Shown here: positions 1 through 64,000 of the stretch, one piece after another
Layout: each line of letters begins with the position of its first letter
Numbering within the stretch: the first letter of the stretch is position 1
Assembly: GCF_002153605.1 (NCBI RefSeq)
Contig: NZ_JOPG01000005.1
Coordinates: 62,001 to 126,000, forward strand
Length of the DNA stretch: 64,000 bases
Direction of reading: 5' to 3'
DNA from: Acetobacter malorum
GTDB lineage: Bacteria; Pseudomonadota; Alphaproteobacteria; Acetobacterales; Acetobacteraceae
Notes under the pieces: generated by a model
Database searches by the model: none
The model's input: only the letters and a program-made list of their open reading frames with translations
Told to the model about the DNA's origin: nothing
Made by a program: the position numbers and the translations under genes

Positions 1-1974
1 CATGGAGACAACACGGACTTCATCGCCGTATTTTTCCCCAAACAGGGCCATAGCGCCTTCTTCCACAGCCTGTTCCGGCGTCATGGAGCGGGTGACGACC
101 TGTGAGTTTTCACGCACCCGGCGGTTCACCTCGGCCTCAATCTCCGCCAGTTCTTCCGGCGTGATGGGGCGCGGCTGGCTGACGTCAAAGCGCAGACGGT
201 CCGGGGTGTTCAGGCTGCCCTTCTGGGCAACATGGTCACCAAGGCGACGGCGCAGGGCCTCATGCAGCAGGTGGGTGGCGGAATGGTGGGCGCGGATAGC
301 GGAACGGCGATCATGATCCACCGTGGCGGTCACGGCCTGACCGGGGCGCAGGGTGCCTTCGGTCACGGTGCCGTAATGCACAATCAGATCGCCCGCTTTT
401 TTCTGCGTATCCGTAATGGCAACGCGCAGGCCTGCGGCCGTCAGGAACCCGGTATCGCCAGCCTGACCACCGCTTTCGCCATAGAACGGTGTCTGGTTGA
501 GCAGCACAGCAACTTCCGTGCCCACACCGGCTTCTTTCAGGAAGCCGTTATTGGCGATAACGGCCTGAACCTCACCATCAGCCTGTTCGGTGCTGTAGCC
601 GAGGAATTCAGTCGCGCCGAACTTATCCCGTGCTTCAAACCACACGGTTTCCATGGCTGTGTCACCCGAGCCAACCCATGCGGCGCGGGCGCGCTGGCGC
701 TGCTCGTTCATGGCGGCATCAAACCCGTCTACATCCACGCCGTGGCCGCTGCCGCGCAGGGCGTCCTGCGTGAGATCCAGCGGGAAGCCGAACGTGTCAT
801 ACAGACGGAAAGCAATATCACCCGGCAGAGCAGCACCGCTGGACAGCTTGGAGGTTTCTTCCTCCAGCAGGCCCAGACCGCGGTCCAGCATGGCTTTGAA
901 GCGTTCTTCCTCATTACGCATGGTTTCACGGATGAGGGCTTCACCCTGCACCAGTTCCGGATACGCACCACCCATCTGCTGGATGAGGGCCGGGAGCAGT
1001 TTGTAGAAAACCGGCTCCTTCGTGCCCATCATGTGCAGGTGGCGCATGGCGCGGCGCATGATGCGGCGCAGCACGTAACCGCGGCCATCCTTGGACGGCA
1101 GAACGCCATCGGCAATCAGGAAGGCGGTGGAGCGCAGATGGTCGGCCACAACGCGGTGGCTGGATTTGAACGGGCCATCGGCAGCCTGATGCGTGACTTC
1201 GGCAGAGGCCTGAATCAGGGCAACAAAGGTGTCCGTATCATAGTTGTCGCGCTTGCCCTGCATGATGGCGGCAAAGCGTTCCAGCCCCATGCCGGTATCA
1301 ATGGAGGGGCGGGGCAGCGGGGAGCGCACGCCCGGCGGATCTTCAAAGAACTGCATGAAGACCAGATTCCAGATCTCCACAAAGCGGTCGCCATCTTCAT
1401 CCGGGGAACCGGGCGGGCCACCGGGGACATCCGGGCCATGGTCAAAGAAGATTTCAGAACAGGGGCCGCAGGGGCCGGTATCACCCATCCGCCAGAAGTT
1501 GTCTGACGTGGGGATGCGGATAATGCGGCTGTCATCCAGCCCGGCAATCTTGCGCCACAGGCCAGCCGCTTCTTCATCTTCCGAATACACGGTGACGAGC
1601 AGCTTATCCTTGGGCAGGCCAAAGTTGCGGGTAATGAGGGTCCAGGCCAGTTCAATCGCTTCGGGCTTGAAATAATCGCCGAAGGAGAAGTTGCCCATCA
1701 TTTCAAAAAAGGTGTGATGGCGGGCTGTATAACCGACGTTATCCAGATCGTTATGCTTGCCGCCTGCCCGAACGACCTTCTGCGCAGTCGTTGCGCGGGA
1801 GTAGGGGCGGGTTTCCTGCCCCGTAAAGACGTTCTTGAACTGCACCATCCCCGCATTGGTGAACAGCAGGGTGGGATCATTGCGCGGCACCAGCGACGAT
1901 GAGGGCACAATCTGATGCCCTTGTCCGGCAAAATACTCCAGAAAGGTGGTGCGAATATCGTTTGTTGTGAGCAT
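1..1974 (-). CDS. alaS: alanyl-tRNA synthetase, C-terminus cut by window edge
   Basis: Attaches alanine to tRNA-Ala in the cytoplasm. The frame is open from an ATG at 1974 to base 1, giving 658 residues of a protein usually near 880. The N-terminal class II catalytic core is recognisable ([13 protein letters not shown], the [18 protein letters not shown] block). The editing-domain zinc motif HHSATHLLH lies at about 259-290. The missing part should hold the end of the editing domain and the C-Ala domain. It is transcribed in the same direction as the GtrA-like gene, about 200 bases upstream. That gap shows no clear gene. Confidence 0.97.
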
Positions 1975-2182
1975 GGCGTGAGGCAGACGGTCCTGAAACT
2001 GGTTGGGCGCGTGATCTCCCTTGCCAGCGACCTTCTGCGGAGAATTCCGAAAAGGGGCTGGCGCAGGAAAAGTCCTCACGGCCAGGCGAAAAGCGGAAAG
2101 GCTTCTTTAACCCGTTGCCAGATGTAGCGCACCCGGCGCGGCTCTGAAAGGGGTTAGCGCGCGGGGCGGGGTGAAGAGCGCG

Positions 2183-2722
2183 TTATGGCTCTGCACTGGG
2201 GTTTTTGAGTGACGTTGGAAAGGCGATGGCGCTTTCCGCCAGATCCTCCAGAGAGGTAGGTGGTTTTTCCCGGAAAACCATTTTCTGGCTGAGGTTGAAA
2301 TTGGCGAACATGCCCGCAAGAGAGCCTGCTGCAAGCGCCAGAACCGGATAGGTCACGCACAGCGGCACCGTGTAGAACAGCGTGTAAACCGTGCCGCGGT
2401 TCAGTAGGAACCCAAGGCTGTTAGCCAGCAGGAACCGGAGCCATTGCAGCACCGGATGGTCATGCCTGCCTGCGCCTTTAAAGGTCCAGAGGCGGTTGAG
2501 CATCCAGTTGAGAGTGGCGGCTACAAAATAGGCCACCAGAGTTGCGGCCGTCAGTCCGATAAGCGGACGCAGGGCGTAAACGGTGCCCGAATCCCACACA
2601 AGGCCGAGCCCGCCAACCGTACCGAATTTCAGCAGGCGAATCAGTTTGGCGCGGGTTGCAGAGCCAGAGGCCGGAGCAGGGGCGTCAGGCTGGGAGGAAG
2701 CAGGGGATGGGGAACGGGTCAC
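2183..2722 (-). CDS. GtrA-family membrane protein
   Basis: A 179-residue integral membrane protein with about four predicted helices, for example the stretches starting FGTVGGLGLVWDSG, LTAATLVAYFVA, WLRFLLANSLGFLLNRG and YPVLALAAGSLAGMF. The order and the NWMLNRLWTF motif match the GtrA/DPMS-like family. Such proteins are thought to flip polyprenyl-linked sugars or to partner glycosyltransferases in cell-surface polysaccharide synthesis. The N-terminus is a Ser/Pro/Ala-rich cytosolic tail of about 25 residues. No glycosyltransferase lies next to it, so its substrate cannot be deduced. A strong terminator separates it from the upstream ompA-like gene. Confidence 0.8.
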   Translation of the reverse strand: MTRSPSPASSQPDAPAPASGSATRAKLIRLLKFGTVGGLGLVWDSGTVYALRPLIGLTAATLVAYFVAATLNWMLNRLWTFKGAGRHDHPVLQWLRFLLANSLGFLLNRGTVYTLFYTVPLCVTYPVLALAAGSLAGMFANFNLSQKMVFREKPPTSLEDLAESAIAFPTSLKNPSAEP

Positions 2723-2757
2723 GCAGAGTTCCTCAGGCGGGGCGGGAAGAACGGAGC

Positions 2758-2790
2758 AAAAAAAAGGGGCACCCGAAGGTACCCCTTTTT
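2758..2790 (-). terminator. UUCG-loop rho-independent terminator of the ompA-like gene
   Basis: On the minus strand a 13-base stem (one mismatch) closes on a TTCG tetraloop with C-G closing pair and is followed by a run of eight T. It lies about 20 bases after the ompA-like stop codon, a textbook intrinsic terminator for a strongly expressed gene. Confidence 0.85.
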
Positions 2791-2812
2791 CCGATCACAA
2801 GGAACCGGTCGA

Positions 2813-3955
2813 TTAGTGGAGGATGATTTCCACGCGACGGTTCTGAGGCTCACGGGTGTTCGGGCCGGTCGGCACCAGCGGCTTGGATTCACCATAACCG
2901 TGGATGTCGATCGCGGTAGCCGGCACGCCGTCACGGATCAGTTCTGCCTTCACGCTGTTAGCACGACGCAGGGACAGGCCCAGGTTGTACTTTTCACCGC
3001 GCGGACCCGGGTGAGCAGCGGAGTTATCGGTGTAGCCGTTAACTTCGATGCGGGTCGTCTGAACGTGGGTGGAAGCCTGAGCAGCTTCTGCCACGATCTG
3101 GCGAGCGCGAGACGTCAGGACAGACTTATCCCAGTCGAAGAACACCAGGTAGGAGCGAGCCGGCAGCGGAGCCGGAGCTGCTACAACCGGAGCCGGCGGC
3201 GGCGGCGGCGGAGCCGTATCGAACGCATAACGCAGGCCCAGGATGAACTGGTGGTTGAAGCGGTGATCGAAGTTCGTGTTGCCACGACCATGACCGCCGT
3301 TTGCGTAGTTCGCCGTGGAGGTGAACGCACCGTCAGAGAAGGAACCCGGCTGACCGATCATGCGGTATTCCGTGGTCACCTGGAAGCCCGGGATGCCCGT
3401 GTCGTATGCAGCACCGACGATGCCCTGGTAAGCGAAGCCACCGTTCGTGCCGCCCAGACGGCTGGTGTTGCCGTTGTTAAAGGCTGTGGTGGTCGGGTTG
3501 TAATGCTGCCACAGGTAGCCAGCACCAACACCAACAAACGGGGTGACCGGAGCGTCGATCCCGAACTGCTTCAGGTCGATGTCATACAGCACGTTGATGA
3601 AACCGCCGTAGGACTGGTCGCTGCCACGGGTACGACCCGGAACACCTGTGCCACCCTGGTGGTTGATGTTGGAGTAGTTATACACACCTTCAACTTCAGC
3701 GCGCAGACCGTTGCCGAAGCCCCAGCCGAATGCACCGAAACCGGTGAAGCCAGTGCCGTGACGGAACTGGGAAGAAGAGGTGTTCTCAGAGCTGTTCGCA
3801 CCGCCGCCGTAGCCGGAAGTGTGAGCGTGCTGATTCTGCACCAGGTTGTAACCACCGCCCAGATCAACATAAGGGCCCGTGATCGTGGTGGCGAATGCGG
3901 CCGCCGGAGCCGCTGCCATCAGTGTCGTTGCGAGTAACGCCGTGCGGAGACGCAT
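2813..3955 (-). CDS. ompA: OmpA-family outer membrane protein
   Basis: A 380-residue outer membrane protein. Residues 1-22 are a signal peptide ending AAAFA. An N-terminal beta-barrel of the OmpA 8-strand type follows, rich in Gly, Asn and aromatic residues (GPYVDLGGGYNLVQ, VGVGAGYLWQHY, FILGLRYAF). A proline-rich hinge (PPPPPPAP) leads to the C-terminal OmpA/MotB peptidoglycan-binding domain (VNGYTDNSA, NLGLSLRRANSVKAEL, GYGES, NRRVEI). It tethers the outer membrane to the wall and may act as a porin. I chose the ATG at 3955, not the upstream one at 4003, because GAGG lies 8 bases before it and the signal peptide starts there. Codon use is strongly biased, as in abundant proteins. Confidence 0.9.
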   Translation of the reverse strand: MRLRTALLATTLMAAAPAAAFATTITGPYVDLGGGYNLVQNQHAHTSGYGGGANSSENTSSSQFRHGTGFTGFGAFGWGFGNGLRAEVEGVYNYSNINHQGGTGVPGRTRGSDQSYGGFINVLYDIDLKQFGIDAPVTPFVGVGAGYLWQHYNPTTTAFNNGNTSRLGGTNGGFAYQGIVGAAYDTGIPGFQVTTEYRMIGQPGSFSDGAFTSTANYANGGHGRGNTNFDHRFNHQFILGLRYAFDTAPPPPPPAPVVAAPAPLPARSYLVFFDWDKSVLTSRARQIVAEAAQASTHVQTTRIEVNGYTDNSAAHPGPRGEKYNLGLSLRRANSVKAELIRDGVPATAIDIHGYGESKPLVPTGPNTREPQNRRVEIILH

Positions 3956-4294
3956 TTTTTCGTCCTCAATATTTTTCATCTGTTCGACTCTGCCGCTAAC
4001 CATTTAGCGGTCAGTGCCAGCAAGATGCCTAAAGCCGTATAAAACGATCGGTTCCCAAATAGAAACCCGCAGCTTCGTGCTCTTGGTGATTAGAAGCCAT
4101 AACCGTGTTTTATTTGCAACAGTTCATTTCGGTATCCCAAGATGCTGCTGCTGCATAGTTAACTATTCAGCTCAAGACTGCTTGCGTTCAACATTGCCAG
4201 GTTGCAAATGCCGCGCCTGTCTCGTTTCTGAATAAGGCGGAATTGCGGCGGGTTGGTACAGTTGGCGGCAACCCACCGCAAAAGTGGCGGTTTT
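3956..4294 (-). promoter_or_regulatory. long leader and promoter region of the ompA-like gene
   Basis: This 339-base stretch has no convincing gene. It is more AT-rich than its surroundings and separates the ends of aroKB and the start of ompA, both on the minus strand. It must carry the ompA promoter, but I could not fix the -35 and -10 boxes. A near-perfect 22-base palindrome sits at 4150-4171. A long untranslated leader would fit post-transcriptional control, which is common for OmpA messages. Confidence 0.5.
4150..4171. promoter_or_regulatory. 22-base palindrome in ompA leader
   Basis: GCTGCATAGTT and AACTATTCAGC form an inverted repeat with a single mismatch around the core ATAGTTAACTAT. 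It lies about 195 bases upstream of the ompA ATG. It could be a dimeric regulator site or a leader stem; the sequence does not say which. Confidence 0.4.
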
Positions 4295-6028
4295 CTAGGC
4301 TTTGCAGCCATCTGCAATCAGAACGTCCCGTACCATTTCTGCCGGTACATCACGGCTGGTAAAGGCTTTTCCGATTCCGTTCACAAGCACAAAAGACAAG
4401 CGTCCATCCTGCATTTTCTTGTCGCGCTGCATGTGCGCCATAAGATCTGCTACGCGGAAGCTGTATGGCAGGTCAGTAATACTTGCAGGCATCTTCAGGG
4501 CGTGCAGATGGGCTTCCACCCGTGCCAGATCTTCCGGCGGGCAGACGCCCAGCCTGACCGAGAGGGCAAAGGCCAGCTTCAGCCCGATGGAAACGCCCTC
4601 ACCATGCAGCAGGCGGCCATCATATCCCAGTTCGGCTTCCAGCGCGTGGCCAAAGGTGTGGCCAAGGTTGAGCAGGGCACGGCCATTGCTGGCCTGAGCC
4701 TCCCGCTCATCAGCGGCAACGACGCGGGCCTTGAAGGCGCAGGCCTGGCGCACGGCTTCGGTCAGGGCATCGGGTTCTGCCGCCAGAACGGAGTCTCCGT
4801 TTTTCTCGCACCACTGGAATAGTTCCGGGTCGCCAATCAGGCCGGATTTCACAATCTCAGCGTATCCGGCCACCAGTTCCCGCTGGGGGAGCGTGCTGAG
4901 AGCTGAGACATCGGCCAGAACGCACAGCGGCTGATGGAAGGCCCCCAGCAGATTCTTGCCCCAGCGGGTGTTGATGCCGGTTTTCCCGCCCACGGACGAA
5001 TCAACCTGTGAGAGCAGGGTAGTGGGAATCTGCACAAATGGCAGGCCACGCAAGGTAGAGGCGGCCACAAAGCCCGCCAGATCCCCCACTACCCCGCCGC
5101 CCAGGGCGATGATGGTGGTGCGGCGCTCCACGCCTTCTTCCAGAATCGCATCGGTCAGGCGCTCATAGGTTTTCAGGCACTTGGAGTGTTCGCCCGGTGC
5201 AATGGTCAGGGCGCGGAACTCAATGCCGGTTTCCTTTAAAGACTCCTGCAGGGCTGGCAGATACAGCGCGGCCACGTTCTCATCTGTAATGATGATGACC
5301 TTCTTCTGAGGCAGCACCGGCGCGAGCAATGCTCCGGCCCGGCTGATCAGATTGGTGCCGATCACGACATCATAGGCGGCACGATCAAGTGAGACGGGCA
5401 GGCGGACGGGCCTGCGGGAAAGGGCCAGGCTTTCAATCACCCGGGTCGTGCTGTGGTCCACGTTGTGGTCTCCGCAATCAACAATCACATCGGCTTCGGC
5501 ATAAATGGGGTGACGCACCGTCATAAGGCGCGCCAGCACATCGCGCGGAGAGGCCTCATTTAATAAGGGGCGATGCGTCCGGCCCTGCACGCGGCGCAGC
5601 AGCACCGGCAACGGGCAGCGCAGCCAGACAGACATGGCGCGTGCACGGACCAGCGCGCGGGTGCTGGCGTTCATGAATGCGCCGCCGCCGGTGGCCAGCA
5701 CCATGGGCGGCCCTTCCAGCAGGCGGCGAATCACGCGGCGTTCGCCATCGCGGAAGGCGGCCTCGCCATACAGGCGGAACACATCGGCAATGGAGCAGCC
5801 GGCGGCGCGTTCTATTTCTACGTCAGCATCCACAAACGGCAGGCCAAGCCGCGTGGCCAGACGGCGGCCGATTGTGGTTTTGCCGGCGCCCATAAGACCA
5901 ACAAGAACAATGCTGCGTCCGGATGGAATGAGGCTGGTTGCAGGCCAGCGCCCCACTCTTTCCAGATCAAGGGGAATCGGTGGGCTTTCCGCAGCGTCGG
6001 GGGGTGGGTACGAGATACGTGATGACAT
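4295..6028 (-). CDS. aroKB: bifunctional shikimate kinase / 3-dehydroquinate synthase
   Basis: A 577-residue fusion of two shikimate-pathway enzymes. Residues about 36-200 are shikimate kinase with the P-loop GLMGAGKT at 44-51, the DVEIE acidic motif and the LATGGGAF motif. Residues about 205-577 are AroB, with [34 protein letters not shown] and the zinc ligands in [11 protein letters not shown] and [10 protein letters not shown]. AroB makes 3-dehydroquinate from DAHP; AroK phosphorylates shikimate two steps later. The open frame continues upstream to 6601 but that extension is Arg/Ser-rich shadow sequence over another gene, so I start at the ATG at 6028. In many bacteria aroK and aroB are adjacent separate genes; fusion is a known variant. 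Confidence 0.95.
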
Positions 6029-6091
6029 GAAACGCAGCTTACCATAGAGCAGAGAGAACGTACTTATTCTGTTGTTATGGAGCCAAAACAT

Positions 6092-6478
6092 ATGAACCGC
6101 ACGGTTCTTCTGGTTGCTGCCGTTATTTGTGTTGCTCTGGTCGGGGGGCTTACGGCCCTTGGCCTGTCCGGGCATGCGCCTGTGCCGCAGGCTGTGCACC
6201 GGGATATTCCGCTTGCTGCTCCGCCCGCCGCTGCACCCGCCGCTGCTATGGTGCCCGTCCCGCCAGCAGGTCCGACAGTCACACCCGCTGGCACGGCTGC
6301 TCCGGGCGCTGTGCCGCCTGCTGCACAGGGTCCTTCTGCGGCGGCTCTGGTCCCCGCAGGGCCGAGCGGTCCGGTTGTGACATCCCCGGTGGCTCCCGCG
6401 CAGGCTCCTGCTGCCGCGTCTGCTGCGGCTGCGGCTCCGGTCACTGTGCCTGTTCCGGCTGCTCCCGCCCACCCGTGA
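6092..6478 (+). CDS. Pro/Ala-rich membrane-anchored protein of unknown function
   Basis: A 128-residue protein with one N-terminal hydrophobic segment ([20 protein letters not shown]) that could be an uncleaved signal anchor. The rest is almost entirely Ala, Pro, Val, Gly and Thr, and probably unstructured in the periplasm. GGAG lies nine bases before the ATG at 6092, which I prefer to the in-frame ATG at 6077. The stop codon overlaps the xerD GTG start, so the two are probably translated together. It starts divergently from aroKB. No family recognised. Confidence 0.65.
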
Positions 6479-7413
6479 GCACGGACGCACGCGGCACAGA
6501 TCTGTTTCTGGAAATGCTGGCGGCTGAACGGGCCGCCGCACCCAACACTCTGGCCGCGTACACAGCGGATTTAACCTGCTGTGAAGAGTCTCTGGCCGCA
6601 CAGGGGGAAACCCTGCTTCAGGCCACGGCTGCCGGACTGGCGGAATGGATGGCCGATATGGGCCGCAGCGGGCAGTCCCGCCGCACCGTGGCCCGCAGGC
6701 TCTCCTGTATCAAACAGTTCTATCTGTTTCTGCTGCGCGAAGGACTGCGCGAGGATAACCCGGCGGCGCATCTGGATGCCCCCCGGCCCGAGGCTTCGTT
6801 GCCGCATTTTCTCTCCGAATCGGAAGTCGTCGCGTTGATCGACGCCTGCGCGGTCTCGCCTGACGCCTCGGAGGCCAAACAACGGCGTGGGCTGGTCGCG
6901 CGGGCAGCGCTGGAACTGCTCTATGCGTCTGGCCTGCGTATTTCAGAACTGCTGTCTCTGCCGCGCGAAGCGCTGGCCGGAGAGCGGCAGATGCTGGTGG
7001 TGCGCGGGAAGGGCGGCCGGGAACGGCTGGTGCCCTTGTCGGACAGTGCCCGAGAGGCCGCGCAGGCGTTGCTGGCACTGGATGCCCCCAAGGCCAGCCT
7101 CTATCTGTTTCCGGGCCGGGACCCGAAAAGACCGCTGACCCGGCAGGCTTTTGATAAGATTCTCTATGAAGTCGGCCTTCAGGCCGGGCTGGACCCGGCG
7201 CGGCTTTCCCCCCATGTGCTGCGGCACTCCTTCGCCACGCACTTGCTGGCGCATGGGGCGGACCTGCGGGCCTTGCAAATGCTGCTGGGGCACGCGGATA
7301 TCGCTACCACACAAATCTATACGCATGTGCAGACGGAGCGGCTGAAACAGGCCGTGGAGTCTTTCCATCCGCTGGCCTCAGAGCGCGCCGGGCAGGCCGA
7401 AAAAACAGGTTAA
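6475..7413 (+). CDS. xerD: tyrosine recombinase XerD
   Basis: A 312-residue site-specific recombinase that, with XerC, resolves chromosome dimers at dif near the end of replication. The N-terminal SAM-like core-binding domain spans about 1-105. The catalytic domain carries the full set of residues: Arg155 (SGLRISELL), Lys179 (GKGGRER), His247 and Arg250 ([10 protein letters not shown]), His273 (LLGHAD) and nucleophile Tyr282 (TQIYTHV). The GTG start at 6475 overlaps the stop of the upstream Pro/Ala-rich gene by four bases. Nothing around it suggests a mobile element, so it is the housekeeping enzyme, not an integrase. Confidence 0.93.
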
Positions 7414-7472
7414 ACGACGCGCCATGCACGAAGTGGCTTGGTTTTACGCGTGGCTGTGCTATCCGCTTGCGC

Positions 7473-8429
7473 ATGCGTCAGTTCCTGGATTTCGAGAAGC
7501 CCGTCGCCGAACTTGAAAACAAGATCGACGAGCTGCGGCAAATGACCGACCCCGACGGGGTCAATATCGCCGAAGAAACGGCCCGCCTTTCAGATAAGGC
7601 GGAGAAGCATCTTCGTGCCATTTATGCCAAGCTCACACCCTGGCAGAAGGTGCAGGTGGCACGCCACGCGCAGCGCCCGCACACGCAGGACTATATCAAC
7701 GCCTTGCTGACCGAGTTTACGCCGCTGGCGGGGGATCGGCTGTATGCGGATGATAAAGCCATTATTGGCGGCATGGGCCGCTTTGATGGTCAGCCTGTGG
7801 TGGTGATTGGCACGGAACGTGGTTCCGACCTTGAAACCCGTCTGGCCCACAATTTTGGCATGGCCCGCCCGGAAGGTTACCGGAAGGCTCAGCGGCTGAT
7901 GAAGCTGGCTGGCCGCTTCAACCTGCCGATTCTCACCTTTATCGATACCGCAGGCGCATGGCCCGGTATTGATGCCGAGCAGCGCGGTCAGGCCGAAGCC
8001 ATTGCCCGCTCCATTGAAGTCTGTCTGGAAGCCCCGGTGCCGCTGATTGCCACCGTGATTGGTGAAGGCGGGTCTGGTGGGGCTGTGGCACTTGGTGCGG
8101 GTGACCGGGTGATGATGCTGGAAAACGCCATCTACTCCGTCATTTCCCCGGAGGCCTGTGCTTCCATCCTGTGGCGTGATCCCAAGCAGGCCAGCACGGC
8201 AGCCGAAACGCTGCGGCTGACAGCGCAGGATCTGTCCCGCCTCGGGCTGATTGACCGGATTATCCCTGAGCCGGTGGGGGGCGCCCAGCGTGACCCGAAG
8301 GCGGCTCTGGCCTCCGTGCATGATGCGCTGGCGGAAGAATTGCAGGCGCTCACGCCGCTGGCTCCGGCCCGGTTGAAGGAACTGCGGCGCGAGAAATTCC
8401 TCGCCATGGGGCGTGAAAACCTGTCCTGA
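7473..8429 (+). CDS. accA: acetyl-CoA carboxylase carboxyltransferase alpha subunit
   Basis: A 318-residue subunit that pairs with AccD to move the carboxyl group from biotin to acetyl-CoA, the first step of fatty acid synthesis. The N-terminal FLDFEKPVAELENKIDEL block, the RGSDLETRLAHNFGMARPEGYRKA region and the oxyanion-hole stretch IGEGGSGGAVALG are typical. I use the ATG at 7473; an in-frame TTG lies six bases earlier. It lies 59 bases after xerD and converges on the CinA-like gene, with only 27 bases between stop codons and no clear terminator. Confidence 0.96.
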   Translation: MRQFLDFEKPVAELENKIDELRQMTDPDGVNIAEETARLSDKAEKHLRAIYAKLTPWQKVQVARHAQRPHTQDYINALLTEFTPLAGDRLYADDKAIIGGMGRFDGQPVVVIGTERGSDLETRLAHNFGMARPEGYRKAQRLMKLAGRFNLPILTFIDTAGAWPGIDAEQRGQAEAIARSIEVCLEAPVPLIATVIGEGGSGGAVALGAGDRVMMLENAIYSVISPEACASILWRDPKQASTAAETLRLTAQDLSRLGLIDRIIPEPVGGAQRDPKAALASVHDALAEELQALTPLAPARLKELRREKFLAMGRENLS

Positions 8430-8456
8430 ACGGACAGGCCTTAACGCTTTCAGGTT

Positions 8457-9212
8457 TCAGGGCGGTGGTTCCCCTTCAACGGGAGCGCCGCCCTTTTCTT
8501 TGAGCAGATCATAAATGGCCTGAGCGGCCTTTTCGACTTCGGCCTTGTCCTGCCCTTTGGCGACAAGGGCCACACCCCGACGGCCATCCTCACGATGGAA
8601 GGGGTAGGACCCGAGATCCAGATCCGGGAACTTGTCCTGAATAGCTTCCAGCCCTTCCGCCAGTGCGCCCTCATAAAGAGATGGCGTGTACCAGGTGCGG
8701 GAGAAGACCGGCGCGCCCTGCTTTAAGGAGGGGGCGAGGGCTTCAAACATGGCCCGCATGATGCGGGGTACGCCGGCCATCACATGCACATTGCCGATGG
8801 TAAAACCGGGTGCGACGGAGACGGAATTGGGGATGGGGGTGGCCCCACGCGGCAATTTCGCCATGCGCTGCCTGGCGGCATTGAATTTTTCCGCACCAAA
8901 AAAACCTTCCAGCAGTGCGAAGGTGGGCGGGTGGAATTCCCACGGCACCCCAAATGCCTCGGCCATGCACGGTGCGGTAATGTCATCATGCGTGGGGCCA
9001 ATGCCGCCGGTGGTGAAAACTTCATCAAATTTGGCGCGGAGTTCCGTCACCGTTTCCACAATCGTTTCCCGAATATCGGGAATAACGCGGATTTCCCGCA
9101 GGGGAATACCCAGTTCACCAAGCCGCGTGGCCAGAAACTGGATGTTGTCATCTCGGGTGCGACCGGAGAGAATCTCATTGCCAATCAGAATGAGGGCTGC
9201 GGTGCGACGCAT
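8457..9212 (-). CDS. CinA-like molybdopterin-binding domain protein
   Basis: A 251-residue protein of the COG1058 family, containing only the MoaB/MogA-like N-terminal domain of CinA. Characteristic motifs are GNEILSGRTRDDN near the start and TTGGIGPTHDDIT at about 87-99, followed by a second small domain. The C-terminal nicotinamide-nucleotide amidase domain of full CinA (about 160 residues) is absent. Family members are linked to ADP-ribose pyrophosphatase activity and NAD salvage, but the function of the stand-alone form is not certain. It is divergent from lysS. Confidence 0.8.
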   Translation of the reverse strand: MRRTAALILIGNEILSGRTRDDNIQFLATRLGELGIPLREIRVIPDIRETIVETVTELRAKFDEVFTTGGIGPTHDDITAPCMAEAFGVPWEFHPPTFALLEGFFGAEKFNAARQRMAKLPRGATPIPNSVSVAPGFTIGNVHVMAGVPRIMRAMFEALAPSLKQGAPVFSRTWYTPSLYEGALAEGLEAIQDKFPDLDLGSYPFHREDGRRGVALVAKGQDKAEVEKAAQAIYDLLKEKGGAPVEGEPPP

Positions 9213-9377
9213 GAAAAACCGGTCCTTTCAGCGTGGTCCCTTGGATGGGAGCAAGCGGCTTTTGGAAAAATGAGGCCCCGCTTGCCTGCGGTCAATGGCC
9301 TCATAACTCTGTAAGAGAGCAAGGCCGTGCGTGTTTTTGGATTGACCGGGAGCGGTGCAGTTCATAGCTTCCGCACC

Positions 9378-11000
9378 ATGTCCGAGAACCGCTCAAACCC
9401 CGAACCCATTCTTCCCCGCGTCTGGCCTTTTGAGGAAGCGCGAAAACTTGCCGAGCATGTGGATGCCCGCACGGCTGCCAAACCGGACACGGCGGCAAGC
9501 CCTGCGCTGCTGGAAACCGGCTACGGCCCGTCCGGCCTGCCGCATATCGGCACGTTTGGGGAAGTGGCGCGTACGTCCTGGGTGCGTCAGGCCTATACGG
9601 CGCTGACAGGCCGCCCGACGCGCCTGCTGGCCTTCTCGGATGATATGGATGCCCTGCGCAAGGTGCCGGACAATGTGCCGAACCGGGAACTGCTGGAAAA
9701 ATATATCGGCCAGCCGCTCTCCCGCGTGCCGGACCCGTTTGGCACGCACGAGTCGTTTGCTGCACATAACAACGCGCGCCTGTGCAGCTTTCTCGATAGC
9801 TTCGGCTTTGAGTATGAATTTGCCTCTTCCACCACCTACTACACGTCAGGCCGGTTTGATGCCGCGCTGAAGCGCGTGCTGGAAGTGCATGATGAAATTC
9901 TGGCGGTCATTCTGCCCACGCTCGGGCCGGACCGTCGGGCGACCTATTCTCCGGTTCTGCCGCTGCACCCGCGCACGGGTGAGGTAATGCAGGTGAAAAT
10001 GGACGCCATTGACGCCGCAGCGGGCACTGTCCGCTGGACCGATGCGGATGGCGAGACGTTTGAAACCCCGGTGACGGGTGGCCACGCCAAGATGCAGTGG
10101 AAGGCCGACTGGGCCATGCGCTGGTATGCTCTGGGCGTGGACTATGAAATGTCCGGCAAGGACCTGATTGACAGTGTCCGTCTGTCTGGCCGTATCTGCC
10201 GCATTCTGGGCGGCACGGCTCCGGCTGGCCTGACCTATGAGCTGTTTCTGGATGAAAACGGCCAGAAGATTTCCAAATCCAAGGGCAACGGCCTCTCGGT
10301 TGAGGAATGGCTGCGCTATGCGCCGCAAGAAAGCCTCGGTCAGTTCATGTTCAATCAGCCGCAGCGCGCGAAACGCCTGTTCTTTGATGTGATCCCCAAA
10401 ACGGCAGATGACTATCTGACGCATGTGGAAAAAGCCAAAGCGTTACAGGCAGCCGATAGTGAGAGCGTGGACCTGAAGGCCAACCCGGCCTGGTTTATTC
10501 ATAAAGGCCATATTCCGACGGATGCGGGCAGCCCGGTGCCGTTTGGCATGCTGCTGAATCTGGCCAGTGTGGCCAATGCGGAAACGCCGGAAGTGCTGTG
10601 GGGCTTTATCCGCCGGTATGACCCGTCCGTTTCCCCGGAAAGCCACCCGATGCTGGCCAACCTCGTCAGCCATGCCATTGCCTATTATGCGGACTTTGTG
10701 CGTCCGGCCAAAACCTTCCGCGCCCCGACGGACAAGGAACGTGCGGCTCTGGTTGATCTGGCCGAATCTCTGCGCGGGTATGAAGGTGAGGCATCTGACG
10801 CCGGCACCTTACAGAATCTGGTGTTCGAAATTGGCAAGCGCCATGCGTTTGAACCGCTGCGGAGCTGGTTCGGTTGTTTGTATGAGGTGCTTCTGGGCCA
10901 GAAGGAAGGCCCGCGCTTTGGTGGCTTTGTGGCTCTGTACGGCGTGGCGGAAACCGTCGCACTGATTGAGGCCGCTCTGCTGCGAGAGTCTCAGGCGTAA
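9378..11000 (+). CDS. lysS: lysyl-tRNA synthetase, class I
   Basis: A 540-residue class I LysRS (also called LysK), unrelated in fold to the class II LysRS of E. coli. The HIGH-type signature is [11 protein letters not shown] and the KMSKS-type signature is KISKSKGN. Zinc-binding and anticodon regions follow the usual order. The family is typical of archaea and part of the Alphaproteobacteria. I start at the ATG at 9378; the upstream in-frame TTG at 9327 adds residues unlike the family. The mprF-like gene begins 18 bases after the stop, so Lys-tRNA synthesis and a possible Lys-tRNA user are likely co-transcribed. Confidence 0.95.
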
Positions 11001-11018
11001 GCGCGGGATCTTGTCTCC

Positions 11019-13091
11019 ATGGTGAAGAACATGTCGTCATCACCACAAGGACAGATGCCCAAGCACCAGCCGGAAGGGCCGGGGTGGAAGCGGTGGCTTA
11101 AGCATCTGCCCCACCTGATCGGGCTGCTGCTGATGGTGGCTGCGATTGGCGTGGTGCAGCATGAACTGCGCCATCTGCGCCTTGCGGACATCAAGCAGGC
11201 GATGATAGCTATTCCGGGCCGTCAGCTCTGGCTGGGCGTGGCCTGTACGTTTTTTTCCTACTTCATTCTGTCGTTTTACGACCGGCTGGCCGTCATACAG
11301 GTCGGCTACAAGCAGATATCCTTCCGCCGCACGGCGTTTGCGGCCTTCTGCTCCTATGTCCTGTCACACAACCTCGGGTTTTCGGCGGTGTCCGGAGCGG
11401 CTGTGCGGTATCGGCTGTATCGCAACTGGGGGGTTAGCTCCTTTGCCATAGCCCAGATTATCGCCTTCTGTTCCGCCACCTACCTGCTGGGTGCCGCCGT
11501 GCTGATTGGCGGCGTGCTGGTGTGGGAGCCGCAGGTTATCCCTATGGCGGGCAGCCATGTCCCCAGCTGGGTTCTGGCTCTGGTGGGTGTTCTGCTGTGG
11601 GTCGGGGTGCTGGCCTATATCGGCATGGCCTTCAAGGTTCGCACCTTTACTTTCCGTAAATGGACGGTGGATCTGCCGTCTCCCCGCATGGCCGTGATGC
11701 AGACGGTGGTGGCCGCCGCAGATGTGGCAGCCACGGCAGCCATTGCCTACGTGCTGCTGCCGCCGGGCATTGGTGTGGATTACGGGTCTTTTCTGGCCAT
11801 TTATATTGCTTCCTACACTGCCGGGCTGATCGCCAGCGTGCCGGGTGGCCTGGGCGTGTTTGATGGCGCCATGCTGCTGGCCCTTGGGCCGTATATGCCC
11901 GCGCCGCAAATCCTCGGCGTGGTGCTGATTTTCCGGCTGTTTTACTACATCATCCCGCTGTTTATGGCCGGTATCATGTTCGCCGGGCATGAACTCTTCC
12001 TGCGTGGGGACGATGCTCTGGCGAAGAAGAAAAGCCGGAAGCAGAAAACCCCTGCGGCTGTGCGTATTCGCCCCAGTCAGGTGGTACGGGAAAGTGAGGC
12101 GGACTTCTCCGTTGCGGTGGCGACGGGCACGGTCTCGCTCTGCGGTCTGATGCTCATTTGCCTCGTGCTGCTTGACCCTGTGCCTAAGTTTGGGGTGGTG
12201 CAGGGGCTGTTTTTCTCAGCAGCCGGGTCTGTCAGCAACTACCTGCTTTCTCTGATGGGGGTGGCGCTGATTGGGCTGGGCATAGGCCTTTCGCAGCGCG
12301 TGACGCTCGCATGGCGCGGCACGCTGGTGCTGCTGGTAACGGCTGCAATCCTTACCTTCCTGCGCGGCAATACGGTGCTGGTGCCCGTCATGCTGGGGCT
12401 TTCGGCCTTTCTGGTGGCACCCTTCCGGGCTTGCTATTACCGTCACGCCCGACTGCTGAGCGAGCCGCTGTCCGCCTCTACTCTGCTGTGCCTGCTGCTG
12501 CTGTTTGGGTGTGTGATTGCGCTGGCCAACCGGCACGGAGCCGGAAGCTGGTGGCAGATGGTCTTCATCTTTCCGGCCTCGGGCGCGGCGCGCTGGACTA
12601 TTGCGCTGGCCGTGCTGATGGCGCTGGTGGTGATTGGCCGCCTGATGTGGCCCGGCCGTATTACGGTTAAAGAATGGGATGAGGACGCCTGCGCGCATTA
12701 TCTCACGCTCGACCATGCCATGCCCACCATACAGGACCTGAGGCCGGAAGGCTTTGTGGCGGGTGAGGGGGGTGAGGCCATCATTCCGGTCCGCCAGAGC
12801 GGGGCCTTTCTTGTTGGGCTGGGTGACCCGGCCGGGGCGCAGGAAGACTGCGTTTCCGCCATCTGGCGCATGCGCGATCTGGCGTTGCAGGACGGATTGA
12901 AACCCGTGTTCTGGCAGGTCGGCAGTCCTTTTTTGCGGATTTATGATGATATTGGCCTGAGTGTCTGGCCAATGGACGATGGCACGGGGCTGCATTTCTG
13001 CTATCCGGCGAGCGATATTGCTCTCGCATCCAAGTTTTTTGCCACCTATAAGGGCGGCAGAGAGGATTCTCCGGCACCCGCCGGGCAATAA
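11019..13091 (+). CDS. mprF: MprF-like membrane protein with shortened C-terminal domain
   Basis: A 690-residue protein of the lysylphosphatidylglycerol synthase/flippase family. About 13-14 transmembrane helices fill residues 30-550; the first eight include the conserved SVPGGLGVFDGAM stretch of the flippase domain. After the helices comes the start of the DUF2156 synthase domain (FLVGLGDPAGAQEDC, KPVFWQVGSPFLRIYDDIGLSV). It ends about 45 residues later, whereas full-length MprF continues for roughly 150 more and totals about 850. The second GNAT half, which forms the transferase site, is therefore missing. The protein may be a flippase or transporter only. The start could also be the ATG at 11031. 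Confidence 0.85.
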   Translation: MVKNMSSSPQGQMPKHQPEGPGWKRWLKHLPHLIGLLLMVAAIGVVQHELRHLRLADIKQAMIAIPGRQLWLGVACTFFSYFILSFYDRLAVIQVGYKQISFRRTAFAAFCSYVLSHNLGFSAVSGAAVRYRLYRNWGVSSFAIAQIIAFCSATYLLGAAVLIGGVLVWEPQVIPMAGSHVPSWVLALVGVLLWVGVLAYIGMAFKVRTFTFRKWTVDLPSPRMAVMQTVVAAADVAATAAIAYVLLPPGIGVDYGSFLAIYIASYTAGLIASVPGGLGVFDGAMLLALGPYMPAPQILGVVLIFRLFYYIIPLFMAGIMFAGHELFLRGDDALAKKKSRKQKTPAAVRIRPSQVVRESEADFSVAVATGTVSLCGLMLICLVLLDPVPKFGVVQGLFFSAAGSVSNYLLSLMGVALIGLGIGLSQRVTLAWRGTLVLLVTAAILTFLRGNTVLVPVMLGLSAFLVAPFRACYYRHARLLSEPLSASTLLCLLLLFGCVIALANRHGAGSWWQMVFIFPASGAARWTIALAVLMALVVIGRLMWPGRITVKEWDEDACAHYLTLDHAMPTIQDLRPEGFVAGEGGEAIIPVRQSGAFLVGLGDPAGAQEDCVSAIWRMRDLALQDGLKPVFWQVGSPFLRIYDDIGLSVWPMDDGTGLHFCYPASDIALASKFFATYKGGREDSPAPAGQ

Positions 13092-13123
13092 GATTTTATG
13101 CAGGGCTTCGTAAGAGGCCGGTT

Positions 13124-13867
13124 TTGCTGGATACGTGCATGTCGGCTGATTTTACTGCCTCGTTGTTTAGCGGAGGGGCCGCCCGTGTGGCGACAACCTC
13201 CTTCCTGCTGGCGTTTCCCGCCCTGTTTTCCATCGTTAACCCGCTCGGGGCTGCGCTGATTTTTGCGCAGGCGACGGCTGGCCGCTCGCAGAAGGAAATC
13301 TTCGCGCTGGCCCGGCTGGTGGCGTTCTATTCCTTTGTGCTGATGGTGGTGTCCATCTGGTGCGGCAGTAAGGTGCTGGTGTTTTTCGGCGTGACCGTAA
13401 ACGCCCTGCGCGTGGCAGGCGGTACTGTGGTGGCCGTGCGCGCGTGGGACCTGCTGCAAAGCCCGGAAAGCATTGAAGCGCAGAAGGAAAAGCAGGCACT
13501 GCAGGGCGGCAAGACCGTCATGTCTCCCAACTGGTCTGATTCCGCGTTCTTCCCGCTTGCCATGCCGTTTACGGTGGGGCCGGGGACGATTGCCGTCGCC
13601 ATTGCGCTGGGTTCTGGCTGCCCGCCCGGGTCTTCCTTTCTGGCGTATGAAGGCGGCATTACCATTGCGGCTGTCTGCGTCGTGCTGATTGTGTGGCTGG
13701 CTTATTCCGGTTCGGAAAAGCTGGTTTCCATGCTGGGTGTGACGGGCACCCGTATTGTCAGCCGGATGGCCGCCCTCGTGCTGCTCTGCATTGGTGTGCA
13801 GATTCTGGCCGCCGGTGTGCAGGGCTTTGTGGTGGATATCTGGCAGCACATTAAAGCTGCTGGCTGA
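13124..13867 (+). CDS. marC: MarC-family integral membrane protein
   Basis: A 247-residue protein with six predicted helices of the MarC (UPF0056) family. FPALFSIVNPLGAALIF in helix one and PLAMPFTVGPGTIAVAIALG in the middle are the family hallmarks. Despite the name, MarC itself is not shown to give antibiotic resistance; some relatives have been proposed to move amino acids. AAGAGG lies six bases before the TTG at 13124, which favours that start over the ATG at 13139. It is the last gene of the lysS-mprF-marC run and is closed by a good terminator. Confidence 0.85.
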   Translation: MLDTCMSADFTASLFSGGAARVATTSFLLAFPALFSIVNPLGAALIFAQATAGRSQKEIFALARLVAFYSFVLMVVSIWCGSKVLVFFGVTVNALRVAGGTVVAVRAWDLLQSPESIEAQKEKQALQGGKTVMSPNWSDSAFFPLAMPFTVGPGTIAVAIALGSGCPPGSSFLAYEGGITIAAVCVVLIVWLAYSGSEKLVSMLGVTGTRIVSRMAALVLLCIGVQILAAGVQGFVVDIWQHIKAAG

Positions 13868-13892
13868 GGTTCTTTCTCGGGAAGTTTGGAGA

Positions 13893-13928
13893 GGGCAGGC
13901 GACACACTGTGTTGCGCTGCCCTTTTTT
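13893..13928 (+). terminator. rho-independent terminator after marC
   Basis: GGGCAG and CTGCCC arms, with further imperfect pairing inside, are followed by six T. The hairpin starts 26 bases after the marC stop. Confidence 0.8.
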
Positions 13929-13953
13929 GATACGTGCCTTTAAAGAGGGGCGT

Positions 13954-14775
13954 TTATTCCGCCGTAATCTGCGTGACGGTGGCGTCTTCCGCATGCAGCA
14001 GGGTTTTCAGGCGGTTAAGCTGGGCCGTAGCCTGCTCCGCAAAGCCATAAGGCGGCTTGATGACGATCAGCCCCGCGCCATTCAGCCGGTCCGGGTCCAC
14101 GGGTTTGCGCATCAGCAGTTCGGCGGCCAGAACATCCGGCACTCCGGCATCCTGCAAGGCCGTATAAAAGGTCCGAATGGGTGTGCGATGCTTGATAGGA
14201 TACCAGATGGCAATCATGCCCGTCGGGAAGCGCGCCCGGATGGTGTGGACTGCCTGAAGCAGCCGGTCGAACTCGCCGGGTTCTTCAAACGGCGGGTCAA
14301 TCAGCACCAGACCGCGTTTGGCGATTTTGGGTGGCAGCAGGGCGCGGAGGGCTTCGTACCCGTCGCGTTCATGCACAAACACATTCGGGGTGCGGGTAAA
14401 CAGGCCGTAGAGCTTGCGCTTATCATCCGGGTGCTTCTCGCAGCAGATCAGCTCATCCTGCGGGCGCAGCATCAGGGATGTCAGCACCGGGGAGCCGGGG
14501 TAATAGCGCGGTCCGCCCGCTTTTTTCACCAGTTCCAGCCAGGGGGCGAGGGGACTGTCCGGCCCTTCCTCGCTCAGCAGGCCAATGCCCTCTTTCCATT
14601 CCTGCGTCTTTTCGGCTTCTTCACTGGTCAGGTCGTATCGGCCAATGCCCGCATGGGTATCCAGCACCATGAACGGGCTGGGTTTGCGCAGAAAATGACC
14701 GAGCAGCGAGACCAGAAGCGCGTGCTTCATGCAGTCTGCAAAGTTTCCGGCGTGGTAGATGTGGCGGTAGTTCAT
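13954..14775 (-). CDS. rlmJ: 23S rRNA (adenine-2030-N6)-methyltransferase RlmJ
   Basis: A 273-residue SAM-dependent enzyme that methylates A2030 of 23S rRNA. The N-terminus MNYRHIYHAGNFADCMKH is characteristic of the YhiR/RlmJ family. The helical insert, SAM-binding region (VLDTHAGIGRYD) and catalytic motif DPPFEEPGE (about 190-198) are all present. It overlaps the 3' end of tsaD by four bases (ATGA), so the two are translationally coupled. Length matches the family. Confidence 0.93.
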   Translation of the reverse strand: MNYRHIYHAGNFADCMKHALLVSLLGHFLRKPSPFMVLDTHAGIGRYDLTSEEAEKTQEWKEGIGLLSEEGPDSPLAPWLELVKKAGGPRYYPGSPVLTSLMLRPQDELICCEKHPDDKRKLYGLFTRTPNVFVHERDGYEALRALLPPKIAKRGLVLIDPPFEEPGEFDRLLQAVHTIRARFPTGMIAIWYPIKHRTPIRTFYTALQDAGVPDVLAAELLMRKPVDPDRLNGAGLIVIKPPYGFAEQATAQLNRLKTLLHAEDATVTQITAE

Positions 14776-15884
14776 ACAACACTCTCTTGGGGGGCGAAGC
14801 GGGCGGCCATGTCTTCCAGTGGCCAGCGCGGGCGGGGGCGGACGGTGCTGTCATCCGGCTGGGGCAGGCCGAGATCGGCCGCTTCCTGACAGGTTTCAAG
14901 AGCCGCCCAGCCCACCATCACGGCGTTATCCGTGCACAGGCGCAGCGGCGGGGCGGCAAAACGCAGGCCCGCACTGGCGGCCACCTCTTCCAGCCGGGCG
15001 CGCAGCACGCTGTTAGCGGCCACACCGCCTGCGGCCACCAGCAGCCCGGCTTCGGGCATCATTTTCAGGGCATTGGTTACCCGGTCGGCCACAACATCCG
15101 CCACAGCCTGCTGGAAGGAGGCCGCGAGGTCTGCGGCAAACTGGTGGGGCAGGGGTTCCAGCCCATACGGGGCCAGCTTTTGCGAGAGCGCGGTTTTCAG
15201 GCCGGAAAAGGAGAAGTCACATCCTTCACGGCCCATCAGCGGGCGGGGCAGGGGGATGGCCTTCGGGTTGCCGGACTGCGCCAGCTTTTCCAGCGCGGGG
15301 CCGCCGGGCCAGCCAAGGCCGAGCATCTTGGCGACCTTGTCGAACGCTTCGCCCGCCGCATCATCAATGGTGCCGCCCAGCTTGCGGTAACGGCCAACCC
15401 CTTCCACAGCAATGCACTGGCAGTGGCCGCCAGAGACCAGCAGCAGGAGGTAGGGGAAGGCTGCCCCTCCCGGCACCAGACCGGGCAGGCGGGCGGTCAG
15501 CGCATGAGCTTCCACATGATTAACGGCCACAAACGGCTTACCGAGGGAGAGCGCCAGCCCTTTGGCAAAACTGGCTCCCACAATCAGCCCGCCAATCAGG
15601 CCCGGGCCGGTGCTGGCGGCGATAAAACCGACCTCATCTGGAGTCATGCCGGCGTCTTTCAGCGTGGCCTGCACGAGTCCGGGGAGCAGGGCCAGATGAG
15701 CGCGGGCTGCGATTTCCGGCACCACGCCCCCAAAATCTGCATGGCCGTCCTGCGAGACGACCCGTTGTGCAAGGCATACGCCCTCGCTCGAGAGGATGGC
15801 GCAGGCGGTTTCATCACAAGACGATTCGATAGCCAGCACAGGTCCGGCAAGGGCGCTGTTTTTCGGCAGGTTCTGGTGGCTCAT
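14772..15884 (-). CDS. tsaD: tRNA threonylcarbamoyladenosine transferase TsaD
   Basis: A 370-residue ASKHA-fold protein that, with TsaB and TsaE, transfers threonylcarbamoyl to A37 of tRNAs decoding ANN codons. The start VLAIESSCDETACAIL, the metal ligands in NHVEAHALTARL, and the nucleotide-binding blocks LLLLVSGGHCQ and GGVAANSVLR are diagnostic. It is divergent from hemC across 172 bases and leads a two-gene operon with rlmJ. Confidence 0.96.
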   Translation of the reverse strand: MSHQNLPKNSALAGPVLAIESSCDETACAILSSEGVCLAQRVVSQDGHADFGGVVPEIAARAHLALLPGLVQATLKDAGMTPDEVGFIAASTGPGLIGGLIVGASFAKGLALSLGKPFVAVNHVEAHALTARLPGLVPGGAAFPYLLLLVSGGHCQCIAVEGVGRYRKLGGTIDDAAGEAFDKVAKMLGLGWPGGPALEKLAQSGNPKAIPLPRPLMGREGCDFSFSGLKTALSQKLAPYGLEPLPHQFAADLAASFQQAVADVVADRVTNALKMMPEAGLLVAAGGVAANSVLRARLEEVAASAGLRFAAPPLRLCTDNAVMVGWAALETCQEAADLGLPQPDDSTVRPRPRWPLEDMAARFAPQESVV

Positions 15885-16056
15885 CGCCTTGTGGCTCCAT
15901 GTGATGTGATGGGGAACAAGCCCTGATATTCTGTATGCTGTCCGGGGGCGAAACGGTCTGCTGCGCGTGCCGTGCGTCTCTGGGGCGCAAGTTTTTCAGG
16001 CCTTTCGGGTATCATGGCTTCTTGTCCTCTCTCCATTCCCGGTAATAGACACTCTT

Positions 16057-17130
16057 ATGGACTCAGCCTACCCTTCCTCGCCCGCCCCTTCGCCCGCGCT
16101 GCAGAAAGTTGCGGCGGAAGCGGCAGCTCGCCAGAAAAAGACCTCCGGGCATGCGTCCCGTCGTCTTCTGCCCCTCCGTGTCGGAACGCGAGGCTCCCCC
16201 CTCGCGCTGGTCCAGACCCGTGCCTTCCTGACCATGCTCACGCGCTTCTGCCCTGTGCTGCGGGATATGGGCGCGTTTCAGGAGCATCAGATTAACACCA
16301 CGGGTGATCAGGTGCAGAACCGCCGACTGGCCGAAATTGGCGGTAAAGGGCTGTTTGCCAAGGAAATTCACGAGGCCCTGTCTGACGGACGCATTGATTT
16401 TGCCGTCCACAGCCTCAAGGATCTTGAAACCACACTCCCCCCCGGCCTTGTGCTGGCCTGCACGCTGCGGCGTGAAGATGCGCGGGATGCGCTGATCCTT
16501 GGCCCCAACCTTGCACCGACGGACCCGGATGATCCGTATTCCGCGCTGCCGGAAGGGGCGCTGGTAGGCTGTGCCTCTGTGCGCCGTCAGGCTCAGATGC
16601 TGCATGTGCGGCCCGACCTGAAATTCGGCCTGCTGCGCGGCAACGTGCAGACCCGACTCGATAAGCTGGCCGCCCGCCAGTGTGACGCTACGCTGCTGGC
16701 GCTGGCTGGCCTGCGTCGTCTGGGTATGGCGGAGCGCGCCTCTCTGGTGCTGTCTCCCACCGTCATGGTGCCTGCCGCAGGGCAGGGCATTGTGGGTGTG
16801 ACGGTGCGTGAGGACGATATTGAACTGCGCGAACTGCTGGCCGCCATTGAGGACTACGAAGCCCGCGCTGTGGCCACGGCAGAACGTGCCCTGCTGGCCG
16901 AACTGGATGGCTCCTGCCGCACACCGATTGGCGGTTATGCGCAGCTGATTCCCGTTGTGGCGGGGGAAGACCCCAAACTGCACCTGACTGGCCTCGTGGC
17001 GCGGGAGGACGGTTCCTTCCTGCTCAAACGCGCCATCAGCGGTGCGCCGGAAGATGCGGCGCGTCTGGGTAAAGAACTGGGTGAAAGCCTGCGGGCCGAT
17101 AGCCCCGCCGATATTTTTGAAGACAAGTAA
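16057..17130 (+). CDS. hemC: hydroxymethylbilane synthase (porphobilinogen deaminase)
   Basis: A 357-residue enzyme that joins four porphobilinogen units into hydroxymethylbilane on the way to haem. The protein proper begins at about residue 41 (LPLRVGTRGSPLALVQT). It contains GGKGLFAKEIHEAL, the catalytic loop VHSLKDLETTLP, SVRRQAQ, and the dipyrromethane-cofactor Cys287 in LDGSCRTPIGGY. The first 40 residues are a Ser/Pro/Ala-rich extension not found in E. coli HemC. I use the ATG at 16057; the frame is open further upstream but that part is not conserved-looking. hemD follows after nine bases. Confidence 0.95.
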   Translation: MDSAYPSSPAPSPALQKVAAEAAARQKKTSGHASRRLLPLRVGTRGSPLALVQTRAFLTMLTRFCPVLRDMGAFQEHQINTTGDQVQNRRLAEIGGKGLFAKEIHEALSDGRIDFAVHSLKDLETTLPPGLVLACTLRREDARDALILGPNLAPTDPDDPYSALPEGALVGCASVRRQAQMLHVRPDLKFGLLRGNVQTRLDKLAARQCDATLLALAGLRRLGMAERASLVLSPTVMVPAAGQGIVGVTVREDDIELRELLAAIEDYEARAVATAERALLAELDGSCRTPIGGYAQLIPVVAGEDPKLHLTGLVAREDGSFLLKRAISGAPEDAARLGKELGESLRADSPADIFEDK

Positions 17131-17139
17131 GACAGCCTT

Positions 17140-17874
17140 ATGACTCCCCCCGGCATCAGCCGCGGCGTGCTGGTCACGCGGCCGGAGCCGGGGTTGTCTG
17201 AAACGCTGGCGGCTGTTTCTGCTGCCGGGTGGGTGCCTTATGCCTCTCCGGCATTGTGCATTACGCCGCATAGCCTGCGGGCTTTGCCCTCCCGATTTGC
17301 CGCTTGCGTGCTGACCAGCGGGCAGGCGGTGCAGGCCGCACAGGCGGCTCTTCCTTCCACATGCCCAGTTTATGCCGTTGGAGACCGCACAGCGCAGCGT
17401 GCGCAGTTGGCCGGGTTTGTGGGTGTGCAAAGTGCGCAAGGCGATGCTGAGGCTCTGGCTGCGCTGATTATCCGCACAGGCACACCTGCCTCTGGGCCGC
17501 TTTTGCTGCTTTCCGGGGCGCGGCAGGGGATGGAACTGGCAAGCCGGTTGCGGCAGGCGGGTTTTCGGGTGGTGCGGCGTGTGGCGTACACAGCCCGGCC
17601 AGCCCGTCAGATTGCCCCTGACGTGCTGTGTGCGCTGCAAGTGGGCGAGATTAGTCACACCCTGTTTTTTTCATCAGAAAGTGCCGCAAGCTGGATGGCC
17701 GCTCTCCCTGATGCTTCTCGGGGCGCTGTGTGCCGGACAACGGCAATTGTTATCTCACAGGCGGCAGCAGCCGTGCTGGAAAAGGCAGGGTGGACGCATA
17801 TTATTGTCGCCCGCAAGCCCAATGCACAGGCAATGCTGGCGGCATTGGGTGTCTGCACAGTGGACCGGGCCTAA
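17140..17874 (+). CDS. hemD: uroporphyrinogen-III synthase
   Basis: A 244-residue protein in the usual place directly after hemC. It closes and inverts ring D of hydroxymethylbilane to give uroporphyrinogen III. HemD sequences are poorly conserved; support comes from the start GVLVTRPEPGLSETLAAV, the FAACVLTSGQAVQAA and VYAVGDRTAQRAQ stretches, and the second-domain FFSSESAASWMAAL motif. Its stop is followed within 35 bases by a hairpin terminator shared with secB. Confidence 0.9.
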   Translation: MTPPGISRGVLVTRPEPGLSETLAAVSAAGWVPYASPALCITPHSLRALPSRFAACVLTSGQAVQAAQAALPSTCPVYAVGDRTAQRAQLAGFVGVQSAQGDAEALAALIIRTGTPASGPLLLLSGARQGMELASRLRQAGFRVVRRVAYTARPARQIAPDVLCALQVGEISHTLFFSSESAASWMAALPDASRGAVCRTTAIVISQAAAAVLEKAGWTHIIVARKPNAQAMLAALGVCTVDRA

Positions 17875-17905
17875 AAGTCGTCAGATATAAAAACGGAGGC
17901 ACAAA

Positions 17906-17941
17906 AAAACCGGCCTCCGGATAAGTCCGAAAGCCGGTTTT
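17906..17941. terminator. bidirectional terminator between hemD and secB
   Basis: AAAACCGGC and GCCGGTTTT arms flank a partly paired loop. On the minus strand the hairpin runs into seven T, so it is strongest as the secB terminator. On the plus strand it ends hemD with a shorter T run inside the stem. Confidence 0.75.
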
Positions 17942-17997
17942 CAGGAAACCGTTTAAAACCGTGGCCCGCAGCGTGTTACCGGCGCAGGCCGTCAGTC

Positions 17998-18495
17998 TCA
18001 GGCATTGCCAGCGGTCTGCGGGAATTCCGCACGCTTGGCCTGCCACAGTGCCACAAAGTCGATCGGCTGAAGCACGATCGGCGGGAAGCCGCCGTCACGC
18101 GTCACATCGCTGATGATGTTGCGGGCATAGGGGAAGATCAGACGCGGTACTTCAACCAGCAGCATCGGCTCAATCAGCTCCTGCGGCGGGTTGGTCAGCG
18201 TGACAACAGCAGCATAAGCCAGCTCGGCAATAAATACCGTGCGGCCAGCAGCGCCGCCTTCCGTTTCCGGGGCTTCTTTTGCTTCGGTCTTGATGGCCAG
18301 CGTTACTTCATAAACAGACTGGTCGTCCTGAAGTTTGGAGGCCTGAACATCAATGTTCACGGCAATATTGGGCTGGGAGCGCAGTGTGGCAAAAATTTCT
18401 GCGCCACCGGGCACTTCAAAGGACAGGTCCCGCGTGTACTGGAGGTTAATGGCCAGCGGAAGGGCGGGCGGGGCAGACTGTTCAGAGTCAGACAT
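17998..18495 (-). CDS. secB: protein-export chaperone SecB
   Basis: A 165-residue cytosolic chaperone that keeps exported proteins unfolded and delivers them to SecA. The family pattern is clear: INLQYTRDLSFEVPGG at the start, then VYEVTLAIKTEA, FIAELAYAAVVTL and the C-terminal LIFPYARNIISDVTRDGGFPP block that binds SecA. It is convergent with hemD. In many Alphaproteobacteria secB lies next to timA and dnaQ; here a histidine phosphatase gene lies between secB and timA, and dnaQ is 26 kb away. Confidence 0.95.
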   Translation of the reverse strand: MSDSEQSAPPALPLAINLQYTRDLSFEVPGGAEIFATLRSQPNIAVNIDVQASKLQDDQSVYEVTLAIKTEAKEAPETEGGAAGRTVFIAELAYAAVVTLTNPPQELIEPMLLVEVPRLIFPYARNIISDVTRDGGFPPIVLQPIDFVALWQAKRAEFPQTAGNA

Positions 18496-18619
18496 GGAAA
18501 AATGCGCTTTCTTAATCAGGTCACACTGAGGTCTTTAGCGGTAGCATGCTGGTCTGGCTTCGCCAACCGTCAGAATGAGACAGAAAAAATTAAAAGGATT
18601 TTCAGGCGCTAAGCCAGAG

Positions 18620-19138
18620 TCAGGCACGCAGATGCTGCCAGTCCCCATTTTCCAGACTCTCGCCACACAGGCCGAGCAGGAACCACCAGTGGGAGACCAC
18701 AAGCGTGGTTCCGGCATCGGGCTGCTGCGCCATAAAGGTGCGGAAACGCTGCACGCGGTTCTGCATCATGCCGTCACTTTCCGGTGCGGCGGTCCACCAG
18801 ACTTCCTCCAGCGCATCAAAATTCAGATGCGGCCAGTTTTCATACAAGGTGGAGGCGCAGGAGCCTTCATCGCACGAATACATGGCGCGTTCACGCACCA
18901 GCGGGGTGATTTCCGGCGTGATGTTCAGGGCGCGGGCCAGAGGAGTAGCGGTCTCCAGTGCGCGGGTGAAAGGGGAGACGAGAATGCGCGTAATGCCTTC
19001 CCCCGCCAGTTCCTGCACAAGGCGCTGTGCATGCACGCGGCCCTGAGCGGACAAGGGAGGATCTGACAGGCCGGGGTCACGCCCTGTGGCAGTGTACAGC
19101 CGGTTGAATTCGCTTTCGCAGTGCCGCAGAATAATCAT
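18620..19138 (-). CDS. histidine phosphatase family protein
   Basis: A 172-residue phosphoglycerate-mutase-like protein. The catalytic RHCESEFNR motif at residues 5-13 provides the phospho-accepting His. The second-site region ILVSPFTRALETATPLA and the late catalytic His in TTLVVSHWWFLLGL complete the active site. RHC replaces the more common RHG or RHA. The substrate is unknown; similar small members hydrolyse sugar phosphates, nucleotides or phosphoproteins. It lies 125 bases upstream of secB on the same strand and is divergent from timA. Confidence 0.85.
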   Translation of the reverse strand: MIILRHCESEFNRLYTATGRDPGLSDPPLSAQGRVHAQRLVQELAGEGITRILVSPFTRALETATPLARALNITPEITPLVRERAMYSCDEGSCASTLYENWPHLNFDALEEVWWTAAPESDGMMQNRVQRFRTFMAQQPDAGTTLVVSHWWFLLGLCGESLENGDWQHLRA

Positions 19139-19303
19139 GGTTTCAGCACTTAGGAACAGCGACCAGACTTCCGCAAGGGGCAGAGAGACTTAAGCGGACG
19201 CATTGTATCGGGCAGGGGGCTTGTCTATGTATAAAAGACGAGGTCTCCTGAACAATAAGGCTGCGCCTGAAGCCCGGGCTGGTCGAACATGGACGTGTGA
19301 CAG

Positions 19304-19981
19304 ATGGATTTTTCTTTCGGCCATTTTCCGGTCGATCTGATTCTTTTCGCTCTTGTGGCGGCATTTCTGGCGCTGCGCCTGCGTAGTGTGCTGGGCAAGC
19401 GCGTGGGCATTCAGCCTGCCCCCATGCCTGTGCCCCCGCGCCCGGATGCCGCAGGCAAGGTGATAGACGGCAAGGCGGAACAGGTTGAAGCTGTGGCCTA
19501 TGATATCCCCGGGCAGGGCACACGCGTGGGCCAGCTCCTGATGGATGTGCAGCGGCAGGACAGCACGTTTACGCCACAGCAGTTTCTTGCTGGTGTGCAG
19601 ACCTCTTTCCAGCAGGTGGTGAAAGCCTATGCGGAAGGAGATCGCGCAACTCTGAAAACCCGCCTGACCCCGGCAGTCTATGCGTCTTTTGAGGCGGCCA
19701 TGGATGCCCGTGAAGCTGCTGGTGAAAAACAGCGCAGTGAGATTAAAACGATTCGCTCTCTGGCGATTGAGGATGTGCGTCTGGTAACGCTGGACGTGGG
19801 CACCGGCGCCTCCATTGATGTGCGGATTGTGTCCGACCAGATCAGTCTGGTGACGGATGCGCAGGGTCAGCCCGTTACCGGGACGGATGCCGTGACTGAA
19901 TTTTCTGATCTGTGGACGTTTGAACGCCTTCTGGGTGTTAACGGCAGCAGCTGGCGTCTGGCTTCGGCGCGGAGTGCGTGA
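19304..19981 (+). CDS. timA: Tim44-like inner-membrane protein
   Basis: A 225-residue protein with one N-terminal helix (DLILFALVAAFLALRLRSVLG), a Pro-rich linker, and a C-terminal Tim44-like domain (about 90-225) starting FTPQQFLAGVQTSFQQVVKAYAEGD. This is the bacterial relative of the mitochondrial import-motor subunit; in Alphaproteobacteria TimA is membrane-associated and of uncertain function. Its neighbourhood with secB is conserved in the class. The last bases overlap the GTG of the DNA methyltransferase (GTGA). Confidence 0.85.
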   Translation: MDFSFGHFPVDLILFALVAAFLALRLRSVLGKRVGIQPAPMPVPPRPDAAGKVIDGKAEQVEAVAYDIPGQGTRVGQLLMDVQRQDSTFTPQQFLAGVQTSFQQVVKAYAEGDRATLKTRLTPAVYASFEAAMDAREAAGEKQRSEIKTIRSLAIEDVRLVTLDVGTGASIDVRIVSDQISLVTDAQGQPVTGTDAVTEFSDLWTFERLLGVNGSSWRLASARSA

Positions 19982-20823
19982 GAGCACGGGCCGGGGCTAA
20001 ACCCAAACCGCCTGCACGAGCGCAGCGGTACAAGGTTGGCCAGCAACAGATTATCCGGGGAGACTGCCTGCGTGCGCTGCGGCGCATGGAGGCGGACTCC
20101 GTTGACGTGATCATCACGTCACCTCCCTATAATATCGGCCTGTCCTACCGGAGCTATCCGGACAGGAAGGAAGAGGACGAGTATCTGGACTGGATGCTCG
20201 ATGTCGCACACGGCCTGCGCCGGGTGCTGCGGGCTGATGGCTCGTTTTTCCTGAATATTTCAGGCTCTTCCGCTCAGCCCTGGCTGCCGTTTGAACTGGC
20301 GGTGCGGCTGCGCGACCTGTTCGTGCTGCAAAACCATATCTCGTGGGTGAAATCCATTTCTGTTGGTGAGGACAGTTTTGGCCATTTCAAACCCATGAAC
20401 AGCCAGCGCTTCCTGCATCGCGGGCACGAGCATCTGTTCCATTTTACCCTGAGCGGGGATGTGAAGCTGGACCGGCTGAGTGCCGGGGTGCCGTATAAGG
20501 ATAAATCCAACATCGCCCGGCGCGGGCACGAGCAGGACCGGCGCTGCCGGGGCGATGCGTGGTTTATTCCGTATGAAACCGTGCGGGACCGCAAACAGAA
20601 ATTCGACCATCCGGGCACGTTTCCCGTGGCGTTGCCTGAGCAATGCCTGCTGCTGCACGGGCAGGAGGAAGCACAGGTGCTGGACCCGTTTATGGGCACG
20701 GGGACCACGCTGTTAGCCGCACAACGCCTTGGGTGTTTTGGGGTGGGAATTGAAATTGACCCTGATTATGTCGCTATTGCGCGGCAGCGTCTGAGAGACG
20801 ATCTGGAGGCTGCGGAAGACTGA
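19978..20823 (+). CDS. site-specific DNA methyltransferase, beta class, no restriction partner
   Basis: A 281-residue SAM-dependent methyltransferase. The catalytic motif TSPPYN (47-52) comes first and the SAM-binding motif DPFMGTGTT (from residue 236) comes near the C-terminus, which is the beta arrangement. SPPY is more common in N4-cytosine enzymes, DPPY in N6-adenine ones, so m4C is the better guess. The middle (about 120-200) is the likely target-recognition region. It starts with GTG overlapping timA. No restriction gene is nearby, so it acts as an orphan enzyme, perhaps in gene regulation or protection. Confidence 0.85.
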   Translation: MRARAGAKPKPPARAQRYKVGQQQIIRGDCLRALRRMEADSVDVIITSPPYNIGLSYRSYPDRKEEDEYLDWMLDVAHGLRRVLRADGSFFLNISGSSAQPWLPFELAVRLRDLFVLQNHISWVKSISVGEDSFGHFKPMNSQRFLHRGHEHLFHFTLSGDVKLDRLSAGVPYKDKSNIARRGHEQDRRCRGDAWFIPYETVRDRKQKFDHPGTFPVALPEQCLLLHGQEEAQVLDPFMGTGTTLLAAQRLGCFGVGIEIDPDYVAIARQRLRDDLEAAED

Positions 20824-20870
20824 CAATCGAATGTTTAAATGATTTTTATGAAAATAATCGTTTTGACATT

Positions 20871-20884
20871 TTGATATGTATCAA
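20871..20884. promoter_or_regulatory. FNR/Anr-type box upstream of the tri-haem peroxidase
   Basis: TTGATATGTATCAA is a perfect match to TTGAT-N4-ATCAA, the binding site of FNR/Anr oxygen sensors. Its centre lies 65-71 bases upstream of the possible start codons. A class II layout (centre at -41.5) would put transcription start near 20919, with the AT-rich AATAAA just upstream as a -10 candidate. Confidence 0.75.
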
Positions 20885-20942
20885 ACACAACCCTGACAAC
20901 AGCGAATAAAAGCTATGCAGTGTTTCTAAAATTTCAGGAGTT

Positions 20943-22382
20943 GTGGTGTTGCGCAGATTAATAGCCTCGTTAGTAGGTGTGGGTGTTCTGGCTTATGGCG
21001 GAACAATTGCCTTCCTGACTCATTTTGACCATGTGACGGCCCCGGAATTACCTGCTGCTTCCCCGACGTTAAAAGATCCAGTGGCGCTTGCAGCCTTTAA
21101 TGCTGTGCGGGAAGCCCGATGTGACTACTGCCACGCAACGGGCCGTGATCTGCCGTTTTATTTTAAGCTGCCGATTGCAAACCAGCTGATGGAAAAAGAC
21201 CTGCATGAAGGTCTGCGCCATTTCCGCATCGAGCCCGTTCTGGAAGCCTTCAAGGAAGGCAAGCCGCCGACGGAAGAGCAGCTGTCCCGTATTGAAGAAG
21301 TCATTACGCAGAACCGCATGCCGCCCAGCATGTATCTGCTCATGCACTGGCATGCGCACCTGTCTGACGGTGAGCGTCAGGCTGTGCTGAAGTGGGTGGA
21401 AGACACCCGCCGCAAATACTACGCCAACACGGGTGCTGCATCTCAGTTTGCCGGTGAGCCTATCCGCCCTGTGCCGGAAAGCGTGCCGGTGGATGCCGCC
21501 AAGGTGGCTCTTGGTCGCAAGCTGTTCTTTGACAAAAACCTGTCTGGTGACGGCACCCTGAACTGCGCAAGCTGCCATGACCTGAACCACGGTGGTGTGG
21601 ACCATCTGGTGACGGCCACGGGCATTGGCGGCCAGAAAGGCCCCATCAATGTGCCGACGGTGTATGACGCATACTTCAAAATTGCTCAGTTCTGGAACGG
21701 TCGTGCGGATGATCTGGCAGCACAGGCTGCTGGCCCCGTGATGAACCCGGTGGAAATGGGCTCGCATGACTGGGCCGGTGTGGCGCAGAAGCTGGCAGCC
21801 AACCCCGAATATGCGCCGATGTTCCAGTCCGCCTTTGGCACGGATGCGGCGATGGACCAGAACACCATCACCTCCGCAATTGCCGAGTTTGAAAAAACGC
21901 TGATCACGCCGGATAGCCCCTTTGATGACTATCTGAAGGGCAACACCAGTGCGCTGAGCGAACAGGCCAAACGCGGCTATGAAAAGTTCAAGAGCATCGG
22001 CTGCTCTGGCTGCCATAGCGGCATCGGTGTTGGCGGCGGTGCCTATGAAGCAATGGGTCTGGAAGGCGATTACTTTAAGGATCGTGGTGGCAAGCTGACG
22101 GCTGCTGATGAAGGCCGCTATGATGTGACGCACAAAGACGCCGACCACTTCCGCTTTGTGGTTCCCACCCTGCGGAACATTGATCAGTCTGCACCGTATT
22201 TCCACGATGGCAGCGTGAAGACGCTGGACGAGGCAGTCCGGAAAATGGCGAAATATCAGACGCCGGATGCTGCGATTTCTGATCAGGACGTGAGCGACAT
22301 TGTGGCGTTCCTCAAGAGCCTGACCGGGAAGTATGAAGGCCACTCTCTGGCCGACATGGGGCAGCCTGCCGCAGCCCAGTAA
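20943..22382 (+). CDS. tri-haem cytochrome c peroxidase, membrane-anchored
   Basis: A 479-residue periplasmic peroxidase with three c-haem sites: CDYCH (60-64), CASCH (208-212) and CSGCH (354-358). Residues 7-27 form a signal anchor. Residues about 45-165 are an extra N-terminal mono-haem domain, and the remainder is the classic two-haem CcpA-type peroxidase. This three-haem layout is that of E. coli YhjA and Aggregatibacter QPO, which take electrons from quinol, so it probably reduces H2O2 with ubiquinol. AGGAG at 20936-20940 fits a GTG at 20946 or TTG at 20949 better than the outermost GTG at 20943. An FNR box lies upstream and a strong terminator downstream. Confidence 0.92.
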   Translation: MVLRRLIASLVGVGVLAYGGTIAFLTHFDHVTAPELPAASPTLKDPVALAAFNAVREARCDYCHATGRDLPFYFKLPIANQLMEKDLHEGLRHFRIEPVLEAFKEGKPPTEEQLSRIEEVITQNRMPPSMYLLMHWHAHLSDGERQAVLKWVEDTRRKYYANTGAASQFAGEPIRPVPESVPVDAAKVALGRKLFFDKNLSGDGTLNCASCHDLNHGGVDHLVTATGIGGQKGPINVPTVYDAYFKIAQFWNGRADDLAAQAAGPVMNPVEMGSHDWAGVAQKLAANPEYAPMFQSAFGTDAAMDQNTITSAIAEFEKTLITPDSPFDDYLKGNTSALSEQAKRGYEKFKSIGCSGCHSGIGVGGGAYEAMGLEGDYFKDRGGKLTAADEGRYDVTHKDADHFRFVVPTLRNIDQSAPYFHDGSVKTLDEAVRKMAKYQTPDAAISDQDVSDIVAFLKSLTGKYEGHSLADMGQPAAAQ

Positions 22383-22434
22383 TGCGCAGAAAAAACGAGG
22401 GATCAGCCAGATAAATGCGCTGGTCCCTTGAAAG

Positions 22435-22477
22435 ACGGCCCCTCAGCAGGTGATAAGCTTGCCGAGGGGCCGTTTTT
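22435..22477 (+). terminator. rho-independent terminator after the peroxidase gene
   Basis: ACGGCCCCTC and GAGGGGCCGT form a perfect ten-base stem followed by five T. It ends exactly before the ATG at 22478, which argues that the downstream Smr gene starts later, at the GTG at 22496. A smaller imperfect hairpin (GGGATCAGC / GCTGGTCCC) precedes it. Confidence 0.88.
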
Positions 22478-22495
22478 ATGTGGGAAGGAATACCA

Positions 22496-23119
22496 GTGGT
22501 CAGGCGGCGTCATCTCCGGGAAGAAGAAAAGGCGCTGTGGTCCATGGTGGTGCGGGACGTAGCGCCCTTGCATGTGCCGCGTTCGGGACTATCCCCCGAA
22601 AATGCTACTGAAGCGGAGCAGGCGACTGCGGCAGAAGAAGCCAAAGGCAAACGTCTGGCTCTTGCCGCGCAGAAAAAGCAGCCCCGGCATAAAAGACGTT
22701 TGACCACGGTTGATATCCCCCTGTTCGTGCCTGCCGCAGTGCCGCCTGTGCGGGTGCAGCAGGTGGTGCAGCCAGTCGAGGAGATTGGGCGGCGGTCTCC
22801 GGGTGTTGATAATTATAGCTGGCGCACTTTTACCGACGGCAAAATGAAGGTGGAGCGGCGGCTCGACCTGCACGGTATGGTTGCGGAAGATGCGTTCCGT
22901 CGGCTGATGGAATTTATGGATGTGTCGTTTCGGTGCGGCCTGCGCTGCGTGGAAGTGGTGACAGGCCTTGGCACCGGGCAGGAAGGCGGCATCCTGCGGC
23001 GCGAACTGCCGCACTGGCTGGCGCGGGCCGATATGCGCCACCGGATTCTGGGCGTGACCTATCCCCATGCGGGGAATAAAGGGTCAGTCCGTATTTTGCT
23101 GCGTCGTCGCCGCCGGTAA
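22496..23119 (+). CDS. Smr-domain protein
   Basis: A 207-residue protein with a charged, partly disordered N-terminal half and a C-terminal Smr domain (about 115-207). The domain shows DLHGMVAEDAFRRL (the DLHG motif) and VVTGLGTGQEGGIL (the TGxGxG motif). Smr domains are nucleases acting on RNA or branched DNA, as in MutS2; the solo form in Proteobacteria is of uncertain role. AAGGA lies six bases before GTG 22496, so I prefer it to the ATG at 22478 that abuts the terminator. Its last 36 bases overlap the end of the convergent binding-protein gene. Confidence 0.8.
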   Translation: MVRRRHLREEEKALWSMVVRDVAPLHVPRSGLSPENATEAEQATAAEEAKGKRLALAAQKKQPRHKRRLTTVDIPLFVPAAVPPVRVQQVVQPVEEIGRRSPGVDNYSWRTFTDGKMKVERRLDLHGMVAEDAFRRLMEFMDVSFRCGLRCVEVVTGLGTGQEGGILRRELPHWLARADMRHRILGVTYPHAGNKGSVRILLRRRRR

Positions 23120-24244
23120 GGGTTTGCCCGCAGGGGCATCCCGCCAGCGCGGAATATTGACGGACAGCCAGCGCCGGAGGGCCAGAATGCGGTCCAGATC
23201 CGGCATCATATCCGCATAGAGCGCAGAGCAGGGCAGGCCAGCAATAAGTGTCTGATTTTGCTCCCTGGCGTGGGTGCGCAGCGCGGGTTCACTCGCAGCA
23301 ACCTGTGCTGCGTGCCGGAACCGGGCAACAAGGTCCGGCGGAGAAAGGTTGGGCAGCATCAGCCCGGCTTTCAGGCTGGCGGCCGTGGCCGCTGTTTTCC
23401 AGACATCATAGAGCCGGCCGGCGGGCAGGCGTTTTCTTTCCTGCCGGAAAATGGTCGTGAAATCAGGCGGCAGACGCAGGCGCGGGGAGGCTGAGGCAGG
23501 CAGGACGTTGGAGAACAACGGCTGCGTGTTCGGGTCATCATCCTGCAGGGAGGCCATCCGTTCTTCATACTCTTCATCAAACGGAAGCTGGATAACGTCC
23601 ACAGCGCCTGCCTTCAGCGCAGCAATGGCCGCGTCTGGCGTGCCATACCCCGGAGCAGGCAAGGGGTGCATGCCTAAAAGGTCCAGAGCCACAAGGGTGG
23701 GCAGTTCCGGCCCCGAGAGGGCCGAGATGGCCACGCGCAGCGGGCGGCCTTGCAGGAAGCTGGTAAAGGTGCGGTGCAGGCTGATCTTGCCGATCGTCAC
23801 AGTCGGCTGGCAGCTCATGAAAACGGGGAGCCAGCGCTGGGCGTCATAATGCACCCGGGGGTCGCCTGTCAGAGCGGCAATCAGGCCGGAGCCGGGCACA
23901 ACCAAACCGGAGGGCGGCGTGGGTTGCTCCTGCTGGATATCAAACAGATTGCCGCCGGTTACCCCATCCCAGCCGGTGGTCAGGCGGAGGGGGAAGGGGT
24001 CAGCATAATGCATCTCTTCCGCAAGGACCGGAGCCAGAAGGGCCGCCCACTGGCCACAGATACTCTCGGACGTGCCGCCCACAATCAGCGGGGGTAAAGG
24101 CTGGGTATTCAGCGCTGTGGCAGAGCGTGCAGAGCGGTGGGGGAGCAGGCATAAGGCAGCGCCGCCCCCTAAGCCGCCCAGTAACAGGCGGCGAGAGAAC
24201 AGTCTGGTGGAAGAGGAATGATCTGGCTGATCAGTGCGCGGCAC
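23084..24244 (-). CDS. Tat-exported TctC-like solute-binding protein
   Basis: A 386-residue periplasmic protein. The N-terminus has a twin-arginine signal (TRLFSRRLLLGG) followed by a hydrophobic stretch and AxA-like cleavage region. The body (PPLIVGGTSESICGQWAALLAP, GLVVPGSGLIAALTGDPRVHYDAQRWLPV, RPLRVAISALSGPELPT, AIAALKAGAVDVIQLP) resembles tripartite tricarboxylate transporter receptor proteins. No TctA or TctB membrane gene is nearby, so it is an orphan receptor, and its ligand is unknown. Its 3' end overlaps the convergent Smr gene by 36 bases. Confidence 0.6.
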   Translation of the reverse strand: MPRTDQPDHSSSTRLFSRRLLLGGLGGGAALCLLPHRSARSATALNTQPLPPLIVGGTSESICGQWAALLAPVLAEEMHYADPFPLRLTTGWDGVTGGNLFDIQQEQPTPPSGLVVPGSGLIAALTGDPRVHYDAQRWLPVFMSCQPTVTIGKISLHRTFTSFLQGRPLRVAISALSGPELPTLVALDLLGMHPLPAPGYGTPDAAIAALKAGAVDVIQLPFDEEYEERMASLQDDDPNTQPLFSNVLPASASPRLRLPPDFTTIFRQERKRLPAGRLYDVWKTAATAASLKAGLMLPNLSPPDLVARFRHAAQVAASEPALRTHAREQNQTLIAGLPCSALYADMMPDLDRILALRRWLSVNIPRWRDAPAGKPLPAATTQQNTD

Positions 24245-24293
24245 GTGTGAAAAACCTCCCAGTCGTCGTATCTGTCTGAGCGTCCCTTAAAGG

Positions 24294-24338
24294 GGCAGGG
24301 CCGAGAGACTCAGGGAGTGGAGTCTTGCCAGCCCTGCC
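24294..24338 (-). other. two-tier hairpin between hemF and the binding-protein gene
   Basis: Outer arms GGCAGGGC / GCCCTGCC (8 bp) enclose inner arms AGACTC / GAGTCT (6 bp), with an internal loop. It lies 42 bases after the hemF stop. It lacks a T run, so it may be a weak or rho-assisted terminator, or a processing signal. Confidence 0.4.
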
Positions 24339-24379
24339 AGACCGCACCAGCGATCTGCGGCAAAATTACGGTCGGTCTC

Positions 24380-25294
24380 TCAGGGCCATTTCACTTCCGG
24401 CGGCATGCTCATCAGAATCGCTTCCGTATGGCCGCCGGTTTTCAGGCCAAACAGTGTGCCCCGGTCATGCAGCAGGTTGAATTCCACATAGCGACCACGG
24501 CGAATCAACTGAGCGTCGCGTTGTTCCGGCGTCCAGGGTTCCATCATCCGGTCCCGGATAATTTCGGGATAGGTTTCTAAAAATCCGAGGCCGACATCTT
24601 TGGTGAAGGCGAAGTCCTGCGCAGTGTCTCCGCTATCCAGCCGGTCATAGAAAATGCCGCCCAGACCGCGCGGCTCGTTGCGGTGCGGCAGGTAGAAATA
24701 TTTGTCACACCAGGCTTTGAAGCGCGGATAATAGTCGGGGTCATGACGGGCGCAGGCCTGCTCAAACCCGGCATGGAAGCGGGCGGCGTCATCAATCGCC
24801 TCAGCACTTTCGGGGAACATGGGGGTAATATCCCCGCCGCCGCCAAACCAGCCTTGCGTGGTGATGATCATACGGGTGTTGAAGTGCGCAGCAGGCACCA
24901 GCGGGCTGCACATATGCGCCACAAGGCTGATGCCGGTTGCAAAGAAGCGCGGGTCTTCCGATGCACCGGGAATGGTGGCGGCAAATTCCGGGGAGAACGT
25001 GCCTTCCACGGTGGAAACATTCACGCCCACTTTTTCAAAAATGCGGCCCCGCATCAGGCTCATCACACCGCCGCCACCCGGGGTGCCGTCCTGATTCTGG
25101 CGGTTCCAGCTTTTGCGTTCAAACTGGCCTGCGGTCTCATGGCCCGGCAGGATGGGCGTGTTCTGCTGCACGGCGTCCTGCTCTATCTGCTCAAAGGCAG
25201 CGCAGATCCTGTCACGCAGGGTTTCAAACCACTCTTTAGCTTCCGCTTTCAGAGCTGTATGGGCGGGCACAGAATACGCTTTGGTGGGAGTCAT
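24380..25294 (-). CDS. hemF: oxygen-dependent coproporphyrinogen III oxidase
   Basis: A 304-residue enzyme that oxidatively decarboxylates coproporphyrinogen III to protoporphyrinogen IX using O2. Diagnostic stretches are [33 protein letters not shown], the substrate-loop [13 protein letters not shown], and the C-terminal [18 protein letters not shown]. It suits a strictly aerobic acetic acid bacterium. It is divergent from the cytochrome b gene across 176 bases, placing haem synthesis beside haem-using respiratory genes. Confidence 0.96.
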
Positions 25295-25470
25295 AGCCGG
25301 GTCTTTTTTCCTCTCACGCGCGGATGGAGGCTCACCCGCGCCTGCTAAAGGCCCTAGAGGTGCGCCTTCCTGACGATCATTGCAAGATCATGCCGTTCAT
25401 CGTTAAACACGACAACACTGTTCTGTGCGGCGTTCGGGATGCCGTGTCTGGCAGAGGTGAGGGGGAACGG

Positions 25471-26733
25471 ATGGCAGGCACACCATCGTGTCAGGATCAG
25501 GCCTATCAGCCGCCAGCGGGGCCGGTTTCGGTGGAGACTGCGCCGGAAGCGTCGGCTGGTTCTACAGCCGGTGGTGCAACCCGGACGCATACGGCCTCTG
25601 CTTTTGTGCGGGACTATATGGCGTTCCTCCTGCCGCGAGACCTCAACCTGCTGTGGACCATCGGGGCCATGCTGGTGGCCGTTCTGGCCCTGATGCTGCT
25701 GAGCGGCCTCACACTGGCGCTGACTTACACGCCCGATGCCTCACTGGCTTTTACCTCTGTCGAAACATTGGAACGGCGCGTGCCCTTTGGCTGGCTTTTG
25801 CGCAGCATGCATATGACAGGGGCCACGTTCTTTATGGCGGCGCTGTATCTGCATGTGTTTCGGGGGCTGTGTTACGGCTCTTATCGTGCGCCGCGTCAGG
25901 GATTGTGGGGCGTGGGCACGGTTCTGCTGATGATGGTGATGATCACCGCCTTTGCGGGATACGTGCTGCCATGGGGCCAGATGTCCTACTGGGGCGCGGA
26001 TGTGGCAGGCAAGGCTGTTGGCGCAATCCCGCTTGTGGGGAACGCGCTGGAGCGGGTTTTTCTGGGGGGGGATGCGCCCGGGACGGCCACGCTGCACCGG
26101 ATGTTCGTGCTGCACTTTACGCTCGCCTTTAGCATTGTCGGCATGGTGATCCTGCATGTGGCGGTTTTGCATGCCAGAGGCAGCACAAGCCCGTCTGGTG
26201 CCGTCGGGCAGAACCGGGCGCGGATGCTGCCGTTCCACCCCTATTTTACCGTCAAGGATGGTCTGGGTGTGGTGCTGCTGGCCCTTCTGTTCACGCTGGT
26301 GATGTGCTTCTGGCCGGGGCTGGTGACCGAGGTGGAAAATTATCGCCCGGCCAACCCTTTGCACACGCCTGCGGACATTGAGCCGGAATGGTACTTCCTG
26401 CCATTTTACGGCATGTTGCAGGCTGTGCCGTCCAAATTTTTTGGGCTGCTGGTGTCCGGTGGTGCTGTGGCCATCCTGCTGTTTGTCCCCTGGCTGGACC
26501 GGGGTAATTCCGCCACTTTTGCGGCTGGCCGATGGGGAGGCTTGTGCTGGTTGCCGCGTGTGGCGCTGACCGTTCTGGTCTGTTCCTTCGTGCTGGCCGG
26601 GTTAGCGGGGCGGCATCATGTGCAAGGCGTCTGGTTGCTGGTCGGGCGATTGGCGACGCTGGGCTATTACCTCTATTTCCTCGGTTTTTTGCCGTTTTAC
26701 AGTCGGCTGGCGCACAAGGAGGCACGGTCTTGA
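25471..26733 (+). CDS. petB: cytochrome b of the bc1 complex
   Basis: A 420-residue membrane subunit of ubiquinol:cytochrome c reductase with eight predicted helices. The bis-haem ligands are seen as LRSMHMTGATFFMAALYLH in helix B and LHFTLAFSIVGMVILH in helix D. The Qo-site motif PEWYFLPFY is present. AGGGGG lies six bases before the ATG at 25471; the open frame upstream to 25324 is not conserved-looking. The Rieske gene (petA), which normally precedes petB, is absent here. The gene ends in a TTGA overlap with cytochrome c1. One C-terminal helix is repeated in the c1 signal sequence. Confidence 0.93.
   Translation: MAGTPSCQDQAYQPPAGPVSVETAPEASAGSTAGGATRTHTASAFVRDYMAFLLPRDLNLLWTIGAMLVAVLALMLLSGLTLALTYTPDASLAFTSVETLERRVPFGWLLRSMHMTGATFFMAALYLHVFRGLCYGSYRAPRQGLWGVGTVLLMMVMITAFAGYVLPWGQMSYWGADVAGKAVGAIPLVGNALERVFLGGDAPGTATLHRMFVLHFTLAFSIVGMVILHVAVLHARGSTSPSGAVGQNRARMLPFHPYFTVKDGLGVVLLALLFTLVMCFWPGLVTEVENYRPANPLHTPADIEPEWYFLPFYGMLQAVPSKFFGLLVSGGAVAILLFVPWLDRGNSATFAAGRWGGLCWLPRVALTVLVCSFVLAGLAGRHHVQGVWLLVGRLATLGYYLYFLGFLPFYSRLAHKEARS
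26524..26601 (+). repeat. copy A of an in-frame 78-base repeat (in petB)
   Basis: This segment near the petB 3' end aligns without gaps to 26769-26846 at the petC 5' end, with about 62 of 78 bases the same and the last 21 identical. The 245-base offset puts both copies in the coding frame of their own gene, giving LVCSFVLAG in both proteins. Confidence 0.75.
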
Positions 26734-27599
26734 AGGCGCGGATGTCTTTCGCGGTGCGGTCTCTTGCTGCTGGCCGCAGGGGGAGCGTGCGCTGGCTGCC
26801 GCAGGTGGTGGCGGGCGTGCTGGTGTGTTCCTTCGTGCTGGCCGGGCAGGGAGCGTTGACGGCCTCTGCGCAGGCTGCGCCTCCCTCAGGTGCCCCGGCG
26901 CATGCCCCCGCACAGAACTGGTCTTTCAATGGTCCATTAGGGCATTTTGATCTGGGGGCCGTGCAGCGTGGCTATGCTGTTTTTGCCGGCGTTTGTGCCT
27001 CTTGCCACAGCCTGACGCAGGTGCATTTTTCCGACCTGGGCGATATGGGCCTGACACCGGAACAGGTAACGGCCCTTGCCGCCTCCTGGCAGGTTGCCGC
27101 AGGTCGGGATGCAGAGGGACACCTTAAACATCGCAAAGCCACGCCGGATGATGCGCTGCCCCGGCCCTATGCCGACCCGGATGCCGCACGCGCTGCAAAC
27201 CGTGGCGCGGTGCCGCCTGATCTGTCCCGTATCACGCAGGTCTATCCCGGCGGCCCAGACCGTGTGTATGCGCTGCTGACGGGCTATGCGCCGGTAAAGC
27301 CACCAACGGCGGAAGCCGGAGCCGCTCAACCCGAAGCAGGCTTTGCAAACCCCTACGCCATTGGCCACCGCACAGCCATGCCACCGCCTTTGCGGGATCA
27401 TGCCGTGATGTATGCCGATGGCACCCAGCCCATTGCACAGCAGGAAGCGCGGGATGTCACAACCTTTCTCGCGTGGATTTCCAACCCGCATGCGGATGAC
27501 AAACGCAGGCTGGGGGTTGGGGTTGGGCTCTATCTGTGTTTTCTCGCCTGTTTGCTTGTTATCCTGAAACGGAGAATCTGGTCACATGTCGCAAAATGA
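26730..27599 (+). CDS. petC: cytochrome c1 of the bc1 complex
   Basis: A 289-residue haem protein on the periplasmic side of the bc1 complex. It has an N-terminal signal, the haem site CASCH in YAVFAGVCASCHSLTQVHF, and a C-terminal membrane anchor (GVGLYLCFLACLLVILKRR). The axial-Met region RTAMPPPL is visible. AAGGAGG lies seven bases before the TTG at 26730, favouring that start over the ATG at 26742 and overlapping the petB stop. Its 3' end overlaps mtnP by 14 bases. Confidence 0.92.
   Translation: MKARMSFAVRSLAAGRRGSVRWLPQVVAGVLVCSFVLAGQGALTASAQAAPPSGAPAHAPAQNWSFNGPLGHFDLGAVQRGYAVFAGVCASCHSLTQVHFSDLGDMGLTPEQVTALAASWQVAAGRDAEGHLKHRKATPDDALPRPYADPDAARAANRGAVPPDLSRITQVYPGGPDRVYALLTGYAPVKPPTAEAGAAQPEAGFANPYAIGHRTAMPPPLRDHAVMYADGTQPIAQQEARDVTTFLAWISNPHADDKRRLGVGVGLYLCFLACLLVILKRRIWSHVAK
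26769..26846 (+). repeat. copy B of an in-frame 78-base repeat (in petC)
   Basis: This is the partner of 26524-26601. Here it encodes the hydrophobic core of the cytochrome c1 signal sequence. The bases TGTTCCTTCGTGCTGGCCGG are shared exactly by both copies. Confidence 0.75.
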
Positions 27600-28473
27600 A
27601 GAAGTTGTGGAACCCGTCATCGGTCTTATTGGCGGGTCCGGCCTGTATGATATTGACGGGCTGGAAGAGAAGGAATGGCGCACTGTTGAAACCCCGTGGG
27701 GTCTGCCGTCTGACCAGCTTCTGTTTGGCAGACTGGATGGTGTGCGTTGCGTCTTCCTGCCGCGTCATGGCCGGGGGCATCCTATTCCGCCGTCTCGTCT
27801 GAACTATCGCGCCAATATTGCCGCGATGAAGATGTCCGGCGTGACCGATATTGTCTCGCTCTCTGCCGTCGGGTCTTTGAAAGAAGAACTTCCACCGGGG
27901 CATTTTGTGATTGTCGATCAGTTTATCGACCGCACCATCTGGCGGGAAAAAAGCTTTTTTGACACTGGCTGCGTGGCCCATATCTCCATGGCAGACCCGC
28001 TCTGCGCCCGTATTGGCGACGTGCTGGAAGCCCAAACCAAGGCGCTGAATATCGAAGCGACCCGTGGCGGCACATATCTGGTGATGGAAGGCCCGCAGTT
28101 TTCCACCCGTGCGGAAAGCAACCTGTATCGTTCATGGGGCTGCTCCGTAATTGGCATGACCAACATGCCGGAAGCGACTTTGGCGCGGGAAGCCGAGATT
28201 TGCTACGCGACCGTCGCCATGGTGACGGATTATGACTGCTGGCACGAAGACCACGATAACGTGACGGTAGAAAGTGTGGTGAAAACCATGCAGGGCAACT
28301 CCGCCAAAGCGAAGGCGCTGGTGAAAGCGGTGATTCCCGCCCTTGGTCAGCCGCGTGGCCTGTGTTCTGCCGGGTGTGACAGAGCGCTGGAATATGCCCT
28401 GATTACCGCCCCGGAAGCGCGGGACCCTGCGCTTATCAGCAAGCTGAAAGTCATAGCCGGGCGCGTACTGTAA
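27586..28473 (+). CDS. mtnP: S-methyl-5'-thioadenosine phosphorylase
   Basis: A 295-residue purine-nucleoside phosphorylase family enzyme that splits methylthioadenosine, a by-product of polyamine synthesis, into adenine and methylthioribose-1-phosphate for methionine salvage. Family signatures are IGLIGGSGLYDIDGL, FLPRHGRGHPIPPSRLNYRAN, LVMEGPQFSTRAES and the purine-site GMTNMPEATLAREAEICYA. Length fits. It overlaps petC by 14 bases, an odd partner for a respiratory operon, so its expression probably follows bc1. Confidence 0.93.
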   Translation: MSQNEEVVEPVIGLIGGSGLYDIDGLEEKEWRTVETPWGLPSDQLLFGRLDGVRCVFLPRHGRGHPIPPSRLNYRANIAAMKMSGVTDIVSLSAVGSLKEELPPGHFVIVDQFIDRTIWREKSFFDTGCVAHISMADPLCARIGDVLEAQTKALNIEATRGGTYLVMEGPQFSTRAESNLYRSWGCSVIGMTNMPEATLAREAEICYATVAMVTDYDCWHEDHDNVTVESVVKTMQGNSAKAKALVKAVIPALGQPRGLCSAGCDRALEYALITAPEARDPALISKLKVIAGRVL

Positions 28474-28521
28474 GGCTGCTAACCAGGCAGCCTCTCTTGC
28501 ACGTCTCACCAAAACGGGCGA

Positions 28522-29367
28522 ATGCTAGCCAAAAGAATGGATGGCTTTGCTCTCGTGACGACTTCTGAACATCTTCGCTCTTCAACCCGCCCGCTGGCCC
28601 TTGTAACCGGGGCCGCGGGTGGCATTGGTGTGCCGCTTGTCAGCCGTCTGGTGGCGGCGGGCTACCATGTTCTGGCGCTCAGCCGGAGTGGGGGCGAGGA
28701 ACAGCCATTTGTCACGCCGATACCGTGTGACCTGACAAAGCCTGAGCAGATTGAACAGGTTGTCACGCAGGTTGCAGCACTCGGCCGCCGCGTGCAGGTG
28801 CTGGTGCATTGCGCCGGGGTGATTGTGCCGCAGCGCATGGGGGGCGGGGATACGGCCTCTGTCTCCTGCCAGCTGGCCGTCAATCTTGAAGCCCCCATTC
28901 TGCTGACCATGAAGATGCTGCCGCATATCCCCTCAGGCGGGCATGTGGTGTTCATCAACTCCATGGCCGCCCTCGTGCCGCTGGAGGGCAGCAGTATCTA
29001 TACGGCCAGCAAGTTCGGGCTGCGTGGCTTTGCGCTTTCTCTGGCGCAGGATGTGCGTAAACGCGGCATCCATGTCTCGTCCGTTTTTCCGGGCGCCGTC
29101 GATACGCCCATGCTTAAGCGCGAGATTGATAACGGTGGCTCACCGCTGAACTTCGTCACGGCGCCCGCTACGGCAGATGGCATTGCCGCCATTGTCATGG
29201 GCCTGCTGCGCCGCCCGCGTGCGGAAGTGTTCTGCCCCAGCTCAGACGGTATTCTGGCTCAGCTTATGCTGATGATGCCCCGCGTCTGGCGGCTGATCCT
29301 GCCAATCCTGCTCAAAAAAGGCCGCAAGGGGCTGCGGAAGTATCTGGATGGGCAGATGGGACGGTAA
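28522..29367 (+). CDS. short-chain dehydrogenase/reductase
   Basis: A 281-residue Rossmann-fold oxidoreductase. The cofactor loop TGAAGGIG, the HCAGV structural motif (NNAG-like) and the catalytic SxnYxxxK set (INSMAA, then SSIYTASKFG) are all present. ALSRSG after the second strand suggests preference for NADP(H). The C-terminal extension (LPILLKKGRKGLRKYL) is basic and hydrophobic and may sit on the membrane, as in some lipid-acting SDRs. The substrate cannot be told. It begins 48 bases after mtnP. Confidence 0.82.
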   Translation: MLAKRMDGFALVTTSEHLRSSTRPLALVTGAAGGIGVPLVSRLVAAGYHVLALSRSGGEEQPFVTPIPCDLTKPEQIEQVVTQVAALGRRVQVLVHCAGVIVPQRMGGGDTASVSCQLAVNLEAPILLTMKMLPHIPSGGHVVFINSMAALVPLEGSSIYTASKFGLRGFALSLAQDVRKRGIHVSSVFPGAVDTPMLKREIDNGGSPLNFVTAPATADGIAAIVMGLLRRPRAEVFCPSSDGILAQLMLMMPRVWRLILPILLKKGRKGLRKYLDGQMGR

Positions 29368-29382
29368 AACGTTACTGAGACA

Positions 29383-30129
29383 GTGAAACCTGAAGAAAAA
29401 TCCAAAAGAAATCCGGCATGGAGTAGAGACGAGATTATTCTCGCACTGGACCTCTATCGCCAGTTGCAGGGCGGCTGGCCGAAAAAAAATGACCAAAAAG
29501 TCAGTGAATTAAGTCAAACTCTAAATCAGTTTTGGCAAGTTCAAGGTTACGCAGGCGATACACTGCGTAACACTAATGGCGTCAAAATGAAGCTGATGAA
29601 CCTACGAACCCATGACCCGAAGTATGAGAAGGGGGCGGGGCTTAAAGCAGGTAATAAGTTGGAGGCAGAGGTTTGGACTGATTTCTGGGCACGTCCCGAT
29701 TATTTAATTGAAACAGCTACAGCCATTCGCGCTTCAATTGCATCTCTCGGTAGAGAATCTTCCTTAGAGACTATAACTCCACAAATTGACGATATAGACG
29801 AGGTTGAGGCGGCGGAAGGACGATTGCTAACCTTAATCCATCGCCGCCGAGAGCGTTCTTCAACAATAGCTAAGAACAAGAAAGACAAGACACTCGCAAA
29901 AAATGGCCGTTTAATATGTGAAGCTTGTGGATTCGATTTTGTAGAACGATATGGAGAGCATGGAGCTGGTTTTATAGAATGCCACCATATTAAACCGCTT
30001 GCTGAATTATCTGGAGAGACAAAAACGCGCTTAAGTGACCTAGTTCTGCTTTGTGCAAACTGTCACCGCATGATCCACGCTAAACGTCCCTGGCTTACCG
30101 TTGATGAGTTACGCCAGATTTTACGCTAG
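29383..30129 (+). CDS. HNH endonuclease, probably horizontally acquired
   Basis: A 248-residue protein with an N-terminal helical domain (WSRDEIILALDLYRQLQGGW) and a C-terminal HNH nuclease domain. The zinc-binding and catalytic pattern is CEACGFDF, ECHHIKPL, LCANCHRMIH. The N-terminal domain resembles those in stand-alone McrA-like restriction proteins, so a role against foreign or modified DNA is plausible but inferred. Base composition is clearly more AT-rich than neighbours, with different codon use. It lies just past the 3' end of tRNA-Tyr, a common insertion site. It starts with GTG at 29383 and has no adjacent methyltransferase. Confidence 0.8.
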   Translation: MKPEEKSKRNPAWSRDEIILALDLYRQLQGGWPKKNDQKVSELSQTLNQFWQVQGYAGDTLRNTNGVKMKLMNLRTHDPKYEKGAGLKAGNKLEAEVWTDFWARPDYLIETATAIRASIASLGRESSLETITPQIDDIDEVEAAEGRLLTLIHRRRERSSTIAKNKKDKTLAKNGRLICEACGFDFVERYGEHGAGFIECHHIKPLAELSGETKTRLSDLVLLCANCHRMIHAKRPWLTVDELRQILR

Positions 30130-30227
30130 CGGGTAAAGCGTAAACGAACGCGATAACACGCAAAGCCAACAAATCTTAATTAGGTTAAGAATTTATTGTT
30201 CATCATTTAATTTTTCGGAAACAACAA

Positions 30228-30313
30228 TGGTGGAGGAGGTTGGATTCGAACCAACGTAGGCGTACGCCAGCGGATTTACAGTCCGCCCCCTTTAGCCACT
30301 CGGGCACTCCTCC
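30228..30313 (-). tRNA. tRNA-Tyr (GTA)
   Basis: On the minus strand the 86-base gene starts GGAGGAG and ends CTCCTCCACCA with the CCA encoded. The anticodon loop CTGTAAATCC gives GTA. The long variable arm (TGGCGTACGCC) is expected for bacterial tRNA-Tyr, and the T-loop GGTTCGAATCC is normal. Confidence 0.97.
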
Positions 30314-30331
30314 GGGGTTGTTGAGGGAGGA

Positions 30332-30358
30332 ATTAGAGGTCAGGCGGCCTGTTGTCAA
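30332..30358 (-). promoter_or_regulatory. sigma-70-type promoter of tRNA-Tyr
   Basis: On the minus strand TTGACA (30358-30353) and TCTAAT (30337-30332) are separated by 15 bases. Transcription would start about a dozen bases before the tRNA 5' end. The spacer is shorter than ideal. Confidence 0.5.
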
Positions 30359-30478
30359 CACTCTGTTTTCATTCTCTTTCCGTATTCAGGAAAAAACTTT
30401 GCAGGCGATGGGTGGACAGGGGTGCCCTCAGGCGTGAAAGGTGCCGCTCAGCAGCTTTTTTAAGCAGGAGAGACAGTC

Positions 30479-31300
30479 TTGAGCAAACATGTGACAGCCA
30501 GACGGCACACCCCGCGGTCCCTCGCGGCGCTGGACGCCCCCATTGTCGCGCTGACGGCCTATACCACCCCCATGGCCCGCCTGATGGACCCGCATTGTGA
30601 TCTTCTGCTGGTGGGGGATTCTCTGGGCATGGTGGTCTATGGCATGGACTCCACGCTGGCCGTCACGCCGGAAATGATGATTGCGCACGGGCAGGCCGTG
30701 GTGCGCGGCAGTCAGTACGCTTGTGTGGCGATTGATCTGCCGTTTGGCAGCTATCAGCAAAGCCCGCAGCAGGCCTTTGCCGTCTCGGCCGAGATCATGG
30801 CGAAAACAGGTGCTGGCTGTGTGAAGCTGGAGGGCGGCGTGGAAATGGCTGAAACCGTCCACTTCCTTACCCAGCGGGGTATTCCGGTGATTGGCCATAT
30901 TGGTCTCAAGCCGCAGGCTGTGCATACGCATGGCGGGTTCCGCACCGTGGGGCGTGGGAGTGAAGCTGAGCAGGTGATGCAGGACGCAAAAGCGATTGAA
31001 GCGGCCGGCGCTTTTTCCATTGTGATTGAAAGCACCATGGAGCCGCTGGCGCGTGAGATTTCAGAAACCCTCACCGTGCCGACAATCGGGATTGGCGCTT
31101 CTCCGGCCTGTGGTGGTCAGATTCTGGTCGGCGAAGATATGCTTGGGCTTTTCTCTGATTTTACCCCACGTTTTGTCAAACGCTTTGCTGCGATTGGCGA
31201 GCAGGTGGACAAAGCTGTGGCAGAGTATGCTGAAGCCGTCCGTAACCGGAGCTTTCCGGGGCCGGAGCAGTGCGTCGGGATGCCGAAAAAGGACTCCTGA
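30479..31300 (+). CDS. panB: 3-methyl-2-oxobutanoate hydroxymethyltransferase
   Basis: A 273-residue TIM-barrel enzyme that makes ketopantoate from ketoisovalerate and methylene-THF, the first step of pantothenate and CoA synthesis. Recognisable parts are [55 protein letters not shown] and [15 protein letters not shown]. It starts with TTG, eight bases after AGGAG. panC is not adjacent. A terminator hairpin lies about 140 bases after the stop. Confidence 0.95.
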
Positions 31301-31436
31301 AAAACTGTTCGGGACTAAGAGACTTTAAAGAGTGTCTTTCATCGGCTGTTTTGAAAATTCAGACAGGAGAATTGCTCAGGTATTTTAAGTCTGGGTAGAA
31401 GGACTTTTAAAAGAACTTCTGGTTCTCTGAATGTCT

Positions 31437-31477
31437 CTGAGAGAGTAGGGCGTCTGCCTCCACTCTCTCAGGTTTTT
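31437..31477 (+). terminator. terminator downstream of panB
   Basis: CTGAGAGAGT and ACTCTCTCAG form a perfect ten-base stem followed by GTTTTTA. It is 137 bases after panB. The bases between hold no gene. Confidence 0.7.
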
Positions 31478-31503
31478 ACAAAGCAATTCTGTTTACAAAA
31501 CCT

Positions 31504-31538
31504 CCTCTCTGTCCGTCGGGATGGGAACGGGCAGAGAG
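31504..31538 (-). terminator. possible terminator of the old-yellow-enzyme gene
   Basis: CTCTCTGTCCG and CGGGCAGAGAG pair with one G-T. Read on the minus strand the stem is followed by GAGGTTTTG, a weak T run. It lies 15 bases after the stop codon. Confidence 0.45.
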
Positions 31539-31552
31539 AATGCTTGCAGGCT

Positions 31553-32644
31553 TTACTGGTAACGGTTCAGCCACCAGCCATAGGGCTGCGGCAGAACGCC
31601 AGCGGGCTCCTTTTTATGGACGGCACGGGCGGCAGCGTAAGGCCAGTGCGGGTCTGCCAGAAGCGGGCGGCCCAGAGCTACTGCGTCCAGTGCGGCGGTG
31701 CGGATCAGCGCATCAGCCTGCCGTCCTTCGCTGATATACCAGGAGGTGGAGACGGGCAGGCCAGTTTCCTGCTTGATCTGATGGGCATACGGCGCCATGA
31801 ACGCCGCGCCCCATGGGACCTGGCCGTTCGGCGTGGAAAAGCCGATGCTTACATCCAGAAAATCCAGCCCGGACTCTTTCAGTTTTTTAAGGAGTGCGAC
31901 GGAATCCCGAAGGTTTTCGTCGTCGTGGCCGTCAAATTCAATCACGCCAAACCGAATGGTAAGCGGCAGGTTTTCCGGCCAGACTTCCCGCACGGCCTCC
32001 AGCGTTTCCACCAGAAAACGCCCACGGTTTTCAGCAGAGCCACCATACTGGTCGGTGCGCTTGTTGGCGTCCGGGGAGAAGAAGCTTTGCGCCAGATAGC
32101 CGTGTGCAAAATGCAGCATCAGCCACTGGAAGCCGGCATCCCGTGCGCGTTCTGAGGCTTTGACAAAGTCCGCTTTCACGCGGGCAATATCGTCCAGCGT
32201 CATTTCGGTGGGTGTGCGGGGCAGGTTGGCCCCAAACGGAATGGCAGAGGGGGCAATAGGCTGCCAGGCGCGTGGGTCACCTTCAGGAATGTGGTCATCG
32301 CCTTCCCACGGCAGGTTGGCGCTTGCCTTGCGGCCCGCATGCGCAATCTGAATACCCGGCACAGCGCCAGCCTTGCGGATGGACTCCACAATCGGGGCAA
32401 AAGCCGCTGCCTGTTCATCATTCCACAAGCCGAGGCAGCCGGGGGTAATGCGGCCTTCCGGGGAAACGCCTGTGGCTTCCACTACCACCAGACCAGAACC
32501 GCCACGCGCAAGGCCTGCGTAATGCACGTGGTGCCAGTCATTCGGCACACCATCCTGCGCCATATACTGGCACATGGGGGCAACGGTAATACGGTTGCGT
32601 AAGGTGACGTCTTTTAAGGTATAGGGGTCAAAGAGAGTTGGCAT
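31553..32644 (-). CDS. old yellow enzyme family NADH:flavin oxidoreductase
   Basis: A 363-residue FMN enzyme that reduces activated C=C bonds of enones, quinones and similar electrophiles. It resembles the YqjM (thermophilic-like) subclass: Cys25 in VAPMCQYMAQDG tunes the flavin, and GIQIAHAGRKAS, FAHGYLAQSFFSP and DQYGGSAENRGRF are family motifs. I start at the ATG at 32644. It is divergent from an ArsR-type regulator with a perfect palindrome between them, so it is probably induced by electrophiles through that regulator. Confidence 0.9.
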   Translation of the reverse strand: MPTLFDPYTLKDVTLRNRITVAPMCQYMAQDGVPNDWHHVHYAGLARGGSGLVVVEATGVSPEGRITPGCLGLWNDEQAAAFAPIVESIRKAGAVPGIQIAHAGRKASANLPWEGDDHIPEGDPRAWQPIAPSAIPFGANLPRTPTEMTLDDIARVKADFVKASERARDAGFQWLMLHFAHGYLAQSFFSPDANKRTDQYGGSAENRGRFLVETLEAVREVWPENLPLTIRFGVIEFDGHDDENLRDSVALLKKLKESGLDFLDVSIGFSTPNGQVPWGAAFMAPYAHQIKQETGLPVSTSWYISEGRQADALIRTAALDAVALGRPLLADPHWPYAAARAVHKKEPAGVLPQPYGWWLNRYQ

Positions 32645-32682
32645 GGATGAAGGCCCTTTTTCAAAAGGAAGCGGGAGAGTGC

Positions 32683-32706
32683 ATAGTTCGACAATAATCG
32701 AACTAT
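32683..32706. promoter_or_regulatory. perfect palindromic operator between OYE and ArsR genes
   Basis: ATAGTTCGA and TCGAACTAT are exact inverted repeats separated by CAATAA. The site lies in the 96-base gap between two divergent starts, 38 bases from the OYE start and 34 from the regulator start, where it would block both promoters. Confidence 0.75.
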
Positions 32707-32740
32707 CAGCGCGCGCAAGGGCCAGGGGCAGGAAAGACGT

Positions 32741-33070
32741 ATGAAGCAGTATGAGCATCCGCCCGCAGAGGCGTTTCAGTTAACGGCCATTCTGCATGCG
32801 CTGTCTGACCCGTATCGGCTGTCCATTGTGCAGAAACTCTCGGTTTTGCAGCCGCAACCCTGTGCCCCATTGCAGGGAGACAGGCCGAAATCCTCCGTCT
32901 CACACCATTTCAGCGTTTTGCGAAAAGCCGGAGTGGTGCGGACGTTGGTTGTGGGAGTGACGCATATGAACAGCTTGCGGGATGCTGAACTGGAGGCACG
33001 CTTTCCGGGTTTGCTGAAAACAATTCTGGAGGCTGCGGCGCAGAGTGCGGGACTACCGGCGCAGGGCTGA
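32741..33070 (+). CDS. ArsR-family transcriptional regulator
   Basis: A 109-residue winged-helix repressor. The fold is seen in ILHALSDPYRLSIVQKLS followed by the recognition helix KSSVSHHFSVLRKAGVV and a wing. The metal-binding ELCVC motif of true ArsR is missing, and only one cysteine (Cys41) is present. It may therefore sense an organic or redox signal instead of a metal, perhaps through that cysteine. It is divergent from the OYE gene and is the natural candidate to bind the palindrome between them. Confidence 0.85.
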   Translation: MKQYEHPPAEAFQLTAILHALSDPYRLSIVQKLSVLQPQPCAPLQGDRPKSSVSHHFSVLRKAGVVRTLVVGVTHMNSLRDAELEARFPGLLKTILEAAAQSAGLPAQG

Positions 33071-33095
33071 CAGCCGCACGCGGGGAAGAAAAACA

Positions 33096-33944
33096 CTATT
33101 GCGGATCTTCTGAGGTGCCACTTCGACTGTTCAGGAGTGGCACAGCCTGACCGCCAGCATGGGCGCTGCTTGCCAAAACCTGCACCCCAAGCACATGCCA
33201 GCCTGAGGCGTCTTGATAGAGCAGCGGCGCGCCACTGCTGCCGTGCGTGCCCGCGCAGTCATGCGAGAACAGAAGATTGCCCCCTCTGTCTCGCGTCAGA
33301 CCCGTCATATGGCAATGCAGATCCGCTGTGATGACGTCTGGCATGTTCTGCTCGTAGCCCCCCAGAACAACGGGCATGTCGGGTTTGATGTCGTCGGGCG
33401 TGGTGCTGATATGAAAAACTTCATCCGGGCGCGCAATTGGGTGGTCGAGCACCAGTGTGGCGTGGTCAAACCCGGCACTCTCGCTTTCCTGATTGGGCTT
33501 GTAACCGGGAGGCACAATAAAGCGGACAACACGCGCATGGGCCGTGAATTTGTCCCCACTATAGGCGCGCAGAAAATGCACGCTGGTGGGCTGAACAAAA
33601 CGGTGAGGCTGCGTGAGCCAGAGGCAATGCGCTGCGGTTTCTACCAGCACAGGGCTGATGAGAAAGCCGGTGCAGCGGGAACCAAGTTCCGTCTGCACCC
33701 GGCCAATGGCAGACCATGGCGCTTGTGTGGTGGGCACGCGCTGTCTGGGGTCCGCAAAGGGTGTGACCCCGGCCAGATGTGTGCGGTAGGCTGGCCCTTC
33801 TGCATGCGCAGGCAGAGTTTGTAAAAGCAGAGCTAGGGCGGCACCGGCTGTTACGGATGCCCCAAGCTCTGCTTTTAAAGTGCGTGCCGTCTGGAAGCAG
33901 ACAGCACGCAGGGCAGAGATAAAATTTTGGGGTTTAGTCGACAT
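33096..33944 (-). CDS. secreted trypsin-like serine protease
   Basis: A 282-residue S1-family protease. Residues about 30-48 form a signal segment ending LPAHA. The catalytic triad is His106 (VETAAHCLW), Asp160 (AGFDHATLVL) and Ser237 (GTHGSSGAP). Cysteine pairs near the active His and Ser suggest disulphides, so it acts in the periplasm or outside. The ATG at 33944 lies inside the end of galE (11-base overlap), so the two share a message. An in-frame ATG at 33989 would overlap further and lengthen the pre-signal region. Confidence 0.8.
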   Translation of the reverse strand: MSTKPQNFISALRAVCFQTARTLKAELGASVTAGAALALLLQTLPAHAEGPAYRTHLAGVTPFADPRQRVPTTQAPWSAIGRVQTELGSRCTGFLISPVLVETAAHCLWLTQPHRFVQPTSVHFLRAYSGDKFTAHARVVRFIVPPGYKPNQESESAGFDHATLVLDHPIARPDEVFHISTTPDDIKPDMPVVLGGYEQNMPDVITADLHCHMTGLTRDRGGNLLFSHDCAGTHGSSGAPLLYQDASGWHVLGVQVLASSAHAGGQAVPLLNSRSGTSEDPQ

Positions 33945-34920
33945 AACCCTGCGGGTGGTCTTTGCGCCATGCAAAGGCTGTTTCCACAATACGGTCGATA
34001 TCCGTAAATTCCGGAGCCCAGCCGGTGGCGGCCATCAGACGCTTGGGGCTGGCGACAAGACACGGCGGGTCACCGGGGCGACGGTCTCCGGCCTGCCATG
34101 GCACTTCCAGCCCGGTTACGCGCGCAACGCTTTCGATAATCTCGCGGTTGGAATTGCCGCGACCGGTGCCGACGTTAAACGTCACGCTCTTCTCGTTCAG
34201 CAGGGGCAGAACGGCCAGATGTGCACGGGCCAGATCCGTCACATGCACATAGTCACGGATGCAGGTGCCGTCCGGCGTGGGGTAATCCTGCCCGAACAGG
34301 GTCAGAGCGCCGCGGCGCTTGAGGGCGGCATCAATCACCAGCGGAATCAGATGCGTTTCGGGGCGGTGGTCTTCCCCGGCCCGGCCAGCGGGGTCAGCGC
34401 CCGCAGCATTGAAGTAACGCAGGCAGGCGCTTTTCAGCCCATGGATACGGTCGGCCCAGTACAGGGCGCGTTCTACCATATATTTGCTCTCACCATACGG
34501 GGAGCCAGGGTCAACAGGTGTGTCTTCGCTGATCGGCTCATCGCCAGCAGAGCCGAACAGCGCTGCGGTGGAGGAGAACACAAACCGTTTGATGCCATGG
34601 CGCACGCAGGCGTCAATCAGCCCGAAGCCGATGCCTGCATTGGCGGACATATACAGCATGGGGTCCTGCATACTCTCACCTACCAGAGAGAGAGCGGCAA
34701 AATGCAGCACACCATCCCACGGGCCATCGGCCAGAACGCGGTTCAGGCAGTCCAGATCTGCCAGATCGCCATGGATGAAGGTTGCCGCATCAGGCACAGC
34801 AGAGCGATGGCCCGTGCGCAGGCTGTCGAACACCACAACGTCATGCCCATCATCTAGAAGGGCCAGAACAACGTGGCTGCCGACATATCCAGCGCCACCC
34901 GTAACCAGAAAACGAGCCAT
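33934..34920 (-). CDS. galE: UDP-glucose 4-epimerase
   Basis: A 328-residue NAD-dependent SDR-type enzyme converting UDP-glucose and UDP-galactose for surface polysaccharides. The N-terminal TGGAGYVGSHVVLALLDDGHDVVVFD motif, the catalytic Ser in FSSTAALFG and Tyr-Lys in YGESKYMVE, and DYVHVTDLARAH near the end are typical. It sits 90 bases after the DUF4175 gene and overlaps the protease gene downstream. Confidence 0.94.
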   Translation of the reverse strand: MARFLVTGGAGYVGSHVVLALLDDGHDVVVFDSLRTGHRSAVPDAATFIHGDLADLDCLNRVLADGPWDGVLHFAALSLVGESMQDPMLYMSANAGIGFGLIDACVRHGIKRFVFSSTAALFGSAGDEPISEDTPVDPGSPYGESKYMVERALYWADRIHGLKSACLRYFNAAGADPAGRAGEDHRPETHLIPLVIDAALKRRGALTLFGQDYPTPDGTCIRDYVHVTDLARAHLAVLPLLNEKSVTFNVGTGRGNSNREIIESVARVTGLEVPWQAGDRRPGDPPCLVASPKRLMAATGWAPEFTDIDRIVETAFAWRKDHPQGYVD

Positions 34921-35010
34921 AAAAATCGATACTCATATCTATTAAAAGATGCCTGAGACCCTAGGGCTTTTGGAGGGGCGTAGGCAAGGCTGAGCAGGCG
35001 TTTTCTGCCC

Positions 35011-37845
35011 TCAGAACGGTTTGAGCAGGCGGTCCAGATAATCCAGTTCCTGCTGGGGACGGGTGCGGTCAGAATCCCGGCGGCGCAGTTCCTGCTCAAT
35101 CTCCCTCGCGCGCTGGCGGGCGACGTTATCGGGGATATGCGTGCCGTCATCCGGGGCCTGATCCCCGCCTTCACCCATGCGGCGGCCCAGCGGATCGCGC
35201 TTCTCTTTGCCGTTCTCCTGACCGTCGCTGTCATCTGCGTCATCAGAGGGCGAAGCACCGCCATCGCCTTCGTCCGCGCTACCCTGACCTTGCGCGCCGT
35301 CCCCCTGTCCGCCGGACTGACCACCACTATTGCCACCAAAAGCAGGGAGGAAGCTGGGGGTGGCGTTCTGGCCGTTGCCCTTCATGCTATCCTGCATCTG
35401 CTGGCGGCTTTTGCGCAGGGCTTCCAGCACTTTTTCTTCCGCAGTGGCGGCGGCAGCATCATCTCCGTCAGCCAGAGCCTTGCGGGCGTCGTGCATGCTT
35501 TTCTGTGCGTCCGAGAAAGCGGGTGGCGTTTTGCCGGTCAGTTCCTTGGATTCGTCTTTCAGTTCATCCAGCGCACGGTCCAGCGCATGCTGGGTGGCGC
35601 GTTCCGTGCGGCGGGCTGCAGCCTGCGCTTCAGCTTTGGCCGGGTCCAGCGCAGGTTGCGGTGCATCGCCTGCAGAGGCGTCCGGATGCTGAGGGGCTGC
35701 GTGCGGTGCGGGAGCATTCTGGTCAGTCCCCGGGGGCACGGGGAGGCCCAGCCGGCGGAGGAGTTCAGAGGTGGACATCGCGCCGTAATCCTCATCCCCG
35801 TCTTCGTCCGTATCCATGCCGTTCTGCTGGCGGGACTGGGCGCGGAGCGTCTCATCCAGACGGGACTGAGCGTGATCCAGCAGGGAGGTCTCTTTGCCTG
35901 TCAGGTCACGCAGGGCGGCTGCCTGTTCACGTGCTTTCTGCTGCGCCACCATCTGCTGCGCCATGGCCGCCATATCTTGCGGGGTGGCGTTGCGCATGCG
36001 CTCGGTGGCGTCTTCCATCTGTTGCAGGCGTTGCAGGGCATCGGCGGAATGGCCGTTGGCGGCATCACGCTGCAACTGCTGCATCAGGCGGGAAAACGCT
36101 TTGTCTCCGGCTTTGGAGAAACCGGGCAGATCAGGAATGGCCGTATGTTCCCGCATGGCCTGCGCGGCCAGAGCCTGCATCTTGCGGGCAATGGCGTCTT
36201 TCAGGGTTTTCAGACGGGCTTCCAGTTCCTCACGTGCCTGCGGTGATTGTTGCCCGTCTTCCCGCATGTGCTGCAACTGCTGGGCCACAGCAGCCTGAGC
36301 GGCGCGCACCTCAATGGAGGCCTGAGCGCTGGCGTCATCCCCTTTACGGCGGTCCTCAATATCCAGCGCCAGATCCCACAGCAGGTTTGTGGTGCTGGTG
36401 CGGGCCGTTTCCGTATCAACTTCCTTATCGTCCAGCATGGCAACAAGGCTGGTCAGGGTCAGGAACATGCCCGTGTGGTCATTAATCGGGCCGGGGGTCT
36501 CGCCAAGGGCGGCGAGGTCGGTTGCGGTTTCGCTCCGGCTTTCACGCCCCAGAGCAAAGCGTTTGCGCAGGTCCAGCACGGCACGGGCCACGGGGGAATG
36601 GAAGACGCGCGCGCCGAGTTTGAAGGTGGCGGGTTTGCTCTGTCCTTCATGCCCGCTGACGGCCGTAGCGACGACGCTGCCAGTCACGTCTTCGCCCGCC
36701 CAGGGATCTTCTGAAAGATCCGGCGTGATGACGCCCTTTGCGGATTTGGGATGACCGCTGAGGGGCAGGGGTACTGTGAGGGTGCGGGATGGGCCGCGTC
36801 CCGGATGGGCCAGATGCAGTTGCACAGAGAGCGAGGCCAGACCGTAGGCATGCGCAGCTTCATACGGCAGGCGGGTGCGCCAGTCTGTTTTGCCAGCGCC
36901 GGGGTTGGGGCCCCATGCGGCGGTGGGGGCTGCGTCGGGCAGAACAGTGACTGGCCAGCGGGCAAGCGTGCGGCCTCGCCCGGCCACACGCACAAGGCCA
37001 CTGTGACGCAGGGTGACCTCAATTTTCCAGCTCTGGCGGTCCAGCGTCTGGCGGGCTTCATCCTGCATGACCAACCCGCCTGCGCTGCGCAGAACAGGGT
37101 GGGAGGAGAGGCCTGTGACAATAACGGTCAGCCGCGCGCCTTCCGGCACGGAGGGAGCCGGGGCGTTGGGATTGAGGAAAACCGGCGCTTCCGGTGCGTA
37201 AGCCGGAGGGGTGATCCACGCTTCGACATGCGCCATCGGCACGTCCGGGTCATCCCGTCCGGGAATAAATGCCGCGAGAAGACGACCGGGCGCAGACGAC
37301 CCGGCCATAACCCCGGTGCTAACAAAAGCAGCCAGCAGAGCCGCCCCGATCCAGCGCCGTGCCGGGCTGGCGGGCAGCAGTCGCGGCCACCCCGCGCGCA
37401 GGGTGCCCAGAGAGGCCAGAACGCGCTGCTGATGCGCCTGCCACAACGGTTGCGGCAGGCCTTTGCGGGCACCGGCGGGCTGATCTGTCAGGGTGGCGAG
37501 CGGGCGGTGGCGCAGGCCGGAGGCGCGTTCAATCTGGCGGTCAATAGCGTCCGCTGTAGGGGCTTTCAGACGAGAGAGGTCATTATGCAGCCGCCAGCCG
37601 CACAGGCTGAGCCATCCTGCAACGGCCACAAGTCGCAGTCCGTCGGGCAGGTGTTGTGGCAGGCGTAAAAGCCCCGCCACACCATAAACGCCAAGCAGTG
37701 CCAGTGTGGGCTGGAGGGCGGGCCAGAGTTGTTCAGTATGCAGCACAAAGGCCGCGTGTTGGCGGACGGTCGCCAGCCGGGCCGCCAGAGAACCTCCGTC
37801 CGCAGTGGAGGAGGCCAGATCCTGTTTCAGATCCGCCGTCTTCAT
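35011..37845 (-). CDS. DUF4175 (TIGR02302) membrane protein
   Basis: A 944-residue protein of unknown function found across Alphaproteobacteria next to lysA and argH. Two or three helices lie at about 45-90 and 165-190. They are followed by a periplasmic-looking domain rich in beta strands (AWITPPAYAPEAPVFL, VPEGARLTVIVTG), a long helical and coiled-coil region (about 490-830) full of Gln, Ala, Arg and Met, and a Gly/Asp/Gln-rich acidic tail. The end, LDYLDRLLKPF, is conserved in the family. It overlaps lysA by four bases. A role in the cell envelope is likely but unproven. Confidence 0.85.
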   Translation of the reverse strand: MKTADLKQDLASSTADGGSLAARLATVRQHAAFVLHTEQLWPALQPTLALLGVYGVAGLLRLPQHLPDGLRLVAVAGWLSLCGWRLHNDLSRLKAPTADAIDRQIERASGLRHRPLATLTDQPAGARKGLPQPLWQAHQQRVLASLGTLRAGWPRLLPASPARRWIGAALLAAFVSTGVMAGSSAPGRLLAAFIPGRDDPDVPMAHVEAWITPPAYAPEAPVFLNPNAPAPSVPEGARLTVIVTGLSSHPVLRSAGGLVMQDEARQTLDRQSWKIEVTLRHSGLVRVAGRGRTLARWPVTVLPDAAPTAAWGPNPGAGKTDWRTRLPYEAAHAYGLASLSVQLHLAHPGRGPSRTLTVPLPLSGHPKSAKGVITPDLSEDPWAGEDVTGSVVATAVSGHEGQSKPATFKLGARVFHSPVARAVLDLRKRFALGRESRSETATDLAALGETPGPINDHTGMFLTLTSLVAMLDDKEVDTETARTSTTNLLWDLALDIEDRRKGDDASAQASIEVRAAQAAVAQQLQHMREDGQQSPQAREELEARLKTLKDAIARKMQALAAQAMREHTAIPDLPGFSKAGDKAFSRLMQQLQRDAANGHSADALQRLQQMEDATERMRNATPQDMAAMAQQMVAQQKAREQAAALRDLTGKETSLLDHAQSRLDETLRAQSRQQNGMDTDEDGDEDYGAMSTSELLRRLGLPVPPGTDQNAPAPHAAPQHPDASAGDAPQPALDPAKAEAQAAARRTERATQHALDRALDELKDESKELTGKTPPAFSDAQKSMHDARKALADGDDAAAATAEEKVLEALRKSRQQMQDSMKGNGQNATPSFLPAFGGNSGGQSGGQGDGAQGQGSADEGDGGASPSDDADDSDGQENGKEKRDPLGRRMGEGGDQAPDDGTHIPDNVARQRAREIEQELRRRDSDRTRPQQELDYLDRLLKPF

Positions 37846-39185
37846 GCGGTTCCGGCAAGGTGGGAGGGCACGCTTTCACCCTGCCACAGGGCTTCAAGCG
37901 GCTGGCGGGGGCGAATGACGTGCCACGAGCCTTTGTCCACCAGCACTTCTGCCGCCAGAGGGCGGCTGTTGTAGGTGGAGCTCATCACAGCGCCGTAGGC
38001 CCCGGTGTCCAGAATAGCCACGCGTGCGCCGCGCTGCATGGGGGGAAGGGCGCGGTCCCGGGCGAAGGTATCGCCACTTTCACACACCGGGCCGACCACA
38101 TGGGCCGGCCCTGCGGGCAGGGTAGCATCATGCGGGCTGAGGGGAACAATGCCATGCCATGCATCATACATGCTGGGGCGCAGCAGGTCATTCATGGCAG
38201 CATCCAGCACAAGAAACGGGGCTTCATCACCTCGCGCCTTGTTCAGAATAACGGTGCTGAGCAGCAGGCCGGAGGGGCCAACGGGCCAGCGGCCCGGCTC
38301 AATGGCCAGACGCACGCCCAGCCCGCCGAGTTCCGCCTTGATAGCCCCGGCCAGTGCTTCCGGCTGGCCTTCCGGCTCGTTGCGATAGGAAATACCAAGG
38401 CCGCCGCCGCAATCGACGACTTCAACCGTCTGGCCCGCCGCCCGCACCGTCTGCACCAGTTCGGCAATGCGGGCATAGGCAGCGCGATAGGGCGCGACAG
38501 AGGTGATCTGGCTGCCAATATGCGTGGAAAACCCGACGGCACGGATCCCCGGCAGGGTGGCGGCGCGGGCGTAAAGGGCTCCGGCGTCATCATACGGGAT
38601 GCCGAACTTATTGGCCGCTAGCCCTGTGGTGATTTTGGCGTGGGTTTTGGCATCCACATCCGGGTTCACGCGCAGGGTGATGGTCGCGTCTTTGCCCAGC
38701 TTGCTGGCAATGCCGGCAATAATGTCCAGCTCTTCCGCACTTTCCACATTGATCTGCCCGATACCCAGACCGATGGCATGCTCCAGTTCGGCATCACTTT
38801 TACCAACCCCGGAAAACACGATGTGGCTGGCCGGGATGCCGGCTTTGAGCGCACGGGCCAGTTCGCCACCACTGACGATATCTGCGCCAAAGCCCTCTTC
38901 CCGCAGCAGGGAGAGGACGGCCAGATGATCGTTGGCTTTGACGGCGTAATGGATGGAGGCGTTCAGCCCGGCATCCTGCATGGCCTGCCGCATACGGTGC
39001 ATGCGCGCACGCAGGGTGTCGCCGCTCAATACCCAGCAGGGGGTGCCGACTTTATCCGCAATGGCGTTAAGCGCCACGCCATCCAGCATCAGGCCGCAGA
39101 GCGGGTCCATGTCCAGATACGGACGGCTGGCCAGCAGCTCCGCAACGGTTGGGTCCGGGTCATGAAACGTCACATCATCGGCCAT
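37842..39185 (-). CDS. lysA: diaminopimelate decarboxylase
   Basis: A 447-residue PLP enzyme of the alanine-racemase fold that makes lysine from meso-diaminopimelate. The PLP lysine is in IHYAVKANDH. Other marks are ADIVSGGELARALKAG, TLRVNPDVDAKTHAKI, GGGLGISY, EPGRWPVGPSG and the C-terminal active-site Cys in VGPVCESGDTFARD. It lies in the conserved order argH-lptM-lysA-DUF4175. Wall synthesis uses the same substrate, so this step balances lysine against peptidoglycan. Confidence 0.95.
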   Translation of the reverse strand: MADDVTFHDPDPTVAELLASRPYLDMDPLCGLMLDGVALNAIADKVGTPCWVLSGDTLRARMHRMRQAMQDAGLNASIHYAVKANDHLAVLSLLREEGFGADIVSGGELARALKAGIPASHIVFSGVGKSDAELEHAIGLGIGQINVESAEELDIIAGIASKLGKDATITLRVNPDVDAKTHAKITTGLAANKFGIPYDDAGALYARAATLPGIRAVGFSTHIGSQITSVAPYRAAYARIAELVQTVRAAGQTVEVVDCGGGLGISYRNEPEGQPEALAGAIKAELGGLGVRLAIEPGRWPVGPSGLLLSTVILNKARGDEAPFLVLDAAMNDLLRPSMYDAWHGIVPLSPHDATLPAGPAHVVGPVCESGDTFARDRALPPMQRGARVAILDTGAYGAVMSSTYNSRPLAAEVLVDKGSWHVIRPRQPLEALWQGESVPSHLAGTA

Positions 39186-39319
39186 GGGGCGCGTAAGCCT
39201 TGAAAATAAAATGCTCCGGCACCCATGGGGCAGGGCGGCGTCTGCCGGACCCGGAGCGTGTTTGTTCTGTTATACCGCCAGCCTGACAGATTGCCAGTCA
39301 TCATGCCAGTGGCGCAGGC

Positions 39320-39463
39320 TTAGTCTGCCGGCGGATAGCTCTGCGGATAAGTGATTTTATCCTGCGGCCCCGGCGCGTGGGGGGAGCCTTTCTTGCCGCA
39401 GCCGCTCAGCGGCAGGGCCAGCACGACCAGCGCCAGAAAACTGACAATCAGACGGATCTTCAT
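39320..39463 (-). CDS. lptM: LptM-like small outer-membrane lipoprotein
   Basis: A 47-residue lipoprotein: hydrophobic signal, lipobox LSGC with the lipidated Cys22, then GKKGSP and a Pro-rich tail. The CGxKG pattern after the lipid Cys is that of YifL/LptM, which helps LptD assemble correctly in E. coli. Its ATG is two bases after the argH stop, and lysA follows, the usual place for this gene in Alphaproteobacteria. Too short for routine ORF cut-offs. Confidence 0.85.
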   Translation of the reverse strand: MKIRLIVSFLALVVLALPLSGCGKKGSPHAPGPQDKITYPQSYPPAD

Positions 39464-39465
39464 GC

Positions 39466-40923
39466 TCAGGCCCCTTTGTTCTCTGCTGCGGGTTCAGCGT
39501 CCAGCGCAGCCAGCCATTTGCGGGCTTCACGCTGCACATTGCTGCCTGCGGTGCCGCCCTCACTGGTGCGGGAGGCGATGGAGGCCTCAACCGTCAGCAC
39601 GGAATAGATATCGTCCGTAATGCCGGGTTCTTCCACCTGCATTTCTGCCAGAGACAGATCCGCCAGATCCACGCCTTTTTCTTCAGCCTTGGCAACCAGC
39701 CGCCCCGTGACATGATGCGCGGTGCGGAACGGCACCTTCAGCACCCGCACCAGCCAGTCGGCAATGTCGGTGGCAGTAGAGAAGCCGGAGCCAGCCAGCG
39801 CCCGCATCTGGGCCGTGTTGGCCGTCATGTCCCGCACCATGCCGTCACAGGCGGCGAGGGAGAGAGCGGCTGCATCCGTTGCGGCAAAAACCGGCTCTTT
39901 ATCTTCCTGCATATCCTTGGCGTAAGCCAGCGGCAGGCCTTTCATGACTGTCAGCAGGCTGACAAGGCTGCCGGTAATGCGGCCCGTTTTCGCACGGACC
40001 AGCTCAGCAGCATCCGGGTTGCGTTTCTGCGGCATGATGGAGGAGCCGGTGGTGAACGCATCGGACAGCCGGATGAAGGAGAACGGTGAGGAACACCAGA
40101 TGACAATCTCTTCCGCCAGACGGGAGAGATGCATGGCCATGATGGACAGGGCCGAGAGATATTCCAGCGCAAAATCCCGGTCCGAGACGGAATCGAGCGA
40201 GTTGGCGGTCGGGCGGTCAAAGCCCAGCGTGCGGGCGGTCATCTTCCGGTCAATGGGGAAGGACGTGCCAGCCAGCGCTGCGGAGCCGAGCGGGCATTCG
40301 TTCAGGCGTTTACGGGTGTCTGCCAGGCGGCCACGGTCCCGCGCCAGCATTTCCACATAGGCCATCAGATGGTGGCCGAAGGTCACGGGCTGTGCGGTTT
40401 GCAGGTGTGTAAAACCGGGCATGGGGTCTGACGCATGCTCTTCCGCACGGCGGGCGAGGGCGCGCATCAGGGAGGCCACCTGCTGGTCCAGTCCGTCCAG
40501 CGCGTCACGCGTCCACAGGCGGAAGTCTGTCGCCACCTGATCATTGCGGGAGCGGGCGGTGTGCAGGCGTTTGCCCGGCTCGCCAATCCGTTCGGACAGG
40601 CGGGCTTCGATATTCATGTGAATATCTTCCAGCGCTTCCGAAAATTCAAAGCGACCGGCTTCAATATCCCTGCCGATGGCCGTCAGGCCGTCGCGGATGG
40701 CGGCTTCATCCTCGGCAGAGATAATGCCGGTATGGGCCAGCATGGCCGCATGGGCCAGAGACCCTGCAATATCCTGCTTCCACATGGCTTTATCAAACCC
40801 GATCGAGGCGTTGATGGCCTGCATGATCTGGGAAGGGCCACCGGCAAACCGGCCGCCCCACTGCATGTTGGCGTCTGCTTTGGCCCCGGAGGCCGTGGTG
40901 GTGTCCGTGCTGCTCAGAGACAT
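39466..40923 (-). CDS. argH: argininosuccinate lyase
   Basis: A 485-residue enzyme of the fumarase/aspartase superfamily that splits argininosuccinate to arginine and fumarate. [25 protein letters not shown], the [17 protein letters not shown] motif and the superfamily signature [16 protein letters not shown] are all present. I use the ATG at 40923 with a GGGG seven bases upstream; a TTG twelve bases earlier is less likely. It heads the argH-lptM-lysA-DUF4175 run. Confidence 0.96.
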
Positions 40924-41179
40924 GTCATGCCCCAACCCGTATCCTTAAAAGTGTCTGTGTGCTGCCTCCGGCGGGTGTGGTGCCCCGTGGGTGCAGCGTG
41001 CAAAGCGTGCACCCTACTGATGCGCGCGCCGTGGCGCAAACCATGACGATACGCCATGATGCCGTTATCACCTGTTGTGAGGGCGGGGCTGCCCTGCTAC
41101 GCGGCATGGGTTTTCGTAACGCGGGATCATCCCTATCTTGCGCAGGCAAGAGGAACAGGATTCCAAGGAGTTCATGACT

Positions 41180-41497
41180 ATGAGTGCAACGAACAAACTT
41201 ACGACCTACGCTGTGATTGATCCCGGCCCGAATGTGCTGCTGGAAGTCACGAAGTCTGCAAGCCCGATTGAAGCCGTAAAGAAAATCGAAGAGAAAATGC
41301 GCGGCTCTGAGTATGTGGCAACCCGTTCCTATGATCTGGGCGGCGAAGAATCGCTGGACGGGTCCGACCCGGTCTATCTGGTCTATGACCTGACGGACGC
41401 GGAACTGGATGATGAAGGCCTGACGGGTGAAGATGCCGGTCTGGTACGCGCTCAGGCTGATGAAGCTGGCGTGGTTGTCTCTTCCGCCAAAGGCTGA
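41180..41497 (+). CDS. small acidic protein of unknown function
   Basis: A 105-residue soluble protein, strongly acidic in its C-terminal half. No signal or membrane segment is seen. The N-terminal part (TTYAVIDPGPNVLLEVTKSAS, then a charged helix) looks like a compact alpha/beta fold. AAGGAG is nine bases before the ATG at 41180 and only three before the one at 41174, so the former is the likely start. The strong ribosome site, biased codons and own terminator suggest good expression. The 256 bases upstream hold no gene apart from an inverted repeat GGGTGCA / TGCACCC near 40987-41012. Confidence 0.75.
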   Translation: MSATNKLTTYAVIDPGPNVLLEVTKSASPIEAVKKIEEKMRGSEYVATRSYDLGGEESLDGSDPVYLVYDLTDAELDDEGLTGEDAGLVRAQADEAGVVVSSAKG

Positions 41498-41538
41498 GGC
41501 ATGAGGGCTTCTGGCAAAACGCCGGAGAGCTGAGCAGG

Positions 41539-41571
41539 AGGCCGCCCGGTTTAGCCCGTGGTGGCCTTTTT
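41539..41571 (+). terminator. terminator after the small acidic protein gene
   Basis: AGGCCGCC and GGTGGCCT form an eight-base stem with one G-T pair, followed by five T. The next gene's ribosome site follows at once. Confidence 0.65.
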
Positions 41572-41591
41572 GTTTGATGGAAGGACGCAGG

Positions 41592-42449
41592 ATGACAGGC
41601 AGTAACGCAAAAACAGCTTCAAGTTTTGCCGTCTATGGCACCGATCAGGGCGGCCCGTTTGTGCTGGTGAGCGACCATGCCGGTCGCGCCGTGCCGCCCG
41701 CCCTCGGCGATCTGGGCGTGAGTGCGGAAGAACGCGCGCGCCATATCGGCTGGGATATCGGGATTGATGGCGTGGGCCGTCAGTTGGCCGCTTTGCTGCC
41801 TGCCGTGCTGATTGAGCAGGTTTATTCCCGGCTGGTGATTGATTGTAACCGCGCACCCGGCCACCCGACCTCCATTGTCACCCTGAGCGACGGCACGCCC
41901 GTTCCTGCCAATGAGGGGCTGACGCCAGAGCAGATTGCCGCCCGGCATGAGGCCATTCTGCATCCCTACCACTCTCGTATTACGCAGGAACTCGATGCCC
42001 GCCTGAAAGCAGGTCGCCCGACGGCTGTTGTGGCGCTGCATAGCTTCACGCCGGAAATGCGGGGTTTCAAACGCCCCTGGCATGCCGGGATTTTGCATAA
42101 TCATGATTCGCGTCTGGCTCACATTATGCTTGACCTGCTGCGGCAGGATGGGCTGACGGTGGGGGACAACGAGCCTTATGCGCTGACCGATACGTCCGAC
42201 TACACCATTCCGCTGCATGGCGAAAAGCGGCAGCTGCCGCATCTGGAAATTGAAATCCGGCAGGATCTGATTGCCGATGAAGCTGGCCAGAAAGACTGGG
42301 CCGAGCGTCTGGCGCGCCTGCTGCCGGAAGCGTGGGCGCAGTTCTGCAAAACCTATGGGCCTGGCCAGACGGCAGAGACACTTAACGTGCAGGATAATCA
42401 GCAAGCGCCCCCGGCGTCCGTGAAGCAGGCAGGTCAGGCCAGCCGATAA
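41592..42449 (+). CDS. N-formylglutamate amidohydrolase family protein
   Basis: A 285-residue zinc hydrolase related to HutG of histidine degradation. The metal site is suggested by LVSDHAGRAVP, with VDCNRAPGHPTSIV, VVALHSFTPEM and ILHNHDSRLAHIML further on. No other hut genes are nearby, so its true substrate may be another N-acyl amino acid or peptide. GGAAGGA is six bases before the ATG at 41592. The Gln/Ala-rich tail is extra. Confidence 0.85.
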   Translation: MTGSNAKTASSFAVYGTDQGGPFVLVSDHAGRAVPPALGDLGVSAEERARHIGWDIGIDGVGRQLAALLPAVLIEQVYSRLVIDCNRAPGHPTSIVTLSDGTPVPANEGLTPEQIAARHEAILHPYHSRITQELDARLKAGRPTAVVALHSFTPEMRGFKRPWHAGILHNHDSRLAHIMLDLLRQDGLTVGDNEPYALTDTSDYTIPLHGEKRQLPHLEIEIRQDLIADEAGQKDWAERLARLLPEAWAQFCKTYGPGQTAETLNVQDNQQAPPASVKQAGQASR

Positions 42450-42596
42450 CCTGCCAGAGAGGCGTGCGGCCTTTGCCTCCGCGCCTGTTGCCCTTAGTGT
42501 TTGATTGAGCCACCTCTTGAAACAGGAGCGTCCTTTCGCCCTGTGTGCGGAGGGGGAGTGCCTCCGTCTTTCCCGCCTGAAACACCCGAGAACAGC

Positions 42597-43472
42597 ATGA
42601 CTAAAAATCCCGATTCCGCTTCTGCTAACCCTCAGATCATCACAGGCAAGGCGCGTCTGGCCGGGGTGCTGGGCTGGCCGGTTTCACACTCTCGTTCTCC
42701 CGCGCTGCATAATTACTGGCTGCGACGCTACGGGATTGATGGCGCGTATGTGCCGCTGCCCGTAAAGCCGGAACAGTTTGAGGCTGCCGTGCGGGGTTTG
42801 CAGGCTGCCGGGTTCCGGGGGGCGAATGTTACCATTCCGCATAAGGAAGCCGCGTGTGCGCTGGCGGATGAACTGGACCCGTCCGCCCAGCGGGCCGGGG
42901 CGGTCAATACGCTGGTGTTTGAAGAGGATGGCCGGATTCGAGGTCTTTCGACCGATGGCGGAGGGTTTGTGGCCAGCATGGATGCCAGTGGCATCAGCCT
43001 CCCGGCATCAGGCCGGGCGTTGCTGCTGGGGGCCGGGGGCGCTGCGCGGTCGGTCGCGGCGGCTTTGCAGGACCGGGGACTGCATGTGTCTGTCACCAAC
43101 CGCACGCAGGCACGGGCTGACAGCCTCGCCGCAGTTTTGCCGGGGCTGGATGTTGTGCCGTGGGAGACGTGGGAAGCGGATCTTGGTGGGTTTGACCTGC
43201 TGGTAAACACAACTTCACTGGGCATGGAAGGCGGACCGGACCCGATGTTCCGTCCGTCTCTGAAAGCTGCGTCTCATAAGCTGGTTGTGGCGGACATTGT
43301 TTACGTGCCGCGCCTGACCCCGCTGCTGGCCGAGGCAGAACGGCACGGTCTGAAAACGCTGGGGGGACTGGGCATGCTGCTGCATCAGGCGCGCCTCGGC
43401 TTCCGTGAATGGTTTGGGCAGGACCCGGTGGTGGATGCGGAAACAGAAGCGACGGTGATGGCCAGCTTTTAA
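42597..43472 (+). CDS. aroE: shikimate dehydrogenase
   Basis: A 291-residue NADPH-dependent enzyme that reduces 3-dehydroshikimate to shikimate. The substrate site includes GWPVSHSRSPALHNYWL and the catalytic Lys in ANVTIPHKEAA. The cofactor loop is LLLGAGGAARSVAAAL with TNRTQAR after it. It heads the aroE-coaE-dnaQ run typical of Alphaproteobacteria. A short GC-rich hairpin (CGGAGG / CCTCCG) followed by TCTTT lies at 42548-42571, just upstream of its start. Confidence 0.95.
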   Translation: MTKNPDSASANPQIITGKARLAGVLGWPVSHSRSPALHNYWLRRYGIDGAYVPLPVKPEQFEAAVRGLQAAGFRGANVTIPHKEAACALADELDPSAQRAGAVNTLVFEEDGRIRGLSTDGGGFVASMDASGISLPASGRALLLGAGGAARSVAAALQDRGLHVSVTNRTQARADSLAAVLPGLDVVPWETWEADLGGFDLLVNTTSLGMEGGPDPMFRPSLKAASHKLVVADIVYVPRLTPLLAEAERHGLKTLGGLGMLLHQARLGFREWFGQDPVVDAETEATVMASF

Positions 43473-43518
43473 CAGGCGGCAGGGGCAGGGTCTTGGGCGC
43501 AAGGAGCAAACACGCGGC

Positions 43519-44106
43519 ATGAAAGTGGTGGGGCTGACAGGCGGGATGGGCATGGGCAAAAGCACCGTGGCCGCGATGTTTCGGCAGGCAGGGGTTCCGG
43601 TGTTTGATGCCGATGCCACCGTGCGCCAGCTTCAGGCTGACCATGGGCCAGCCCTTGGGCCAATAGCGGCCCTTGTGCCTCAGGCTGTGGTGGAGGGGCA
43701 TCTGGACAGAGCCGTTCTCCGGCGCGCCGTGGCGGAAACGCCCGGTCTGTTACGGCAGCTTGAGAAAATTATTCACCCGATGGTGCAGGCGGCCCGGCAG
43801 ACGTTTCTTACGCGCAACCGACGGCAGGGCGCGCGCTGTGTGCTGCTGGATATCCCGCTGTTGTTTGAAACGGGCGGACAGCGCGTGTGTGACCATGTTC
43901 TGGTGGTTTCCGCGCCCCCACGTTTGCAGGCCGAGCGCGTGGCACGGCGGCGCGGTTTACCAAAAGCAGAGGCCCGGCGGCTAATGGCACGCCAAATGCC
44001 AGATGCCAGAAAGAGACGGCTGGCGGATACGGTGATAGACACCGGGGTCTCTCTGGGCGCAACGCAGCGGCAGGTTCGCTCTCTGATTAAGGCACTGAAG
44101 GCATGA
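43519..44106 (+). CDS. coaE: dephospho-CoA kinase
   Basis: A 195-residue P-loop kinase doing the last step of coenzyme A synthesis. The Walker A is GLTGGMGMGKST at 5-16; DADATVRQL, the VLLDIPLLFE motif and the late DTVIDTG block are all typical. It overlaps dnaQ by four bases (ATGA). Confidence 0.95.
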   Translation: MKVVGLTGGMGMGKSTVAAMFRQAGVPVFDADATVRQLQADHGPALGPIAALVPQAVVEGHLDRAVLRRAVAETPGLLRQLEKIIHPMVQAARQTFLTRNRRQGARCVLLDIPLLFETGGQRVCDHVLVVSAPPRLQAERVARRRGLPKAEARRLMARQMPDARKRRLADTVIDTGVSLGATQRQVRSLIKALKA

Positions 44107-44780
44107 AACGCTCCATTCTGTTCGATACGGAAACCACAGGGCTGGACCCGGCCACCGGGGACCGGGTGATTGAAATTGCCGCCCTTGAACTGGTGAGTGA
44201 CCTGCCCACAGGCCGCAGCTTCCGCGTGCTGATTGACCCGGAGCGGGACGTGCCGGAAGAGGCCTCCCGCGTGCATGGGTTTACGGCGGCGGACCTTGAG
44301 GGGAAGCCGAAATTTGCCGAGGTTGTGGACGAATTTCTCAGTTTTATTGGTGATGACCAGCTGATTGCCCACAACGCCCGCTTTGACTTTGGCTTTCTGA
44401 ATGCGGAACTAAAGCGGGCCGGACGCAAGCCACTGGATATGAGCCGGATGGTGGATACGCTGGACATGGCGCGTGAGCGCTTCCCCGGCATGCCCAACAG
44501 TCTGGATGCGCTGTGCCGCCGCTTTGGCATCGATCTGTCTGCCCGAACCACCCATAACGCGCTGCTGGACTGCAAACTGCTGGCCGATGTGTATGTGGAG
44601 CTGATGGGGGGCCGCCAGCACGGTCTGGGGCTGGTGGCGGATGGCAGCCACGGTCCCGCCGTGATGTATGAAGGGCCGGTGAACCGCAGGGTTGTGCGGG
44701 TTGTGCCCACACCGGAAGAACTGGCGGCGCACCGCGCTTTTGTGGAAGAACTCAAGGAACCTGTGTGGACTGCTGAATAG
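44103..44780 (+). CDS. dnaQ: DNA polymerase III epsilon subunit (proofreading exonuclease)
   Basis: A 225-residue 3'-5' exonuclease of the DEDDh type. Exo I is LFDTETTGLDP, Exo II is LIAHNARFDFGFLNAEL, and Exo III is the TTHNALLDCKLLADVY stretch with His and Asp. The C-terminal 45 residues would contact the alpha subunit. It is coupled to coaE. In many relatives secB follows here; in this window secB is 26 kb upstream. Confidence 0.95.
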   Translation: MKRSILFDTETTGLDPATGDRVIEIAALELVSDLPTGRSFRVLIDPERDVPEEASRVHGFTAADLEGKPKFAEVVDEFLSFIGDDQLIAHNARFDFGFLNAELKRAGRKPLDMSRMVDTLDMARERFPGMPNSLDALCRRFGIDLSARTTHNALLDCKLLADVYVELMGGRQHGLGLVADGSHGPAVMYEGPVNRRVVRVVPTPEELAAHRAFVEELKEPVWTAE

Positions 44781-44924
44781 AGGCAGGATATCTTTTTAAA
44801 AAGGTTACTGTCTTTATGGTCTTGCCGTGTTTCTTCTTTCCGTAAAACATGGCAATACGAAAAGGCGCTGCATCTGGATCCCCCGGACTTTGGCGGCCGC
44901 CATCCTGAAGCAAGGAGCCTGTTG

Positions 44925-45431
44925 ATGCGCTCTGCATCCCTTCACATTGCGACTGCCCTGGCCTTGTGTGGCACATGGTCTTTGACCGCCTGTGCCCAGA
45001 CGACGCTTGGGCCTGTAACGGGTGAAGTCTCATTTCACACCAGCTCAGCCGATCTTGGCGTGGGTTATACGTGGGGCCACGGGGTTCTGACTTACGGCGG
45101 GCGGACCTATCCGTTCTCCGTCAAGGGCGCTTCCGCCGCAGCAATCGGCTATTCGTCCGGTGATAGTGTAGGCAAGGTCTATAATCTTCAGCGGATTGAA
45201 GATTTCGCCGGCACATTCTGGGCCCTCTCCGGTGAGGCGACCGTGGGTCGTGGCGTCAGCGGTCAGCTGATGGAAAACGACAACGGCGTGCGGATTCGTC
45301 TGGACTACACGCGCGGCGGTGCACGCATTGCGGCATCTCCTTCTCGTCTGACCATCCGTATGCTGAAAACGCCGGATCAGTCCTCCGGTGAGCAGAGCGG
45401 TAGCGCAAAAGCCCATTCGGCTGCCAAATAA
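44925..45431 (+). CDS. putative lipoprotein of unknown function
   Basis: A 168-residue exported protein. The N-terminus has a hydrophobic signal and a possible lipobox SLTAC with Cys23. The mature part is glycine-rich with alternating polar and hydrophobic residues (GVGYTWGHGVLTYGGRTYPF, IEDFAGTFWALSGEATVGRG), suggesting a small beta-rich domain, and ends in a Ser/Ala-rich tail. AAGGAG is seven bases before the ATG. No family recognised with confidence. Confidence 0.7.
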   Translation: MRSASLHIATALALCGTWSLTACAQTTLGPVTGEVSFHTSSADLGVGYTWGHGVLTYGGRTYPFSVKGASAAAIGYSSGDSVGKVYNLQRIEDFAGTFWALSGEATVGRGVSGQLMENDNGVRIRLDYTRGGARIAASPSRLTIRMLKTPDQSSGEQSGSAKAHSAAK

Positions 45432-45448
45432 ATTTTGGGATGAGATGT

Positions 45449-45490
45449 GGCGCAGGGGTATGAAGAGGCCTTAAGCCTCTCGCCTGCGCC
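45449..45490. other. two-tier hairpin between convergent genes
   Basis: Outer arms GGCGCAGG / CCTGCGCC (8 bp) and inner arms AGAGGC / GCCTCT (6 bp) are separated by an internal loop. It sits between two convergent stop codons and lacks a T run on either side. It is similar in plan to the hairpin at 24294-24338 and probably ends both transcripts. Confidence 0.45.
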
Positions 45491-45508
45491 CATCGTTCTG
45501 TCAGTCGC

Positions 45509-46621
45509 TCAGCGGCTGGTCAGTAATTGCACTGTTTTCTGAATAATCTGCTTTTCTTCAAACAGCGCCAGAGCGCGCTGGCGTCCGGCCTGCCCCATGC
45601 GGGTGCGCAGGGGGGCGTCCTGCACCAGCTTCCGCAGGGCCGCCGCGAGCGGCGCAACTGTAGCGGGGGGCACCAGCAGGCCGGTTTCCCCTGAGACGAC
45701 CTGCTCACGCGGGCCGCTGATATCGGTGCTGACTACGGGCAGGCCCGTCATCATCGCTTCGATAATGGACATGGGCAGCCCTTCAAAATGACTGGGCAGC
45801 GTGAAAATATCCGCAGCGGCCAGAACCGCAGCCGTATCGGCCCGATATCCCAGACATTTCAGGCGCGGACCAAGGGCAGCCTGTGCTTCGGCAAAACAGC
45901 TGTCCAGTGCCGCACCGTGGTCGGACGTCAGGCGTTCGCCCACCACCCAGAGTTCGGCTTCGGGTACGCTGCGCATGGCTTCCAGCAGTTCCGGATACCC
46001 CTTGTGGCGCACCAGACGGGAGACCACGACAATAACCGGCGTCTCGGCGGCCGTACCAAGTTCCTGACGGATGTGTGCGCGGGCTGCCGGGTCTGGCCGA
46101 AAACGCGCACTGTCCCGCCCGTTACCAATGGCGATGGGGTTGCGGGCGATATGCAGCCGCCGGGCATCGTCCGCTTCTTCCTGCGAGACGGTGAGATAGA
46201 CGTCCGTCATGCGCCCGCAGAAAAATTCCAGCACCAGCGCCAGTCCGCGTCGCAGCACAGACCCCGGCTGATTGAACAGAAAACCGTGGCAGGTATAGGC
46301 AATGCGCGGCACGCCACAGAGTTTGGCGGCCACGCGGGCCAGAATACCGCTGATGGGCATGTGGGCATGCACCATATCCGGCTTTTCTCGCCGGATCAGC
46401 CGCACCAGCGCCCAGAAGGCCCGCGCCTGCGCCAGAGGAGAAAAAGAGCGGGCAAAGGGCAGCGTTTCCACCCGGAATCCGGCTTGCCGGGGCGGAGCCA
46501 CCAACGGGCCATCCGCACAAACCCCCACCACCTCATGCCCCTCATCCCGTAAAGCCTGCATGAGGGGGAGGAGAAAGTGGTTCAGGGAAAAATCGACGTT
46601 CGTGATTTCAAGAATTTTCAC
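45509..46621 (-). CDS. family 4 glycosyltransferase
   Basis: A 370-residue GT-B enzyme of the GT4 (RfaB/WecH-like) type. The N-terminal domain has HFLLPLMQALRDEGHEVVGVC and PDMVHAHMPISGILAR; the donor-binding domain has VVSRLVRHKGYPELLEAM and the EX7E-like stretch SHFEGLPMSIIEAMMTGLPVV. It adds a sugar to a lipid-linked or polysaccharide acceptor; the sugar cannot be predicted. It lies eight bases after the heparinase-like gene. Confidence 0.87.
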   Translation of the reverse strand: MKILEITNVDFSLNHFLLPLMQALRDEGHEVVGVCADGPLVAPPRQAGFRVETLPFARSFSPLAQARAFWALVRLIRREKPDMVHAHMPISGILARVAAKLCGVPRIAYTCHGFLFNQPGSVLRRGLALVLEFFCGRMTDVYLTVSQEEADDARRLHIARNPIAIGNGRDSARFRPDPAARAHIRQELGTAAETPVIVVVSRLVRHKGYPELLEAMRSVPEAELWVVGERLTSDHGAALDSCFAEAQAALGPRLKCLGYRADTAAVLAAADIFTLPSHFEGLPMSIIEAMMTGLPVVSTDISGPREQVVSGETGLLVPPATVAPLAAALRKLVQDAPLRTRMGQAGRQRALALFEEKQIIQKTVQLLTSR

Positions 46622-46629
46622 GCCCGGCC

Positions 46630-48804
46630 TTACTCAGTCATCAGCGTGAGTGCCCAGCGGACCGGGCGCATGGTCGGAGTGGATGAGGCTGCGTCAGCCG
46701 GTTTGCTGGAGGATGTGGGCGCAGAGGCCTCGTGATCTGTGAGACTTTCCATCTGTGGTGCAGGGTCAGTACCCGCACCATTTTCGGCAAACAGAGTCTC
46801 GGCCATGCTCGGTGTTTCCTGCGTGACCGGTTCGGAAGTGTCCGTATGGCTCAGGCCGCTCGTGCTGGCGGCCTGATACGGCATGCTGTCGGCGGGAGGG
46901 GCGTCATGCAGGAGCGGGCTGAAGGCATCCTCTTCGCTATCCTGTGGAGCGGCGGGGTAGGGGTGGCCGTCTTGCGTATAACCTTGCTCGTCTGTCTGGC
47001 CGTAAGCGTGGTCTGCATAGTCAGGTGCCGTGTCGTGCCCGGTCGTGGCTTCGTTTTCCGCCGGATAGGCCTCGTGCTCTGGTGCTGCGGGAGTCTCCCC
47101 GTAAAAAGCGTCCTGCTCCGGCGAGGTGCCGGTATGCTCGCCAGGATATGCGCCACCGTCTTCCGGGTGGGGTTCGTCCTGCGTAGGCGCTTCGGCGTGG
47201 TCTGCGTTGTCCGCTTCGGTTTCCAGAGCCTCTTCTTCTGCGGCAGCGCGTTCTTCAGGAGGTTCTGGTGCTTCGGGCGGGCAGAGGACAATTTGCAGGG
47301 AGTCCACGCGCTCACCGCTGCCCAGATAAACGCTGTCTTCCAGATAGGCGGGGACGTTGGCCTGAAACAGCCAGCTTTCCTCGTGCGTGTAGAGCAGGAA
47401 GCCGTGTTCAATTTCTTCCACGGTAATTTCAGGGTGCAGATGGAACCGCACACAGAAATCCCGGCTCTCTGTGCCTTCCAGTGCTTCCGCTCCGCGCAGG
47501 GTCTGGCCATCTTTGCCCAGATAAAGCTGGCGGGAGTACACGCCGCCGCCCTGTGGCTTATAGCCATCATGCGTCATATGCAGCCAGTGCGCCCCATCCT
47601 GCGAGGCCTGCGCCCGGGTGACGGTTGGTCTGCGGGTAATAGCCCCGCTCTGGTTGCGCGTAATGGGGGAGAGCGTGCCCATTTCCAGCACGGAATGGGC
47701 TGCCGGGACGCGCAATGCTTCAGCCCAGCCGCGCTGTGTGCTGGCCCCGCAATTGACGATAATCCGCTGGCGTCCAGAAGAGAATTCAAATGAGAGCATG
47801 CCAGCATGGGCCGTGCTGTCATACCCCGCCGGGGCGGGGCCTGCGGCATCAGCAAACAGCATGGTGCGGCCACTGGTCAGGCGGATATACCCGCTTTCCG
47901 GCTGGCTGGCGGCAACGACGCGCCCGCGGGAGGCGCGATTGAGCACTTGCTCGATCAGTTGCGGGTCACGCTCGCGGCTGCCGTTAAACAGCATCAGCCC
48001 GCCATCCCCATGCCGCATGGCGCGCAGGGCTGGCGCGGCACGGTCTGCTACTTCCATCAGGCGGGTCGGCAGAGGCAGGCGGGCGGTCTGGAGAATGCTG
48101 AGCATTTCCGCCAGTTCCCGCACGGCCTGAAACTGGTCTTCCGGGCAGCGGGTGATGTGGCTGCCATCAGCAAGAAACTGCTGATCAATTTCCTGATCGA
48201 TCAGCTTGAGATAGCGGGACAGAAATTCCGGATGGTCAGGAATGGCAACAGCAACGGCCAGCAGGCCCTTCAGGGCTGTCAGTGCACGCCAGCCACGGGC
48301 TTCCTCCGGCATCAGCGCCATGATGGAGCGCGCTTCCATAATCAGCGCGGCCATCAGGTTCTGCCGGAAATTATCATCCGCGGCGGCGGCGAAAAATTCG
48401 TAATAGGAGAGCCATGCGGCCAGACGCGCGCCGGTTACGGACGGGTCAGAAATCGGGCGTTCAGAGGCAGGCTGGCCAATCCATGTGGCGACCATGCTGC
48501 GCGCCTTGATGCGGGCGGATTCCGCACCCAGTTCCCGCAGGTCCCGCAGCCAGGTAAAGCCTTGCAGCCAACGGCGATAGGCTTCCGGCCAGTTGGGGTT
48601 GTCCCACTGCAAATGCTGGAGGTTGCGCACAACGCCTTCAAACAGGCTCTGGTTCCGCACCAGCCGCTCACCCACCAGAGGGTCCCCCGGCCAGAGGTCT
48701 CGTAATGTCAGGGCCGGTGCGGCAGGCACACGACTAAAACCACCCAGCGGGTTCCGCATGGCAAAGGTCAGACGGGCATCACGGGTCCAGCGGCGCAGGG
48801 GCAT
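46630..48804 (-). CDS. heparinase II/III family protein with long acidic insert
   Basis: A 724-residue protein. Residues about 30-310 are the alpha-toroid of heparinase II/III-like proteins (FTWLRDLRELG, GWRALTALKGLLAVAVAI, DGSHITRCPEDQFQ). Residues about 310-510 are the beta-sandwich (GYIRLTSGRTMLFADAAGPAP, RIIVNCGASTQRGWAEALR, VRFHLHPEI). Then about 200 residues of low-complexity Glu, Asp, Pro, Ala and His sequence are inserted before a final strand, VRWALTLM, that normally follows directly. It may bind or cleave an acidic polysaccharide; no signal peptide is evident. It neighbours rpe and rsmB, a common alphaproteobacterial setting. Confidence 0.82.
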   Translation of the reverse strand: MPLRRWTRDARLTFAMRNPLGGFSRVPAAPALTLRDLWPGDPLVGERLVRNQSLFEGVVRNLQHLQWDNPNWPEAYRRWLQGFTWLRDLRELGAESARIKARSMVATWIGQPASERPISDPSVTGARLAAWLSYYEFFAAAADDNFRQNLMAALIMEARSIMALMPEEARGWRALTALKGLLAVAVAIPDHPEFLSRYLKLIDQEIDQQFLADGSHITRCPEDQFQAVRELAEMLSILQTARLPLPTRLMEVADRAAPALRAMRHGDGGLMLFNGSRERDPQLIEQVLNRASRGRVVAASQPESGYIRLTSGRTMLFADAAGPAPAGYDSTAHAGMLSFEFSSGRQRIIVNCGASTQRGWAEALRVPAAHSVLEMGTLSPITRNQSGAITRRPTVTRAQASQDGAHWLHMTHDGYKPQGGGVYSRQLYLGKDGQTLRGAEALEGTESRDFCVRFHLHPEITVEEIEHGFLLYTHEESWLFQANVPAYLEDSVYLGSGERVDSLQIVLCPPEAPEPPEERAAAEEEALETEADNADHAEAPTQDEPHPEDGGAYPGEHTGTSPEQDAFYGETPAAPEHEAYPAENEATTGHDTAPDYADHAYGQTDEQGYTQDGHPYPAAPQDSEEDAFSPLLHDAPPADSMPYQAASTSGLSHTDTSEPVTQETPSMAETLFAENGAGTDPAPQMESLTDHEASAPTSSSKPADAASSTPTMRPVRWALTLMTE

Positions 48805-48897
48805 CAGGCAGGGAGTGCTCCGAAGTGAGAGGGCAGGGAAGACAGCGGGTCTGTCAGACGTGATAAAGCCCTGAGCAAAGGGGCGGAATGATCTGCA

Positions 48898-49569
48898 TCA
48901 TGCTGTAACGTGAGAGCGCAAAGCGTCTATGGCGGCGGCGTAGTCCGGCTGAGCGTAAATGGCACTTCCGGCAATCAGCACATCCGCTCCGGCCTCTATC
49001 GCCAGCGGGGCGGTTTTCGGGTCAATTCCGCCATCTACGGCCAGACGGATGTCCCGGCCTGTGGCCTTGATCATCTCCCGCAGGCGGCGGATTTTGGGGA
49101 GCTGGCTGGTCAGAAATTTCTGGCCGCCAAACCCAGGGTTGACGCTCATCACCAGAATAACATCCACCAGATCCAGAATTTCGCTCACAGCTTCTGGCGG
49201 GGTAGCCGGGCACAGCACAATGCCGGGTTTGGCCCCAAGCGCGCGGATATGCTGGAGCGAGCGGTGGGCATGCGGCCCGGCCTCAATGTGGATGAGGATA
49301 TGGTCCGCACCCGCTTTTGCGAAGGCTTCCAGATACGGGTCCGCAGGCTGGATCATCAGATGCACGTCAAACGGCAGCGTGCTGTACGGGCGCAGGGCTT
49401 TGACGACCTGCGGGCCGAAGGAGATGTTGGGCACAAAATGCCCGTCCATCACGTCCAGATGAATCCAGTCTGCCCCGGCATTGGCCACGGCCTGCACTTC
49501 CTCGCCCAGACGGGCGAAGTCGGCGGCAAGAATGCTGGGGGCAATAAGAGGGCGGGTTACGGAGTGCAT
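48898..49569 (-). CDS. rpe: ribulose-phosphate 3-epimerase
   Basis: A 223-residue TIM-barrel enzyme interconverting ribulose-5-phosphate and xylulose-5-phosphate in the pentose phosphate pathway, the main sugar route in acetic acid bacteria. [54 protein letters not shown] and VDGGI are all present, giving metal ligands and phosphate site. I use the ATG at 49569. Confidence 0.96.
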
Positions 49570-49632
49570 AACTTTTGTTATCCGCAATCCCGCCGCCCGA
49601 CGCAACTCTGTTAAAGCGCGTTTGGAAGATTG

Positions 49633-50961
49633 TTACGCAGGTATGATGAAGCGGGCTGCAAAAAACCCGTCCATGCTGCCTTTGTCCAGCCATAGGCCCG
49701 GATGCGTGCGCAGCCAGCCTTCCGGCGTAAGGGCTTCCGGCAGAAAGGAAAGTTCTTCCGGCGTAAAGGGGGAGGGGACCAGCCCCATCTCCTGAGCAGC
49801 ACGGGCACGGGCCGGACCTTCCTCATCCTGCAGGGAGCACACGGCGTAAATCAGCCGCCCACCGGGGCGGAGCATGGATTTGGCCGCAGCCAGAAGCCGG
49901 TCCTGCCCGGCTGTCAGCGCATTCAGATCACGCGGACGTTTGACCCACAGCACATCCGGGTGGCGGCGCGCCGTGCCTGTGGCGGAGCAGGGTGCATCCA
50001 GCAGAATGGCATCAAACAGCGCATCGGGTTTCCATGTCGCGGCGTCGTCCTGCACAATCTGCACAGGGTAGGCCAGCCGCGCCATGTTCTCCTGCAAGCG
50101 CAGCAGACGGGTGGCGTTCTGCTCCACAGCCGTCACGTCCGCGCCGGTGGCGGCAAGCTGGGCGGTTTTCCCGCCCGGAGCAGCGCAGAGATCGGCCACC
50201 CGTTCGCCCGGTTTGGCCGCCAGCAGGCGCGCGGGGAGGGTTGCGGCGGCATCCTGCACCCAGAATGCGCCTTCCTCATAACCCGGCAGTTCCGTTACGC
50301 GGGTGCCAGCGGGAAAGCGGACGGAACCGTTGGGTAGTTCCTCGCCGCCTTCCGGTGCGGTTGCGCCGGGGCGGAGGGTAATGTCCAGCGGGGCTTCATG
50401 GCTAATCCCCTGAGCAATGGCGCGCGCGGCCCCTTTGCCCAGCGTGTTCCAGGAACTCCACAGCCATGAGGGAATATTCAGGCGCGCCTGATCGAGCCCC
50501 TCCAGCAGAGCCGGTCCCTGATCGGCCACCTTGCGCAGCACAGCATTGGCCAGCCCTGCAAACGGGGCCAGCTTACGGCGGCGCAGCAGAGAAACTGTGG
50601 TGCCGACGGCAGCATGCGGCGGCGTTTCCAGAAACAGCAGCTGCGCGCAGCCCATCATCAGCGCCACGCGCACAGGCTCCGGCGGTTCCTTGCGCAGGAA
50701 GGGTTCCAGCACCGTGCGCAGCGTGCCCATGTGGCGCAGCGTGGCGGCGGCCAGACGGTGAGCCGCTGCACGGTCACGCGGCGGGGCCTCGTGCTCGTTG
50801 GCGGAGCGGGACAGGGTGGTTTCCAGCATGCGCCGGTGTTCCACCACGCCGCACAGGATATCAAACGCAACGTCCCGCGTGGGGTCAGCAGGCTGTGGGG
50901 CGTTGTTGCGGCGCGCTGCATTGCGTCTGGGGTTACGGGGGCGGCGGGGTTCTGCTGTCAT
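49633..50961 (-). CDS. rsmB: 16S rRNA (cytosine-967-C5)-methyltransferase
   Basis: A 442-residue enzyme with an N-terminal NusB-like RNA-binding domain (about 25-165) and a C-terminal RsmB/Fmu methyltransferase domain. SAM binding is at ADLCAAPGGKTAQLA, and the two catalytic cysteines are in LLDAPCSATGTARRHPD and IYAVCSLQDEEG. The first 25 residues are an Arg/Asn-rich tail. Confidence 0.93.
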   Translation of the reverse strand: MTAEPRRPRNPRRNAARRNNAPQPADPTRDVAFDILCGVVEHRRMLETTLSRSANEHEAPPRDRAAAHRLAAATLRHMGTLRTVLEPFLRKEPPEPVRVALMMGCAQLLFLETPPHAAVGTTVSLLRRRKLAPFAGLANAVLRKVADQGPALLEGLDQARLNIPSWLWSSWNTLGKGAARAIAQGISHEAPLDITLRPGATAPEGGEELPNGSVRFPAGTRVTELPGYEEGAFWVQDAAATLPARLLAAKPGERVADLCAAPGGKTAQLAATGADVTAVEQNATRLLRLQENMARLAYPVQIVQDDAATWKPDALFDAILLDAPCSATGTARRHPDVLWVKRPRDLNALTAGQDRLLAAAKSMLRPGGRLIYAVCSLQDEEGPARARAAQEMGLVPSPFTPEELSFLPEALTPEGWLRTHPGLWLDKGSMDGFFAARFIIPA

Positions 50962-51037
50962 CAGCTCACTATCTGTTCAGGCAATCAGGTCAGGCCATAA
51001 AGGCGGAGGAAAATGGCAGGCCAGACCTGCCGGAGCA

Positions 51038-51664
51038 TTACGCCACCAACAGGGCGGCGTCTGCTGATGTGGGGGCTTGGCTCTTGTCCAGATACCGGCG
51101 CAGCACGCCGGGGTAGAGCTGGTGTTCCTGCCGCAGCACCCGTGCAGCAAGGGCGTCAGCCGTATCACCCGGCAAAACAGGGACTGCTGCCTGCCCGAGA
51201 ATAGGGCCTTCATCCATGCCTTCCGTTACAAGATGCACGGTGCAGCCGTGGATGCGCACGCCGGCTTCCAGCGCGCGCTCATGCGTGTGCAGGCCGGGGA
51301 AGACAGGGAGCAGGCTGGGGTGAATGTTCAGCATTTTCCCCGCCCACTGGGTGGTGAGGAACGGGGTCAGCAGGCGCATATAGCCCGCCAGACAGACCAC
51401 TTCCGCTCCGGCTTTCCGCAGGGCGGCATCTACGGCGCGTTCATGCGCCTCACGGTCTTTTTTATACAGGCGGTGGTCGATCGCCACGGTCTCAAGCCCT
51501 GCGGCGCGGGCCATGTCCAGCCCCGGCGCGTCTGGTTTGTTGCTCAGCACAAGGCAGATGCGGGCCGGAAAATCCGGCTGTTTGCAGGCCTCAATCAGGG
51601 CCGTGGCGTTACTGCCCCGGCCACTGAGCAAAATGGCGACCGGGGTTTTAGGCGTCTCACTCAT
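51038..51664 (-). CDS. purN: phosphoribosylglycinamide formyltransferase
   Basis: A 208-residue enzyme of purine synthesis transferring formyl from 10-formyl-THF to [21 protein letters not shown], the catalytic block [36 protein letters not shown] and the late [10 protein letters not shown] match the family. It overlaps purM by four bases (ATGA). Confidence 0.95.
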
Positions 51665-52743
51665 GCTGCGTGAAAATCCGGGGATGCAACCATCTTCAGG
51701 CCAGCCTTGGCGGCGCTGTCAGCAGCTTTGGCGATATGGCCAATCAGCGTGCCTTCCTCGCCCAGTCCTTTCAGTCGGGCGAGAACTTCGTCCGGTTTCG
51801 GGGTGATCAGCACCATGCCTACGCCACAGTTAAACACGCGCAGCATTTCTTCATTTGCCACGTCACCAGTGCGGGCCAGCCAGTTGAAGACGGGCGGCAC
51901 CGGCCATGCGGCGTCAATCACGGCGTCCAGCCCGTCGGGCAGAATGCGAGGCAGGTTGCCCGGCAGCCCCCCGCCGGTGATGTGTGCTGCGGCATGCAGC
52001 AGGCCAGCGCGGTGCAGATCCAGCACCGTGCGGACGTAGAGTTTGGTGGGGGTGAGCAGGGCCTCACCCAGATTTTTGCCGGGTGCGAAGGCTGCCGGGT
52101 CCGTCCAGGCCAGATGGGCATCGGCTACAATGCGACGCACCAGAGAATAGCCGTTGGAATGCACGCCGCTGGAGGGCAGGGCGATCAGTGCGTCACCCTC
52201 TGCAATACCAGCTGGCAGCAGGGCGGAGCGTTCTGCGGCCCCAACGGAGAAGCCAGCCAGATCATAATGCCCATCGGCATACATGCCGGGCATTTCTGCC
52301 GTCTCACCGCCTACCAGCGCACAGCCGGACTGCTCACAGCCCTGCGCAATGCCGCGCACAACCTTGGCGGCACTTTCAACAGACAGGCGGCCCGTTGCAA
52401 AATAATCAAGGAAGAAGAGTGGTTCCGCGCCCTGCACAATCAGGTCGTTCACGCACATGGCGACCAGATCAATCCCCACGGTTTCATGCAGACCCGTTTC
52501 AATGGCCAGCGTGAGCTTGGTGCCCACCCCGTCCGTGCAGGACACCAGCACCGGGTCTTTAAAGCCGGCGGCTTTCAGGTCGAACAGAGCACCGAATCCG
52601 CCCAGCCCCCCCATGGTGCCTGGGCGGTCTGTTGCCTTGGCTGCGGGTTTGATGGCGTCAATCAAAGCTTCTCCGGCTTCAATGTCCACGCCAGAGTCAC
52701 GGTAGGTGAGGCGGGAAGAGGGAGAACTGGAAGAAGACGTCAT
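51661..52743 (-). CDS. purM: phosphoribosylaminoimidazole cyclo-ligase
   Basis: A 360-residue AIR synthetase. [66 protein letters not shown] and [15 protein letters not shown] are hallmarks. The start at ATG 52743 gives the normal length; the open frame upstream to 52944 is not conserved. It is divergent from hdaA, a pairing conserved in Alphaproteobacteria. Confidence 0.95.
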
Positions 52744-52845
52744 GACAGGTGCTCTTGGTCTGAAAGGGGTCGATGTAACGGATCGGGTAGGGTAGGAATC
52801 CCTGAGGACAGTCTTTACGGCAGGTGAAGCAACACGCAAAGCGGC

Positions 52846-53613
52846 ATGAAACGGATTACGGAAACAAAAGAGGCCGCACAGCAGCCTGTGGCGGACGGAA
52901 AGGAGGGGGGAGTGACCGGGCAGATTGCTCTGCCGTTCGCTCACCGCCCCCGATTCGGACGCTCAGACTTTGTGGCGGCTCCCTCCAATGCGGCGGCACG
53001 CGGCTGGGTGCTGGATGCGGAAGCCATGTGGCGCTGGCCCGAAGGCCGTATGGCCCTGTGGGGGGAAAGCGGCACCGGCAAGACGCATCTGCTCTCCGTC
53101 TGGGCAGCGCGGCATGGTGCGCCCGTTATTGAAGGCCGCCGCCTGAATGAGCAGGACGTGGCCAATCTGTTTCATGAAGGCGGGTTCCGCGCGCTTGCGC
53201 TGGATAATGCCGATCAGGTGCGGGAAGAAGCCGATCTTCTGCATCTGATCAATCTGGTGCGGGAGCGGCGCATGGCGTTGCTCATGGCGGGGCGGGCTTC
53301 CCCCGCGCGCTGGCGTGTGTCTCTGCCGGATCTGGCGAGCCGTCTGCGGGCGACGTCCTCCGTGCCGATTGGGCAGGCGGAGGAAGAACTGTTGCGGCGG
53401 CTGTTCCTGCGTTTGCTGGCGGAACGGCAGATGGTGGTGGCCCAGCCGGTGACGGAATGGCTGCTGCGGCGTCTGCCCCGTAATGCCGGGGCGATTCGGG
53501 ATATGGCGGCGCGGCTGGATCAGGCCGCACTGGCTTCGGGCGAGAAAGTGACGCGGGCGCTGGCTGCGGGCGTTCTGGAAACTCTGCTGGAAGAGGACGC
53601 AACGCGCTCTTAA
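52846..53613 (+). CDS. hdaA: DnaA regulatory inactivator HdaA
   Basis: A 255-residue AAA+ protein related to DnaA but lacking its DNA-binding domain. With the sliding clamp it promotes ATP hydrolysis by DnaA and so limits re-initiation of replication. The clamp-binding motif is QIALPF at 26-31 and the Walker A is GESGTGKT at 73-80; the Walker B is the weak LALDNADQ. Sensor II appears near [18 protein letters not shown]. Position next to purM and ahead of ppk agrees with HdaA. Confidence 0.88.
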
Positions 53614-53698
53614 CGTCTTGCTCTGTGGGCGTGTCTGCGTCACTGTGCGGAACGATTTCGTTATAGTGTAACATTAACCTGAAAGTGGTTTCTGCATC

Positions 53699-55798
53699 AT
53701 GAGCAGCTTTTTCAAGCGATCTCTGTTGCCTCTGGCGGTGCTGGCGTGCGCTCCGGCGGTTCTTCCCTCCATTCCCTTCGCGCATGCGGATGAGGGGATG
53801 TGGACCATGGACCATCTGCCCGCAGACCTGATGAAGCAGCGTTACGGCTTTACGCCCACCCCCGCGTGGACAGAGCGCGTGACCAAGGCCTCCGCTCGTC
53901 TGGCGCTGGGCTGCTCGGCCTCGTTTGTTTCGGCTGACGGGCTGGTAATGACCAACCACCATTGCGCCAATGAATGCCTTCAGCAGCTTTCCGGTAAAGG
54001 GAAGAACTACTTTCAGGACGGTTACAGCGCCAAAAGCCCGGCGGATGAGCAGCGCTGCCCCGCCATGGAGCTGAACCAGCTGGATAGCATCACGGACGTG
54101 ACGGACCGGATGCAGACGGCCCTGCGCGGCAAGGATGGTGCGGCCTACACCACGGCGCGTCAGGCTGAGGAAAGCGCGATTGAAAAAGAATGCGCCAAGG
54201 ATGACCCCAAAAAATGGCGCTGCGATGTGATCAGCCTGTATCACGGGGGTCGCACGGCGCTGTATCGTTACCGCCGCTATCAGGACGTGCGCATGGTGAT
54301 GGCGCCGGACCAGAACGCGGCCTTCTTCGGCGGGGACCCGGATAACTTCAACTTCCCGCGTTATGACCTCGATATGGCGTTCATGCGGGTCTATGAAAAC
54401 GGGAAACCGGCCAAGGTTGACGCCTTCCTGCCGTTTGACGCTGCAGGCCCGAAGGAAGGGGAGCTGGTGTTCACCTCCGGCAATCCGGGGTCTACGGAAC
54501 GTGAAGTGCCGCTGGCCGATCTGGAATTTTCCAGAAACGTGACTGTGCCGTTCATTATCGACAACTATTCCGCACTGGATGGCGCACTCTGGCAGTACAG
54601 CCGGGAAAGCACGGCGCATCATCAGGAAGCACAGGAACGGGTCTTCGGGATTGAGAACAGCCTGAAAGTCTATCGTGGCCGCGTGGATGTGCTGTCCGAC
54701 CCCAAACTGCTGGACGCCAAGGCAAAAAATGAGGCCAGCCTGCGCGACTGGATCAATGCCGATCCCAAGCGTAAGGAAGCCTATGGCGACCCGTGGGCGA
54801 AAAACGCACAGGCGCTGGCCGTTAAGAAGCGTATCTTCAAACCTTACGTGATGCTTGAAGGCGCTTTTGGGATTCAGGGTGAGCTGTTCCAGTATGCTAA
54901 ACTGCTGGTGCGCGCTGCAAACGAGCGCCAGAAGCCGGATGCCGAACGTCTGACAGCGTATCATGATGCCCGTCTGCCTGCGCTGGAAGCCGAACTCGGT
55001 TCCACGGCTCCGGTCTATTCGGATCTTGAAAAGACAGAACTCGCTTTTTCTCTGACCAAACTGCGCCAGGTGCTTGGCGCAGATGATGAAATGGTGAAGC
55101 TGGTTCTGGGTAAGGCTGCCCCGGATGATCTGGCTGAAACGCTGGTCAAAGGCACGAAACTGGCAGACCCCAAGGTGCGTCTGGAGCTTTGGAAAGGCGG
55201 TGCAGACGCGATTGCTGCCTCCAAAGACCCGATGATTGTGCTGGCCCGCAGCATCGAACCGCAGACCCGTGCCCTGCGTAAGCAGATGGATGATGAAGTC
55301 GCTGCTCCGTCTCGTCAGGCGAGCGAAGCGATGGCCAAGGCTCGCTTTGAGCGCGATGGTGTGTCGTCCTACCCGGATGCCACGTTCACGCAGCGTCTGT
55401 CTTTTGGTCAGGTTAAGGGCTGGGATGAAAACGGAAAAGCTGTGCCAGCCTTTACGTATTTCTCTGGCCTGTATGATCGCGCAACCGGCTCTGACCCGTT
55501 CAAGCTGACCAAACTCTGGCTGGACGCCAAGGCGCACGTCAACATGAAAACCCCGTACGATTTTGTCTCCACCAATGACATTATCGGCGGCAATTCCGGC
55601 TCTCCGGTGATCGACTCTCAGGGCCATGCCGTGGGTCTGATTTTTGATGGCAACATCCACTCTCTGGGTGGGGACTTCTATTATGATGAAACCACTAACC
55701 GCGCTGTTGCGGTGGATACAGCCGCCATCATGGAAGCGCTGAAAGTGGTTTATAAAAATCAGGCGCTGGCGAACGAACTGTCTCAGGGGCATCTCTGA
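53699..55798 (+). CDS. S46-family dipeptidyl-peptidase
   Basis: A 699-residue secreted serine peptidase of the DPP7/DPP11 family, removing dipeptides from peptide N-termini. A signal peptide ends near residue 30 (PFAHA). The catalytic His is in MTNHHCANE (about 87-88), the Asp in FNFPRYDLDMAF and the Ser is Ser633 in IIGGNSGSPV. An inserted helical domain lies between. GTTATAGTGTAAC at 53660-53672 upstream includes TATAGT, a good -10 box. This peptidase sits inside the otherwise conserved hdaA-ppk interval. Confidence 0.9.
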   Translation: MSSFFKRSLLPLAVLACAPAVLPSIPFAHADEGMWTMDHLPADLMKQRYGFTPTPAWTERVTKASARLALGCSASFVSADGLVMTNHHCANECLQQLSGKGKNYFQDGYSAKSPADEQRCPAMELNQLDSITDVTDRMQTALRGKDGAAYTTARQAEESAIEKECAKDDPKKWRCDVISLYHGGRTALYRYRRYQDVRMVMAPDQNAAFFGGDPDNFNFPRYDLDMAFMRVYENGKPAKVDAFLPFDAAGPKEGELVFTSGNPGSTEREVPLADLEFSRNVTVPFIIDNYSALDGALWQYSRESTAHHQEAQERVFGIENSLKVYRGRVDVLSDPKLLDAKAKNEASLRDWINADPKRKEAYGDPWAKNAQALAVKKRIFKPYVMLEGAFGIQGELFQYAKLLVRAANERQKPDAERLTAYHDARLPALEAELGSTAPVYSDLEKTELAFSLTKLRQVLGADDEMVKLVLGKAAPDDLAETLVKGTKLADPKVRLELWKGGADAIAASKDPMIVLARSIEPQTRALRKQMDDEVAAPSRQASEAMAKARFERDGVSSYPDATFTQRLSFGQVKGWDENGKAVPAFTYFSGLYDRATGSDPFKLTKLWLDAKAHVNMKTPYDFVSTNDIIGGNSGSPVIDSQGHAVGLIFDGNIHSLGGDFYYDETTNRAVAVDTAAIMEALKVVYKNQALANELSQGHL

Positions 55799-55824
55799 GG
55801 TCTGACGTCTGAGCAGCGCATGAG

Positions 55825-55864
55825 AAACAGGCTCGGAGGGCAACAGCTCTGCGGGCCTGTTTTG
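55825..55864 (+). terminator. terminator after the S46 peptidase gene
   Basis: AAACAGGCTCGGAG pairs imperfectly with CTCTGCGGGCCTGTTT and runs into T residues. It begins 27 bases after the stop. Confidence 0.55.
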
Positions 55865-55974
55865 CGTTTTGCGCAGGCTCTCTGGAATGCGAGCGACATA
55901 AAACCGTAACATGTGTCATTCTTTTCCAGCCGGAAGACTGTACACTATGATGCAGAGACGTGTGAGATGATGAA

Positions 55975-56010
55975 CCCTATGCCCGCAAGGCTGATGCGGG
56001 CAGGATAGGG
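55975..56010 (+). promoter_or_regulatory. stem-loop in the ppk leader
   Basis: CCCTATGCCCGCA pairs with TGCGGGC, a three-base bulge AGG, and ATAGGG around a seven-base loop. All 13 pairs are perfect. It ends six bases before the AAGGGAG ribosome site, so it could affect ppk translation. Confidence 0.5.
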
Positions 56011-56029
56011 TAAAAAAGGGAGAATGGGT

Positions 56030-58294
56030 GTGACGACGGCGCAGGACAAAAAGACGGGTCAATCAGCCGGAGCCAAAGTGCCCGCCCGCAGACGTACTCC
56101 GGCAGTTCGTCGAACCAGAAAAAAGCCGGTCCAGAAAAAAGTGACGCTGGACATGCCCGAGCGGTTTATCAACCGCGAACTCTCCTGGCTGGCCTTTAAC
56201 CAGCGTGTGGTGGAAGAGGCGGATAACGCGCGCAACCCGTTGCTGGAGCGTCTGCGCTTTCTGTCCATCAGTGCCAGCAATCTTGATGAATTCTATTCTG
56301 TGCGTGTGGCCGGTCTTGTCGGGCAGGTGCGGGAAGGGCTGGTGGCGTTCTCACCCGATGGCCTGACCCCTGCCGAGCAGCTGGACGCCGTGCGGGAACG
56401 CTGTGCCCAGTTGTTGCGCGAACAACAGCGCATCTGGGTGGAGCTGCGTGGCCTGCTGGCGGATGCCGGTGTGGTGCTGTGTGAGCCGTCTGATCTGGAT
56501 GAAGCCGACCGCACATGGTTGCACAACTGCTTTATGGACCGCGTTTTTCCGGTGCTGACGCCGCTGGCGGTGGACCCGGCGCATCCGCTGCCCTTCATCC
56601 CCAACATGGGGCTTGCACTCGGCCTGCGTTTGCTGCTGGCGGAAAACGGCGCGTTTGCCATGAACGCGCTGATCCTGCTGCCCGCGCAGGTTGAGCGCTT
56701 TATTCGCCTGCCCAGCAAGGACGGGGCGGGTAACCGCACGGTGCGCTTTATCCGGCTGGAAGACCTGATTACCCTGTGCATGGACCAGCTTTTCCCCGGC
56801 CTTGTGGTAGGGGAAAGCGGTATGCTGCGTGTGGTGCGCGATACCGACGTAGAGTTTGAGGACGAGGCCGAAGACCTTGTCCGTTCCTATGAGAGCGCGC
56901 TCAAACGCCGCCGCCGTGGCGTGGTGATCCATCTGGATATGGAAAAGCGGGTGCCGACAGAGCTGGCGGACGCGATTGCTTCCGGGCTGGACCTGCCGCC
57001 GGAAGAAATTGCCGTCCATTCCGGCATGATCGGCGTGGTGGACCTGAAACAGATGATTGTGGATGACCGCCCCGATCTGCTGTTCCCGCCCTACACGCCG
57101 CGCTTCCCGGAGCGGATTCTGGACTTTAACGGGGATTGTTTTGCGGCCATCCGGGCGAAGGACCTGCTGGTTCATCATCCGTTTGAAAGCTTTGACGTGG
57201 TGGTGCAGTTCCTGCGTCAGGCGGCGCTCGACCCGAACGTGATTGCCATTAAGCAGACGCTGTATCGCACGTCCCGCGACTCTCCCATCGTCAAGGCGCT
57301 GATTGAAGCCGCTGAAGCCGGCAAGTCCGTCACCGCCATGGTGGAATTGCGGGCGCGGTTTGATGAAGAAGCCAATATTCGCCTCTCCCGCGCGCTGGAA
57401 GCCGCCGGTGTGCAGGTGGTGTTCGGCTTTGCGGACCTGAAGACCCACGCCAAGCTCAGTCTGGTAGTGCGGCGCGAGGGTAATCAGGTGCGATCCTACG
57501 CACATTTTGGCACGGGCAACTACCACCCGATTACCGCCAAGATTTATACAGACCTCTCCTTCTTTACCTGCAAGCCGGAGCTGGCGCGGGATTCCGCACG
57601 CCTGTTCAACTACGTGACCGGCTACGCCATGCCGGCCAAGATGGAGGCCATTTCCTTCTCGCCCATCACCATCCGCAGCACGCTGCGGGAGCTGATTGAG
57701 GAAGAAATTGCCCATGTCAAAGCGGGGCGTCCGGGCACTATCTGGCTGAAGATGAATGCGCTGGTGGACCCGGATCTGATTGATTGCCTGTATCGTGCGT
57801 CCTGTGCCGGGGTGCGGATTATCGGCGTGATCCGTGGCATCTGCTGCCTGCGTCCGGGTGTGCCGGGGCTTTCTGAAAATATCCGTATCAAATCGATCGT
57901 TGGGCGCTTTCTGGAACATTCCCGCATTTTCGCGTTCGGGAATGGCCATCGCCTGCCGTCCCGCTACGCCAAAGTCTATCTGTCCTCTGCGGACTGGATG
58001 ACGCGGAACATGGACTGGCGCGTGGAAAGCATGGTGCCGGTCACTAACCCGACGGTGCATGCCCAGATGCTGGGGCAGATCATGGTCTCCAACCTCAAGG
58101 ACAATCTGCAATCCTGGGGGCTGGAAGCCAGCGGCACATGGCGCCGGCTGACGCCGGGGGCGCGGCCATTCTCTGCGCATGAATGGTTCATGACGCACCC
58201 ATCGCTCTCGGGCCGTGGCTCGGCTGCGCATGAAACGCCGCTCCGCGCACCAGCCTCTCTGCCGACGTCAAAAGACCTGATGTTTGATGACTGA
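56030..58294 (+). CDS. ppk: polyphosphate kinase 1
   Basis: A 754-residue enzyme that reversibly polymerises ATP gamma-phosphate into polyphosphate. After a basic N-terminal tail, [20 protein letters not shown] begins the N domain. The C-terminal phospholipase D-like part has [34 protein letters not shown] and [17 protein letters not shown] with the phospho-accepting His, then [10 protein letters not shown] and [22 protein letters not shown] is seven bases before GTG 56030 but only one before ATG 56024, so I favour the GTG. Confidence 0.95.
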
Positions 58295-58376
58295 CCTCAG
58301 CCAGCGGCGCGAGAAAAGCAGAATGCGTGTATTTGGCACCTGTTCTCGGTTTTCGTGAACGATTTTCGGGAGTAGA

Positions 58377-59876
58377 GTGCCGCCCATGCAGACTGATATG
58401 CCGCGCCGCTCGGCCGTTGTTGATCTTGGGTCCAATTCTGTGCGCCTCGTGGTGTTCGAGGGCGTATCGCGCAACCCTGTGCCTATCTTTAATGAAAAGG
58501 CGGTGTTGCGTCTGGGCCGCGGCCTGACAGCAACGGGCAAGCTGAATGAAGAAGGCGTGCAGATGGCTATGGAAGTGCTCAGCCGCTTCCACGCCATTGC
58601 CCGAGCCATGAACGCGGACCCGTTTGAAATTCTGGCCACAGCGGCAGTGCGGGATGCGCTGAACGGGCCGGAATTTGTGGATGCCCTGCGCAGGAACATG
58701 CCGGGTGTGCCCATCCGTATTCTGAGCGGGGAAGAGGAGGCCGATCACTCCGCCATTGGCGTGATGTGCGGCATTCCCGGCGCAAAAGGACTGGTGGCCG
58801 ATGTGGGCGGCGGCTCTCTGGAGCTGATCCGTCTGGCGGAAGATGGTCGCCATGATGCCAATACCCTGCCGTTGGGCGTTATCCGCCTGAGTGACCGCGC
58901 CAAGGGTGATCTTGCCGAGGCCCGTACTCTGGCGGATGAGGATATCGGGCGCGTCAAATGGCTGTCTCAGGTCAAGGGAAACACGCTCTATCTGGTCGGC
59001 GGGGCGTTCCGTGCGCTGGCACGTCTGCATATTGCCCGCATGCAGTATCCGCTGAATATCGTGCATTATTATACGCTGGGGCTGGAAGAAGCGCGGGAGA
59101 TGACCGGCTGGCTGCTGCATGCACAGCGCCGCAGTCTGGAACGTCTGCCCGGTGCCCCCAAAAAACGTCTGGATGATGTGCCGTTTGCTGCCACCGTGCT
59201 GCGCAGATTGCTGCGCAAGGTGCAGCCGGATCGGGTGGTGTTCTGCGTGGATGGTCTGCGGGAAGGGTGGTACATGCTGAATGTCGCCCCGGATTGCCTG
59301 CCGCAGGACCCGATGGACGTTGTGGCGCGGGACATGTGCGCCCGGCTGGGCCGCAGTAACACGCTGCCGGATGTGCTCTGCCGCTGGACCGACGGTTTGC
59401 TACCCAAGGAAACTGCGCAGGAGCAGCATCTGCGCCGCATTGCCTGCCTGCTCTCCGATGTTGGCAGCCACGACCACCCGGAATATCGGGCGGAGCAAAC
59501 CTACTGGCGCATTCTCCGTTTGCAGGGTGTCGGGTTTGACCATGAGTCGCGGGCCTGGCTTTCTCTGGCTCTGGCCGTGCGGTATGCGGCGGACCTCAAT
59601 GCCGAGTTTCTGGCAACGTCTCGCACGCTGCTGAGTGAGGCCGCATGGCGGCGCGCCATTGTGCTGGGGCAGGCGTTGCGGCTGGCCTATTCGCTTTCCG
59701 GCGGGACGGCTGTGCTGCTGGATGGCACGGCTCTGCTGTGGCGGCGCAAGGAGCTGGTACTCAAACTTGTGTCATCTCGTGTTGCTGTGCGCGGGGAAAC
59801 CGTGGGGCGCGGGCTGACCCGGCTGGGGCAGGCGCTGGACGTTCCCACCCGCTTTGAGTCTGATCTGGAAGCCTGA
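58377..59876 (+). CDS. ppx: exopolyphosphatase / Ppx-GppA phosphatase
   Basis: A 499-residue ASKHA-fold phosphatase that degrades polyphosphate or pppGpp. AVVDLGSNSVRLVVFE, the ILSGEEEADHSAIG motif with catalytic Glu, and ADVGGGSLELI form the active site; the C-terminal third is the HD-like domain (IACLLSDVGSHDHPEY). It follows ppk by 82 bases, so polymer synthesis and breakdown are encoded together. GGGAG is four bases before GTG 58377; the ATG at 58386 is the alternative start. Confidence 0.92.
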   Translation: MPPMQTDMPRRSAVVDLGSNSVRLVVFEGVSRNPVPIFNEKAVLRLGRGLTATGKLNEEGVQMAMEVLSRFHAIARAMNADPFEILATAAVRDALNGPEFVDALRRNMPGVPIRILSGEEEADHSAIGVMCGIPGAKGLVADVGGGSLELIRLAEDGRHDANTLPLGVIRLSDRAKGDLAEARTLADEDIGRVKWLSQVKGNTLYLVGGAFRALARLHIARMQYPLNIVHYYTLGLEEAREMTGWLLHAQRRSLERLPGAPKKRLDDVPFAATVLRRLLRKVQPDRVVFCVDGLREGWYMLNVAPDCLPQDPMDVVARDMCARLGRSNTLPDVLCRWTDGLLPKETAQEQHLRRIACLLSDVGSHDHPEYRAEQTYWRILRLQGVGFDHESRAWLSLALAVRYAADLNAEFLATSRTLLSEAAWRRAIVLGQALRLAYSLSGGTAVLLDGTALLWRRKELVLKLVSSRVAVRGETVGRGLTRLGQALDVPTRFESDLEA

Positions 59877-60055
59877 TAAAGCCTTTTTGCCTGTTCCCTG
59901 TCAGGAGCAGATGTGTGCGGGGAGCAGGGCATAGAGGCTCTGCGCCGGCGGGCACAGTCATGGGGCTGGACAAGCTGCGGCGTTCTGGGCACCTTAAATT
60001 TCAGACATCTTCCGGGGATGGGGATTTATGACCAGTAGTCAGGGGAAAAAGTGAC

Positions 60056-62380
60056 GTGTCTTCTGATGAGATAGTCGATCCGACCGTACAGAACGATGCG
60101 TCCGTGCGGCGTGTCCTGCTGCATCTGGTCCTGCCGTTTGGTTCGCTGCTGCTGGTTGTGGGTGCGATTGTCGCCATTGGCCTGCATTCCTACCGCTCCA
60201 CGCGGGCGGGCGTCGTTGCGCTGACCCATGAGCTTCTGGGTGCCGTCCAGCAGAATATTTCTCAGGAAGTCTCAGATTACATCATGCCCGCTGTGGCGGG
60301 GAATACCATTGCCAGCGGCATGATTGCCCATGCGCCGTTTCAGGTGGCGGACCGGGTGTTTAATTCCTACGGCGCGGCCATGCTGCAAAGCGTGCCGCAG
60401 TTGCAGTCCTTCTATCTGGGGGATGAAGACGGCCATTTCCGCCTGATTACACGCGGGCCTGATGGTAAAAATCAGGAACGCACCACGTTTGAAGTGCATG
60501 ATGGCAAACAGGTCTATCATCGTGAATTCTACACGAATGATGGTGTAAAAACGGGTGAGGAATATACGGACGCGACCGGGTATGACCCGCGCAAGCGCCC
60601 GTGGTACAGCAATACGGAAGGCAAGACGGACGTCCAGTGGACGCAGCCTTATCTGTTCCCGTCCGCACGCCAGTTCGTCATGACCAGTTCTCTGCGTTTC
60701 AAGGCGGCAGACGGGCATACCTACGTTTTTGCGACGAATATTTCCCTCAATGAGCTCAGCACATTTCTGGACCATCTGAAGGTCGGTAAAACCGGGAACG
60801 CCATTATTCTGGATAGTCAGGGCCGGGTTATGGCGGGGCGTAACATCATGCAGCAGGCGGAAGCTGCGGGGTGGGACCCGAACAAGATGGTGCTGGACCC
60901 CAAAACGCATCCGGTTTTTGCCCGTGGGTATGACCATTATCGGGTACGGGGCTTCGGCCCACGCAGTTTTGAGCTGAACGGCAAACGCTATGTGACGATC
61001 GCGTCGCCGCTGAAAAGTTCTGCCGAGGGCTGGATCTTGCTGCTCTCCGCCCCGGAAAATGACTTTGCCAGCTTTGCGCGCCAGAGCAGCCAGCAGAGTT
61101 TACAGTTTGCCGGGATTATCATTGTCTTCTCGCTGCTGCTGGCCGGGTTCCTTGTGCGGCAGGTGCGGCGTTCGGAACGGGTGGCCCGCAAGCTGGCACA
61201 GCAGAACATGCAGATCACGCATGAAAGTGCGGCTGTGCAGCAGGTTGCCGTCACGCCGCGTCTGTTTGACCCAACGGCAGAACCTCTGGTGCTGACAGAG
61301 CAGCTTGCGCATGTCACGGATGCGCGGCGGGCCAGCGTCTGGCGGTTGCTGCATGACGGGCAGGCGCTGATCTGTGAAGATTCCTATGACCAGAAACAGG
61401 ATACCCACTCCGGTGGCTTTGAAATGTCCCGCGCGGAGCTTGGGGCGTTTTTTGAAGCCATTGAATCCGGTGATGTGCTGAATGTTGATAACGCAGCGAC
61501 GGATGATCGGACGAGGCAGTTCGAGCGTCTGGTCATGCGTGAGCTGGGTACCCGGATGCTCGCCGTTTACCCCATTCATGGGCCAAAGGGCATCAGTGGC
61601 GCATTGGTGCTGGAAGATGCCCATATGGCCCCGCATCTGGTGTATTTTGTAGACCTGATGGCGTCTATCGCGGGCGTCAGACTGGCCGAGACGGCGGATG
61701 AGATTGAAAGCGGGCATGGCCTGCCTGCTGATGAAGTCTCCGGTGCCGTCAATTCTGCCAAACCGCTGCCCGCGCCGCAGTTTGATAATATGCTGATGCG
61801 TGCGCCGCAGGTCTCTGGTGTGACGACGTCCGGGATTTATCCGTCGGTTGCCGTGCTGGTCATCACCTTCTCCGATCCTGTGGTGGATGGAGAGGCAGAA
61901 ACGCAGGCTCTGCTGACGCTGATTAACCAGCTGGCCACGGATGTGCAGCGCATTTCCAAGGAACGCGGCCTGTTTGGCGTGGAAGTGGCCGGCCACCGCA
62001 TGATCTGCATGGCGGGCTGCACCACCGAGGAAGACCCGACCGCCATTATCCGTATTGCCGATGCCGCGCTGACCATGCGGGAAACCTTTATGGCCGCACT
62101 GGCTGCGGCCAATCTGGAACCAGTGTTTGCCATGGGGCTTGATTACGGCGCGGCCTTTGGTGGCGCTGTGGGGGAAGAGCCCAAAGTCTTCAACCTGTGG
62201 GGGCAGACGGTCTCTCTGGCGGAACTGATGGCGCAGGGTGCCACAGATGGCGGCACCATTCAGGTAACAGAGCGTGTGTATCAGGCCCTGCGTGACCGGT
62301 ATCTGTTCCGCTCACGCGGTTCCTTCTTTGCGCCGCATCTGGGCCTTGGCCGGGCTTATGTTCTGGCGGCGCGCCGATGA
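60056..62380 (+). CDS. dCache-GAF receptor with degenerate nucleotidyl-cyclase domain
   Basis: A 774-residue membrane receptor. Helices at about 19-43 and 352-368 enclose a periplasmic dCache ligand-binding domain (DPRKRPWY motif near 177-184). A cytosolic GAF-like domain (about 405-545) and a class III cyclase-like domain (about 596-750) follow. In the cyclase domain the two metal Asp positions are Thr604 and His647, the substrate Lys is Glu643, and the catalytic Asn and Arg are Ser720 and Leu724. It should therefore not make cAMP or cGMP. The fold's pattern (MAG, WGQTVSLAELM) is kept. Its stop overlaps the MlaE-like gene by four bases. Confidence 0.78.
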   Translation: MSSDEIVDPTVQNDASVRRVLLHLVLPFGSLLLVVGAIVAIGLHSYRSTRAGVVALTHELLGAVQQNISQEVSDYIMPAVAGNTIASGMIAHAPFQVADRVFNSYGAAMLQSVPQLQSFYLGDEDGHFRLITRGPDGKNQERTTFEVHDGKQVYHREFYTNDGVKTGEEYTDATGYDPRKRPWYSNTEGKTDVQWTQPYLFPSARQFVMTSSLRFKAADGHTYVFATNISLNELSTFLDHLKVGKTGNAIILDSQGRVMAGRNIMQQAEAAGWDPNKMVLDPKTHPVFARGYDHYRVRGFGPRSFELNGKRYVTIASPLKSSAEGWILLLSAPENDFASFARQSSQQSLQFAGIIIVFSLLLAGFLVRQVRRSERVARKLAQQNMQITHESAAVQQVAVTPRLFDPTAEPLVLTEQLAHVTDARRASVWRLLHDGQALICEDSYDQKQDTHSGGFEMSRAELGAFFEAIESGDVLNVDNAATDDRTRQFERLVMRELGTRMLAVYPIHGPKGISGALVLEDAHMAPHLVYFVDLMASIAGVRLAETADEIESGHGLPADEVSGAVNSAKPLPAPQFDNMLMRAPQVSGVTTSGIYPSVAVLVITFSDPVVDGEAETQALLTLINQLATDVQRISKERGLFGVEVAGHRMICMAGCTTEEDPTAIIRIADAALTMRETFMAALAAANLEPVFAMGLDYGAAFGGAVGEEPKVFNLWGQTVSLAELMAQGATDGGTIQVTERVYQALRDRYLFRSRGSFFAPHLGLGRAYVLAARR

Positions 62381-63270
62381 GTGGCGCGAACGAACCACGC
62401 AGTCCGGGTGGGGAACGGGACCCGATTTTAGAGGCGGACGCCTCCACCCATCCGCAGCACAGGCAGAAATTTGTTCTGCATGAATGGGCGCGGGAGAAAC
62501 TGGCCTGGATCGGCCGCCTGACACGGAAGCAAATCCGCTTTTTCCTGATCATGCTGGGGGCAAGCTGGGGCGTTATCTTTGAGAGTTTTCGCTCTCATTC
62601 CTGGCGACGCACGGTGCGGTACGAGTTCGGCACAACCCTTAACAGCGTGATTGGCGGCGGCCTGATTGCCACGATGTTTGCTGGCACGCTGACGGGTGTA
62701 GCGGCGGTCTCCCAAACCATTTACTGGCTGGGTCTGGCGGGCATGGCCAAGATGACCGGCACCATTCTGATTGATGTGGTTATTCGGGAAATTGCGCCCA
62801 TTCTGGTGGGTATCCTGCTGCTGGGCCGCAACGGTATGCTCTCCGTGACAGAGCTGGGCCTGCTGACAACAGGCGGAGAAATCCGCTCCATGCAGGCGCA
62901 GGGGCTGGACCCGTTTCTGCTGCTGGTCATGCCGCGCACGCTGGCTTTTACCGTGGGCGGCTTTACGCTCGGGATTCTGTTTTCCTTCGCGGCACTGGTG
63001 ACAGGCTATATCATCAGCCGCATGTCCGGCGTGGTGACCAATCCGGTCTGGACGTTCCTCTATGACGTGGTCACCGCCATGTCCCATGCTGATTATCTGG
63101 TGATCCCGCTTAAATTTATTACCGTCGGGTTTGTGGTGGGGCTGGGTGGCTGCCTGACGGGGCTGACCGCTACGAATGAGGATAATCTGCGCACCCTTCT
63201 GCCGCGCGGCTTTTCGCGTGGCATGCTGATTGTGATGGCTGTCAGCGTGCTGTTCAGTCTGGACTTGTAA
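62377..63270 (+). CDS. mlaE: MlaE-family lipid ABC transporter permease
   Basis: A 297-residue membrane protein with five or six helices. The MlaE core REIAPILVGILLLGRNG, TELGLLTTGGEIRSMQAQGLDPF and VMPRTLAF is intact, including the coupling-helix region that docks an ATPase. A 55-residue cytosolic N-terminal extension is longer than in E. coli MlaE. MlaE-type permeases move phospholipids between inner and outer membrane together with MlaF, MlaB and MlaD. It overlaps the receptor gene and is followed after one base by the MlaF-like gene. Confidence 0.87.
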   Translation: MSGANEPRSPGGERDPILEADASTHPQHRQKFVLHEWAREKLAWIGRLTRKQIRFFLIMLGASWGVIFESFRSHSWRRTVRYEFGTTLNSVIGGGLIATMFAGTLTGVAAVSQTIYWLGLAGMAKMTGTILIDVVIREIAPILVGILLLGRNGMLSVTELGLLTTGGEIRSMQAQGLDPFLLLVMPRTLAFTVGGFTLGILFSFAALVTGYIISRMSGVVTNPVWTFLYDVVTAMSHADYLVIPLKFITVGFVVGLGGCLTGLTATNEDNLRTLLPRGFSRGMLIVMAVSVLFSLDL

Positions 63271-63271
63271 G

Positions 63272-63973
63272 ATGGATACACGCACTGCCGGACCACTGCT
63301 GGAACTGAACAAGGCCGTTCCTTCCTTTGAGGATAGCGGCCTGCCACCCGTGCCCTTCAGCATGAAGCTGATGCCGGGGGACTGCATGGTGGTGGAATCC
63401 CGCTCCAGCACCCGGGCCACCATGTTTGCGGATATGTGCTGCGGGCTGGTGCCGCTGGATGCAGGGGCTGTGAAGTTCATGGGGCTGGACTGGGCTGACC
63501 TGCACGACCGGGAAATGAATGCCCTGCGTGGGCGCATAGGTCGTATTACCCGCAGGCCCAGCTGGCCAGAGTTCCTCAACACGCACCTTGCTATCACCCT
63601 CCAGCAACTGCACCATACTACTCGCCCAATGGATGAGGTGGTGGCGGAAGCTGCCCGGCTGGCGGAATGGTTTGGTCTGCCGGGCCTGCCGGTCTTACCG
63701 CCCAGCATGTTGTCCGATTCCGATTTGTTGCGGGCGGCCTGTGTGCGGGCGTTTATAGGGCATCCCCGCTTGCTGCTTCTGGAAGACCCGCTGGAAGCAA
63801 GCCCTGTGGAACTGCAAAATCCGTTTCTCAGTGCGATAACGGACGCGCGGGACAAGGGCGCTGGTGTCATCTGGATGGTGCGTAATAATGCCATCTGGCA
63901 GGGCTACCGACAGGGGATTACGAGTATGTGGCGCCTGGCTGATGACGGGCTTGTAGAAATACGGACGGCATAA
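63272..63973 (+). CDS. degenerate MlaF-like ABC ATPase
   Basis: A 233-residue protein in the place of MlaF. It aligns along the ABC nucleotide-binding fold (LELNKAVPSFEDSGLPPVPFSMKLMPGD, then CCGLVPLDAGAVKFMG) but all motifs are altered. The Walker A is ESRSSTRAT (42-50) with Arg48 instead of Lys and no glycines. The Q-loop Gln is Arg94, the signature is LSDSD (147-151), Walker B reads LLLLED (Glu171-Asp172, reversed order), and the H-loop His is Asn205. ATP hydrolysis is therefore doubtful. The stop overlaps the next ATG (TAATG). Confidence 0.75.
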   Translation: MDTRTAGPLLELNKAVPSFEDSGLPPVPFSMKLMPGDCMVVESRSSTRATMFADMCCGLVPLDAGAVKFMGLDWADLHDREMNALRGRIGRITRRPSWPEFLNTHLAITLQQLHHTTRPMDEVVAEAARLAEWFGLPGLPVLPPSMLSDSDLLRAACVRAFIGHPRLLLLEDPLEASPVELQNPFLSAITDARDKGAGVIWMVRNNAIWQGYRQGITSMWRLADDGLVEIRTA

Positions 63974-64000
63974 TGTTCCAGATCCGCTTAAGACAGAAAG
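63973..64000 (+). CDS. start of a further operon gene, possibly MCE/MlaD protein
   Basis: The ATG at 63973 overlaps the stop of the MlaF-like gene. Only nine codons (MFQIRLRQK) are in the window. In mla operons the MCE-domain substrate-binding subunit follows the permease and ATPase, so MlaD is the best guess, from position only. Confidence 0.4.

Follow-up and report, generated by a model that had tools for sequence, protein, structure and literature searches.

A conserved five-gene operon of Acetobacteraceae predicted to combine MCE-type lipid transport, an ATPase-dead ABC cassette and a pseudo-cyclase receptor

The window analysed here, a 64,000-nucleotide stretch of an Acetobacter malorum contig (NZ_JOPG01000005.1), carries at its 3′ end the first genes of a conserved five-gene set that, as judged from sequence, is predicted to join MCE-type lipid transport to a dead motor and a sensor. 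A receptor, an MlaE-like permease, an ABC cassette stripped of its catalytic residues (pseudo-NBD), an MCE protein and a predicted TPR lipoprotein follow one another in this order. Across the family, both the order and the catalytic losses are conserved, which confirms that the operon is not a chance arrangement.

Layout and distribution of the operon

The three ORFs claimed in the earlier note are present on the plus strand (Table 1), and their junctions read as it had described: the receptor and permease genes share an ATGA overlap (62377–62380), a one-base gap between 63270 and 63272 separates the permease from the pseudo-NBD, and TAATG at 63971–63975 joins the pseudo-NBD to the next gene. 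What had been called probably an MCE protein reveals an MlaD domain once the gene is followed past the window end (PF02470, 46.4 bits, cutoff 25.1). The fifth gene lies on the same contig outside the window and begins in an ATGA overlap with the MCE gene (ATG at L004:10921), such that every junction of the operon is overlapping or abutting. A promoter and terminator scan gives 0 promoter-like sites (2.1 in shuffles) and 3 terminator-like sites (4.8 in shuffles).

Table 1 Features of the operon, in window coordinates unless marked otherwise
Feature	Position	Strand	Details and basis
Receptor	60056..62380	+	774 aa, GTG start; ORF list, Pfam, orthologues
Receptor TM1	about residues 24-42	+	TM segment prediction
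Receptor TM2	about residues 349-367	+	TM segment prediction
Receptor cyclase-like domain, class III, C-terminal	about residues 593-774	+	Pfam
Cyclase-domain positions 607 to 724	61874..62227	+	alignment to mycobacterial adenylate cyclase and 40 orthologues
MlaE-like permease	62377..63270	+	297 aa; Pfam, solved MlaE-type chains
Pseudo-NBD, ABC ATPase fold	63272..63973	+	233 aa; Pfam, alignment, fold prediction
Walker A-equivalent stretch, residues 43-50	63398..63421	+	alignment
Signature-equivalent stretch, residues 147-151	63710..63724	+	alignment
Walker B-equivalent stretch, residues 167-173, Asp to Glu171	63770..63790	+	alignment
MCE (MlaD-domain) protein	63973..64923 (window holds 63973..64000)	+	316 aa; L004:9974-10924
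TPR lipoprotein (predicted)	64920-65855, outside window	+	L004:10921-11856

The receptor, permease and ABC-like protein occur together in 88 of the 299 family genomes sampled. Receptors mostly lacking the mla genes had been named in advance as the outcome that would count against a functional unit; among the 92 family genomes bearing the receptor (counted present at E ≤ 1e-30), 88 also hold the permease and the pseudo-ATPase, and in the other four the receptor match stops, at its 3′ end, 2 to 114 bases short of a contig end. Similarly, a search of 337 class genomes at E ≤ 1e-30 turns up no full-length receptor homologue that lacks the module. All five genes stand in order in 77 of the 80 named loci (the best 80 of 119 confirmed, sharing species with the genome set), and the remaining three are cut by contig ends; matches are partial for the receptor in L122 and L171, for the permease in L122 and L141, and in L178, at a contig end. 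Gene order is kept while the flanks change in 41 loci of 29 genera, namely the window's own and 40 of the 87 other three-gene genomes, hand-picked to spread over divergence. Flanks of 2 to 7 kb hold the upstream polyphosphate gene ppx in 4 of these 41 loci and the downstream potassium channel in 3, the window's included in both counts, and a link of the operon to either is rejected. Comparison of flanking ORFs of 110 aa or more in 34 loci shows no downstream regulator that recurs next to the operon. Plasmid spread is rejected as well, a tblastn search with the pseudo-NBD finding no match at E ≤ 1e-15 in 72,556 plasmid records.

Fourteen further regions, selected as unusual, comprise complete operons outside (L087) and inside (L095) the family, receptor-less ones (L088, L089), broken ones (L096, L098, L099), a lone weak cassette match (L097) and six dCache-only relatives. 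In genus g127, two genomes retain the genes for permease, pseudo-ATPase, MCE protein and lipoprotein but yield no receptor, an absence that the tree places as a loss; the receptor is therefore not always needed. It is found in only 35 of the 102 family genera sampled (E ≤ 1e-30), and the operon also occurs in genomes tentatively matched to the genera Elioraea (L071) and Lichenicoccus (L064), as well as in another family (G375); this distribution does not support the rationale of acetic acid and ethanol resistance offered in the earlier note.

Two pseudoenzymes and their partners

The receptor is composed of a first TM helix, a dCache domain, a second TM helix, a GAF domain (32.3 bits in Pfam, cutoff 22.4) and a domain that matches the class III cyclase profile Guanylate_cyc (PF00211; 56.6 bits, cutoff 21.9). 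The dCache domain sits between the two TM helices, as in dCache receptors, and would face the periplasm; its dCache_1 match is 37.1 bits in the window, below the cutoff of 45, and lies above it in orthologues L071 and L076 (90.9 and 101 bits). The claim of a pseudo-cyclase stands, with five of six catalytic positions replaced (K to E643, D to H647, D to N713, N to S720 and R to L724) and only D607 retained of what we take to be the metal, substrate and transition-state residues of class III cyclases. The substrate Asp is missing in 41 of 41 aligned orthologues. The apparent catalytic loss is not equally complete everywhere, because the substrate Lys is still present in 13 of the 41 and two distant orthologues, L071 and L072, keep both metal Asp residues. 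Over the 41 orthologues the cyclase-like domain is the best conserved (0.551 vs 0.488 for dCache and 0.501 for GAF) and keeps an FNLWG motif (N713, W715, G716); among the three receptor domains compared its dN is the lowest in five of six species pairs, its dN/dS in only three.

The third ORF scores only 20.9 bits against ABC_tran in Pfam (cutoff 25) and, as claimed, lacks Walker A, the signature, the Walker B Asp and the H-loop His, positions that we take to have their usual ABC roles. The fold is kept: structure prediction returns an ABC fold, with FtsE folds ranking high. The Walker A lysine is missing from all 45 aligned ABC-like proteins, the whole Walker A motif is missing in 240 of 240 database relatives among the matches listed, and the lysine is kept in all 30 canonical MlaF proteins checked in the family. 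New residues, among them R91, D151 and W98, are invariant or nearly so. Low dN/dS in both the ABC-like protein and the cyclase domain shows purifying selection on these catalytically dead proteins. Both pseudoenzymes are family traits, and the earlier picture of two pseudoenzymes within one lipid-transport operon extends across the family.

The permease had been described as an intact MlaE. Its family membership is borne out by Pfam (PF02405, 108.5 bits, cutoff 22.5) and by solved MlaE-type chains (best E 1.6e-20), but intactness does not extend to the TM2–TM3 segment, which holds the coupling helix by the position given in excerpts of PMC7790496 and has diverged from the genome's two canonical MlaE. 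Contig C2 of the same genome carries another system, with matches to MlaE, MlaF and MlaD, and a lipoprotein-like ORF is seen by eye after it. The lipoprotein of the operon gives weak TPR matches in Pfam, and its predicted model is a TPR superhelix. A simple pattern does not show the lipobox in 6 of 48 lipoprotein loci; the alignment covers 23 of the 48 loci with a match, picked partly for a visible lipobox.

Relation to known systems

As in E. coli MlaFEDB, an MlaE-family permease, an NBD-fold partner and an MlaD-domain protein adjoin one another. The operon differs from MlaFEDB in a cassette devoid of Walker A, signature and H-loop, a longer MCE protein, an added TPR lipoprotein and a receptor as first gene, and it falls outside the narrow Mla pathway, no MlaB, MlaC or MlaA being found by Pfam in the products of the five genes or of the gene that follows. 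PqiABC and LetAB are MCE lipid-transfer machinery without an ABC motor. The operon resembles them, as described, in MCE machinery without a working ABC motor, but its membrane subunit is of the MlaE family and comes with a dead cassette, whereas theirs is PqiA or LetA. In other Alphaproteobacteria, two dCache class III cyclases (L091, L092) have related dCache and cyclase domains but keep a DKYIGD motif and show no GAF in Pfam, and the stretches of DNA analysed around them have no permease, cassette or MCE match.

The Mpc system of Brucella, for which excerpts of PMC12436622 propose a needle across the periplasm, likewise comprises E, F, D and an operon lipoprotein; that lipoprotein is PqiC-like, whereas the one here is not and is modelled as a TPR superhelix, and the Mpc system as described in these excerpts has no receptor. 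Mce1N, in excerpts of PMC10517005, regulates an MCE permease by acting at its NBD site, as the pseudo-NBD may do, but it is a membrane protein and not an ABC cassette. The earlier note knew of no described system of this composition; by titles and abstract starts, none of the literature matches listed was recognised as concerning this operon, and none gives a phenotype for it. A term search finds nothing relevant in the main text of two Gluconobacter screens (PMC8602642, PMC12041372) or an RNA-seq study (PMC5756330).

Possible mechanism and alternative readings

The reading we favour, at slightly less than even confidence, is an MCE lipid-transfer system in which the ABC cassette is a non-hydrolysing adaptor and the dCache-GAF-pseudocyclase receptor acts by protein contact. 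The proteins would form an envelope-spanning MCE apparatus that no longer hydrolyses ATP. An MlaE-like permease dimer in the inner membrane would bear the MCE protein, whose long helical tail would cross the periplasm to reach the TPR lipoprotein, the probable site of which is the outer membrane, while the cassette would still dock on the permease, as adaptor and not as motor. The dCache domain would detect something periplasmic, and the signal, relayed via the GAF and pseudocyclase domains, would make cassette and permease alternate between an open and a closed state through contact with the receptor, thereby gating lipid movement. Somewhat doubtful is the wider proposal that a whole ABC lipid transporter has become a ligand-gated, ATP-independent lipid bridge in which ATPase and cyclase, both deprived of catalysis, are kept as shape-transmitting parts that link a periplasmic receptor to an MCE tube spanning the envelope. 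Several observations weigh against the adaptor reading: an ordinary MlaF (E ≤ 1e-40), present in every one of the 90 family genomes sampled, might supply ATPase activity in principle; the receptor is missing from g127; and the catalytic loss in the cyclase domain is uneven among orthologues. Subunit covariation over 122 operons (effective number 53) yields no signal that can be used, the best permease–cassette pair, the intended control, scoring 5.1 and a pair that is improbable on physical grounds (dCache residue 291 and permease residue 135) scoring 5.3.

The ubiquity of MlaF also suits an exchange of motors, in which the pseudo-NBD is a placeholder that a receptor trigger shifts or frees so that active MlaF docks and drives transport. 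Mycobacterial Mce systems share one ATPase, MceG, and the membrane protein Mce1N blocks its binding to the permease, according to excerpts of PMC10517005. We nevertheless regard such an exchange as unlikely, for the diverged coupling helix is more in keeping with a dedicated partner than with a shared one, and g127 keeps the pseudo-NBD without any receptor. Borrowing of ATPase activity by a mixed dimer is weakened too, since both composite sites would be broken by a pseudo-NBD that has neither Walker A nor signature.

Less probable again is a reverse flow, the MCE complex sensing the envelope lipid state and the GAF-pseudocyclase part serving as an output that binds a cytoplasmic nucleotide or partner. 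The strong conservation, low dN and retained FNLWG motif of the cyclase-like domain agree with it, as does the high rank of FtsE folds for the pseudo-NBD; FtsEX passes on signals rather than cargo. However, the flanks of the 34 loci compared bring no recurrent downstream regulator, and a dCache domain points to a receptor taking input. Mere co-transcription, by which the receptor would share regulation with the MCE module and never touch it, fits the loss of the receptor in g127, where the rest is kept, but we give it a smaller chance still, as the gene order persists amid changing flanks and module-less full-length receptors are absent from the class genomes searched. Decay of an Mla operon, to which the broken copies and partial matches in some genomes might point, is rejected as very improbable given full-length matches in most loci, dN/dS values that are low and not near 1 in the dead domains, and the new conserved residues.

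The extent to which MCE systems depend on an ABC motor is not settled, since some of them, Pqi and Let, do without one. In the operon the catalytic residues of the motor have been removed in place, its fold is under selection across many genera, and a receptor has been put in front. Comparing sister systems in one cell could test what ATP contributes to lipid transfer by MCE proteins, and the operon may be a case of a sensor receptor that influences a lipid conduit with no second messenger in between, in hosts that include easily grown acetic acid bacteria.

Organization and conservation of the five-gene set

The window covers bases 62001-126000 of a contig labelled C63. Because of the way their junctions are arranged, five genes at and beyond its right end form a predicted operon encoding a receptor (dCache, GAF and class III cyclase-like domains), an MlaE-like permease, an ABC-fold protein here called the pseudo-NBD or cassette, an MCE protein and a lipoprotein. 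The ATGA overlap of receptor and permease, the one-base gap before the pseudo-NBD and the TAATG overlap with the MCE gene, all claimed in the earlier note, are present in the sequence, and the MCE protein that it thought probable was found on the contig past the window end. There, the lipoprotein ATG overlaps the MCE stop as ATGA, and 129 bases separate the operon from the next gene downstream.

Positions of the operon genes and neighbouring features
Feature	Position	Strand	Basis or location
Peptidase S46 family protein	53699-55798		706.8 bits
Polyphosphate kinase and Ppx/GppA-family genes, adjacent	56024-59876		just upstream of receptor
Receptor ORF	60056-62380	+	ORF scan of window, right edge
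Permease ORF	62377-63270	+	ORF scan of window, right edge
Pseudo-NBD ORF	63272-63973	+	ORF scan of window, right edge
MCE protein, 316 aa	63973-64923	+	contig sequence past window end
Inward-rectifier potassium channel domain gene	65985-66992 (L004:11986-12993)		domain matches; downstream of operon, outside window

The pseudo-NBD occurs in 49/49 genomes of the same genus, every match at E <= 3.7e-70. Of 299 Acetobacteraceae genomes, 92 carry the receptor (E <= 1e-30), 91 the pseudo-NBD (E <= 1e-11) and 90 the permease (E <= 1e-15), and 88 have all three. In the four receptor-only genomes, 2 to 114 bases lie between the receptor 3′ end and the end of the contig. Since shared ancestry accounts for part of such co-occurrence, whether gene order holds while the flanks change is the more telling test. 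The five genes stand in the same order at each of the 41 loci retrieved, which come from 29 genera and include that of the window (the lipoprotein recognised by profile in seven), with about 1 kb between receptor and permease in one (L054). The order likewise holds in 77 of 80 named loci, a set that shares some species with the 41; the remaining three are cut by contig ends, and receptor or permease matches are partial in a few. In contrast, ppx lies upstream in four of the 41 loci, the window's included, and no flanking ORF family is common to more than 13 of the 34 loci compared, the commonest by eye being biotin-synthase-like, HisI-like and YgfZ-like ORFs on the opposite strand. The five-gene set is real and conserved.

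Distribution, receptorless loci and broken copies

The receptor occurs in 35 of 102 sampled family genera (E <= 1e-30). Named holders are Acetobacter, Gluconacetobacter, Komagataeibacter, Novacetimonas, Swaminathania, Asaia, Tanticharoenia, Acidomonas and Gluconobacter; further loci are putatively assigned to Swingsia (L052), Entomobacter (L054), Lichenicoccus (L064) and Elioraea (L071), and Kozakia has at least the cassette. Among 337 alphaproteobacterial genomes, full-length receptor matches are confined to four family members and G375, a genome of another family that carries the complete operon (L087), possibly through horizontal transfer; two other genomes of its genus match over the dCache part only. 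A cassette profile run on 289 class genomes places G375 at 6.9e-74, followed by a gap to ordinary ABC matches from 1.3e-23. In the other 27 matching class genomes the best match is confined to the dCache part. Of six loci retrieved from these, none has a permease, cassette or MCE match within 3.4 to 16 kb. Five of the six show an additional weak match over the cyclase part; one of the proteins is a histidine kinase, and the five that have a cyclase keep a K..GD motif.

Three of the 299 family genomes have a cassette without a receptor. In G182 the match is weak (4.9e-15) and none of the other operon genes appears in the 6.9 kb of sequence retrieved; the protein was regarded as an ordinary ABC protein. 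G307 and G337, of one genus, retain permease, pseudo-NBD, MCE and lipoprotein genes (L088, L089), and their cassette also lacks Walker A; the dead cassette thus persists in the absence of the receptor. In a tree of permease, cassette and MCE protein rooted on one distant system, this pair adjoins the receptor-bearing L068 with supports of 95 and 96, which amounts to a receptor loss. Separately, several operon genes are broken in L096, L098 and L099; in L098 each of the five is either split or truncated, as though the unit had been lost as a whole.

Degenerate cyclase and ATPase sites

Both pseudoenzymes proposed in the earlier note are borne out across orthologues. Among 41 cyclase domains, at positions whose roles we take to be as named, the first metal Asp is kept in 28, the second in two (L071 and L072, which have both), the substrate Lys in 13, the transition Asn in three and the transition Arg in two, while the adenine Asp is kept in none, 39 having Asn there. 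In comparisons with six Acetobacter species, this domain has a dN/dS of 0.015-0.111, the flanking ppx one of 0.044-0.125 and the cassette one of 0.073-0.152.

In 45 aligned cassette orthologues, the Walker A Lys is present in none and the H-loop His in two, and the Walker B Asp is replaced by Glu in 42. Neither Walker A nor LSGG was found in 240 database relatives (the best 120 of 1,298 and the best 120 of 172). In 120 relatives, new residues have become fixed: Asp at the signature (120/120), and Arg (120/120) and Trp (119/120) by the Q-loop. As a control, a canonical MlaF match occurs in 90 of 90 family genomes, and Walker A and LSGGM are kept in all 30 best-matching loci examined. The database names of the cassette, 'ABC transporter ATP-binding protein' and 'P-loop NTPase family protein', are contradicted by its sequence.

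Relation to known MCE systems and a putative mechanism

The closest described layout found is Mpc of Brucella, with E, F and D and a PqiC-like lipoprotein (PMC12436622). Among the literature matches listed, in a search that covered a minority of subscription papers and preprints, none describes an MCE operon that includes a receptor or a conserved inactive cassette. Elsewhere in this genome, no MlaD match shares the contig of the canonical MlaE-MlaF pair, and a gene with an MlaD domain lies on another contig (L005; G000:C94:4836-5069). A separate MCE-domain gene (L220:2971-3888) has no MlaE match on its contig.

The MlaE coupling helix links TM2 and TM3 and mediates MlaF contact (PMC7790496). 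The matching segment reads ..QVDAL and ..EIDAL in this genome's two canonical MlaE proteins. Across 21 operon permeases the usual form is.G..R.L or.G..R.M, from which the deepest ones deviate. This difference from canonical MlaE hints that the dead cassette and the operon permease form a matched pair. Since the cassette lacks both halves of the ATP site, a normal site would be expected neither in its homodimer nor in a mixture with MlaF. The main rival reading is motor exchange, for which Mce1N, a protein that prevents the NBD from docking on an MCE permease, is a known precedent (PMC10517005). On the simplest reading, by analogy with MCE systems that have no ABC motor, the operon would be an ATP-independent lipid bridge; such a mechanism, in which the cassette would serve as an adaptor and the receptor would be the gate, is a plausible hypothesis.
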